The position numbers were made by a program, and so were the translations under genes. A stretch of 43,981 nucleotides of DNA from Deltaproteobacteria bacterium (GTDB lineage: Bacteria > Myxococcota_C > UBA6777). Positions 1 through 43,981 of this stretch are shown one piece after another. The stretch lies in the NCBI GenBank assembly GCA_002731275.1, contig PCBK01000071.1:1-43981 (forward strand), written 5' to 3'. Numbering within the stretch: the first letter of the stretch is position 1; each line of letters starts with the position of its first letter. Below the pieces are notes generated by a model. That model was not told where the DNA came from, ran no database searches, and saw only the letters and a program-made list of their open reading frames with translations.

Positions 1-388
1 CGAACTGTGCGAGGTGTGGGTGGATCAACTTGAGGGCATAGCGGCTCTCGCGTACGGTGTCGTAACACAAGAACACCTGCCCCATCCCTCCTTGGCCCAG
101 TTGTCTTTCCAGGTAATATCGCCCCAACAGGTACTGACCAGCGGTGATAGATTGTGGTCCAGGGTGATGGAATTGTGCATCGAGAGGAGTCAGTGAACGC
201 CTCATATGGGGGGCGGGGTGTTGGCCCACAGCAGGTTGAGATTGCGAAACCGGCACAGGAGAAGGAGCGGGATTGAGTTGCGCAAGCAACACTCGCTTTG
301 TCTCCTGAAATTCTTCCTTGGTCAAGCCACCAATCTTGTGCAGCTCAACTAGGTCTCTAAGAACGTTGAATAGATCTTCTCGGCTCAT
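1..388 (-). CDS. Ser/Thr protein kinase, N-terminal part (cut by window edge)
   Basis: Reading the minus strand from an ATG at 388 gives 129 codons that stay open to the window edge. Residues 1-38 form a short helical segment of the SHOCT type (hydrophobic residues, then HKIGGLTKEEF and KRVLLAQL), followed by a Pro/Gln-rich linker. Around residue 90 a Hanks-type kinase domain begins: YLERQLGQGGMGQVF is the glycine-rich ATP loop and YALKLI holds the ATP-anchoring lysine. The catalytic loop lies outside the window, so activity cannot be judged. A GAGG stands 11 bases before the ATG. The gene follows the histidine kinase by 80 bases on the same strand, so a shared signalling operon is likely. 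Bacterial kinases of this family phosphorylate Ser/Thr on target proteins; the substrate is unknown. Confidence 0.85.
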   Translation of the reverse strand, partial: MSREDLFNVLRDLVELHKIGGLTKEEFQETKRVLLAQLNPAPSPVPVSQSQPAVGQHPAPHMRRSLTPLDAQFHHPGPQSITAGQYLLGRYYLERQLGQGGMGQVFLCYDTVRESRYALKLIHPHLAQF

Positions 389-468
389 CCCCGAAACTAC
401 CTCATGGGTTTCAATCGAAAATTCACACCTGTCGACTTGTTGGAAGGCATTTTTACAAACGCCATGGA

Positions 469-1929
469 TTACTTGCTGGATGAAGGATGCGTTCCGACCG
501 GCATTTCAAAAAAGAAGGTGTTGCCCCCTTCTTCACCTGGAAAAAATCCAATTTGTCCACCGAGCTGCTCGATGATCGCTTTGCTGATACTAAGTCCAAG
601 TCCAGTATCCCCTTGTTGTCGGGTATTTGATGTATCAGCCTGGGCAAATTTTTGAAAGATACGACTACGGAATGCTTCGGGGATACTAGGTCCGTGGTCG
701 GTGATCGCGACGCGAACACGTTCTGCATCAAGGGATGCGACGATATCGACAGTTTCGTCTGACGGGGAAAATTTTGCAGCGTTAAAGAGGAGCTTTGTCA
801 CGACTTGGAAGAGTCGATCTTCATCGGCGAGGACGTTTACATCGTCCATTCCCTCTTGCATATGCAGGGCAAACTGTACTTTGTATTGGATACCATAGGT
901 GGCCTGACAGGCTTCGACGGCCTGCTTGAGCAGTTGGAGGATCGGAAGCTGACGGCGCTGCAGGCTCATCTTTCCGGACTCCATGCGATCGATGTCGAGG
1001 ATATCGTTGATCAGACGTACGAGCCGCTCGCTGTTTTTGTGTGCGATATCGACGAGGGTTTTCACGTGCAGCGGGATATCGCCGGCGGTTCCCTTGGAGA
1101 TCAGACCGAGTGAGCCTCGGATAGAGGTGAGAGAGGTGCGCATATCGTGTGTGAGGATGGAGATGAACTCGTTGCGCATCTGCTCCATATGTTTGCGCTC
1201 GGTGATGTCACGCATCAAGATCAAGAAATCATTTTCGCCACCAGGGACGACCCGCGCTTCGTAGTCCATGAAGTTCCCATTGCGGGCGAGCTCAAACTCA
1301 ACTTGCTCACTACTTTCGGTCGCGGAGACTTGTTGAATGGTATGTGTCAGAAGAGTCTCAATGGAAGGTGGTAAGGCAGCAGAGAGGGGCTGCCCAACAA
1401 GCTCCGAAGGCTTCTCTGTCAGACCAATCTTTTCGGCACCTTTCAGATCGAGGAAGTGACAGTCTGCGCCGACACGGAAGAGCACGTCGGGGACTGCGTT
1501 AAGGATCGCGCGGTTTTTGGCTTCGCTCAACAGCAGCGCTTCTTCGGCACGTTTTCGATGGAGCTGTGTGTGGATACGTGCGAGCGCGACAGGAAAATCG
1601 ATAGGCTTTGTGACATAATCATTGGCCCCAAGGTTGAGGGCTTCGACGATATCCTTGCTCTGATCTTTCGCGCTCACCATGATGACTGGTAATTCTGCCA
1701 TCGTGTAATCTTTGCGCAAGATCTTGAGGATCTCGATCCCGTTGATCTCGGGCATCATGATATCGAGAAGGATCACGTCGAAGGATTCAACGGCGATCAT
1801 CTCGAGCGCTTGCCGACCATGCTCAGCGACTTTTGTGAAAAATCCCTTGCGCTGTAATCGGCGAGAGAGCATATCCCGGTTCATCTCGTTATCATCAACG
1901 ATAAGCAGGGAGCCTTTTGAAACAGTCAT
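469..1929 (-). CDS. Hybrid sensor: REC-PAS-histidine kinase
   Basis: A 486-aa cytoplasmic protein without membrane segments. Residues 8-120 are a receiver domain (acid pair D12/D13, phospho-acceptor D56 in ILLDIMMPE, conserved Lys in VTKPI near 108). Residues about 135-245 form a PAS domain (RAILNAVPDVLFRV ... LMRDITERK). HisKA carries the phospho-accepting His near residue 261 (LTHDMRTSLTSI). The HATPase_c domain has the N box (LLFNAAKFSP), a G1 box DHGPSIP in which the second glycine of DxGxG is Ser, and an intact G2 box DTGLGLSI. An upstream TTG at 1938 lies directly on a GGAGG, so the ATG at 1929, ten bases after GGAGG, is the better start. It follows the response regulator by 66 bases. 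REC-first kinases usually take phosphate from an upstream kinase and switch output; the signal is unknown. Confidence 0.9.
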   Translation of the reverse strand: MTVSKGSLLIVDDNEMNRDMLSRRLQRKGFFTKVAEHGRQALEMIAVESFDVILLDIMMPEINGIEILKILRKDYTMAELPVIMVSAKDQSKDIVEALNLGANDYVTKPIDFPVALARIHTQLHRKRAEEALLLSEAKNRAILNAVPDVLFRVGADCHFLDLKGAEKIGLTEKPSELVGQPLSAALPPSIETLLTHTIQQVSATESSEQVEFELARNGNFMDYEARVVPGGENDFLILMRDITERKHMEQMRNEFISILTHDMRTSLTSIRGSLGLISKGTAGDIPLHVKTLVDIAHKNSERLVRLINDILDIDRMESGKMSLQRRQLPILQLLKQAVEACQATYGIQYKVQFALHMQEGMDDVNVLADEDRLFQVVTKLLFNAAKFSPSDETVDIVASLDAERVRVAITDHGPSIPEAFRSRIFQKFAQADTSNTRQQGDTGLGLSISKAIIEQLGGQIGFFPGEEGGNTFFFEMPVGTHPSSSK

Positions 1930-1995
1930 ACGAAACAAGCCTCCAGATCAAGAACGTATCGCTCTTTTCGGCAAGGATGTTGTAAGAAAGGTATA

Positions 1996-2358
1996 TTACT
2001 CACCAAGGAGTGTGTTGATCTTACCAAGCAAGCGCTTAAATTCGACAGGTTTGGTGTCGTAATCATCACAACCTGCTTCGAGGGCTCGCTCTCGGTCGCC
2101 AGCCATCGCGTGCGCAGTCAGCGCAATCACGGGAATGTCTTTAGTATCGTTGTCACCTTTGATTCGACGTGTGGCTTCCCAACCGTCAAGCTCAGGCAGG
2201 CTCATATCCATCAAAATCAACGATGGTTTTTCTGCGGATGCCATCCGGACCCCTTCGAGGCCATCACTTGCAATCACAACAGTGTAGCCCTTCCTCTTCA
2301 GTCGCCGCGACAACATATCCCGATTCATCTCGTTATCTTCGACCAAGAGTATCTTCAT
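1996..2358 (-). CDS. Single-domain response regulator (CheY-like)
   Basis: A 120-aa protein that is only a receiver domain: acidic pocket E7/D8, phospho-acceptor D51 in LILMDMSLPE, conserved Thr/Ala in ALTAHA and Lys103 in DTKPVEF. There is no output domain, so it should act by protein-protein contact or as a phosphotransfer intermediate. The ATG at 2358 has GGAGAGA seven bases upstream; open frame continues upstream without another good start. The segment NEMNRDMLSRRL is identical in this protein and in the receiver domain of the next gene, so the two receivers look like paralogues from a local duplication. It is the first gene of the minus-strand signalling group. Confidence 0.92.
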   Translation of the reverse strand: MKILLVEDNEMNRDMLSRRLKRKGYTVVIASDGLEGVRMASAEKPSLILMDMSLPELDGWEATRRIKGDNDTKDIPVIALTAHAMAGDRERALEAGCDDYDTKPVEFKRLLGKINTLLGE

Positions 2359-2991
2359 CGACTTATCTCTCCGATATGTAGGCATGGGAGGCTTTTCTAC
2401 TATATGAGTAAACGGCCCAACGCCCTTCCCAAGTGCTCTATGTGATGTAACGACAAGCACAACAAATCACCGCCAAATCAAACGAAATGAACATTCCACC
2501 TGGTGTGTGGGTCGGTGATGTTTAGCTCTTCTCCTAAAAAATGGTCTCGCCATTGTACACGGTTCTCCCCAAAGACACCAGACCATTTCGCAGATTCCTT
2601 CCCCAGATGTCTCTCAAGACAAACAACTCGTCTATCTTTTCAACAGCTTACACATATCATTTTTTCCCATCTCTGCGCCACACCCCTTGCGAACGTAACC
2701 TTCTTCCCAAACATAACCACCTCTTCCCGCCCTCTCTACCAACACTCCCAACTGCAAGAAAAAGCTTGACATTCATCAAGTCATGGTGTAATGTCAACGC
2801 CTGTCCAACTTCATGCAATTTTTTCCTTGCGATACTCTATTTGTTTATGCTCGAAATATGATTATGCGTACCCTCTGTCCATCCTGACAACAGGGTTTCG
2901 ATAGATAGATTTTTATGCTTTCACCCCACAACTTGCCGTAAGGCCCAAACCAGGTGAGCCGCGACAAACACCTGGAAGAGAGAAAAGAGAC
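2359..2991. other. Long intergenic region between divergent units
   Basis: About 630 bases separate the minus-strand signalling genes from the next plus-strand gene. The open frames here (for example 2541-2861) start without ribosome binding sites, have low-complexity composition and match no family I know, so I do not call them genes. The region should hold promoters for both sides. Its one clear structure is the dyad at 2766-2797. The stretch 2815-2920 is AT-rich. Confidence 0.5.
2766..2797. promoter_or_regulatory. Perfect 8-bp dyad, possible operator/promoter
   Basis: TTGACATT at 2766-2773 is mirrored by AATGTCAA at 2790-2797, separated by 16 bases. The left arm contains a consensus -35 box (TTGACA), and TGTAAT (5/6 of a -10 box) lies 15 bases further on, with TAATGT at 17 bases. 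A factor bound to both arms would cover the promoter. The downstream gene would be the one at 2992, about 190 bases away. The dyad is seen; its regulatory role is inference. Confidence 0.4.
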
Positions 2992-3735
2992 ATGCAACTC
3001 CGCAACCTCGAATCAACATCCAATGAAAAGCATGACGATGCTTTAGCATTTTCCTCATCCTTTCGCTTTCGCTTCGAAAAAAGCGTAGAGGTCTACGTCC
3101 AATCCTTTCGTGGCCTCCCCCTTCGTATCCGCACACAAAACGAATGGGGACAATTTGATTGCATGCTCCCAGAACACTTCCAAGAAGCCGCTGAAGACGT
3201 CATGAGAGAGACCCAAGAGAGCGATCAAGACATGTGCTGGTTCTTGTATGGTTACCGCCACGGCCTCCTCGAAGAAGTCGCACAACTCGTAACAAGAGAA
3301 ATTGCCGCGACCATCGATGAATCCCAACTCGAATCCTGGAAGCACAAAGCGCTCAACTACCAACACTCCACCTCCTCCGTCTCTCTCCTCCGACACTACC
3401 TGCGAAATCATCCCACCTCCTTTCAGCACGTCCGCCCCAAAGAAGCACTCTTCCAAACAGGCAGCTTCAACGCACTTCACGAACAATCCCAAGAGCTAGA
3501 CGCGGTGCCACACCAAACAGGCGCCCACACGGCTTTCAAAGTCGCCGCCGGACACGCCAACCGCCTCGATCAAGAACACTTCGACCACATCGAAGATGCC
3601 AGCTCATTCGCCTCCATGATCAAAGCGATGAACTCTCCAAGCCAGACCTTGCGCCAAACTGCGTACCAATACTTTCTGACGCAATGTCAAAACAGCTGCG
3701 ATGTCTACATCCCCCGTCGCGCAAGAAAAAAATAG
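2992..3735 (+). CDS. Hypothetical protein, 247 aa
   Basis: I do not recognise this protein. The ATG has a purine-rich GGAAGAGAGAAAAGAG stretch just upstream, and codon use (C-rich third positions) matches the real genes of the window. There is no signal peptide or membrane segment. The sequence is hydrophilic, with many Gln, His and Glu residues, a fairly structured first half (FRGLPLRIRTQNEWGQFDCML, LYGYRHGLLEEVAQLV) and a probably looser second half. It ends in the basic tail PRRARKK. It is probably cytoplasmic. No neighbour suggests a function; it is a monocistronic unit after the long regulatory gap. Confidence 0.7.
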   Translation: MQLRNLESTSNEKHDDALAFSSSFRFRFEKSVEVYVQSFRGLPLRIRTQNEWGQFDCMLPEHFQEAAEDVMRETQESDQDMCWFLYGYRHGLLEEVAQLVTREIAATIDESQLESWKHKALNYQHSTSSVSLLRHYLRNHPTSFQHVRPKEALFQTGSFNALHEQSQELDAVPHQTGAHTAFKVAAGHANRLDQEHFDHIEDASSFASMIKAMNSPSQTLRQTAYQYFLTQCQNSCDVYIPRRARKK

Positions 3736-3962
3736 ACATTCCTCCCCTCCACTCTTCACCTCCCCCGATAAAAATACATCTTCCAACACACATACCTATA
3801 TGCAACGACAAAACGAAGACAGCGTCGCACCCTGTTGCCGATCTTCACCTGTTGCGATAAACATGTCCGCTCAACTCCCTGCACCCACTCCCAGGCGCAG
3901 GTTTATTTTTGACTGTAGCTCCGCGTTGTCCTGCGGATTTTCTTTGCGAGGTATCTGTACCC

Positions 3963-5093
3963 ATGACACATAAGCCTACCGCTCCACGTCTTCCCTTTCG
4001 TTATCTCTTGCCACTCTTCATCTTGTGTCAATGTGCGCTGTTTGGCCTCGGAGGATGCAAACTCCCAGATGAAGGTGCCGGAAAAATCGGCGCCATCAAA
4101 AAATGGGGACTCTCCCTCGACGAACGCATCCAGTCGACGCCCACCGTCGATCAACAGGGGAATATTTACGTAGGCTCCTCCGATCAGCACATGTACGCGA
4201 TCTCCCCAAGCGGACAAATCAAATGGAAACACAAAGAAAAGGGTATCACACTGAGCCCTTCGATCGCGCCAAATGGTGACATCGTCTATACAACAGGCGA
4301 AGGCCATCTCATCGTACTCTCCTCCAAGGGCGATCTACGCTGGAAACGCCAACCCCGCCAAAAACTCGCGGGCTGTGCTCCTGTCATCACAAAAAGCGGC
4401 GTCGTCCTTACCAGCGGCGATCTCGTCCTCGTCTCGTACAACCTGAAAGATGGAAAACCACACATCGTCGGCAAAAAACTCCCCCTCATCCAAACCTGTA
4501 TCTACCCAGGCGAAGGCGACAACTTCTACTTTGGTGACAACAAAAAGCTCTACGCATGGCACATCTCCAAAGGCAAGCAGTGGGAGTACCCCATCAATAC
4601 ATCCTTCAGCGGACCCACACGTGACAAACAAGGAAATCTATACCTCGGAACATTTGACGCTCGCCTCGTCGCTATCAGCGCCAAAGGAAAGCTGCTCTGG
4701 CAAACACAACTCGCACCTATCCCTACAGAGAACCCAAAAGATCCCTCCGCGCTATTTCAACCCTACGTCGGTCCCAAAGGAAATATCTACGCAGTTCGTT
4801 ACAACGAAGGACTTTACAGCTTTACCCCAAAAGGCAAAAAACGTTGGCTGCTCAAACAGGATCTCAAACCCTTTGCGAGCAAACTCGCGATCGCCAACGA
4901 CGGCATGATCTACTTTGGTACCAATGATCACTATGTGTACGCTGTCACAAGCGAAGGAAAACTGCACTATCGCTTCTTGACCAAACGCCGTGTGCTGTTT
5001 GGTGGCGCCCTCTCCCCAGACCAAAAGACTCTCTATATCGGTTCATTCGACCACCATCTCTACGCTCTTCATGCGCACAAAAAGAGCAAGTAA
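3963..5093 (+). CDS. PQQ-type beta-propeller lipoprotein
   Basis: A 376-aa exported protein. Residues 1-32 form a lipoprotein signal (basic start, hydrophobic LLPLFILCQCALFGL, then LGGC with Cys32 as the lipidated residue). The rest is a run of about seven blade repeats of the type 'GNIYVGSSDQHMYAISPSG-IKW', recurring as GNLYLGTFDARLVAISAKG, GNIYAVRYNEGLYSFTPKG, GMIYFGTNDHYVYAVTSEG and TLYIGSFDHHLYAL. These match the PQQ-like/BamB-type propeller fold; I see no quinoprotein dehydrogenase active site, so a scaffold role at the outer membrane is more likely than enzyme activity. The frame is open upstream, but the ATG at 3963 with GAGG 11 bases before it gives the intact signal peptide. BamB itself is an alternative name I cannot support by context. 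Confidence 0.88.
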   Translation: MTHKPTAPRLPFRYLLPLFILCQCALFGLGGCKLPDEGAGKIGAIKKWGLSLDERIQSTPTVDQQGNIYVGSSDQHMYAISPSGQIKWKHKEKGITLSPSIAPNGDIVYTTGEGHLIVLSSKGDLRWKRQPRQKLAGCAPVITKSGVVLTSGDLVLVSYNLKDGKPHIVGKKLPLIQTCIYPGEGDNFYFGDNKKLYAWHISKGKQWEYPINTSFSGPTRDKQGNLYLGTFDARLVAISAKGKLLWQTQLAPIPTENPKDPSALFQPYVGPKGNIYAVRYNEGLYSFTPKGKKRWLLKQDLKPFASKLAIANDGMIYFGTNDHYVYAVTSEGKLHYRFLTKRRVLFGGALSPDQKTLYIGSFDHHLYALHAHKKSK

Positions 5094-5108
5094 AGAAAAC
5101 ATAGAAAG

Positions 5109-5945
5109 TCAAAAGACCCACGAAAGTTGGATATTTGGAAGCCAATGAAACCCCTTCTTGTCCCCTGTCATGTAGACAATGTCTAACCCCGTTAAAAAGG
5201 AAAACCCCCAACTCGACAGGTAGTGAATCCCTCCCCCAACATGGTAAGAAGGTCCAGAGAGCTTGATCCCCTGCTCCGAACGATCCAGTGGCGTCTGCAC
5301 CACAACCCCTGCGGACACGTAGGGAGACCAATGAAACATACGCAGCAAGATCACCTGCAAAGACAGATCGAACGTTTGCAACACAGGTGAAAATGTCAAC
5401 GTGGGCTGAAACATCCCCGCGAACAACATACCAAACTGCACCCCTAGCAACCCATTGATCCCCAGCGTCAACCCTAACGAAAGAGCCATATCTCTAGACT
5501 TTGTGTAAGGAATGGTCTGTTTGCGTGCTGCCTTGTCGGCCTGGAGCTGTTGGTAACGGGCAAAGAACTTTTTGTCATCTACCAAGTGGGGATTGATCGA
5601 TAAAGCCCGCGCGTAACACCAACGAGAACGGCGACGCAAACGACTGCGCTCGTACAGCTCACCAAGTGAGATGTAGACCTCCGACAAGACGCGCCGGATT
5701 TTGAGCTGCTCAGGCGCCAAACGCCTCGCCTCTTCGAGTACACGAATGGCCTTTTGGATATGACCTTTGTGGTGAAAATCGATCCCACGTTGCATCAACA
5801 TCAACGCATGCTCGATACGATGCGAGGAGTGAGCAGATTCTCGCGCCTTCGGCATGGCCTCATCGCTGCTCGTTGCCGACGCAAAGGCCTGCGCACTTCC
5901 AGCACACACCCAACACACCAAAATGAAATGACTCAGATATCGCAT
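5109..5945 (-). CDS. TPR-repeat envelope protein with beta-barrel-like C-terminus
   Basis: A 278-aa secreted protein. Residues 1-22 form a signal peptide (FILVCWVCAGSAQAFA). Residues about 43-140 contain TPR-like helices (ALMLMQRGIDFHHKGHIQKAI, LEEARRLAPEQLKIRRVLSEVY, RWCYARALSINPHL). From residue 155 on the protein turns into alternating hydrophobic strands (LGLTLGINGLLGV, FDLSLQVILLRMF, YVSAGVVVQTPL, GFSFLTGLDIVYM) and ends in Phe after LSW, as outer-membrane proteins do. The frame extends upstream to about 6044, but the ATG at 5945 after GGAAGAAC starts the signal peptide. It converges on the propeller gene, 15 bases stop to stop. The function is unknown. Confidence 0.78.
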   Translation of the reverse strand: MRYLSHFILVCWVCAGSAQAFASATSSDEAMPKARESAHSSHRIEHALMLMQRGIDFHHKGHIQKAIRVLEEARRLAPEQLKIRRVLSEVYISLGELYERSRLRRRSRWCYARALSINPHLVDDKKFFARYQQLQADKAARKQTIPYTKSRDMALSLGLTLGINGLLGVQFGMLFAGMFQPTLTFSPVLQTFDLSLQVILLRMFHWSPYVSAGVVVQTPLDRSEQGIKLSGPSYHVGGGIHYLSSWGFSFLTGLDIVYMTGDKKGFHWLPNIQLSWVF

Positions 5946-6197
5946 CAAGTTCTTCCGTGTTCTCCGAACAAAAAGTGAAATGACAGAGACAACCCTCCTT
6001 GGCAGATTGTCCACAGCACCTGCTTTGGGTTGCTCGCCTTCCAACGAGTGTCAAACTTCCCTTTGCATAAATGAGGCCACAACACAAAAACCACAAGACC
6101 TCACACAATCGCCCCTCCAATCTGCGTGTATCACAACACAAAAGTCAAATCTCACGCTCCGCGAAGAGTGTGTCTTTTTTTCACATGTGCAAAAAGC

Positions 6198-6764
6198 TCA
6201 CACCACCACAGGAAACTCAACCCACTCTGGAGGCAACTCCTTGACCAAGAAATGCTCGGCTTCGGGGTGAAAGAAGACAACCCCTGCGTTGTGCGCATCG
6301 AGCGCTCGAATCGCGAGAATACAAGGTGAAGAAGTCCTGCGCAGCGCAACGATCCGCGCACGCTCTTCGGAGACAGAGAGATGGACAAACTGCCTCCCCA
6401 TAGGCAACAAACCATCACGACGAATCGCTGGCAGGATATCCTCAACGGTCCCATGAAATAACGTTTCCGGTGGAATCTTCGGTGTGTAGTGGATGGCTCT
6501 GACATCTCGACTGTGACCATACCGGGCGCGTACAAACGCGCCGAGACGCTCAAAACGCCGATGTTCAGGAGGCTCACTTTCGATCAGCTGCTCGACTTCA
6601 TGTCGGGTGTATTGTTTTGTTGGGGCATAGGTCGCAAGCGCGTGACAAAGAGCATCAAGCCGCACAAAGCCTTGCGTATCCAAAGACAGCCCCGCCTCTG
6701 CGCCAGCGTGCCTCAAGAGATAAGACATTGTTCGTGAAAGAGATCTCTGTCGAGCTGAATGCAC
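6198..6764 (-). CDS. kptA: RNA 2'-phosphotransferase KptA/Tpt1
   Basis: A 188-aa member of the KptA/Tpt1 family, close to the usual 180-aa length. Seen: LSRTMSYLLRH with the catalytic Arg18-His19 pair, GLSLDTQGFVRLDAL (winged-helix part), VRARYGHS (family form is close to IRAxQGHS, with Tyr for Gln here), LFHGT, and GLLPMGRQFVHLS in the ADP-ribosyltransferase half. In eukaryotes Tpt1 moves the 2'-phosphate left by tRNA ligation to NAD+; bacterial members have the activity, but their natural substrate is unsettled. The start is GTG at 6764, eight bases after GGTGG. No tRNA ligase is nearby. The gene is divergent from prs across 217 bases. Confidence 0.9.
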   Translation of the reverse strand: MHSARQRSLSRTMSYLLRHAGAEAGLSLDTQGFVRLDALCHALATYAPTKQYTRHEVEQLIESEPPEHRRFERLGAFVRARYGHSRDVRAIHYTPKIPPETLFHGTVEDILPAIRRDGLLPMGRQFVHLSVSEERARIVALRRTSSPCILAIRALDAHNAGVVFFHPEAEHFLVKELPPEWVEFPVVV

Positions 6765-6817
6765 TTATACAACCACCTTCCCAGGACAGGCATACGATCA
6801 AAAAGAAAAGTAGAACG

Positions 6818-6831
6818 TTAGTTTTAACTAA
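6818..6831. promoter_or_regulatory. Palindrome between kptA and prs
   Basis: TTAGTTTTAACTAA is a perfect inverted repeat (arms TTAGTT/AACTAA, two-base centre) in the AT-rich gap between the divergent genes kptA and prs. It lies 54 bases upstream of the kptA GTG and 150 bases upstream of the prs ATG. It could be an operator acting on either gene. A TTGACT at about 6887 lies nearer prs but has no strong -10 partner. Confidence 0.35.
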
Positions 6832-6981
6832 ATCCAGAAAGATAAACCATTGTCAAGACCTCTCTGGTTTTTTGTGTGGAACCTTTGACTCCTTACATCA
6901 AGATTGATACATGGGCTGCGAAAGAACGGAGGAGCGATCCTCAAGGATAATATTTCCAGACGCCAAAATCAGGAGTCACCA

Positions 6982-7926
6982 ATGCGGTATGGCAATTTAC
7001 AAATCTTCTCTGGAAGCGCACACCCAGAGCTCGCTGAAAATATCTGTCGTTACCTCGGAACGAAACCAAGCAGTCGAGACATCATCCGCTTTGCCAACGA
7101 AAACCTCATGATCCAAATCAAAGAAAACGTACGTGGCAACGACGTTTTCGTCATCCAACCTTCTTGTGGTGCCGTCAGTGACGGCATCATCGAGTTGTTG
7201 ATCATGCTCGACGCATTGCGCTCAGCATCGGCAGGACGTATCACAGCAGTCATCCCGTACTTTCCTTATGTCAGATCGGATAAAAAAGATCGCCCTCGTA
7301 TCTCCATCGCGGCCAGATTGATGGCTGACCTGATCCAAACAGCAGGCGCTGACCGCGTCCTCACAATGGATCTTCACGCTCCTCAAATTCAAGGCTTCTT
7401 TCACATCCCGATGGATCAAATCAGCGCACGCCCCATCCTCTGTCAGGAGCTCGAACGACGAAACATGGACAACACAGTGCTCGTCGCAAGTGATGTTGGA
7501 GAGGCCAAAGACGTCGGCGCATTTGCCCGTATCCTTGGGCGTCCTGTCGCGATTATCGACAAGCGCCGCTTCGCAGATGACGACAAAGCCGTTCCCACAC
7601 ACCTCGTTGGTGATGTCGCAGGTATGGACGCGATCCTCGTTGACGATGAGATCGCAACCGGAGGCACCCTGGTCGAAGCCTGTAACTTCCTGCTCGAACA
7701 CGGCGCCAACTCCGTTCGCGCAGCAGCCACACACCCGATCTTCTGTGGTCCAGCGATTGAGCGCTTCAAGAACTCCCAAATCGAAGAAGTCATCGTCACC
7801 AACACTGTCCCCGTCCCACCCGAAAAGCAGCTCGACAAAATCACTGTCTTGTCTGTCGCTGAGTTGTTTGCTGAGGCCATCAGACGCATTCATCACAGCG
7901 AGTCCGTAGGCGCGATGCTCAACTAA
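6982..7926 (+). CDS. prs: Ribose-phosphate pyrophosphokinase (PRPP synthase)
   Basis: A 314-aa class I PRPP synthase, full length for the family (310-320). It makes PRPP from ribose 5-phosphate and ATP for purine, pyrimidine, His, Trp and NAD synthesis. Seen: the N-terminal FSGSAHPELAENICRYLG, the flexible loop region YVRSDKKDRPRISIAARL, TMDLHAPQIQGFF (metal/ATP site) and the ribose-5-phosphate loop LVDDEIATGGTL. The frame is open upstream to 6904, but AGGAG at 6971 sits six bases before the ATG at 6982, which also matches the family N-terminus. It stands alone as a transcription unit. Confidence 0.97.
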   Translation: MRYGNLQIFSGSAHPELAENICRYLGTKPSSRDIIRFANENLMIQIKENVRGNDVFVIQPSCGAVSDGIIELLIMLDALRSASAGRITAVIPYFPYVRSDKKDRPRISIAARLMADLIQTAGADRVLTMDLHAPQIQGFFHIPMDQISARPILCQELERRNMDNTVLVASDVGEAKDVGAFARILGRPVAIIDKRRFADDDKAVPTHLVGDVAGMDAILVDDEIATGGTLVEACNFLLEHGANSVRAAATHPIFCGPAIERFKNSQIEEVIVTNTVPVPPEKQLDKITVLSVAELFAEAIRRIHHSESVGAMLN

Positions 7927-8087
7927 CATCACCAAAACAACAAGCGCTCCCACCACACAAGGCATCATCTCCCCCCTTCCTCCGCACACTCACGAAAACC
8001 CTCTCTATTTTCCACTGGTTGAATCTGCTCTTTCGCGATACAATCCCGCCACGTACGAAACACACCAACAAGGCGGAGTTTAGCAAG

Positions 8088-10076
8088 ATGCACCTCACCA
8101 CCTCATCCATCGGCCCATCCAACCAACACATCCATTGGGTTCGACTTCTCTTGTGCCTCTTTGTCTTCGGCTCTCTACACGCCTGCACTCCCCCTCCTGT
8201 CAAAACGCAACCCATTCAACCCCACGAACGCCCCACTGGATGCCACCCATTTTCGAAAGGGACAGAGGATTGCCTGCTGCCTTTTCCCTCCTCCTATTAT
8301 CAGATCAAATCGACGGACAGTCCGACAGGTTATAGACTGGCTTTTCCGAGCGTCTTCCCACGCGCAGAGAAGAACGACGCGCAGGCCGACCCAGCGTTGT
8401 TCAACAACCGCTCAGGGTTTAGCCCGATCGCACCGATCCTCGCGCTCTTCACCAAGCGAATCGATCCGACAACCCTCCCTGGAATCCACAGCATCGCGTC
8501 CTCAATACAACAAGACAGTGGCGTACAGCTGATCGAGTTCGACACACACAAACGCATCCCTCTCCTCGCAGAGCTCGACCAACACGCCAAGGACGAAGAG
8601 GCACAGACCTTGATCATTCGCCCAATGGTCAGGCTCCAGCCAGAGACTCGTTACGTCGTCGTGATCCTCAAAAGCGTCAAAGCACTCGACGGCTCTGCAC
8701 TCCAGTCACCACAAGCCTTTGTCGACATGGTCGCAGGAAAAGAACCGACCACATCCGCGCTCGCAGCGCTGACACAGCAATACAAAGAGGCGGCAGCTCA
8801 ATGGAAAGCCGCAGGCATCAACACGCAGGACGTCCTTCTCGGATGGGATTTTGTCACAGGTAGTGATCATGAGCTTCATGATCGCATGGTCGGGATGAGA
8901 AAGATCGTCTTCGACAAAATAGGAACAGAAGGTCCGACCTACACGATCAAAACCTTCGAGGAATACACAGAGGCGCAACACGCTTCCTTGTGGCGCAGTG
9001 TGGTTGGTGAGATGAAGGTGCCCTCGTTTTTAAAGAAAGAGGGAGGGTACATTCAGAATGACGAAAAAGGCGCGCCGATCTATCAACAAGATGAGAGCTT
9101 TCACTTCCGGCTCCATATCCCTCACTGCGCCAAGACCAGCCAAACACCTCTACCGATCGTCATCTTTGGGCACGGCCTTTTTGGCTCCTCCGAAGAGATG
9201 GTACGCTCTGAGCAACCAAAGATGATCCAACGTATGTGCATGGTACAAATTGCACACAATTGGCTCGGCTTTTCCCGAGAAGATCTGGGGCCATTTGGAC
9301 AGAGCCTCGCCGATATCAACGAGCTGGCCAAATACCTGACGAGAGGTCAGCAAGCCCACATGAACGCGCTGGCCATGATCAAAATGATGAAAGGCCGTAT
9401 GCGCCAAGAGCCAAAGCTCCAACACAACGGAAAGGCTCTAATCGATGGCAAACAGATCTTCTACTTGGGGATCTCCAACGGCGCGATACAAGGAGGGACG
9501 CTCATGGCGCTCACCCCCGACATCAAGCGTGCTGTGTTGAATGTAGGAGGCTCCGTTTGGTCCTTGATGATGTCGAGAAGCTCAAATGTCGCGCTCATCA
9601 ACACCATTCTCACGTCCTTCTATCCATCCCCCGTCGAACGACAGCTCATCTTTTCACTCGTACAGATGTTTTTTGACCCGATCGACCCGATCACCTACGC
9701 CCCTTACCTGCTCAAGAAAGCAGAACAGTTCGGCGTTCCCAACAAACACATCCTCTTACAAGAAGGTCTCGGCGACGCACAGGTCCCAAACATATCGACG
9801 AGAACACTCGCAAGAACAATGGGGCTGCCAGGGCTTACACCGCTGGTCGAGCCAGTGTACGGGATCACGACGGCACCTGCGCCACTTGCATCAGCATACG
9901 TTCAATACGGCCCCTACTATCCTCCTAAGCCCACAGACGCCAATATCCCTGCGCAAGGCAACAAAACACACGGTTCCGTAAGAAAGTATCCAACAGCGCA
10001 GGACCAAATCATACATTTTCTGCGTTCTGATGGTGAGATCAAACAATTCTGTCAGGGTCCCTGTGATCCAGACTGA
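8088..10076 (+). CDS. Lipoprotein alpha/beta-hydrolase (lipase-like)
   Basis: A 662-aa exported lipoprotein: basic/hydrophobic start VRLLLCLFVFGS and lipobox LHAC with Cys33. The first third (PFPSSYY, LQPETRYVVVILKSVKALDG) resembles the N-terminal domain of bacterial virulence-factor-type lipases. The second half has an alpha/beta-hydrolase core: FGHGLFGSSEEM (oxyanion-type loop, His362) and GISNGAI, a GxSxG elbow with Ser463. A late His in NKTHGSVRKYP is a candidate catalytic His. It probably acts as an esterase on lipid-like substrates at the cell surface; the substrate is not shown. The start at 8088 has GGAG ten bases upstream. TACAAT at 8039 may be a -10 box, but no good -35 is visible. 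Confidence 0.8.
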   Translation: MHLTTSSIGPSNQHIHWVRLLLCLFVFGSLHACTPPPVKTQPIQPHERPTGCHPFSKGTEDCLLPFPSSYYQIKSTDSPTGYRLAFPSVFPRAEKNDAQADPALFNNRSGFSPIAPILALFTKRIDPTTLPGIHSIASSIQQDSGVQLIEFDTHKRIPLLAELDQHAKDEEAQTLIIRPMVRLQPETRYVVVILKSVKALDGSALQSPQAFVDMVAGKEPTTSALAALTQQYKEAAAQWKAAGINTQDVLLGWDFVTGSDHELHDRMVGMRKIVFDKIGTEGPTYTIKTFEEYTEAQHASLWRSVVGEMKVPSFLKKEGGYIQNDEKGAPIYQQDESFHFRLHIPHCAKTSQTPLPIVIFGHGLFGSSEEMVRSEQPKMIQRMCMVQIAHNWLGFSREDLGPFGQSLADINELAKYLTRGQQAHMNALAMIKMMKGRMRQEPKLQHNGKALIDGKQIFYLGISNGAIQGGTLMALTPDIKRAVLNVGGSVWSLMMSRSSNVALINTILTSFYPSPVERQLIFSLVQMFFDPIDPITYAPYLLKKAEQFGVPNKHILLQEGLGDAQVPNISTRTLARTMGLPGLTPLVEPVYGITTAPAPLASAYVQYGPYYPPKPTDANIPAQGNKTHGSVRKYPTAQDQIIHFLRSDGEIKQFCQGPCDPD

Positions 10077-10301
10077 AAGCAGCATTGACACCCCCAATAC
10101 AAACCACTCCCCACAGCGCACGAGGTCGGGTTGTCGCTTGCCCGACAATGGGGTTCATGGTATGAAAGATGCCGCACGTCCTTGTCATCCTGGAGACCAC
10201 ATACCTTTATCATCACGGCAACACGGAACGTATGTGTCACCCTTATCCACGATGCCTTCGTAATCACCGAGAGCACACGCTCAAACGAGACGGAGACCAC
10301 A

Positions 10302-11915
10302 ATGGAGATTCTCGAATCGCGCCTGAATGTCCAGAGCGCCACCTTCAAAGAAAACGCAAAGGCGATGGAAGAAAAGCTCGCCCTTTTGCGAGAGCGGTTG
10401 AAAGCCGCACGTGACGACCGTTCAGAGAAGGCCTATGCACGCCATACTGAGCAAGGGAAGTTACCAGTCCGCAAGCGACTTGAGCTGCTCTTGGATCCCA
10501 ACACCCCCTTCTTGGAGATCGCACCTCTGGCAGCTTGGGAGATGTACGACAAACGCGTCCACGGAGCTGGTATCGTAGGCGGGATTGGCATTGTCGAAGG
10601 CAGAGAGGTGATGATCAACGCCAACGACGCGATGATCAAAGGCGGGACCATCTACCCGATGGGCGTCAAAAAGAGTTTGCGTTTGCAGCAGATCGCGATG
10701 GAGAACCGCCTCCCATGTATCAACTTGATCGACTCAGGTGGTGCGTTTTTGCCGCTTCAATCTGAGATCTTTCCAGATGTGGATAACGGTGGTCGTGTCT
10801 TTTACAACCAAGCCTGGATGTCGAAGATGGGTATCCCCCAAATATCTCTCGTGATGGGGCTATGCACCGCAGGAGGTGCGTATATACCAGCGATGTCGGA
10901 CTATGTTGTCCACGTCAAAAAGACCGGCGCAGTCTTCCTCGGTGGTCCCCCGCTCGTGAAAGCCGCGACAGGCGAAGAGGTCACCGCTGAAGAGCTCGGT
11001 GGTGCACAGGTTCATTGCCAACAATCAGGGGTCTCGGACTTTATGGCAGAAGACGACGCTGACGCGATCCGCATCGCACGTCAACTCGTCAAAAGACTCC
11101 CCAAATTCCCTAAAGCTGACGTGACACGTGTCGACAGCCAGCCTCCTCTCTACGATCCAAAAGAACTCTACGGCTTGCTCCCACAGCGTCTGAGTGTTCC
11201 GTTTGACGTTCGCGAAATCATCGCACGTATTACGGACGGAAGCGAGTTTCTGGAGTTTAAAGAGCAGTACGGCCCAACGCTGGTCTGTGGATGGGCGTAT
11301 ATCCACGGCTACCCCGTCGGAATCCTTGGAAACAACGGGATCTTATTCCCCGACAGCGCGCGCAAGGCGACACAATTTATCCAGCTCTGTGATCGAGATG
11401 GTATCCCCCTGCTCTTTTTGCAGAACATCAATGGCTTCATCATCGGCAAAGAGTACGAAGCCTCTGGTATCACCAAAGAAGGACACAAGATGGTCGCGGC
11501 GGTCTCAACAGCGCGCGTCCCTAAATTGACTGTCGTTGTCGGCGGTTCCTTTGGTGCAGGCAACTACGCGATGTGTGGTCGCGCCTACAGCCCACGCTTT
11601 TTATGGATGTGGCCTAACGCCCAGATTGGCGTCATGGGTGGCGAGCAAGCCGCAGATGTCATGATCACGGTGAAAAATGACCAAATGAAGAGGATGGGCG
11701 GTGAAGGTCTTCCAGAGGATCAGATCGACGCGATCCGTCAGGCGATCATCGAAAACGCCGAAGAAGAAGGACACGCTTACTACAGCACCTCGCGTCTTTG
11801 GGATGACGGGATCCTCGATCCAGCGCAGACCCGCGAAGTGATCGCGCTTGGCCTCGCCGCTGCGCTCAACACCCCCTTCGAGGAGCGCACAGGCTCAACC
11901 GTGTACCGCATGTAA
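10302..11915 (+). CDS. mccB: Methylcrotonyl-CoA carboxylase beta subunit (carboxyltransferase)
   Basis: A 537-aa carboxyltransferase of MCC beta length. It transfers CO2 from carboxybiotin to 3-methylcrotonyl-CoA in leucine breakdown. Diagnostic blocks: LIDSGGAFLPLQSEIFPD, FYNQAWMSKMGIPQ, MGLCTAGGAYIPAMSD, FLGGPPLVKAATGEEV with the following GGAQVHCQQSGVSD, GGSFGAGNYAMCGRAY, IGVMGGEQAADV and the C-terminal YYSTSRLWDDGILDP. These are closer to MCC than to propionyl- or acetyl-CoA carboxylases; geranyl-CoA carboxylase beta is the main alternative. GGAG six bases before ATG 10302 sets the start, although the frame is open to 10131. It is first in an operon with the carboxylase, carrier and hydratase genes. 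Confidence 0.92.
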   Translation: MEILESRLNVQSATFKENAKAMEEKLALLRERLKAARDDRSEKAYARHTEQGKLPVRKRLELLLDPNTPFLEIAPLAAWEMYDKRVHGAGIVGGIGIVEGREVMINANDAMIKGGTIYPMGVKKSLRLQQIAMENRLPCINLIDSGGAFLPLQSEIFPDVDNGGRVFYNQAWMSKMGIPQISLVMGLCTAGGAYIPAMSDYVVHVKKTGAVFLGGPPLVKAATGEEVTAEELGGAQVHCQQSGVSDFMAEDDADAIRIARQLVKRLPKFPKADVTRVDSQPPLYDPKELYGLLPQRLSVPFDVREIIARITDGSEFLEFKEQYGPTLVCGWAYIHGYPVGILGNNGILFPDSARKATQFIQLCDRDGIPLLFLQNINGFIIGKEYEASGITKEGHKMVAAVSTARVPKLTVVVGGSFGAGNYAMCGRAYSPRFLWMWPNAQIGVMGGEQAADVMITVKNDQMKRMGGEGLPEDQIDAIRQAIIENAEEEGHAYYSTSRLWDDGILDPAQTREVIALGLAAALNTPFEERTGSTVYRM

Positions 11916-11935
11916 AGCCTTATACAAAGCATAAC

Positions 11936-11950
11936 CAACGATAATCGTTG
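11936..11950. promoter_or_regulatory. 15-bp palindrome in the carboxylase operon
   Basis: CAACGATAATCGTTG is a perfect inverted repeat (7-bp arms, one central A) in the 49-base gap between the beta subunit and the biotin carboxylase. It ends two bases before the GGAGG ribosome binding site at 11953. As DNA it looks like an operator; as RNA the one-base loop makes a hairpin unlikely. Its function is inference. Confidence 0.4.
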
Positions 11951-11964
11951 ATGGAGGATCATAT

Positions 11965-13470
11965 ATGTTCCGTAAGATCTTGATCGCCAACCGCGGAGAG
12001 ATCGCAGTGCGTGTCATTCGAACCTGTCGCGCACTCGGTATCCCAACAGTTGCAGTTTACTCCGAAGTCGATCGACACGCATTGCACGTATTGCAAGCAG
12101 ATGAAGCGATCTGCATCGGCGCCCCAGAGCCCAACGAGAGCTACCTCAACATCCCCCGCATCATCGAAGCAGCCCAACAGGCTGGCGCCGATGCCATTCA
12201 CCCGGGGTACGGCTTCCTCTCTGAAAACGCGACGTTTTCACAAGCATGCCAGGACGCCAATATCACCTTCATTGGACCACCTCCAGAGGTCATCTCATCA
12301 CTTGGAGACAAGCTCACCGCGCGCAAGTTGATGCTCGAAAACAATATCCCCGTCACCCCCGGCGCGCTCCTCGAAGGTGATGACCTCAATGCCTGGAAAC
12401 AACAAGCCGAAACGCTCGGCTACCCCATCATGATCAAAGCCTCTGCCGGCGGAGGCGGGAAAGGGATGCGCGTCGTCCATCACCCAGATGAGTTCGAAGC
12501 CGCCTGCAAAAACGCCGCGAGTGAAGCTCGCTCCGCGTTTGGCGACGATCGAGTCTATATGGAAAAATACATCGCCAACCCACGTCACATCGAGGTCCAG
12601 ATCTTCGCAGACACACATGGACACGCGATCCACCTCTTTGAACGTGAGTGTTCCATTCAACGACGTCACCAAAAGATCATCGAAGAGTGTCCCTCTCCTG
12701 TCATCGATGAAGCGCTGCGCACCAAGATGGGCGAAACAGCGGTACAAGCCGCGCTCGCTGCCAACTACGTCAACGCGGGAACTGTTGAGTTCTTGTTTGA
12801 TCCATCAGATCGCTCGTTTTACTTCCTCGAAGTCAACACACGTCTGCAAGTGGAGCATCCCATCACAGAGTGCATCACAGGGCTCGATCTCGTGCAGTGG
12901 CAGATCATGATCGCGTCGGGACAACCACTGCCTCTCAGCCAAGAACAGATCCAGCGAGATGGCCACGCCATTGAATGTCGTCTCTACGCAGAGGACGCAG
13001 AGAGACAATTCGCTCCTTCTCCAGGGACGATCACAGGACTTCATATGCCGACAGGTCCAGGCATACGGGTCGACGAAGGTGTCTACGAAGGCGCGGAGGT
13101 TCCCGTTTACTACGACCCGATCCTCTCCAAACTCGTGTGCTACGGACCCGATCGAGAGACCACCCGACAACGTATGGTTGACGCCTTACGACACACCGCG
13201 ATCCTCGGACTCAACACCTCCATCTCATTTCTGATCGACGCGCTCGAACACGAAGCCTTCCGAAGTGGAGACCTGAGCACACACTTCATCCAACAACACA
13301 TGGCAGATTGGCGTCCCAAACGAGACGACAAAGATCTCGCCGCGATCGCGTTCCTGCTAAATGAGTATTTGATGCCCGCACAAAAGAGCCACACCTCTTC
13401 ATCAGGTGATCACGAAGAACTTCCAACGCCATGGCAAACGATCGGTACATGGCGCATTGGCCAATCTTGA
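11965..13470 (+). CDS. Biotin carboxylase subunit (free-standing)
   Basis: A 501-aa biotin carboxylase without a carrier domain. It carboxylates biotin with ATP and bicarbonate. Seen: ILIANRGEIAVRVIRTCRALG (N-terminal nucleotide fold), HPGYGFLSENATF, the ATP-grasp loop KASAGGGGKGMR, RHIEVQIF, ECSIQRRHQKIIEE and FLEVNTRLQVEHPITE, with FAPSPGTI in the C-terminal BC domain. After about residue 450 there is only a 50-residue polar tail, so the BT linker and biotinyl domain that MccA (about 660 aa) normally carries are missing; they are encoded by the next gene. GGAGG lies seven bases before the ATG. The position between mccB and the carrier gene makes it the MCC alpha-like partner rather than AccC of fatty acid synthesis. 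Confidence 0.93.
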   Translation: MFRKILIANRGEIAVRVIRTCRALGIPTVAVYSEVDRHALHVLQADEAICIGAPEPNESYLNIPRIIEAAQQAGADAIHPGYGFLSENATFSQACQDANITFIGPPPEVISSLGDKLTARKLMLENNIPVTPGALLEGDDLNAWKQQAETLGYPIMIKASAGGGGKGMRVVHHPDEFEAACKNAASEARSAFGDDRVYMEKYIANPRHIEVQIFADTHGHAIHLFERECSIQRRHQKIIEECPSPVIDEALRTKMGETAVQAALAANYVNAGTVEFLFDPSDRSFYFLEVNTRLQVEHPITECITGLDLVQWQIMIASGQPLPLSQEQIQRDGHAIECRLYAEDAERQFAPSPGTITGLHMPTGPGIRVDEGVYEGAEVPVYYDPILSKLVCYGPDRETTRQRMVDALRHTAILGLNTSISFLIDALEHEAFRSGDLSTHFIQQHMADWRPKRDDKDLAAIAFLLNEYLMPAQKSHTSSSGDHEELPTPWQTIGTWRIGQS

Positions 13471-13491
13471 CGCGTTTGTAGAGGAGCCCAC

Positions 13492-14001
13492 ATGCCATAC
13501 CAAATCAAAGTAGCAGACACAGACCTCCCCGTAGACGTCGAACGTAACGATGATGGAACGTTTACCTTCACGATCGAAGATCGTACATACCACGTCGACG
13601 CCTTTCGAATGTCCTCCAATCACCTGACAGCCTCAATCAATGGATCGAGACACCACTTTCACACACACAGCAGCGCAGGTGATGCACAGATCATCCACAA
13701 AGGCACGAGTTACCAAGCCGAAGATGCAGGAAAAAACAAACGCAAACGCTCATCATCAGGCCCAGAAGCTGGCGACATCACGCCTCCAATGCCCGGCAGT
13801 ATCATCCGCGTTCTCGTAGCAGCAGGTGATGAAGTCAGCAAAGGACAAGAGCTGATCGTAATGAGCGCGATGAAGATGGAGACAACACTGTACGCCCCTG
13901 CAGATGGTACGATCAAAGCTGTCCTCATCGAAGAAGGCGAACAGGTCGCAGCAGGCCAACAACTCGTCGAGTTCGAAGCCACTCCACAGGAGGCGTCATG
14001 A
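13492..14001 (+). CDS. Biotin carboxyl carrier protein of the carboxylase
   Basis: A 169-aa protein. Residues 95-168 form a biotinyl/lipoyl domain with the biotinylation motif SAMKMET, the target being Lys128; PPMPGSIIRVLVAAGDEV and GTIKAVLIEEGEQV are its two hairpin repeats. Residues 1-75 are a beta-rich segment (VDVERNDDGTFTFTIEDRTYHVD) that corresponds in size and pattern to the part between BC and biotinyl domains of fused alpha subunits. A Lys/Arg/Ser-rich linker (80-92) joins them. The ATG has GAGGAG five bases upstream and is 21 bases after the carboxylase stop. Its last four bases overlap the hydratase start (ATGA), indicating translational coupling. Confidence 0.92.
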   Translation: MPYQIKVADTDLPVDVERNDDGTFTFTIEDRTYHVDAFRMSSNHLTASINGSRHHFHTHSSAGDAQIIHKGTSYQAEDAGKNKRKRSSSGPEAGDITPPMPGSIIRVLVAAGDEVSKGQELIVMSAMKMETTLYAPADGTIKAVLIEEGEQVAAGQQLVEFEATPQEAS

Positions 14002-14777
14002 GCGAAGATGTCCTGCTGATCCACACTGAGGCTCATGTCACGACCCTCACGCTCAACCGACCCGAACGTCGTAATGCCCTCGATCCATCTTTACTTGGGC
14101 AACTACGCGAGACCTTGAAACGTCTGAAAGACGACGACACGTGTCGCGTCGTCTGTCTCACAGGCGCAGGAGAGAAGGCTTTCTGTGCAGGAGCCGATCT
14201 CCTCGCGAGTATGTCCGCACAAAACACAGATCCAGGGGCGGCGAATCTCAACTTTGCACACCTCTTACAAGATCTGCGAACCTTTCCAAAACCCCTCATC
14301 GCACGTGTCAACGGACACGCCCTCGGTGGTGGCTTTGGTATCGCCCTCGCCTGCGACATCATCGTCGCCAAGAAGGGTGCAAAACTCGGCACTCCCGAAG
14401 TCAAAGTCGGGCTCTTCCCGATGATGATCGCGCCCCTGATCCTCGAACAACTTCCGAAAAAGCAAGCGTACGAGCTCATGCTCAGTGGAGGAACCTTTCT
14501 CACTGAAGAAGCTGAAAAATGGGGACTTTTCCATAAGGTTGTCGACGCAGAAGAGTTGGATGGTGTCGTCGAGGCGCTCAGTCAACAGCTGCTCAAAGGC
14601 GCTCCGCTTGCACAACAACGAGGCAAACGCGCGCTCCAAGAGATCGCACAAATGCCCTTTGAGCAGGCAGTGGAGCAGCTCTCTGGACAACTCGTCGCGC
14701 TGTTGCAAACAGAGGATGCAGCAGAAGGCATCTCCGCATTTATGGAAAAACGCTCCCCCACTTGGCAAGCCAAATAA
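13998..14777 (+). CDS. Enoyl-CoA hydratase (probable methylglutaconyl-CoA hydratase)
   Basis: A 259-aa crotonase-family protein, normal length. Seen: LNRPERRNALDPSLL, the oxyanion-hole segments KAFCAGADL and NGHALGGGFGIALACD, and GTPEVKVGLFPMM with the family catalytic Glu. The crotonase fold is certain; the substrate is inferred from position, since LiuC-type methylglutaconyl-CoA hydratase acts directly after methylcrotonyl-CoA carboxylase in leucine catabolism. The ATG overlaps the carrier-protein stop by four bases, with a GGAGG inside the upstream gene. Isovaleryl-CoA dehydrogenase and HMG-CoA lyase are not in the window. Confidence 0.88.
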   Translation: MSEDVLLIHTEAHVTTLTLNRPERRNALDPSLLGQLRETLKRLKDDDTCRVVCLTGAGEKAFCAGADLLASMSAQNTDPGAANLNFAHLLQDLRTFPKPLIARVNGHALGGGFGIALACDIIVAKKGAKLGTPEVKVGLFPMMIAPLILEQLPKKQAYELMLSGGTFLTEEAEKWGLFHKVVDAEELDGVVEALSQQLLKGAPLAQQRGKRALQEIAQMPFEQAVEQLSGQLVALLQTEDAAEGISAFMEKRSPTWQAK

Positions 14778-14932
14778 TCGCTCCTCCTACATGCGCTTTT
14801 CTTTCCCACGTTCTTAGAAAATGTCTCGCAAGCACTCTCCCAAAAAAGAACCTTCCAAAGCACTCTTGTAGGAATCGATTTGCGTGTTCATTCATCACAA
14901 TGAAAAACGAGTGCAACAAGACCGTAGGAATG

Positions 14933-14961
14933 TTGACCATCTCGACATTTTTCGATATAAA
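14933..14961 (+). promoter_or_regulatory. Sigma-70-type promoter for the GGDEF/EAL gene
   Basis: TTGACC at 14933-14938, a 17-base spacer and TATAAA at 14956-14961: 5/6 and 5/6 of consensus at the ideal distance. Transcription should begin near 14968, giving a leader of about 57 bases before the GTG at 15025. Confidence 0.65.
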
Positions 14962-15024
14962 TGAAGTGCTAGAGTCTGACAACAGCTTGATGCAAGACGT
15001 ACTACAAACAGAGGAACGGACGCG

Positions 15025-17247
15025 GTGACGGCCAAAAAACAAAGCAGCACCATAGACATCATCGAAGGGAAGCAGCTCGCGCGACACATGACCCCACCCT
15101 CCCTTCCTGCAGCCTGGCCAAACCAACTCAACGCATACCCCATCGCGATCTGTCAGCTCGACAAAAACGGTAGGTTCGAGCACATCAACGAACACTGTCA
15201 GGCACTCCTCGGCTGGGAAGAAGAAGGACTCTTAGGGCAACCCTTATATAAGCACTTGTCCCCAGCCTCCCCAACCCCCAACCAGCAAGATTTTCTCGCA
15301 CACTCTCAGACAGCATACACGTTCCAACACAAAGACGAACGTCCCGTCACATGCCGACTGACTCTGCTCCCCTACCAGATCAAAGACGCGCTGCACTATC
15401 TCGCCTTTTTGCAACCAATCGTCGAGTTCACATCTTCCCCGTATCTTCCAGCGATCCCAGAGACCACAACACACAACCACATCCACAAACAACTCGTCGA
15501 GCAAGCTGGCGATGTGATCTTGTTGCACGCGATAGACGGAAATATCCAGTACGCCAACCCCGCGACGACGCTTCTACTCGGCTATCGCGCCGAAGAAGTG
15601 CTGCAATTGGCAGACACGCTGGTCCAATTGATCCACCCAGAAGATCGACATATCACACGAAAAGCCCATGCATCCGTCAAGAATGGACAGTCAGGCGTCC
15701 ACACCTTCCGCTTTAAACACCAGGAAGGCCACTACATCTGGCTCGAATCTCGAGTCTCCCCTCTGACCGACACACATGGCAAGATCTGCGGATTTCACAC
15801 CTTCTCTCGCGACGTCACGACACGCAAAGAAGCCGAAGAGCAGATGCAGCTCGACCTCGACCGACTCGAATACCTCGCACAACACGACTCACTGACGGGG
15901 CTCCCAAACAGGGTCCTCTTTCAGGACCGACTCAAGCAGGCGATTTTGCAAGCACGACGTGAACAAAAAATGGTCGCGATGTTGTGTTTTGATCTCGATC
16001 GGTTCCAGCGCATCAATGATACACTCGGACGCGCAAGTGGCGACTCACTCCTTCACGCTGTCGCCAGTCGACTCAAACAATGTATCCGCGAAGGCGACAC
16101 CCTCACGCGCCCAGGTGGTGATGAGTTTGCCTTTATCCTGCCCGGCCTCAATGACCCCCAAGAAGCCGTACGCATCGCACAAACACTCCTCAACTCGTTG
16201 CAAAAACCATTTGTGATCAGTGGACATGAGGTGTTCCTTACAGCGAGCGTCGGGATCAGCATCTTCCCACTCGATGGAGATGATCTTGAAACTCTACTGA
16301 TCCGCGCCTACAATGCGATGTATCAGGCCAAAGAGCAGGGAAAAAACACCTTCCATCTTTACACCTCGGCGATGAACGTCGTGGCGTTTGAACGTCTCGC
16401 CTTTGAAAATAGTCTGCGTCGGGCCATTGAACGAGAACAACTGACCCTCTACTTTCAACCTCAAGTCGAGATCGTCGAGTCCATCTCATTCGATTACTTT
16501 TCGGACAAACCCTACCACGCAACGCCCGCCACCACGCAATACAAAGTGGTCGGTGCAGAAGCGCTTTTGCGTTGGCAGCACCCCGACCTTGGGCTCGTCT
16601 CCCCAGGTCGCTTTATCCCTATCGCAGAAGCCAGCGGTTTGATCGTCCCCATGGGAGAATGGGTCCTGCGTGAAGCCTGTAAGCAAGCCAAGAAATGGCA
16701 AGATCAAGGACTGCGTGACATCCACATCTCGGTCAACCTCTCTCCCTCCCAATTTCAACGCCCCAACCTCATCGAGATCGTCGCCTCAGCACTTGAAGAG
16801 AGTCAACTCGACCCCAGATACTTGGAGTTGGAGATCACCGAAAATATCTTCATGCACGATGATGAAGTCACGCGGCAGAAAATGCAGATGCTCTGTGACA
16901 TGGGGATCTCGATCGCGATCGATGACTTTGGTACAGGATACTCCAGCCTCTTGTATCTCAAACGATTCCCCATCCAGATCCTCAAGATCGACAAGTCCTT
17001 CATCATGAACTTGAGCGAAAACCCCAATGACGCCGCCATCACGAAAGGAATCATCGCGATGGCACACAGCCTCGATCTCAACGTCGTCGCAGAAGGTGTC
17101 CAAGCCAGAAATCAGCTCAACTACCTGCGCTCTTTGCAGTGTGATCGTATTCAAGGCTACATCTTCAGCCGCCCTATCCCTAACGACGAATTTGTCGAGT
17201 TGCTCAAAGAAGAATCACTCACCCCTCACCCTGTCTCAACCCCCTAA
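15025..17247 (+). CDS. PAS-PAS-GGDEF-EAL cyclic-di-GMP enzyme
   Basis: A 740-aa protein without membrane segments. Two PAS domains: residues about 35-130 (ICQLDKNGRFEHINEHCQALLGW) and 150-275 (ILLHAIDGNIQYANPATTLLLGY ... RDVTTRKEAEEQ). The GGDEF domain (about 285-450) has an intact GGDEF (364-368) and a product-inhibition RxxD (REGD) five residues before it. The EAL domain (about 465-735) has EAL at 512-514, NLSPSQF, LEITEN, IDDFGTGYSS, LKIDKSF and VAEGV, so both synthesis and breakdown of c-di-GMP look possible. Between QPQVEI and VVGAEALLRW there are about 28 residues where about eight are usual. The start is GTG 15025, nine bases after GAGGA. Its own promoter lies at 14933. Confidence 0.92.
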   Translation: MTAKKQSSTIDIIEGKQLARHMTPPSLPAAWPNQLNAYPIAICQLDKNGRFEHINEHCQALLGWEEEGLLGQPLYKHLSPASPTPNQQDFLAHSQTAYTFQHKDERPVTCRLTLLPYQIKDALHYLAFLQPIVEFTSSPYLPAIPETTTHNHIHKQLVEQAGDVILLHAIDGNIQYANPATTLLLGYRAEEVLQLADTLVQLIHPEDRHITRKAHASVKNGQSGVHTFRFKHQEGHYIWLESRVSPLTDTHGKICGFHTFSRDVTTRKEAEEQMQLDLDRLEYLAQHDSLTGLPNRVLFQDRLKQAILQARREQKMVAMLCFDLDRFQRINDTLGRASGDSLLHAVASRLKQCIREGDTLTRPGGDEFAFILPGLNDPQEAVRIAQTLLNSLQKPFVISGHEVFLTASVGISIFPLDGDDLETLLIRAYNAMYQAKEQGKNTFHLYTSAMNVVAFERLAFENSLRRAIEREQLTLYFQPQVEIVESISFDYFSDKPYHATPATTQYKVVGAEALLRWQHPDLGLVSPGRFIPIAEASGLIVPMGEWVLREACKQAKKWQDQGLRDIHISVNLSPSQFQRPNLIEIVASALEESQLDPRYLELEITENIFMHDDEVTRQKMQMLCDMGISIAIDDFGTGYSSLLYLKRFPIQILKIDKSFIMNLSENPNDAAITKGIIAMAHSLDLNVVAEGVQARNQLNYLRSLQCDRIQGYIFSRPIPNDEFVELLKEESLTPHPVSTP

Positions 17248-17443
17248 ACGCCCCTCTCCTCTGTAGCTTCCACATCCCATCTCGAAGAACACAACCTCCT
17301 CACCAAGAAAAACTTCCCCTTGCACCCTTGCCGCAGGCCAATGTCTCCCCTATCGTGGGAGGATATTCTCATCCACTCCAAACCCAATGTGCACGGGCTT
17401 CACAACAGATGGGTCCGTCCACAATCACCTAAAGAGCATTGAT

Positions 17444-17788
17444 ATGAGCAGCGAAAAAGACACCTACTACAAACCAGAACACCTTCCACAATTTGGCGAC
17501 ATCGCAGAAGGCAACAGTGAACTCGCGCAAAAGTTTTTCTCATACTACGGCGCAGTGTTTGAAGAAGGCGCACTGAGTAAGCGCGAAAAGTCCCTCATCG
17601 CGTTGGCCGTCGCACACGCCGTCCAATGTCCCTATTGTATTGATGCCTACAGCAAGTCCTCTCTACAGCAAGGCTCCGACCTCGAAGAGATGACCGAAGC
17701 GATCCACGTCGCCACAGCGATCCGAGGCGGTGCCTCTCTGATCCACGGTCTGCAAATGATGGAACATGCCAACAAAATGAGTATGTGA
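17444..17788 (+). CDS. Alkylhydroperoxidase-like CxxC protein (carboxymuconolactone decarboxylase fold)
   Basis: A 114-aa all-helical protein of the CMD/AhpD family. The redox motif is QCPYCIDAY (Cys62, Cys65), preceded by LSKREKSLIALAVAHAV and followed by AIHVATAIRGGASLIHG, the normal family pattern. Short CMD proteins of this type are typically encoded next to ArsS, as here, and are labelled arsenosugar-biosynthesis-associated peroxidase-like proteins; in some relatives one Cys is selenocysteine. This one has plain Cys codons. The ATG at 17444 follows AAGAG; a frame from 17387 is less likely because it adds a non-conserved extension. The gap to arsS is 141 bases. Confidence 0.85.
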   Translation: MSSEKDTYYKPEHLPQFGDIAEGNSELAQKFFSYYGAVFEEGALSKREKSLIALAVAHAVQCPYCIDAYSKSSLQQGSDLEEMTEAIHVATAIRGGASLIHGLQMMEHANKMSM

Positions 17789-17929
17789 GAGACAACACAT
17801 CACTCATTCAAACACGCTCTCCCACCAGATACAACTTCGCATCGTTGTAACAATAGGGAGACACTCCCGACAGGTATGAGAGAAGACACAGACAGCTCGT
17901 CAGTCGCACAAAAGCCACAGGAGAAAGAC

Positions 17930-19063
<1,134 letters not shown>

Positions 19064-19145
19064 GTGTCTCCCACCAGAGCGCTGAGACATGAGGGGGGAC
19101 AAATCGAACCGCATTGGACCAGATTGCATCTACAAGATGGTTCCT

Positions 19146-19173
19146 TTGACATCCACATCTTTCCGCGTATGCT
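19146..19173 (+). promoter_or_regulatory. Promoter candidate for the TIGR03960/DUF2344 gene
   Basis: TTGACA at 19146-19151 (consensus -35), a 16-base spacer, then TATGCT at 19168-19173 (4/6). It lies 85 bases upstream of the ATG at 19259 and downstream of the arsS stop. It supports both a separate transcript and the later start choice for the radical SAM gene. Confidence 0.45.
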
Positions 19174-19258
19174 GGACAGACGCAAAACGTGGCAAAAGCC
19201 TGATGAGGCCATGTTGGCCCAAGATATCCAAAACGCAACCATTACGGAGTGTCACCCG

Positions 19259-22222
19259 ATGAAAGAGCATCCCTATGCATCCTTTCTCCATCACGTCGAA
19301 AAACCCGCCCGCTACATCGGCGGCGAATACAACTCCATCGTCAAACATTGGGACGATGTCGATGTCACAATGGCCTTGTGCTTTCCGGATCTCTACGACA
19401 TCGGAATGAGCCACCTTGGGACCAAGATCCTTTACTCCATCATCAACAAAAGCGCAGACTTATGTGCAGAGCGCTGTTACTGTCCGTGGCCAGACATGGA
19501 AGAAGCCCTGCGCAGTCACGAGCTGCCCCTTCTCAGCCTCGAAACGCACCGCCCACTCAAAGATTTCGACGTCGTTGGATTCTCGCTCCAATACGAGATG
19601 ACCTTCACCAACGTCTTGACGATGATGGACCTCGGCGGTATCCCACTCCACGCAGACAAACGCACCCTCGACGATCCATTGATCATCGCAGGCGGTCCAG
19701 TCGCGACACAGCCCGAGCCAATGTCTCCCTTCATCGACGTCTTCCTCGTAGGTGACGCAGAAGAACGACTCCCACGTCTGTTACGCCATTACAAACAACT
19801 GAAACAAGAAGGACAACTCACACGCACAGAGATCCTGATCGAGTTGGCCAAAGAAGGTGGTCTTTACTGCCCCGCGTTGTACGAACGCGAGCTATGTGAA
19901 CGTTCATCATTGATGTACGTCGCACGTCCCAAATACGACGGTGTCCCCGAGTTTGTAGAACGCGCCTTCCTCGACGACATTGGCCGATACGCGTTCCCAG
20001 ACGACTCCCCCGTCGCGGTCGCTGAGGCGATCTTCGATCGGATGTCCATCGAGATCTCACGCGGTTGCACAGAAGGTTGTCGCTTTTGTCAGGCCGGAAT
20101 GATCTACCGCCCGGTCCGAGAGCGAGGGCCAGACGAGATTGTCGATACGCTCCTCTCCGCGCTTGAAAAAGGTGGATACGACGAAGCCGCGATCACGTCC
20201 TTGTCGACCGCTGACTACTCCTGTATCAATCCGCTGATCTCCAAACTGATGGATAAATTGCGCCGCAAAAAAGTATCCCTTGGGATCTCCAGTCTTCGCG
20301 CGTATGGTCTTGACGAAAATATGCTCGATGAGATCGCGAGTGTCAAAGCGACAGGGCTTACATTTGCCCCAGAAGCCGGTAGTCAACGAATGCGTGATGT
20401 CATCAACAAAAACATCACGGAAGACGATATCTACACCACCTGTCACCGCGTCTTCTCTCGTGGCTGGAACAAGATGAAGCTGTACTTCATTATTGGATTG
20501 CCCACAGAAGAAGAGGACGACATCATGGGCATCGCCAAAATGGGACGGCAGGCTTATGAGATCGGCAAACTCTACCAAAAAAATCGCCTTCAAGTCGTCG
20601 TCTCCGTCTCCAGTCACGTGCCCAAACCACACACCCCCTTCCAATGGGCGGCGATGGACACGATGGAGCAGATCGACGCCAAGCAGGACATGTTGCGCTC
20701 TCTCTCCAAAAAGTGGAAGTTCAAATTTCGCCACCACGAGAAACGTATCAGCCACCTCGAAGGGATCGTTGCCCGCGGTGATACCCGCACGAGTTGGTTG
20801 ATCGAAGAAGCTTGGCGCCGTGGCGCACGCTTTGATGGATGGGATGAACATCTCAAGCGCAACTGGGACATCTGGCAAGAGACACTCGAAGCCTGGGAAG
20901 CCCACCAGCAAATCGATCGAAGTATCTATCTGCGCACACTCCCTCTCGATGGGCACCTCCCCTGGGAACACATCGATGTCGGTCTCACCGAAGGTTTTCT
21001 CGCCAAAGAGTACAAAAAATCACTCGGCAGTAAGCTCAGCCCCCCTTGTGGTAAGCCCAACAAAGCGCAGGTCCACCACACCAACTTGCAAGACGCGTTG
21101 GGTGAGACACGCAAACTCGTCTGTTACCACTGCGGTATCGCCTGCGACCTCGATGACATGAAGCAAAAACGCATCGACTACCTCACGGTGATGGGTGCGG
21201 AGGAACCTGTCGGCCCCAAAGAAGGCAACAACGCCCGTGAAAATGCACTCGAGCGCATTCAGGCTGGAAAAACTCCTCACGACTTCAAGCAAGGAGAGCG
21301 CAAACGTTATCGCCTTCGCTACACAAAACTGAATCCAGTCAGTCTCCAAGGGCACCAAGACCTCTTGCGCATCATCCCAAGGATCATGCACCGTGGTAGC
21401 CTCCCGATCTTCTACTCAGAGGGCTTCAGTCCGAAACCTGTGTTGAGCTTCGGCCCCGCCCTCAGCCTTGGTATCCAGGCCCTCAATGAATACGTCGACA
21501 TCGCGCTCACAGAGCACTACTCCGTCGAAGATTTACTCGCGTTGATGAACCTTCACGCTCCCAACGGATTGCACTTTACAGGTGTCAGACAGATCCGCGA
21601 AGGGCAAGATCGTGGCATCTCCAAATGCATCCGCGCCAAAGAATACGGTGTCCTATTCAACGAAGCACACCTCCAACAACTCGAAGACCTCTTCGCAGAC
21701 GACACCACAGACAGGACACTCTTCGAGAAGCTCACACAACGCTGTGAGGAGATCCAAGCGCTCGAAGAGATCCCCATTACAGTCCACCGCAAAAAGAAGT
21801 CTCGCACACTCGATCTCAAAGACACACTCCTCACCTTCTCGCCGATGATGCAGGCTGAGCTGCCAGAAGAACTACAACAAGATCCAGAGCGACTCGCTCT
21901 TCGGCTCACAGTCAAAGAACTCAACGGTCCTTCCATCCGACCTGCTGAGATGATTCAGCATCTCTTTGGGGTAAAAGTCGACCTCCACCAAATCGTCCGT
22001 GTCGGTTGCTGGAACCTCGATGAAGATGAAAACATCACAGATCCACTGCACGCAGGATTGCTCGAAGAAGAGCGCGATACATACGTCGCGACTTGCACGC
22101 TCAGCACTGCACGACTCACACAACAGAGCAAACAGAGCACCCCAACAACGACACTGACCAAACCCCTCACAGGAACCGCTCTACAAGACTTTCTTCAAGA
22201 TCCCCCCACACAGACGACCTGA
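19259..22222 (+). CDS. TIGR03960-type radical SAM protein fused to DUF2344
   Basis: A 987-aa protein. Residues about 5-240 resemble the N-terminal part of TIGR03960 proteins (VEKPARYIGGEYNSIVK, CFPDLYDIGMSHLGTKILY, LIIAGGPV). The radical SAM domain follows, with RGCTEGCRFCQAG (Cys270, Cys274, Cys277), TSLSTADY and FAPEAGSQRMRDVINK. A later Cys cluster, CYHCGIACD, lies near residue 622. From about residue 680 to 920 is DUF2344/TIGR03936 (YRLRYTKLNPVSLQGHQDLLRI, SEGFSPKPVLSFGPALSLGI). The C-terminal 60 residues are low complexity. The biochemical role is not established; the family is seen near RNase E/G and ribosomal-protein genes in other bacteria and may act on tRNA or rRNA. ATG 19259 has GGAG nine bases upstream and fits the family start, though the frame opens at 19064. 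Confidence 0.9.
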   Translation: MKEHPYASFLHHVEKPARYIGGEYNSIVKHWDDVDVTMALCFPDLYDIGMSHLGTKILYSIINKSADLCAERCYCPWPDMEEALRSHELPLLSLETHRPLKDFDVVGFSLQYEMTFTNVLTMMDLGGIPLHADKRTLDDPLIIAGGPVATQPEPMSPFIDVFLVGDAEERLPRLLRHYKQLKQEGQLTRTEILIELAKEGGLYCPALYERELCERSSLMYVARPKYDGVPEFVERAFLDDIGRYAFPDDSPVAVAEAIFDRMSIEISRGCTEGCRFCQAGMIYRPVRERGPDEIVDTLLSALEKGGYDEAAITSLSTADYSCINPLISKLMDKLRRKKVSLGISSLRAYGLDENMLDEIASVKATGLTFAPEAGSQRMRDVINKNITEDDIYTTCHRVFSRGWNKMKLYFIIGLPTEEEDDIMGIAKMGRQAYEIGKLYQKNRLQVVVSVSSHVPKPHTPFQWAAMDTMEQIDAKQDMLRSLSKKWKFKFRHHEKRISHLEGIVARGDTRTSWLIEEAWRRGARFDGWDEHLKRNWDIWQETLEAWEAHQQIDRSIYLRTLPLDGHLPWEHIDVGLTEGFLAKEYKKSLGSKLSPPCGKPNKAQVHHTNLQDALGETRKLVCYHCGIACDLDDMKQKRIDYLTVMGAEEPVGPKEGNNARENALERIQAGKTPHDFKQGERKRYRLRYTKLNPVSLQGHQDLLRIIPRIMHRGSLPIFYSEGFSPKPVLSFGPALSLGIQALNEYVDIALTEHYSVEDLLALMNLHAPNGLHFTGVRQIREGQDRGISKCIRAKEYGVLFNEAHLQQLEDLFADDTTDRTLFEKLTQRCEEIQALEEIPITVHRKKKSRTLDLKDTLLTFSPMMQAELPEELQQDPERLALRLTVKELNGPSIRPAEMIQHLFGVKVDLHQIVRVGCWNLDEDENITDPLHAGLLEEERDTYVATCTLSTARLTQQSKQSTPTTTLTKPLTGTALQDFLQDPPTQTT

Positions 22223-22289
22223 GACCACACCCACACGCCAACAAACGGCCTCAAATGTGTTCTAGACTGGTTTTTTTTGGATGGTTGGC

Positions 22290-22295
22290 TATAAT
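22290..22295 (+). promoter_or_regulatory. Perfect -10 box upstream of the MshEN repeat protein
   Basis: TATAAT at 22290-22295 is a perfect -10 hexamer in the 230-base gap before the gene at 22453. No good -35 is visible 16-18 bases upstream; that stretch is a T-run (22271-22278). The T-run has no GC stem before it, so I do not call it a terminator. Confidence 0.35.
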
Positions 22296-22452
22296 GTCTG
22301 CATGGCTTTGATACACGTCACACCCAACGCAACAAACATGTCCCCTCATGTAGACCGACATGCAGGGGAATGCGATCAAAGCCGTTCGACTGGAACATGG
22401 ATGCTCCTCCCTGTCAAAGGGAACGCCCAACGACGAGAAGACGAGTACAGTC

Positions 22453-24693
22453 ATGGCAAGTGATTCTTTCGGCGAATTTCTGATTCAGGAAGGTTGGATT
22501 CGTCGAGAACAATTGAATATGGCGATCGCTCTCCAACAAGAGATTGGTGGAGATATTGGTGAAGTCCTCGTAGCGCTCTCCATCCTGACCAGCCAACAAG
22601 TCAGTAACATCCGCAGAAAATGGATGGATGACAACACGATCGCGATCCCACTTGTACCTGCTCCCCAAGAGTTTCTCGCCTCGTTTGGCATTGAGTCCCC
22701 ACCCGATCTTGTCTCACTCGAAAAACTTTTCGCGTTGGACATCAGCACAACGCTCCTCAGCAGTCTCCCCTACAAAGAGGCGCTCTCACACAAAGTCCTG
22801 TTGCGCAAAATCGATCGAAACCACAAGCTGCTTTACATCACCGCCTCCGAAAAACTTCCAGAGGAGATCGCGGAGTGGTTAAAACAAGAGGCCAACGCAG
22901 AATTTCTGCACTACGAATTCGCAGCTGAAGAAGACCTCATCACAGCCATCCGGTATCATTACGGTCGGGATCTCCAACCCAAGCTCCCCAAGCCAACTAG
23001 CAATGTAGGCTCCCACCTTCCCTCCCTTTCGGACATCGTGTCCCAAAACTTTGACAAAACAGAGGTCATCCCAACCGTCCCACCACCCGACTACCTGCTC
23101 GCGATGGCCCCACAACGCGCCCCACGCCCAAACGAGGCCCACAAAAACGAAAGATCCCCCGGACACAATCGCCCCTCCTCTGGCTACACGATGGCCCCCC
23201 CACAACAAGGGACCAACTCGTACAAAACCTATCCCCCCCAACAACAGGCTCCAAACAGACGTCCACCCTCTCACGAAGAGATCGCGAGACAAGTTCCAAA
23301 CCGAAGAAGACAACCCTCTCACGAAGAGATCGCGAGACAAAGAGCGCCACAACAAAGACCCCCCTCTCACGAAGAGATCGCGAGACAAAGAGCACCACAA
23401 CAAAGACCACCACAGCGCCCTTCTTCAGGCTATGCGACGACACCTCGTCCAGGGCAACGTCCCTCTTCAGGCAACGCGACCATCCCTCGTCCAGAGCAAG
23501 GTTCCGGCTCCTTTAGAACATACCCAGAGCAAGGCTCTGGGACGTTCAGAGCCCACCCAGACCACCAGTCAGGTTCACATCGCACATATCCTCCTCGACA
23601 ACAGACACCTGAGCGGAGACCCCCTTCTCACGAGGAGATACAGAGACAGATACACCGCAGACCTCCTTCTCATGAAGAGATCGCGAGGCAAAGAGCACCC
23701 CAACAGAGAGCGCCACAACAGAGACCACCCTCTCATGAAGAGATCGCGAGGCAAAGAGCACCACAGCAGAGGCCACCACAACGTCCTTCCTCCGGTTATG
23801 CAACGACGCCTCGTCCAGGACAACGTCCTTCCTCCGGTTATGCGACGACGCCTCGTCCAGAGCAACGGCCCTCTTCAGGCAACGCAACCATCCCTCGTCC
23901 AGAGCAAGGTTCCGGCTCCTTCAGAACGTATCCAGAGCAAGGCTCCGGGACGTTTAGAGCCCACCCAGACCACCAGTCAGGTTCATATCGCACATATCCT
24001 CCTCAACAACAGGCACCTGAGCGGAGACCCCCTTCTCACGAGGAGATACAGAGACAGGTACACCGCAGACCTCCTTCTCATGAAGAGTTACAACGGCAAG
24101 GTCTCGGACCACAAAACACCGCACAAAACCCAGCATCAAGATACACCCCAGCTCGTCCATCGTCTGGATATACCTCCGTCCCGACACCAGCCCCCTCGGC
24201 ACCAGAGGAAGACGCGAACGCACAGGAAGACTCGCAAGACTTGGGAATGCACTACACGAAGCACCGCATCCCACCAAGGCGACCTGTGACACCAAAGAAA
24301 ACAGATCTTCCACCGTCCTCAGAGTCAGCGCCTCCAGCGAAGATACCAACCGTCGTGGGGACCCTCTCATCCGACTCACTGCCAGCAGCCAATGTAGAGG
24401 AACAAGAGCCCAACCCCAAAGGACAAAAGCGCGCCTCGTTGGATGCTATTCTTTCGCAGTACGAAGCCCCTCATAAGGAGAGCATCTCACAATACTCGCT
24501 CAACGCAACGGGGCATAAAGAGCGTGTCCACATCCGCAAACCAAACTCCGCTCCCAAACCGCAGATCATGAGGCGCAAACCTCGCTCAGGACAAGAAGAC
24601 GATAGCCCCCCAGAAGGTACAGGCGAACGCATCACGCCTAACTTCTCTCGTGCTCGTCGCCCCCGCCTCATCCCCAAAGACGACAAAAAGTAA
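22453..24693 (+). CDS. MshEN (GspE N-terminal) domain protein with long Pro/Arg/Gln repeat tail
   Basis: A 746-aa protein without signal peptide or membrane segments. Residues 1-60 carry two motifs like those with which MshEN domains bind c-di-GMP (FGEFLIQEGWIRREQL and IGEVLVALSILTSQQV); the usual leading Arg-Leu is Ser-Phe in the first and Asp-Ile in the second. Residues 85-175 match the rest of the GspE_N/MshEN fold (LEKLFALDIS ... DLITAIRYHYG). No ATPase domain follows. Residues about 210-590 are disordered repeats: eight PSHEE(I/L) units and seven PSSG units separated by RAPQQ, PRPEQ and QGSGSFRTYP-type blocks. The C-terminal 150 residues are acidic, then basic (SRARRPRLIPKDDKK). The frame opens at 22360; ATG 22453 begins the domain. 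Function unknown; a c-di-GMP-responsive scaffold is an inference. Confidence 0.8.
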   Translation: MASDSFGEFLIQEGWIRREQLNMAIALQQEIGGDIGEVLVALSILTSQQVSNIRRKWMDDNTIAIPLVPAPQEFLASFGIESPPDLVSLEKLFALDISTTLLSSLPYKEALSHKVLLRKIDRNHKLLYITASEKLPEEIAEWLKQEANAEFLHYEFAAEEDLITAIRYHYGRDLQPKLPKPTSNVGSHLPSLSDIVSQNFDKTEVIPTVPPPDYLLAMAPQRAPRPNEAHKNERSPGHNRPSSGYTMAPPQQGTNSYKTYPPQQQAPNRRPPSHEEIARQVPNRRRQPSHEEIARQRAPQQRPPSHEEIARQRAPQQRPPQRPSSGYATTPRPGQRPSSGNATIPRPEQGSGSFRTYPEQGSGTFRAHPDHQSGSHRTYPPRQQTPERRPPSHEEIQRQIHRRPPSHEEIARQRAPQQRAPQQRPPSHEEIARQRAPQQRPPQRPSSGYATTPRPGQRPSSGYATTPRPEQRPSSGNATIPRPEQGSGSFRTYPEQGSGTFRAHPDHQSGSYRTYPPQQQAPERRPPSHEEIQRQVHRRPPSHEELQRQGLGPQNTAQNPASRYTPARPSSGYTSVPTPAPSAPEEDANAQEDSQDLGMHYTKHRIPPRRPVTPKKTDLPPSSESAPPAKIPTVVGTLSSDSLPAANVEEQEPNPKGQKRASLDAILSQYEAPHKESISQYSLNATGHKERVHIRKPNSAPKPQIMRRKPRSGQEDDSPPEGTGERITPNFSRARRPRLIPKDDKK
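23266..24094 (+). repeat. In-gene tandem duplication with nested 14-codon repeats
   Basis: Inside the repeat-tail gene a block of about 400 bases is present twice in tandem. The segment starting GTTCCGGCTCC at 23501 returns at 23909, an offset of 408 bases, with only scattered, mostly silent differences over about 180 bases. The second copy carries an extra 42-base unit (codons for RPSSGYATTPRPEQ). Smaller 42-48-base units around PSHEEIARQRAPQQRP are nested in it. All offsets are multiples of three, so the frame is kept. Confidence 0.9.
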
Positions 24694-24707
24694 GCGCTGT
24701 GCTCCCT

Positions 24708-25208
24708 TCATTTTTTCAATGACAATGTTTCGTAGAGGAGCGCGAATGAATCGCCTTGGGGTTGGGGAAAGAGCAGACGACGAAGTGCCTTTTGGAAACA
24801 ACGATTGGCGCGCGGTACAGACGCAACAGTCGACTCAAGCTCACTACGCCAGACCTTTCCAGTCGGGCCAATCCACAAACGCACCTGCACGGCACGAAGA
24901 CCGTCCGGAAAAAAATGTCGAACTTTGCGCGCGCATCGAGCAAAAAGAGGACGGGCTTTGCGCAAAATGGCCGCGACAACGTTCTCATCGAGCTGCCCTT
25001 GCGGTCGACGACCATAGCGGGCAAAGGCACCTCCACGCATACGCGCTGTAAAGAACATTTTATTGGTCGCTTGGGGGATCTTCTTTGGTTGCTTCTCCGC
25101 GATCTTCTTGCGCTTCACTGTTTTCAACGGGGAATGGCTTACTTGATGCGTTGTCGTACAACCCACAAAATGAACCAAGAGCAAACAAACACAGACAACT
25201 CGACACAT
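24708..25208 (-). CDS. Small lipoprotein with AgmX/PglI-type C-terminal domain
   Basis: A 166-aa lipoprotein: MCRVVCVCLLLVHFVGC with Cys17 as lipidated residue, then a Lys-rich linker (VKRKKIAEKQPKKIPQ). Residues about 70-160 match the TonB-like C-terminal domain of AgmX/PglI proteins common in myxobacteria: GQLDENVVAAILRKARPLFARCA, VQVRLWIGPTGKVWRSELES, ANRCFQKALRRLLFPQPQGD. In larger members this domain sits at the end of gliding- or envelope-associated proteins. The frame opens at a GTG at 25262, but ATG 25208 after GGGTGAAG starts the signal peptide. It converges on the repeat-tail gene with 14 bases between stops. Confidence 0.8.
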   Translation of the reverse strand: MCRVVCVCLLLVHFVGCTTTHQVSHSPLKTVKRKKIAEKQPKKIPQATNKMFFTARMRGGAFARYGRRPQGQLDENVVAAILRKARPLFARCARKVRHFFPDGLRAVQVRLWIGPTGKVWRSELESTVASVPRANRCFQKALRRLLFPQPQGDSFALLYETLSLKK

Positions 25209-25359
25209 CACTTCACCCAAAAAAGCATGGAATACCCACGAATCACTCCATGAGCAGGACACATACCACGTGAGCGCTTTTTCTCACGGTGGCACAAACG
25301 TAGTCTGGGGGTATTTGGCAAAAAACACAAGCCAAACACAACTCAAAACACCTCAGCTA

Positions 25360-25389
25360 TTGACATACAGGTAGAGAAGAAGTTCTTAT
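25360..25389 (+). promoter_or_regulatory. Promoter candidate for the acyltransferase-SDR operon
   Basis: TTGACA at 25360-25365 is a consensus -35. TCTTAT at 25384-25389 (4/6) follows after 18 bases. The predicted transcript would have a leader of about 48 bases to the TTG start at 25444. Confidence 0.45.
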
Positions 25390-25443
25390 GAGCGTAAGAA
25401 AAATCAAGAGCATTTATCTCCAACACAAGACTGGAGCGGGACG

Positions 25444-26322
25444 TTGAGTTTGTTTATCGACCCAGAAATCGCCGAACGAATCGAGCATATGGAGTTACCT
25501 TTTAACCAGTACGGGTACGATCCGTATGGTATTTCAAAAAAGCACCTGGGCTTTTTTATGACTGTACTGAGTCGCCTGTACAAGCATTACTTTTCGGTGA
25601 CAGCCTACGGCACAGAACATATCCCCAAGAGGGGTCGTGTGATGTTGGTGGGCAATCATTCGGGAGGTGTCGCAATTGACGGTGCGATGCTGATCACCTC
25701 CATGTTTATGGAGCTGGACCCACCTCGTCTAGCCCAAGGGATGGTCGAAAAGTTTATCCCTCAGATGCCTTTTGTGTCCGACTGGGCCTCTCGGATGGGT
25801 CAATTTACAGGCTTACCAGAGCATGCGGTCCAACTGCTCGAAGACGATCGTATGTTGATGGTCTTTCCAGAGGGAGCCCGTGGGACGGCAAAGCTATACA
25901 AAGAACGCAACAGCCTTGTGCGTTTTGGCACGGGCTTCATGCGCCTCGCGATGCAAACGAAGACCCCTATCGTACCGTTGTCATTTATCGGCGCTGGAGA
26001 GATCCTGCCAACCGTCGCCAACCTATACACACTTGGACGCCTTATGGGTGTCCCCTACATCCCTGTGACCAAATATCTGGTCCCCGTCCCGCTGCCCTCT
26101 CCATGCCAAATTCACTTTGGTGAGCCGCTCTTCTTCGAAGGTGACGGAACCGAAGTAGACGAACTGATCGAAGAAAATGTCGAGCAAGTGAAGATGCGCA
26201 TCGCGACACTCTTGCAACGTGGACTGGACCTACGCCAAGAAGACGGACATGGCCCCTCCCCTGAGCAAGTCAAAGCCGCAAACCAAGAACATGCCGCGAA
26301 GACAGCAGGAGAGGGAGCATGA
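25444..26322 (+). CDS. Lysophospholipid acyltransferase family protein (PlsC-like)
   Basis: A 292-aa glycerolipid-type acyltransferase. Seen: [28 protein letters not shown] with the catalytic His72 and Asp79 (HX6D spacing, longer than the HX4D of classical PlsC but found in a subgroup of the superfamily), [13 protein letters not shown] (acyl-acceptor phosphate site), and [12 protein letters not shown]. It should move an acyl chain from acyl-CoA or acyl-ACP to a lipid acceptor at the inner membrane; the acceptor is unknown. There is no clear membrane segment. The start is TTG, seven bases after GGAG. Its end overlaps the next gene's start by four bases, so both are translated together. Confidence 0.87.
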
Positions 26323-27230
26323 AAGTACTGATCACAGGTATATCCGGCAATCTAGGGCGAAGGGTCGCGATGCGTTTGTCTCACAACGGCCACGAAGTCC
26401 TCGGGATCGATCGCCGCCCCTGGCCAGATGCCCCCAAGGGGATCGAGGTCTTCGATACAGATATTCGCAAACGTCCTGCAGAAGAGGTCTTTCGCACAAC
26501 CAAACCTGACGCTGTCATTCACATGGCGACAGTTACATACCTGACAGATAGAGCAGAGGAACGCTATCGCATCAACCTCGGTGGGACACGTGCGATCTTC
26601 CGCCACTGTGACAACTACGACGTCAAACACACCGTTTTTGTCGGACGACACACATACTACGGAGCCGCCCCCGACGCGCCGATGTACCACACAGAAGACG
26701 ATCCACCGATGGCAGTCAGCACCTTCCCAGAGCTCGCCGACCTCGTCGCCGCTGATCTCTTTGCAGGCTCTGCCATGTGGCGCTATCAGGATATGACGAC
26801 CGCCGTCCTTCGTCTGTGCTACATCCTCGGACCCTCCAAAAAGGGCACGCTCGCCAACTATCTCAAAGGACCACGAGTCCCCACAGCTCTCGGCTTCGAC
26901 CCTCTCTACCAATTCATCCACGAAGATGACGCCGCCGCTGCGATCTGTGTCGCCCTTGAACACAAAGTACACGGAGTCTACAACATCGCGGGACCACAAC
27001 CCATCCCATTGTCAGCATTGATCCGCTTTACAGAGCGCACACACGTCCCGATCCCCGAGCGCTGGTTCAACAACTTTCAGGGAAAATTTGGGCTCTCCAG
27101 ACTCCCCAAAGGCTCCCTCAATCACATCAAATACCCCGTCGTTGTTTCCAGCGAAGCCTTCCGTGAGGCAACAGGCTTTGCACACAGCTTCGACGAAGTA
27201 CAAACCATGCAATCCTTCCTTTGGTCCTGA
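26319..27230 (+). CDS. Atypical extended SDR (NAD-dependent epimerase/dehydratase family)
   Basis: A 303-aa protein. The N-terminal Rossmann motif is complete ([14 protein letters not shown], TGxxGxxG), with DTDIRK and VIHMATVTY as further family blocks and [12 protein letters not shown] near the C-terminus. The place where extended SDRs have the catalytic YxxxK reads FPELA within [13 protein letters not shown], so both Tyr and Lys appear replaced. Dinucleotide binding is likely; ordinary SDR catalysis is doubtful. It starts with an ATGA overlap with the acyltransferase, which implies a joint role, perhaps in lipid modification. The alignment of the active site is by eye. Confidence 0.85.
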
Positions 27231-27301
27231 CACCTCGACACAAGTCCCCCAAAAAACCAACACGAAGAGACCGTCTCGTCCGTTGAAATAGCCCTCTCCT
27301 A

Positions 27302-27330
27302 TTGTGCTCCCCCACACAAAAGATTACAAT
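27302..27330 (+). promoter_or_regulatory. Promoter candidate for the Cys-rich lipoprotein gene
   Basis: TTGTGC at 27302-27307 (3/6), a 17-base spacer, TACAAT at 27325-27330 (5/6). The TTG start at 27377 lies 47 bases downstream. Confidence 0.4.
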
Positions 27331-27376
27331 CGCAGAAGTCATTGGTGTGTGATTGAAGGAATGTGAGGTTGTTGTT

Positions 27377-28588
27377 TTGAAGCTCCGTTGGTGCACATTG
27401 TGCCTTGCCTGGCTCGTTTTGCTCATGTATGGAGCAAGCTGCGGACCGGACATCCCATGTGATGCCGAGTGCCAACAACAATTTTTTACTTGCTTCCGCC
27501 AACTCCACCGATGTGCCGAAATCTGCGAAGCACAGATCGGCACAAGAGTCGAATGTATCGAACCCTCATCCGATCCAACCACCCCCGATGAAAAAGTTAT
27601 CCTGACCCCTGCCGATTGTGCACGCTGCAAACAAGCTTACGCACAGTGGATAGCAGGAAAAGACTGTGACCCTGGTATGCGCCGTTGTGCACAGGCCCTG
27701 ACATCAACAGGTGTTTCTGGACACCTGCTTCAGATTTGTATCCGCGCCAACAATAGACAGATCTGGAGTGAGGGAAAAGAATGCACAACATCTGACACCT
27801 TTCCTTGTAAAACACTTGACTCCATCCCTCACTGTGTCGGCTGTCAGTCGGATGACGACTGCCCAGACACCGACTTTTGCGATACCACCCAGAAACATTG
27901 TATCCAGTGCGTCGAAGACGCAGACTGCAAAGAAAGTCAACGCCCGATCTGTTCGCAAGATGGTCGCTGCGTCCAGTGCACACAAGCCCAACACTGCAAA
28001 TCCAATGTCTCAGGTACACAATGTATCAAACAACAGTGTGTCTGTGTCGAAGACAAAGACTGCCCTAGCGCTCTATCCTCCTATTGTCACGACGAAAAAA
28101 AGCGCTGTGTACAATGCCTGAGTGATACCCAGTGTGGCCAAAGATGGTGGAGTGGTACCCCGACGTGTGAGAACTCGATCTGCATCTGCCAAACAGACGA
28201 TGACTGCAAACTCGTTGGGCAGACGACATGCCGCGATGGCCAGTGTCAATCTTGCCAACAGCACGAAGATTGCGCCTCCTACGGAGCAGATACGCTCTGC
28301 ATCGACAAACAATGCCAGATCACGTGTCAACGAAACGCCGATTGTTCGGATTATCGAGATGGAAGTTGCCTTGGTGGACGCTGCACGACGGGCTGTCTAA
28401 GCGACAGCGATTGTGCACGATTTAACCTGCGATATTGTCGAGAAAGACGCTGTTTACAGTGCATTCAAGATGATGACTGCCCCAATGACAAACACTTTTG
28501 CCTGCCACCATTGTACGTTTGTGTACAATGCCGCAACCAAGCAGATTGCCGAGCAGGACAACGTTGTATTGCTGGTGTCTGTAGCTGA
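27377..28588 (+). CDS. Cys-rich repeat lipoprotein
   Basis: A 403-aa secreted lipoprotein. The signal is MKLRWCTLCLAWLVLLMYGASC with Cys22 as likely lipid anchor. Residues 30-150 have paired Cys (CDAECQQQF, CFRQLHRC, CARCKQAY). Residues 160-403 are about nine short modules of the form C-x2-D-x-D-C-x(n)-C-x(n)-C-V-Q-C, for example CVGCQSDDDCPDTDFC, CIQCVEDADCKES, CLQCIQDDDCPNDKHFC. Such modules are frequent in myxobacterial secreted proteins; the Cys probably form disulfides and the Asp pairs may bind calcium. Codon-wise the start is TTG 27377, eight bases after GAGG; an earlier TTG at 27353 has a poorer site. Ligand or partner unknown. Confidence 0.82.
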   Translation: MKLRWCTLCLAWLVLLMYGASCGPDIPCDAECQQQFFTCFRQLHRCAEICEAQIGTRVECIEPSSDPTTPDEKVILTPADCARCKQAYAQWIAGKDCDPGMRRCAQALTSTGVSGHLLQICIRANNRQIWSEGKECTTSDTFPCKTLDSIPHCVGCQSDDDCPDTDFCDTTQKHCIQCVEDADCKESQRPICSQDGRCVQCTQAQHCKSNVSGTQCIKQQCVCVEDKDCPSALSSYCHDEKKRCVQCLSDTQCGQRWWSGTPTCENSICICQTDDDCKLVGQTTCRDGQCQSCQQHEDCASYGADTLCIDKQCQITCQRNADCSDYRDGSCLGGRCTTGCLSDSDCARFNLRYCRERRCLQCIQDDDCPNDKHFCLPPLYVCVQCRNQADCRAGQRCIAGVCS

Positions 28589-28642
28589 GGTTGTGAAGAG
28601 AATCGAACTGGGGAATGTAGCAGAAAGAGGCGAGGGACGCGC

Positions 28643-29917
28643 TTAGGAGCGACGGAGGAAGGTTGGGATATCAAACTCGTCCTCGTCACTGGAGAGGTCG
28701 AAGATTTCGCGATTTGCGTCCGCAGGAGGCTGTGTACGTGTAGCCGGTCGTGGTTGGGGAGGTGTCTTCAACTCAACAGGCGGTGTGCGGTGTTGCATGC
28801 TTTGGGGTGCAGGTGTTGGCGCACGGTGTGCAGTTGGAACGGGCGCTGCAGCAGGGAAAGCTGCGCCACCATTGCGCGCGATCACTGTTCGGACCTGCGC
28901 TCCAGAAGGTGTTCTCACTGCAGCAACTTGCTGTGCAGGAACCTGTGTCGCCATCTCTGCGCGATCGACGAAGCCTGTCGCGATGACCGTGATCTGGACT
29001 TCGTTTTCCAGCTTGGAGTCAAACACCGCACCAAAGATGATGTTGGCGTCTTCGTCGGCAGCTTCCTGGATCAGGCATGCGGCTGCGTCGACTTCCATCA
29101 AGGTCATATCTTCACTACCGGTGACGTTGATCAGGATACCCGTTGCGCCGTTGATGGAGACATCTTCGAGCAATGGTGACTCGATAGCTTGTGTCGCTGC
29201 TTCGACAGCACGATTTTCACCTTGTGCGCGACCAGCACCCATCAAGGCCATACCAGTGTTGGACATGATGGATTTGACGTCAGCAAAGTCGACGTTGATG
29301 AATCCCTTGATGGTGATCAGGTCAGCGATACCGCGGACAGCGTTAAGGAGGACGCTGTCTGCGACATTGAATGCTTGGTTGAGGGAGCCAGCGTTACCGA
29401 CGACGGAGAGCAGACGTTGGTTGGGGATCACGATGAGCGTATCGACGACTTCTTTCATCGCCTCGATACCTGCTTCAGCCTGACGGCGACGACGCTTTCC
29501 TTCGAAGTTGAAGGGGCGTGTCACAACACCAACAGTCAAGGCGCCTTGGGCTTTTGCGATACGAGCTACTTCAGGAGCAGCCCCAGTTCCTGTACCACCA
29601 CCCATACCAGCGGTGACAAAAACCATATCCGAGCCAGCGAGAGCTTCGGCAACACGAGCTTCATCTTCGAGCGCGGAGTTACGACCAACCTCGGGATTTC
29701 CACCTGCGCCGAGACCTTTGGTCAGGCGTGGTCCGATCTGGATACGCTCGGTCGCTTCGCTGAGGCTAAGCGCCTGAAGATCCGTGTTTGCCGCGATAAA
29801 CTCGATACCAGTGATGCCACTCTTGATCATTGTATTGATGGCATTTCCACCACCACCACCGACACCGATAACTTTGATGATGGCCTGGCGTGGTTCTTGT
29901 TCGTCATAAGGATACAT
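28643..29917 (-). CDS. ftsZ: Cell division protein FtsZ
   Basis: A 424-aa tubulin-like GTPase that forms the Z ring. Seen: [22 protein letters not shown], the signature GGGTGTG at residues 106-112, [11 protein letters not shown], the T7 loop [11 protein letters not shown], a Pro/Thr/Gln-rich linker (about 325-400) and the C-terminal peptide [13 protein letters not shown] that binds FtsA/ZipA-type partners. The frame opens further upstream, but AGGAG eight bases before the ATG at 29917 fixes the start. It follows ftsA by 142 bases, a gap holding a 16-bp palindrome, so it may also be transcribed on its own. Confidence 0.98.
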
Positions 29918-29943
29918 AGGGGATTCTCCTTCTGTGTTGAGCC

Positions 29944-29959
29944 AAGGTTTGAAAACCTT
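29944..29959. promoter_or_regulatory. 16-bp palindrome upstream of ftsZ
   Basis: AAGGTTTGAAAACCTT has perfect 7-bp arms around a two-base centre. It lies 27 bases upstream of the ftsZ start, in the gap after ftsA. On the minus strand it directly follows an AT-rich stretch with TTGCAA and AAATAA at 16-base spacing, a weak promoter. It could be an operator at the start of an ftsZ transcript or a hairpin near the ribosome binding site. Confidence 0.45.
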
Positions 29960-30059
29960 ATTTAAATCAAAAAGTTGGGTTGCAAACATTCATTCCTTTG
30001 ATGAAATCGAACAGTTTGGATGATTCGTCAACAGACGGCGTCATCCACGCGATGGCAGG

Positions 30060-31295
30060 CTAGAAGAAGTCCGCCAACCATCCACGTAACCTCCGCCAGC
30101 GTCGACCAAAGGACATGGTCGATGGGGAGCGAACGAGGGGGTCATGTTGACGACGCATACCATGGAGCAGGAGTCCAATCCCCGTAGCGTAGGAGGGGCT
30201 GCGTACGACATCGACAAGTCCACCGATGCCTTGTGGAAATCCACGTCGGACAGGCAAACCAGTCACTTCTTCTGCAAACTCGCAAATACCATCCAGATTG
30301 GTGCATCCACCAGTCAAGACGAGTCCTGATGCCAACAGATCTTCATATCCGGAGCTTCGGATCTCTTGTTGGATCAGTTGAAACAATTCTTCGACGCGGG
30401 GTTCGATGATCTCCGCGAGTAATTGGCGGCTGAGCTCTTTGGGGCGTCGTCCACCGACGACAGGCACCTGGATCGTCTCGTCATGCCGGACGAGGCTGGT
30501 CTTGGCGCAACCGTATTTGATCTTGAGTCGTTCGGCCTCGGGGATGGGCGTCCTAAATCCCACGGCGATGTCATTGGTGATGTGATCGCCGCCGATCGGA
30601 AGGACCGCAGTGTGAACGATGCTCCCTGACTCCAAGATCGCGACATCTGTTGTCCCTGCGCCGATATCGACGAGCACAACGCCGAGTTCTTTTTCGTCTT
30701 CGTTGAGGATGGCTTCACAAGAGGCGATCGCGTCAAACACCATGAGTGAAGACTGAAGCCCACTCTGCCGGACACATTTCGTAATATTTTGCACACTGCT
30801 CATCGACGCTGTCACGAGGTGGATTTTGGCTTCGAGCCGGACACCTCGCATCCCCAAGGGTTTGGAGATACCATCTTGATCGTCGATCAGGAACTGTTGT
30901 GGCAACAAGTGGAGTATCTGACAATCCGATGGGAGCGGGATAGCGCGCGCACCATCGAGTACCTTTTGCACATCCGCTTCGCGGACTTCTCGCTCCTTGA
31001 GTGCGACCATTCCGCTGCTGTTGTTGCCTCTGATGTGTCCACCTGAGATATTTGTGTACACTTCGTGAATCGAACAGCCAGCCATCAACTCAGCTTCTTC
31101 GACGGCATTTTGAATCGACTCGATCGTCCCATCAATGTCGATCACGACACCTTTGCGTACGCCTTTGCTTGGCGCGGTGCCGACGCCGATAATGTCGATC
31201 TCACCTTCGGGAGTGCTCTCACCCACGACCGCGCAGACCTTGGACGTTCCGATGTCGAGACCGACGAGAATTTCTTCTTTTCTGATTTTGCCCAT
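30060..31295 (-). CDS. ftsA: Cell division protein FtsA
   Basis: A 411-aa actin-like protein that anchors FtsZ to the membrane. Seen: LVGLDIGTSKVCAVVGE (phosphate 1), SGGHIRGNNSSG in the 1C domain, VLVDIGAGTTDVAIL (phosphate 2), LPIGGDHITNDIAVG, and LVLTGGCTNLDGI (adenosine motif). The C-terminal RRWRRLRGWLADFF is a basic amphipathic helix, the membrane-targeting element of FtsA. The ATG at 31295 follows AGAGAG; a GTG six bases earlier is the only other start. It lies between ftsQ and ftsZ in the usual order. Confidence 0.97.
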   Translation of the reverse strand: MGKIRKEEILVGLDIGTSKVCAVVGESTPEGEIDIIGVGTAPSKGVRKGVVIDIDGTIESIQNAVEEAELMAGCSIHEVYTNISGGHIRGNNSSGMVALKEREVREADVQKVLDGARAIPLPSDCQILHLLPQQFLIDDQDGISKPLGMRGVRLEAKIHLVTASMSSVQNITKCVRQSGLQSSLMVFDAIASCEAILNEDEKELGVVLVDIGAGTTDVAILESGSIVHTAVLPIGGDHITNDIAVGFRTPIPEAERLKIKYGCAKTSLVRHDETIQVPVVGGRRPKELSRQLLAEIIEPRVEELFQLIQQEIRSSGYEDLLASGLVLTGGCTNLDGICEFAEEVTGLPVRRGFPQGIGGLVDVVRSPSYATGIGLLLHGMRRQHDPLVRSPSTMSFGRRWRRLRGWLADFF

Positions 31296-31372
31296 GATCA
31301 CTCTCTGTGTCTAAAAATCTGAAACGTGCCACTCACATATGAGTGTTGATGACGTCCGATGTTTGCTCACTC

Positions 31373-32314
31373 TTACAGCTTCTTGCGACCGCTCACTTCG
31401 TCTGAGGTCTCGATCACAGGGACTGCATCAACCATACGGATGATCGCGCGCCTGGGGTGTCTCTGATTGTTCAGATACACGTAATGGATCTTGCGGACAC
31501 CCCGCTGCCAAAGCAGCTGGTACACCTGCTTGAGGCGCTTCATACGTTCGGGAAAACGATCCGTGCCGAGATAAATGCGGCTGTGGTTGGCGTGAAGAAT
31601 GTAACCAAGGATGGGATCATATTGGATCTCTTTGACATCCTGGTAACGGGTCAATTTGTTGGATTGGTACAATCGAGACAGCGCGAGCGCCTGGCGGAAC
31701 AACGTCCGCATTTTGTCGGGCTGGCTTTGGTAGTCACTGCGTTGAAATCCAGTCAATTTCAACAGACCTTTTGTCTCTTTCTTGTTGAGAACACGTGCGT
31801 AAGGCCGACCTTCGGCGTTCAACAGATAGGGCTTCTCCAACATGACGACAGCGGTGGGCTTGTGCAACTTGAGCGTGAATTGGATGGTGTCAGGAAGTCT
31901 ACGTTTGAGTGTAAAGTGACGAACACGTGGATAACGATGGAGGCGCTGTGCGACGCGATGGAGATCCATCGTGAAGACATTGTCACCATATTTGATCCCT
32001 GCGACTTCCATGATCTGTTTGGTTGGCACAGGGAGATTGGACTGGATGGAGACCTTCTTCAATTGGAAGGTCTCGCTGTTGCTAAAATGAAACCACACGA
32101 AGGTCCCAACAGCGAAGAGAAACGAGACGACAAGGATGGGTTTGATCCATCGAAGCAACCGAGAGAACAAGCGGTAAAAAGTACGTACTCGCTGGGCGGT
32201 TGGTACACGTCGATGGTTGCGTTTCTTGCGAAACATACCTGTTCGTCGTTTGGTCCGCCTTGAGGACGTCTCTTTGCCTTTCTTGTCCACTGTGGGCTCT
32301 CGCTGTTCTCTCAT
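31373..32314 (-). CDS. ftsQ: Cell division protein FtsQ
   Basis: A 313-aa bitopic membrane protein. Residues 1-55 are a very basic cytoplasmic part (RRTKRRTGMFRKKRNHRRV). One membrane span follows (about 58-78, ILVVSFLFAVGTFVWFHF). Residues 85-155 form the POTRA domain (FQLKKVSIQSNLPVPTKQIMEVAGI, YPRVRHFTLKRRLPDTIQFTL), then the FtsQ beta-domain with KPTAVVML and the late VRKIHYVYLNN. It links early and late divisome proteins (FtsL/FtsB). The ATG has AGGAAGAG just upstream and begins nine bases after the ddl stop, so it is co-transcribed with ddl. Confidence 0.93.
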   Translation of the reverse strand: MREQREPTVDKKGKETSSRRTKRRTGMFRKKRNHRRVPTAQRVRTFYRLFSRLLRWIKPILVVSFLFAVGTFVWFHFSNSETFQLKKVSIQSNLPVPTKQIMEVAGIKYGDNVFTMDLHRVAQRLHRYPRVRHFTLKRRLPDTIQFTLKLHKPTAVVMLEKPYLLNAEGRPYARVLNKKETKGLLKLTGFQRSDYQSQPDKMRTLFRQALALSRLYQSNKLTRYQDVKEIQYDPILGYILHANHSRIYLGTDRFPERMKRLKQVYQLLWQRGVRKIHYVYLNNQRHPRRAIIRMVDAVPVIETSDEVSGRKKL

Positions 32315-32323
32315 GGGCTCTTC

Positions 32324-33250
32324 CTAGCGTTGAAGCGATGCGTCGTCGAGGATCATCTCGCACAAGTCAGCAAAGTCGATGTCGAGTTGTTTTGCCATCT
32401 TGGGAACGAGGCTCGTAGCGGTCATACCTGGGATAGTGTTGACTTCGAGGACCCAAAGTCCGCCGTCTTGATCGAGCATAAAATCGACTCGCGCGACGCC
32501 ACGGCAACCCAATGTTCTGTATGCAGCTCTAGCATGTTCGAGCGCTTGTGCGGTGATCTCTTCGGAGACAGGAGCAGGACATAGATACTGTGTCTGATCG
32601 CTTTTGTACTTGGCGGTGAAGTCGTAAAACTCCTCTGCCGGGACAATCTCGATCACAGCGAGGGGTTGGTCGTTGAGCACGCCAACTGTAAGCTCCCGCC
32701 CTTCGATAAATTGCTCGACGAGGATGGAGGTGTCATACTTCGCAGCGTCTTCGAGCGCGGCCTTGAGCGTTGCGTCCTCTTTACAGACTTGGATGCCGAC
32801 GGAGGAACCCTCGTTGGAGGGCTTCACAACAACGGCCCCCATTCCGAGTTTTTCGAGGTCCCAGTCCAATTGATCAGATGAGATCTCTTTGGACTGGGGG
32901 GTTGGAATGCCTGAGTCGACAAAGACCTTCTTGGCGAGCGCTTTGTGCATCGCCAACGCCGAAGACAACACACCAGAGCCTGTGTAGGGGATCTTCATCC
33001 ACTCAAGCAGCCCTTGGATGCATCCGTCTTCTCCATACCGACCGTGCAGCGCGATACAGGCGACATCGATCGGATTGGCCTGAAGTGTTTGGGCAATGTC
33101 GTGATCAGGATCGATCTCCACCACGTCGTATCCTTTGCCTCGCAAAGCCTTGACGATCGCGTTGCCTGTGTCGAGCGAAACATCTCTCTCAGAAGAGATA
33201 CCTCCCAAAAACACGCCGACTTTTTTTTCTCGCCAGATACCCTTTTTCAT
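32324..33250 (-). CDS. ddl: D-alanine-D-alanine ligase
   Basis: A 308-aa ATP-grasp enzyme that joins two D-Ala for the peptidoglycan stem. Seen: VGVFLGGISSERDVSLDTG, ALHGRYGEDGCIQGLLEWMK, YTGSGVLSSALAMHK, VVVKPSNEGSSVGI, VEQFIEGRELTVGVL and EVNTIPGMTATSLVPKMA. The ATG at 33250 with AGGG upstream fits the family; the frame reaches 33346 without a better start. It leads the minus-strand group ddl-ftsQ-ftsA-ftsZ. The mur genes that often precede ddl in division clusters are absent here; bcp lies upstream instead. Confidence 0.97.
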   Translation of the reverse strand: MKKGIWREKKVGVFLGGISSERDVSLDTGNAIVKALRGKGYDVVEIDPDHDIAQTLQANPIDVACIALHGRYGEDGCIQGLLEWMKIPYTGSGVLSSALAMHKALAKKVFVDSGIPTPQSKEISSDQLDWDLEKLGMGAVVVKPSNEGSSVGIQVCKEDATLKAALEDAAKYDTSILVEQFIEGRELTVGVLNDQPLAVIEIVPAEEFYDFTAKYKSDQTQYLCPAPVSEEITAQALEHARAAYRTLGCRGVARVDFMLDQDGGLWVLEVNTIPGMTATSLVPKMAKQLDIDFADLCEMILDDASLQR

Positions 33251-33574
33251 GCCGATATCCCTGTACAAAATGGATGTCTCCTCACCTCTCATCCCTTGAT
33301 CGAAAGGTGCAGGGTAGAGGCTAAAGATCTGCTCCCTAAAAGGCAAAAAAACGACACAAAAAATTTAAAAACTATTTTTTCGATAAAATTCAGCAGCATA
33401 CGCAAAAAACATCCATCCCCCACATGGACTTTTCCAGATGGACCTTGCATCTTCTTGAGCAAGGAATCTAGCGACTCGCGTCCGATCTTGCTCCTCTTGT
33501 CTCTTTACCCAAACAGGCTCGGATGCTCACCAAGGTGATTTTCCTCCCACTCATCACAAGAAGGGATCCGATAG
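33251..33574. other. Divergent intergenic region ddl/bcp
   Basis: 324 bases between ddl (minus) and bcp (plus). The part 33350-33410 is strongly AT-rich and probably holds the ddl-fts promoter; several weak -10-like sequences fit and none stands out. I see no gene, repeat or clear hairpin here. Confidence 0.4.
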
Positions 33575-34039
33575 ATGCTCAAAAAAGGTGACAAAATCGA
33601 TCAGCTGACGTTCAAAACCAGCACAGGCCACACTTACGATCTCGAAACGCTCAAAGAACACAAAGCTGTCGTCTTCTTCTTTTACCCAAAAGATTTCACG
33701 TCAGGATGTACAAAGGAGGTCTGTCACTTTCGCGACTTCTATAGTGAAATCAGGGAGGCAGGTGGGGCCATCTTTGGAATCAGCCTCGATGACGACGCAT
33801 CCCACGAAGCCTTTCGCGACAAACATACCCTCCCCTACGAACTCATTTCAGACAAAGAGAAGACACTCAGCCGACAATTTGGGGTTCTTCGTCTTGGTGG
33901 CCTATTGCTTGTCAGACGCGCGACTTTCGTTATCGATCCACAAACAGGTGAGGTCGTCGATGCCTTCAGTAGCGAGCTGAACATGAACGTCCACGCAGAC
34001 AGAGCCCTCGAAAGTATCAAGGCACTCGCGGACAAATAA
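33575..34039 (+). CDS. bcp: Thiol peroxidase of the Bcp/PrxQ type
   Basis: A 154-aa peroxiredoxin. PKDFTSGCTKEVCHFRD has the peroxidatic Cys45 in TxxC context and Cys50 five residues later, the spacing of Bcp enzymes that resolve within one subunit. ISLDDDASHEAF and ELISDKEKTLSRQFGV are further family blocks. It reduces hydrogen and organic peroxides in the cytoplasm with thioredoxin. AGGG lies nine bases before the ATG. Divergent from the division genes. Confidence 0.94.
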   Translation: MLKKGDKIDQLTFKTSTGHTYDLETLKEHKAVVFFFYPKDFTSGCTKEVCHFRDFYSEIREAGGAIFGISLDDDASHEAFRDKHTLPYELISDKEKTLSRQFGVLRLGGLLLVRRATFVIDPQTGEVVDAFSSELNMNVHADRALESIKALADK

Positions 34040-34057
34040 ACACATTTTGTGTATACT
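34029..34057 (+). promoter_or_regulatory. Promoter candidate for the SDR gene
   Basis: CGGACA at 34029-34034 (4/6), a 17-base spacer and TATACT at 34052-34057 (5/6). The -35 lies in the last codons of bcp; the SDR start at 34147 is 90 bases downstream. Confidence 0.4.
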
Positions 34058-34146
34058 GCTTTTGCTGCGACGACATACGCCGTTGGAGGCCCTACGCCTT
34101 TGACATAAACACGTCGATGACACTTGCCAGAAAAAGGTTGGTACAG

Positions 34147-34938
34147 ATGGATCAAACACTTCCCCTCTCAGGTAGACATGCGCTGGTCTGTGGTGCGAGC
34201 GCGGGTATTGGACAGGCCTCGGCGTTCGCCCTCGCAAAAATGGGCGCAACGCTCACCATACTCGCGAGGCGACAACAGCGACTCGAAGACCTCGTCGCAC
34301 CGCTCAAAGAAGCAGGCGCACCAGATGTCTACACGCTCGTCGCAGACTTTGACAAACGGGATGACCTCGTCACAAAAGTCTCCAACCACTTGGAGCAGCA
34401 TGGCTCGATCCAAATATGGATCAACAACACAGGTGGTCCCCCCGGCGGCCTCCTCCTCGAAGCCGAAGAAGAAGAACTCCTCACCGCCTTTGGACGTCAC
34501 CTCTTCTCCGCCCAGCGCCTGCTTAAGCTCTTGCTTCCTGGCATGAAAGACGCTGGCTATGGACGCATCATCAGCGTCCTCTCCACCTCAGTCCGCGAGC
34601 CCATCCCCCAGCTAGGTGTGAGCAACACAGTCCGTGCGGCGATGGCTTCTTGGAGCAAAACTCTCTCAGGAGAGCTACCCCCTGGCATCACTATCAACAG
34701 CATCCTGCCGGGATTTACGGCAACAGAGAGGCTCGCATCTCTCGCCGAAGCGCGCGCAGAGAAAGCCAACACCACCCCCGAAGATATCGAACGAGGTTGG
34801 CTCCTGAGTATTCCAGAGGGTCGCCTCGGCTCCGCAGATGAATTGGGGAACGTGATCGCATTTTTGGCTTCCCCGATGGCATCTTACGTCCGTGGCGTCT
34901 GCCTGCCCGTCGATGGTGGTCGCCTACGTTCCATCTAA
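34147..34938 (+). CDS. Short-chain dehydrogenase/reductase with altered active site
   Basis: A 263-aa classical SDR. Cofactor motif VCGASAGIGQASA (GxxxGxG), NNTGG in place of NNAG, catalytic Ser region SVLSTSVREP, and VDGGRLRSI at the end. Where YxxxK is expected the protein reads GVSNTVRAAMASW, so Tyr becomes Ser and Lys becomes Arg. This SNxxR form occurs in a wider group of SDRs near FabG, so it is not a random mutation, but the reaction is uncertain. ATG 34147 with AAGG upstream is preferred over 34117. Single gene with its own promoter candidate. Confidence 0.87.
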   Translation: MDQTLPLSGRHALVCGASAGIGQASAFALAKMGATLTILARRQQRLEDLVAPLKEAGAPDVYTLVADFDKRDDLVTKVSNHLEQHGSIQIWINNTGGPPGGLLLEAEEEELLTAFGRHLFSAQRLLKLLLPGMKDAGYGRIISVLSTSVREPIPQLGVSNTVRAAMASWSKTLSGELPPGITINSILPGFTATERLASLAEARAEKANTTPEDIERGWLLSIPEGRLGSADELGNVIAFLASPMASYVRGVCLPVDGGRLRSI

Positions 34939-35013
34939 TCACCCTCTGCCCCTTGATCGTCATCAGGATATACACACCACACCCTCTCAACAAAAGAAGA
35001 AACGTTCCGCCCA

Positions 35014-36438
35014 ATGAGCACCTATCAATTACGACAAGACAAAGACACCATCGCAGCGATCGCAACAGCCTCAGGAGAAGGAGGTGTGGGGATCATTCGG
35101 ATCAGTGGCGCACAATCGCGCCCAATCATCGAGCAAATGTTCACCCCTCATCACGCCACAAAAGAGTGGCGCTCTCACAAACTCTACTTTGGTGAATGTC
35201 ATGACCAAACAGGCGATGTCCTCGATGAAGTACTCGTGACCTGGATGGCCAAAGGACACTCTTACACAGGCGAAGATGTCGTCGAGATTCACGCCCACGG
35301 CGGCACACTCAACCTCTTGCAACTCCTGCGAGAGAGCTTTCGCCTCGGCGCACGCCCCGCAGAAGCCGGCGAGTTTACAAAGCGCGCCTTTCTCCACGGA
35401 CGCATCGACCTCACTCGCGCCGAAGCGATCGCGGACATGATCTCCGCCAACAATGAGCAGGCGCTGCGCATCGCACGAAGCCACCTGCGCGGCGATCTAA
35501 AAGGTCGGATCGACAAACTCGCCGAACACTCCCTCCTCCTCGCTGCGCAAGTAGAGAGCTGGATCGACTTCCCCGAAGAATTCGACCCAGCACTCGATGA
35601 CTCAGTCGCCAGACTCCTCGACGACATCAAGGCCTTTACCACACAAGTACACACCTTGCTCAAGAGCTATGAGACCGGACGCAAGATCCAACAAGGCTGG
35701 TCTCTCGTCCTCCTCGGAAAACCCAACGCCGGGAAGTCCTCACTCTTCAACTATATCAATGGCGAAGAGCGTGCGATCGTCACATCGCTACCTGGAACGA
35801 CACGCGATCTACTTGAGACACAAATAGCGCTCGGTGGACTTCACGTATCACTCGCAGACTCCGCAGGATTGCGCACGCTCGCAGCCACACAACATGACGC
35901 CCAGATATCCCATGATGCCATCGAACAAATCGGAATCAATCGCGCCCTGAAAGCCGCCGAAGGTGCCAACCTGCTGCTCGCAGTCCTCGATCGTTCGAGA
36001 CCCTGGGGAGAGGAAGATCAAAAAGTCCTCGACGCCTGCCAGGGACGTGACACGATCCTCGTCCTCAACAAGTGCGATCTCCCCGACGCACTCAAGCTCT
36101 CCCAAGCACAAAAGGACGCCTTCGCGCCTCTACATATTGCCGAGATCAGTTGCGAATCAAAAGATGGCTGTGAACCCCTCGTGCAATGGCTCGAACAGTA
36201 CATGACCGAGCAAACCTCAGCGACATCCATCATGATCACCAACGAACGACAACGAGATGCCCTCAAGGAAGCACACAAGTACCTACAAAAAGCACTCGAC
36301 GAAGGACTCTCACTCGGGCCTGAGTTTGTCGCAGAAGATCTACGTGCAGCCCGGCAGAGCCTCGTCCAAATCACAGGACAGGTCTCATCAGAAGACATCC
36401 TCGAAGCGATCTTTACACGCTTTTGTATCGGAAAGTGA
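35014..36438 (+). CDS. mnmE: tRNA uridine-5-carboxymethylaminomethyl GTPase MnmE
   Basis: A 474-aa GTPase that, with MnmG, modifies the wobble uridine of certain tRNAs. Seen: DTIAAIATASGEGGVGIIRISG (formyl-THF binding N-domain), HAHGG, GEFTKRAFLHGRIDLTRAEAI, the G1 motif GKPNAGKSS, G2 TTRD, G3 DSAGLR, G4 NKCD and the C-terminal FCIGK with the catalytic Cys. Full length. A purine-rich AGAAGAAACG precedes the ATG. MnmG is not in the window. Confidence 0.97.
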   Translation: MSTYQLRQDKDTIAAIATASGEGGVGIIRISGAQSRPIIEQMFTPHHATKEWRSHKLYFGECHDQTGDVLDEVLVTWMAKGHSYTGEDVVEIHAHGGTLNLLQLLRESFRLGARPAEAGEFTKRAFLHGRIDLTRAEAIADMISANNEQALRIARSHLRGDLKGRIDKLAEHSLLLAAQVESWIDFPEEFDPALDDSVARLLDDIKAFTTQVHTLLKSYETGRKIQQGWSLVLLGKPNAGKSSLFNYINGEERAIVTSLPGTTRDLLETQIALGGLHVSLADSAGLRTLAATQHDAQISHDAIEQIGINRALKAAEGANLLLAVLDRSRPWGEEDQKVLDACQGRDTILVLNKCDLPDALKLSQAQKDAFAPLHIAEISCESKDGCEPLVQWLEQYMTEQTSATSIMITNERQRDALKEAHKYLQKALDEGLSLGPEFVAEDLRAARQSLVQITGQVSSEDILEAIFTRFCIGK

Positions 36439-36578
36439 AAGAGACGGAAAAATAGCTAGATAGAGACAAAGATGGGTGGGTTTTTCCAGGTTGACCCTTG
36501 CCATAGGCACCTTGGGGGAATACCTTTTTGGCGAAAGACAACCCAAATCCACGAGAAACATGATAGAGGAATTGACAT

Positions 36579-37640
36579 ATGCGGTTGCAGCTCAAATCGA
36601 TTATTTGCTTATGTTTGGCGATCTTTTGCTTACACACATCACCACACACAGCAGACGCGGCCAAGAAAGGCAATGGGTTTCGTTTCCCATCCTTTAAAGT
36701 CACGTACTTCCAATACAAACAAAAGCAAAAGTACTACCGCAAGGTGTTCAACTTTGCGTCTGTCATCGGCAAAAAACCTGTCGTCATGTTCTATTTCCTT
36801 CCACAACACGCCCCCTCCATCACCGAGCTGAAGGTCTTCGCGGCGACCTCCAAGGTCTTCAAAGACAGCGTGCAGTTTTTTGCTGTGACCAAGGCACAGA
36901 CGCGTAAAGAGGCCCAAGCAGCCTACAAAAAGATGAAGGAACTCAAGATCGATATCCCTGTATTGCTCGACGAGAAAGGGCTCATGGCATATGTCATGTT
37001 GACACGTCGTGTCCCCTCCTACGCGGTCGTGACACGTTCTGGCTACCTTCGACTCGCCCGCGCGAGCCAGCTCACAGAGACGATCGCACCGGGTGTATCA
37101 CTCCTCCAATTCATCACGAAAGTCTCCAAAGGGAAGGAACCCCCCTTCGCCCGCGCGCTTGGTTACTCCCCCAATCCATACGACCTGATCGGCAAAAAAG
37201 CGCCCTCGCTGACTGGAAAATACGCGCTCAAGGACGGAAAAGGCAGCCTCAGTGGGATGCTCAAAAAGAAAAAACCTGCCCTCGTCGTCTTCTGGTCCGT
37301 CACCTGCCCACACTGCCAGGCGACCCTCCCACCACTTTGCGAGTATGCCAAAAAGAAAAAGGCATTCGACATGCTCGGTGTCGTTCGTACAGACAAAAAA
37401 CAGCTCAAAAACATGTTGAAGGCGCTCGTTAAAAAGCATACACCCATGCAAGCGATGACGATGCTCAGTCCAGAGAAACCAACCTCGACAGCCGAATATC
37501 GCGTGATGTCAGTACCAACACTTTTTCTCGTCGATACAAAAGGTGTCATTCGCGCCGTCAACGTCGGTGGTGGCAAGCACATCCAACCCATCATCGATCG
37601 CATGCTCGAATCGCTCAAAAAACCCAAGTCAAAATCATAG
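36579..37640 (+). CDS. Exported protein with two thioredoxin-like domains
   Basis: A 353-aa secreted protein; residues 1-27 are a signal peptide (SIICLCLAIFCLHTSPHTADA). Domain 1 (about 45-165) has a thioredoxin-like pattern (PVVMFYFLPQHAPSITEL ... VPSYAVVTRSG) but QHAP stands where CxxC would be. Domain 2 (about 205-345) is TlpA/AhpC-like, with VVFWSVTCPHCQATLPPL (Cys243, Cys246) and the cis-Pro in SVPTLFLVDTKG. It is a likely periplasmic thiol-disulfide protein with one active and one inactive domain. The ATG has GAGG nine bases upstream. The RND gene follows after 66 bases and may be co-transcribed. Confidence 0.82.
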   Translation: MRLQLKSIICLCLAIFCLHTSPHTADAAKKGNGFRFPSFKVTYFQYKQKQKYYRKVFNFASVIGKKPVVMFYFLPQHAPSITELKVFAATSKVFKDSVQFFAVTKAQTRKEAQAAYKKMKELKIDIPVLLDEKGLMAYVMLTRRVPSYAVVTRSGYLRLARASQLTETIAPGVSLLQFITKVSKGKEPPFARALGYSPNPYDLIGKKAPSLTGKYALKDGKGSLSGMLKKKKPALVVFWSVTCPHCQATLPPLCEYAKKKKAFDMLGVVRTDKKQLKNMLKALVKKHTPMQAMTMLSPEKPTSTAEYRVMSVPTLFLVDTKGVIRAVNVGGGKHIQPIIDRMLESLKKPKSKS

Positions 37641-37706
37641 CATCCCTCCCACTCCATCTGCGGAGTGTGCCGCTAGATACTGCTCACATCTGAGGTCTCA
37701 CACAAC

Positions 37707-40700
37707 TTGATATCACTTGGCTCACTCCTCCCAAACTTCAGTCTTAAACGCCCCGTTACCGTGACGATGGGCGTCCTGGCCTGTTGCATGATTGGCGTCA
37801 TCGCCTACTTTCAGATCCCCATGCAACTCTTCCCCTCAGGTTACAGTCCTCCCTTCATCTTTATCCGCGTTTACTATCCCAACGCCACCCCCAAAGAAGT
37901 CGAAGACCAGATCGTCCGTCCAACCGAAGAACTCTTTGCGACGATCAAAGGCCTCGAACGCATGAGGACGTGGTCTGGTTCTTCTCAAGGCTCCTTTTGG
38001 ATGCGCTTTAACTCCTGGTCCTCCATGACCAGCATCTACAACCAGGTCCGTGACCGTCTCGAACGGCTGATGCCAACCTATCCCGAAGGCGTCGAACGAT
38101 ACAGCATCTGGAAGTGGGACCCGGACTCCAGCCCGATCTTCCAATTTGGTATCTCCATGGATACCAACTCCAAGGACAACTACAGACAACTCGAACAAAA
38201 CCTGTTCATCAAGATCAGGCGACTGCCCGGTGTCAGCAACGTCGAAATCGGCGGAATTCAACAACCAAACGTACGGATCTCCGTCGACAGAAAGCGCGCC
38301 AACAGCCATCGCATTGGGATGTACAACCTGATCAAACAGCTGCGCAGTGACAACTTTAACTTACCATCTGGCCGACTGAATGATGGCAAACGACGTTACT
38401 ACGTGCGGAGCCAAAACCGCATCAACAGTCTACAAGCCTTACGAGATTACCCAGTCAAAACAGGTGTGAAGCTCCACGAGATCGCCAGTATCACGTTTGG
38501 AGAAGATCCAGAGCCGTTTATCTCCCAAATCAACGGTAAACAGGCGATCTTTGTGGATGTCTTCAAAGAGTCAGAGGCCAACACCGTCGATCTATGTAAG
38601 AAGATCAACAAACTGCTCAAGACAGAGGTCGGCAAACACCCTCAGCTTATCAACTTCAAAGCGCACATCATGATGAACCAGGGGATCATGATCGAAGATG
38701 CCCTCAGTCAGCTCCAACAAGCTGCTTTTTGGGGAGGCCTTTTTGCGCTGTTCATCCTGCTGGTGTTTTTGCGACACATGCGCATGACGTTGTTGATCAC
38801 GATGGCCATCCCCATGTCGCTCTTGTTGACGCTGGCCTCGCTGTTTTTTATGGGTGAGAGCCTTAACTTGCTCAGTCTGATGGGGTTGATGTTGAGCGTT
38901 GGGATGGTCGTGGACAACGCGATCGTCGTCGTCGAGAACATCTCCCGTCTCAGACAAAACGGTGCGACGCCCCTGGAAGCCGCAAGAGAAGGCGCCTCTG
39001 AGGTCGCGCTCGCGATCCTACTTGCGACCTCGACGACGATCGTGGTCTTCTTGCCGTTGATCTTGATGAGCGGCTCCAGAGACTTTCGATTTTACATGAG
39101 TAAGATCGGATACCCTGTCAGTATCGCCTTGTGCGCGAGTCTCCTCGTGGCGTTGTTGTTTACCCCATTGGGTGCGTCCAAGCTCCTCGGCAATGCCAAA
39201 CCCAAACCGTGGCCAGCCTTCGACAAACTCGCGGCAGGTTACCGCGCGCTGCTCGCGTGGGTCATCCGCAGACGTTTTGACACGCTGGTGTTGAGCTTGC
39301 TGCTCTTCTCGACGTGCCAATACCCAATGAACAACATGAAGCGCACAACACAGGGACGGCCACGAGGCTCCAATTTCCGCTTGCGCTTCACCTTCCCTCA
39401 AAATTACACCTTTGCGCTCAAAAAACAGTACCTCGACAAAGTCAACACACTCCTCGAAACCCGGCGCAGCAAGTGGCACATCAAATACATCATCACAAAG
39501 CTCAACCGCTACTCCACACACGGCTCTATTGTGGTCTGGCAAAAGAGTGGTGCCTCCGGACTTGCCGCCGACAGGCGCAAGCTACGAGAGAAAATGGGCG
39601 AGCTACTTCCGCTTGCGCCTGGCGTCATCAGACGTGTGGGCTGGCGCCCACTCGGCGGCAGCAGTGGTGGCGCGTCGATCACCCTTCATCTCTACGGTCC
39701 TGATTCTCAATCACTCGAAAAGATCGCCGTCAAGCTCGAAAAATACTTGAAACAATTCCCCGATCTCAAACAAGCAGAAGCAGACGTGGGAAAAGATATC
39801 CTCCCAGAGATCCGACTGCGTGTGCAGAGACGGTGGGCGCTGCGCTACAATCTCCCAGGCAGCCTCGTCGGTGGCAATGTCTACTACGCCCTGAGTGGCC
39901 GACGTCTACGCGACCTACAGATCAAGGGGCGCGAGATCCCTGTGTACATCCAATACCAGGAGAAGGATCGCAAGAGTTACTTCCAACTCCAACAGCTCCC
40001 ATTGCGTGGTTCCAATACCCAATCTGTCCCGCTCGGCAACATCACCAAGACCTCCTTTGGTCAGGGCCCTCGTGTGATTGGACGTGTCAATAGAAAAACG
40101 TACATGCGGATCAAGATCGCGACAGAACAAGAAGATCTCTCCCGCCTGTACGTCAAAATTGATGAATACATGCAGGGTTTTCCGCTCCCTCGTGGCTACT
40201 CATGGTCCAAAGGCTTTGAGTACAGGCGCCTACGTAAGGCCGATGCCTCTCGCCAATTTGCGCTGCTCTTGAGCGTCACCTTTGTCTTCTTGTTGATGGG
40301 GATCTTGTTTGAATCGTACTTGCTCCCCTTTTCCGTCCTGTTGGCCATCCCGCTCGCCTTTCTGGGTGTGTACTGGACTTTGTATTTGACGGACACAGCG
40401 ATGGATATGATGGCAGGGATCGGCCTGATCATGTTGATTGGGATCGTCGTCAATCACGCGATCGTACTCATCGACCGGATCAACCAATTGCGCTCGGAGG
40501 GCTTTGAACGCTCCGAAGCCATTCTGGAAGCTGGTGCACAACGTCTACGTCCCATCCTGATGACAGCGCTCACGACGATCAGCGGCCTGATGCCAATGGC
40601 GCTCGGTGGTAACGCTATGATCGGGATCTCTTATGCCCCCTTAGGTCGGACCGTGATCGGCGGCTTGACCGCCTCGGCTCTCTTCTCCCTCGTCGTCGTC

Positions 40701-40817
40701 CCGCTCTTTTACACTTTCTTCGACGATCTGCGACTCCACGGACAATCACTTGTTGGTTTGCTTCACAAGCGCACACACGAACCTCCTTCCGAAACCGAGC
40801 ATACACAAGAAACCTGA
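37707..40817 (+). CDS. RND-family efflux transporter (HAE1-like inner-membrane pump)
   Basis: A 1036-aa inner-membrane protein with the RND architecture: span near residue 15-35, large periplasmic loop, spans about 335-540 (FWGGLFALFILLVFL, GMVVDNAIVVVENISRL), a second loop, and spans about 850-1010 (FVFLLMGILFESYLL, GIVVNHAIVLIDRINQLR). The TM4 relay reads VDNA, one Asp instead of the Asp-Asp pair of AcrB, and TM10 has Asn-His where AcrB has Lys; this resembles the MdtB/C-like and NolG-like branch. Substrate unknown. No membrane-fusion or TolC gene is adjacent. The start is TTG with GAGG 11 bases before. A hairpin follows the stop. Confidence 0.9.
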   Translation: MISLGSLLPNFSLKRPVTVTMGVLACCMIGVIAYFQIPMQLFPSGYSPPFIFIRVYYPNATPKEVEDQIVRPTEELFATIKGLERMRTWSGSSQGSFWMRFNSWSSMTSIYNQVRDRLERLMPTYPEGVERYSIWKWDPDSSPIFQFGISMDTNSKDNYRQLEQNLFIKIRRLPGVSNVEIGGIQQPNVRISVDRKRANSHRIGMYNLIKQLRSDNFNLPSGRLNDGKRRYYVRSQNRINSLQALRDYPVKTGVKLHEIASITFGEDPEPFISQINGKQAIFVDVFKESEANTVDLCKKINKLLKTEVGKHPQLINFKAHIMMNQGIMIEDALSQLQQAAFWGGLFALFILLVFLRHMRMTLLITMAIPMSLLLTLASLFFMGESLNLLSLMGLMLSVGMVVDNAIVVVENISRLRQNGATPLEAAREGASEVALAILLATSTTIVVFLPLILMSGSRDFRFYMSKIGYPVSIALCASLLVALLFTPLGASKLLGNAKPKPWPAFDKLAAGYRALLAWVIRRRFDTLVLSLLLFSTCQYPMNNMKRTTQGRPRGSNFRLRFTFPQNYTFALKKQYLDKVNTLLETRRSKWHIKYIITKLNRYSTHGSIVVWQKSGASGLAADRRKLREKMGELLPLAPGVIRRVGWRPLGGSSGGASITLHLYGPDSQSLEKIAVKLEKYLKQFPDLKQAEADVGKDILPEIRLRVQRRWALRYNLPGSLVGGNVYYALSGRRLRDLQIKGREIPVYIQYQEKDRKSYFQLQQLPLRGSNTQSVPLGNITKTSFGQGPRVIGRVNRKTYMRIKIATEQEDLSRLYVKIDEYMQGFPLPRGYSWSKGFEYRRLRKADASRQFALLLSVTFVFLLMGILFESYLLPFSVLLAIPLAFLGVYWTLYLTDTAMDMMAGIGLIMLIGIVVNHAIVLIDRINQLRSEGFERSEAILEAGAQRLRPILMTALTTISGLMPMALGGNAMIGISYAPLGRTVIGGLTASALFSLVVVPLFYTFFDDLRLHGQSLVGLLHKRTHEPPSETEHTQET

Positions 40818-40860
40818 ACATCACTCGCAACTTCAGGTGATGCCTCTCTTTTGTGTTTTT
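40812..40860 (+). terminator. Possible terminator after the RND gene
   Basis: ACCTGAA (40812-40818) pairs with TTCAGGT (40832-40838), a 7-bp stem with 13-base loop spanning the stop codon. A second, alternative stem is CATCAC/GTGATG (40819-40824 with 40837-40842). A T-rich stretch (TCTCTTTTGTGTTTTT) follows. The stems are modest, so termination may be partial. Confidence 0.35.
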
Positions 40861-41023
40861 GGTGGCAAAGAAACCAAGTTCATGGCATATTTTCGGAACA
40901 CACGATGTTGATGCAAAGAAACCAGACCACCTCCTCCTTCGAGCTGTGTACACTTTTTGAGTGCATCACACAGCCATGATAAACGGAGGCAACGATACCA
41001 GTGGTCTTGGGGTGCATGCCCTA

Positions 41024-41076
41024 TTGTGACAGGTAGTGACGTGGACTTTGTTACATTGTGTCACAACTTTTATGAC
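41024..41076 (+). promoter_or_regulatory. Promoter with palindromic operator before the DUF1232 gene
   Basis: TTGTTA at 41048-41053 and TATGAC at 41071-41076 are separated by exactly 17 bases (4/6 each). The spacer contains the perfect palindrome TTGTGTCACAA at 41056-41066. A distal TTGTGACA at 41024-41031 is the mirror of TGTCACAA at 41059-41066, and GTGAC occurs once more at 41036-41040. A repressor on the spacer palindrome would block polymerase; the upstream half-site could add cooperativity. The start codon is 23 bases downstream. Confidence 0.5.
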
Positions 41077-41098
41077 TCAATCAAAAAGGAGCGCAGAC

Positions 41099-41377
41099 AT
41101 GCTCGCAAAATTCTTTAAATTCTTGTTACTCATCGCCATTATGATCGCAATCCCCTTCATCTGGTGGACATCCGTCAAATCCTTCGGTTCGATCAAAGCC
41201 ATCTCCATCAGCACAGGTGTATCTTTGTTTTCATTGGGATTGGTGTACAAGTTGATGGGAACCTGGGACCTGATCCCCGACTGGATTCCCCTGATTGGTG
41301 GGATGGATGACTCGATCGCCTGGGGTGGTATGGTCGTCGGTATCCTCCTTGGTGGCGCAGGCTTCTACTTCCTCTAA
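41099..41377 (+). CDS. Small DUF1232-type membrane protein
   Basis: A 92-aa inner-membrane protein with three hydrophobic stretches (FLLLIAIMIAIPFIWW, ISTGVSLFSLGLVY, GGMVVGILLGGAGFYFL). Between the last two lies YKLMGTWDLIPDWIPLIGGMDDSIAW, whose DLIPD-P-G-DD pattern is the hallmark of DUF1232. Function unknown. GGAG lies seven bases before ATG 41099; the frame also opens at 41036, before the predicted transcription start, so the shorter form is chosen. The stop is four bases from the convergent gene. Confidence 0.78.
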   Translation: MLAKFFKFLLLIAIMIAIPFIWWTSVKSFGSIKAISISTGVSLFSLGLVYKLMGTWDLIPDWIPLIGGMDDSIAWGGMVVGILLGGAGFYFL

Positions 41378-41381
41378 TCCC

Positions 41382-42902
41382 TCACCGCAGCGTCCCCCAG
41401 GACTTCTCAAGCGCTTTACGAACATCGACCCAGCGACTCTCCTCAGGATACCGCAAAGAGAACACCCCCTGCTCGACATCCACTCGCCAACGCAACGCAC
41501 CAAACATTCCAATCTGTTGTGGATATGACATCCACCAAGGACGCGCCTTGGGGCATCCAGTGTGCCAATCCTCTTGCGTACTTGTCCACTTCCATTGGAG
41601 CACATGGGCGCTGAGAAACTTCCCCGTGCGACCATCCATAATGACCAAGGCACGTGAACTCTTTGGCCCCTTCCAGCGGAAAGGAAGATGCAAGTAGTAT
41701 CGTCCATCCTTGTAAAAGATGTGATGGAACAACAAACTCAAGCTGTAGCCTTTGTATGGCTTGCTTCGCCACACGATACGTCGCTCTTGCAAGTCGAGCA
41801 GGACGAGTTTGTGAAGCACTTGCTTTTTGTCGAGCTTCTTCTTGAGCGTCAGAGGAACATAGCGCACATCGCCCTGTAACAACGGCGCATACAATGGCGC
41901 GCGCTTTCGCCAATCCGTAAAAATCGTCGAAAAGCCATACCCATCAGCGAAGACGATCTTGGACGCTTTTTCACCTTTGACGATCGGAAGGAAAGACAAA
42001 ACATCTTTGTATATCCCTTTGCCAGAGAACACAAAGACATGCTGTTTGTAGAGCCCCCAACCTCCATATACGCTCGCTCCTCTTGGAAAAACAACGGCTT
42101 CATCACCGGCCTTGATCACTTCGGAGGTCTCTGTCTTTGGATTGTATCGCGCCAGTTCAAACCTTTTCTCTGGTTTGTTGTACGAGACATACCAACACAA
42201 CCCCCCACGCAAAAGAATCTGACCTGAGGACCGAATGGTCACCGTCTTCCCAGAAGAGATTGTGCTCTTCTCGACAGTTGAGCTGCCATATACAAACACA
42301 AACGACCCTGTGAACCACGGCGCACGTGGGTACAGAGCTTTCAGTTCTCTACGCCACTGCACTTTTCCCGTCTTTTCATCCAACGCAGTGAGATACTCCC
42401 TGTGTTTGCCCTTCCTCGACGCCGTAAACAGCAAAATACGCCCTTCCACAACGACGATCTTGGTGTACAAGGAAAACTCCTCTCCAGCGTCGAATGTATG
42501 ACGCCAGACAAGCTCCCCCTTCTTTTTACTTCGCGCTGTGATCCAATACTTTCCTTCTATTCGGAACTCCCGATGCGATAGAAAGAAATGCGTGTTTGTC
42601 ACAGCGTGACGAGGCGCAGGTGCATATGAGTGTTGATCAGCCGCGATGACGTTCTTGGTCTCTTGCACCCAAAGCAACTTCCCCTTTTCATCGAATGCTT
42701 CGAGAACATTTGATTTGTTGTGGTGGTCGTAAACGACGATCGTGTCTTTCTTCCCATCACCGTTGACATCTGTAAGGAGCATCACAGCCGGTGAAGAACG
42801 GCTCTGCTTACTCTCCAAAGCACGCGTGTACAACCAGTACACCCCTATCGCCACTGCGATCACAAACGCAAACACTCCGACTCTCACCATCGACTTCTTC
42901 AT
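41382..42902 (-). CDS. Membrane-anchored FG-GAP/PQQ-like propeller protein
   Basis: A 506-aa protein with one N-terminal span (VRVGVFAFVIAVAIGVYWLY, residues about 6-26) and the bulk outside. Residues 41-60 hold LLTDVNGDGKKDTIVVYD, an FG-GAP/VCBS-type calcium loop (D45-N-D-D53). Further blades read like PQQ-type repeats (YLTALDEKTGKVQWRRELKAL, LVLLDLQERRIVWRSK, LVIMDGRTGKFLSAH). No enzyme active site is apparent. AGGAG lies seven bases before ATG 42902. It is a second propeller protein in the window, but differs from the lipoprotein at 3963 in anchor and repeats. Function unknown. Confidence 0.8.
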   Translation of the reverse strand: MKKSMVRVGVFAFVIAVAIGVYWLYTRALESKQSRSSPAVMLLTDVNGDGKKDTIVVYDHHNKSNVLEAFDEKGKLLWVQETKNVIAADQHSYAPAPRHAVTNTHFFLSHREFRIEGKYWITARSKKKGELVWRHTFDAGEEFSLYTKIVVVEGRILLFTASRKGKHREYLTALDEKTGKVQWRRELKALYPRAPWFTGSFVFVYGSSTVEKSTISSGKTVTIRSSGQILLRGGLCWYVSYNKPEKRFELARYNPKTETSEVIKAGDEAVVFPRGASVYGGWGLYKQHVFVFSGKGIYKDVLSFLPIVKGEKASKIVFADGYGFSTIFTDWRKRAPLYAPLLQGDVRYVPLTLKKKLDKKQVLHKLVLLDLQERRIVWRSKPYKGYSLSLLFHHIFYKDGRYYLHLPFRWKGPKSSRALVIMDGRTGKFLSAHVLQWKWTSTQEDWHTGCPKARPWWMSYPQQIGMFGALRWRVDVEQGVFSLRYPEESRWVDVRKALEKSWGTLR

Positions 42903-43102
42903 CTATTTCTCCTGCGGGGATATCCATTGGGTCTAGAGACGATACCAGAATCCTCCCCAAGAGGCGAGAGTGTTCAGAAGCCAAGACCTTGTAACAAACA
43001 AGGACCTCACAGGACGATGTTGCTGGAAAGAGCTGAGGTAAGTCGAAGAACAAAGAGGGTAGGAAGCAAAAAGTGTGGCTACAAGAGAGTGTCCGGGGCG
43101 GT

Positions 43103-43981
43103 TTATTTGAGGAAGGATTGGATGGCAGACTTGGAGACTTTCTTACCGGATGTACCGATAACAATGGCTTTGTTTTTGCCGACGACGAGGATCACCCGAC
43201 TGCCTAGCGCGAGGAACTTACGAAGCGACGAACGGACAGACAACAGCGCAAAGTAGGACTTACTCAAGTATTTGATCTTCAACGTCTTCATCGAAGATTT
43301 GTATCGTTTATCCGTCCACACACCGCTCTTCCATACAAACAAATGACCTTCGATGAAACGCGCTTTGCGACCGTGATTTGACTCAACCACAGACTGCTCT
43401 TTCATCTTCTTCAGGAGACGGCTGGTGCGGACGCCTTTCTTACCGCCAGCGCTGGTCCAACGACCAGAGAACGCTTCGGCTTTCTTCGCAGGTGCTGGTG
43501 CCATATTTCTCGGACTATCATCGAGATCTCTTGAACCTCTTGAACCACCACCACTCGGTGCGCCTCCCAACGGCATACTTCCCCAACGACGACGCCGAGT
43601 TGTCCCTTGGATGAGGGGGCGCTTCTGACCGTTGAGTCTCCAACGATCCTTCTCTTCGACGACGAGATAAGAAGTGTAGGGGGTGACGATACCAAACTTC
43701 TTCGCCAGACGGACCACTTCACCTTTCAGCTCTGCGTTTTCCCCGTGTTTACGGATATTATCGAGCAGATATGCAACTTTACGGTTGGCCCAGAGGCGTG
43801 TGATGAAGTTGTTCTCCTTCTGCTCACCGATAAATTTGGTCTCGTAGACGAACTTCTGTGTTTTGCCGTTGATCTTTCCGCTGAGTGTGACAGCGGCGTG
43901 ACCTTTTCCTCTGTAACGACCGAAGACGAGGAGCTGTCCACCACGATACAGGTCTGGAAGACGTTTGGGGTACATATCCAC
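43103..43981 (-). CDS. VIT/vWA-domain protein, C-terminal part (cut by window edge)
   Basis: The minus-strand frame is open to the right edge and gives 292 residues of a larger protein; any start inside the window is only internal. LPDLYRGGQLLVFGRYRGKG and RLWANRKVAYLLDNIRKHGENAEL with the following KKFGIVTPYTSYLVVEE are the conserved region after the von Willebrand A domain in VIT/vWA (inter-alpha-trypsin-inhibitor-like) proteins. A Gly/Ser/Pro-rich linker (about 130-175) leads to a C-terminal domain of about 100 residues that I do not recognise (HLFVWKSGVWTDKRYKSS ... VILVVGKNKAIVIG). Such proteins are usually exported. A gap of 200 bases separates it from the propeller gene downstream. Confidence 0.82.
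   Translation of the reverse strand: MDMYPKRLPDLYRGGQLLVFGRYRGKGHAAVTLSGKINGKTQKFVYETKFIGEQKENNFITRLWANRKVAYLLDNIRKHGENAELKGEVVRLAKKFGIVTPYTSYLVVEEKDRWRLNGQKRPLIQGTTRRRRWGSMPLGGAPSGGGSRGSRDLDDSPRNMAPAPAKKAEAFSGRWTSAGGKKGVRTSRLLKKMKEQSVVESNHGRKARFIEGHLFVWKSGVWTDKRYKSSMKTLKIKYLSKSYFALLSVRSSLRKFLALGSRVILVVGKNKAIVIGTSGKKVSKSAIQSFLK

Follow-up and report, generated by a model that had tools for sequence, protein, structure and literature searches.

A Kinase-less MshEN Protein with a Disordered Tail and an Array of PSHEE Peptides in a Deltaproteobacteria Bacterium

The gene at 22453-24693 (+) in the 43,981-nucleotide stretch analysed here (the window), part of contig PCBK01000071.1 from a Deltaproteobacteria bacterium, is an open frame of 746 amino acids that joins an MshEN head to a long disordered tail. 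We propose, with a probability of roughly 0.45, that this protein belongs to a lineage-specific MshEN signalling family, of which it is a kinase-less member, and acts as a multivalent docking scaffold or adaptor; the scaffold role, the docking and the partners are what we infer. New here are an MshEN protein that lacks a kinase and carries a selected array of predicted helical peptides, and a candidate tail motif that may extend across the family. The features on which this proposal draws are collected in Table 1.

Table 1. Features of the gene at 22453-24693 and the evidence used to place them
Feature	Coordinates	Strand	Basis
MshEN head, residues 1-181	22453..22995	+	AF2 model; PDB matches MshE, PilF, PilB, XpsE; NCBIfam NF053729
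c-di-GMP motif I, residues 5-28	22465..22536	+	alignment, residue table
c-di-GMP motif II, residues 34-57	22552..22623	+	residue table
Insert between head subdomains, about 24 residues	22627..22698	+	alignments, low pLDDT; exact edges alignment-dependent
Disordered tail, residues 183-746 (564 residues)	22999..24690	+	AF2 full length, charge-hydropathy, composition
PSHEE unit 1, PSHEEIARQ	23266..23292	+	sequence
PSHEE unit 2, PSHEEIARQ	23314..23340	+	sequence
PSHEE unit 3, PSHEEIARQ, predicted helix	23362..23388	+	sequence, AF2
PSHEE unit 4, PSHEEIQRQ, predicted helix 393-400	23623..23649	+	sequence, AF2
PSHEE unit 5, PSHEEIARQ, predicted helix 407-413	23665..23691	+	sequence, AF2
PSHEE unit 6, PSHEEIARQ, predicted helix	23728..23754	+	sequence, AF2
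PSHEE unit 7, PSHEEIQRQ, predicted helix 529-535	24031..24057	+	sequence, AF2
PSHEE unit 8, PSHEELQRQ, predicted helix 543-548	24073..24099	+	sequence, AF2
Internal duplication, copy A, 273 nt	23407..23679	+	93% identical to 23815-24087; dN/dS 0.17
Internal duplication, copy B	23815..24087	+	nucleotide comparison with copy A; dN/dS
SSDSLPA, sole copy of S-x-[DE]-[SNAQ]-[LI]-P in the protein	24367..24387	+	motif scan

The MshEN head and its relatives

A preliminary description of this DNA had recognized an MshEN-like domain in the N-terminal 175 or so residues, followed by no secretion ATPase, and both points hold. The structure prediction it had proposed gives an MshEN fold for residues 1-181 at a mean pLDDT of 87.4 (AF2 model, alignment of 30 family sequences), with the two subdomains typical of MshEN at residues 1-60 (N) and about 84-177 (C). 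The clear PDB matches are all MshEN-type N-domains, namely GSPII-A and GSPII-B of PilF, MshE (5HTL), PilB and XpsE; the model aligns to 5htl with a Z of 9.9 over 131 residues (rmsd 7.3, the subdomain orientation being uncertain) and to the XpsE, PilF and PilB structures with a Z of 9-10. The NCBIfam model NF053729, 'c-di-GMP_motif', scores 44.6 bits against a cut-off of 38, and Pfam MshEN (PF05157) reaches 15.5-19.9 bits, below its cut-off of 23.1. By sequence the head is a divergent MshEN member, and as modelled it is a complete MshEN domain. Its inter-subdomain insert is absent from every aligned paralogue and modelled with low confidence. An alternative start at 22360, which would add 31 residues, was dropped, as paralogue heads begin at about the 22453 position. 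A Pfam scan found no ATPase, Walker A motif, kinase or other domain downstream of the head, which places the protein outside the GspE/PilB/MshE ATPases with their C-terminal, Walker A-containing ATPase domain.

The closest relatives of the head are found on Ser/Thr kinases. In our tree it groups with eight MshEN-kinase heads, to which it is 28-34% identical, with support of 93/89, just under the tool's starred threshold. Like the protein described here, the MshEN-zinc ribbon-Ser/Thr kinases of this genome and family (L084, L085, L086, L088, L099 and L113) have disordered tails, some of them with S-x-D-x-[LI]-P; the 746-residue protein differs from them in lacking the zinc ribbon, the kinase domain and the C-terminal transmembrane helix, and in having its own head insert and a unique PSHEE array. 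No remnant of a kinase is found in the gene, and there is no Cys for a zinc ribbon.

Searches for an orthologue were uniformly negative: a protein search among 98 genomes, a search of GTDB contigs with the head, one of plasmids, and a search of the family genomes with the tail all found none, four family genomes being covered. The CMD-rSAM-rSAM operon upstream of the gene is conserved in genome G001 at 67-82% identity, and no MshEN-tail gene follows it there. Rfam models detect no RNA element in the gene region, and a promoter scan found no sigma-70-like promoter, though a TATAAT is visible at about 22290. Since the head groups with kinase heads, and neither an orthologue nor a kinase remnant is found, the protein is, on sequence grounds, a kinase-less paralogue of the MshEN-kinases, arisen by loss or exchange of the C-terminal part.

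The disordered tail and its motifs

The tail, with a pLDDT mostly of 40-60 in the full-length AF2 model, is rich in Pro (17%), Arg (12%), Ser (10%) and Gln (10%), and contains neither Cys nor Trp. The preliminary description had reported about 380 residues of Pro/Arg/Gln/Ser repeats; a disordered repeat tail is indeed present, its repetitive stretch measuring about 350 residues within 564 disordered ones. Its count of eight PSHEE(I/L) units is exact: seven end in Ile and one in Leu, with their serines at residues 273, 289, 305, 392, 406, 427, 528 and 542. In the full-length model six of the eight units form short helices, and little else in the tail is helical. The predicted helices fit the sequence, in which Pro-Ser with a Glu three positions later makes up a known N-cap pattern for helices. 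Only this protein has the PSHEE array, the search of the family genomes with the tail having found it in no other, and there are thus no further carriers from which to guess a partner.

Repeats within the tail allow its selection to be examined, the comparison being one between internal copies since the protein lacks an orthologue. Two 273-nt copies, 408 nt apart, differ with a dS of 0.21 and a dN of 0.036 (dN/dS 0.17, p 0.0003), a pair of 156-nt blocks with a dS of 0.90 and a dN of 0.022 (dN/dS 0.025), and three compared PSHEE units show no nonsynonymous change against 5-6 synonymous ones. Because changes between duplicated blocks are mostly silent, the tail is very probably translated in the frame of 22453-24693, with its amino acids kept by purifying selection.

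A second element, S-x-[DE]-[SNAQ]-[LI]-P, is shared with other tails of the MshEN family. It occurs 21 times in 10 MshEN proteins against 0.8 times in block-shuffled tails, although 5 of the 21 copies sit in one kinase and two carriers, L108 and L122, are orthologues; carriers make up 10 of 40 non-ATPase MshEN proteins against 0.7 in shuffles, a number that none of 1000 shuffles reached. This ordering is the commonest among all orderings of its tokens in the non-ATPase MshEN proteins. Within the source genome the motif is found in 6 of 16 MshEN proteins against 1 of 301 control ORFs (p 4e-8), the controls being drawn from sampled genome regions and not matched for disorder, which makes the enrichment figures optimistic, and in 2 of the 28 kinases with the strongest kinase domains. 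The statistics are optimistic also because the motif was first spotted by eye in the tails and then counted. A DNA-level genome count of S-x-D-S-L-P-[AV] gave no excess (30 against 29 in the control), and as this loosely defined pattern takes no account of reading frame, the protein-level test replaced it. The carriers are L084, L085, L093, L094, L095, L108, L111, L118, L122 and L182, along with the copy at 24367-24387.

The same tail admits a different reading, in which the MshEN-headed Ser/Thr kinases have the protein as their substrate or decoy: its related head would bring it to these enzymes, and its tail, rich in Ser, Thr and Arg (RPSSGYATTPRP, RRPPSHEE), would be phosphorylated at multiple sites to form a phospho-scaffold. 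The kinship of the head to kinase heads in the tree is consistent with this, as are the many Ser and Thr residues with Arg and Pro neighbours in the conserved repeats and a genome encoding at least 150 Ser/Thr kinases. The PSHEE serine, however, would also fit the N-cap position of a helix, in which case no phosphorylation is needed to account for its conservation, and we regard the substrate reading as rather unlikely. With its 150 or more Ser/Thr kinase domains the source genome (G000) has an unusually large kinome, and the edge of the contig itself (window 1-184, -) holds a probable Ser/Thr kinase gene fragment, with weak tblastn matches to several kinases.

The c-di-GMP site

MshEN domains bind c-di-GMP through two 24-residue motifs, RLGxx(L/V/I)2xxG(L/V/I)2xxxxLxxxLxxQ, in which changing a single one of the conserved hydrophobic residues costs more than 10-fold in affinity (Wang et al. 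2016, PMC5013675). In the head described here motif I is mostly intact (G7, L10, G14, L21, I25 and Q28), with its leading Arg and Leu replaced by Ser5 and Phe6, a change that the preliminary description had correctly noticed. Motif II is degenerate: the equivalents of Arg38, Leu39, Gly47, Leu54, Leu58 and Gln61 are D34, I35, S43, V50, R54 and W57, and of six key positions Gly36 alone, the equivalent of Gly40, is strictly kept. The head thus does not carry the two intact motifs of a c-di-GMP receptor. Vibrio cholerae MshE (PDB 5HTL) shares with it the fold of both subdomains, the layout of motif I and a 5-residue spacer, while the protein studied here differs in having no ATPase, a degenerate motif II and neither leading Arg.

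The pilus ATPase PilF of Thermus thermophilus offers two precedents (PMC11731258). Its GSPII-B domain binds c-di-GMP at nM affinity without the Arg, so the lost leading Arg of our head is not decisive. Its GSPII-A domain (PDB 9G1W), the best Foldseek match of the head, likewise combines one near-perfect with one degenerate motif and does not bind c-di-GMP, although it is part of a pilus ATPase and is not joined to a disordered tail. Because motif II is degenerate and GSPII-A provides this precedent, binding of c-di-GMP by the head appears unlikely; in the residue comparison the idea is weakened mainly by motif II and less by the lost Arg-Leu. NCBIfam nonetheless still labels the head a c-di-GMP-binding domain. 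Two kinase paralogues from sister genomes, L099 and L113, keep near-complete sites, and the ligand site may therefore have been lost in this protein rather than never present.

These observations bear on the proposal of the preliminary description that the protein is a c-di-GMP-responsive scaffold or condensate former, in which a ligand on the head would alter the exposure or clustering of the tail. The scaffold part remains plausible, the fold and the disordered repeat tail being supported, whereas responsiveness to c-di-GMP finds no support in a motif pattern like that of GSPII-A. In favor of a response to c-di-GMP are the NCBIfam score, the largely intact motif I, the dispensable Arg of GSPII-B and a GGDEF-EAL enzyme encoded in the window; against it stand the missing equivalents of G47, L58 and Q61 in motif II, the more than 10-fold cost of single hydrophobic changes (PMC5013675) and the failure of GSPII-A to bind (PMC11731258). 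The GGDEF/EAL gene that the preliminary description had placed 5 kb upstream is present at 15025-17247, ending 5.2 kb upstream with three other genes between, and nothing ties it to 22453-24693. We consider a c-di-GMP-responsive protein unlikely. That the gene is a decaying remnant, an MshEN-kinase gene minus its kinase with expanded repeat junk for a tail, would agree with the missing orthologue and the degenerate head motif but is very improbable, because the tail copies are under strong purifying selection and the 746-codon frame is intact, with a well-predicted head and no kinase remnant.

MshEN proteins as a signalling family

Fusions of MshEN to Ser/Thr kinases, REC and other non-ATPase domains were reported in 2016, as were up to 22 MshEN copies in Myxococcus xanthus (PMC5013675). 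The 10.75 Mb genome studied here has 22 MshEN profile matches, 13 of them above the cut-off, and about 20 MshEN-type domains in all, many on non-ATPase proteins. Alongside ATPases of the PilB/GspE-like and cNMP-PilT types, it encodes MshEN-zinc ribbon-Ser/Thr kinase-tail-TM, MshEN-HD-REC-DUF4388, MshEN-coiled coil and MshEN-HEAT architectures and acidic-tail proteins, and several of these groups are common to all or most of five family genomes, the named ones being recorded as Myxococcota or Deltaproteobacteria MAGs. Members of the coiled-coil group (L090/L100/L105/L114/L119) and the HEAT group (L092/L116) resemble the protein described here in combining an MshEN head and a long disordered region with no ATPase or kinase; they differ in ending with a coiled coil or a HEAT-like part and in occurring in more than one genus, where the present protein is found in one genome. 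The MshEN-disordered-HD-REC-DUF4388 proteins (L087, L103, L109 and L111) are conserved across genera, their N-terminus being nearly identical between the source genome and G002/G004. Two PilT-like ATPases (L010 and L011) begin with a cyclic-nucleotide-binding-like domain, after which comes the C half of an MshEN domain, and a 2-oxoglutarate dehydrogenase E1-like gene (L147:16411-19837, -) also appears, by reading, to encode a cyclic-nucleotide-binding-like domain near its N-terminus.

An MshEN-zinc ribbon-Ser/Thr kinase gene lies divergent from pilB in all five family genomes (L089, L098, L104, L110 and L112), in each case separated from it by one gene, which is ribF-like where read. Because the kinase neighbours pilB in 5/5 genomes, this arrangement suggests a pilus-linked kinase and ties the family to pili.

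In the scaffold model that we favor, the head has probably ceased to read c-di-GMP and would work as a protein-protein module, docking to other MshEN-family members or partners such as MshEN-kinases or PilB-type motors. The tail would present eight short helical PSHEE[IL]xRQ peptides spaced by Pro/Arg/Ser, and add one S-x-D-S-L-P motif in common with other family tails. By recruiting multiple molecules of one partner simultaneously, the PSHEE array would make the protein a soluble multivalent scaffold or adaptor. A broader and more speculative extension, which we put forward as quite unlikely, is that MshEN in this Myxococcota lineage serves as a general docking head, in several members no longer coupled to c-di-GMP, within a network wired by tail motifs (S-x-[DE]-[SNAQ]-[LI]-P shared, PSHEE[IL]xRQ arrayed here) in which this protein is a dedicated multivalent hub.

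The usual view of MshEN is of a switch by which c-di-GMP acts on motors. The present genome has distributed the domain among kinases, response regulators and disordered proteins, and in several of these the ligand site has eroded; the protein described here is a clean case, with a head, a selected repeat tail and no enzyme. If docking is its true role, it would be a mistake, within this group, to label all MshEN proteins c-di-GMP receptors. The shared tail motif would supply a concrete rule, open to testing, for how a bacterial signalling network is wired.
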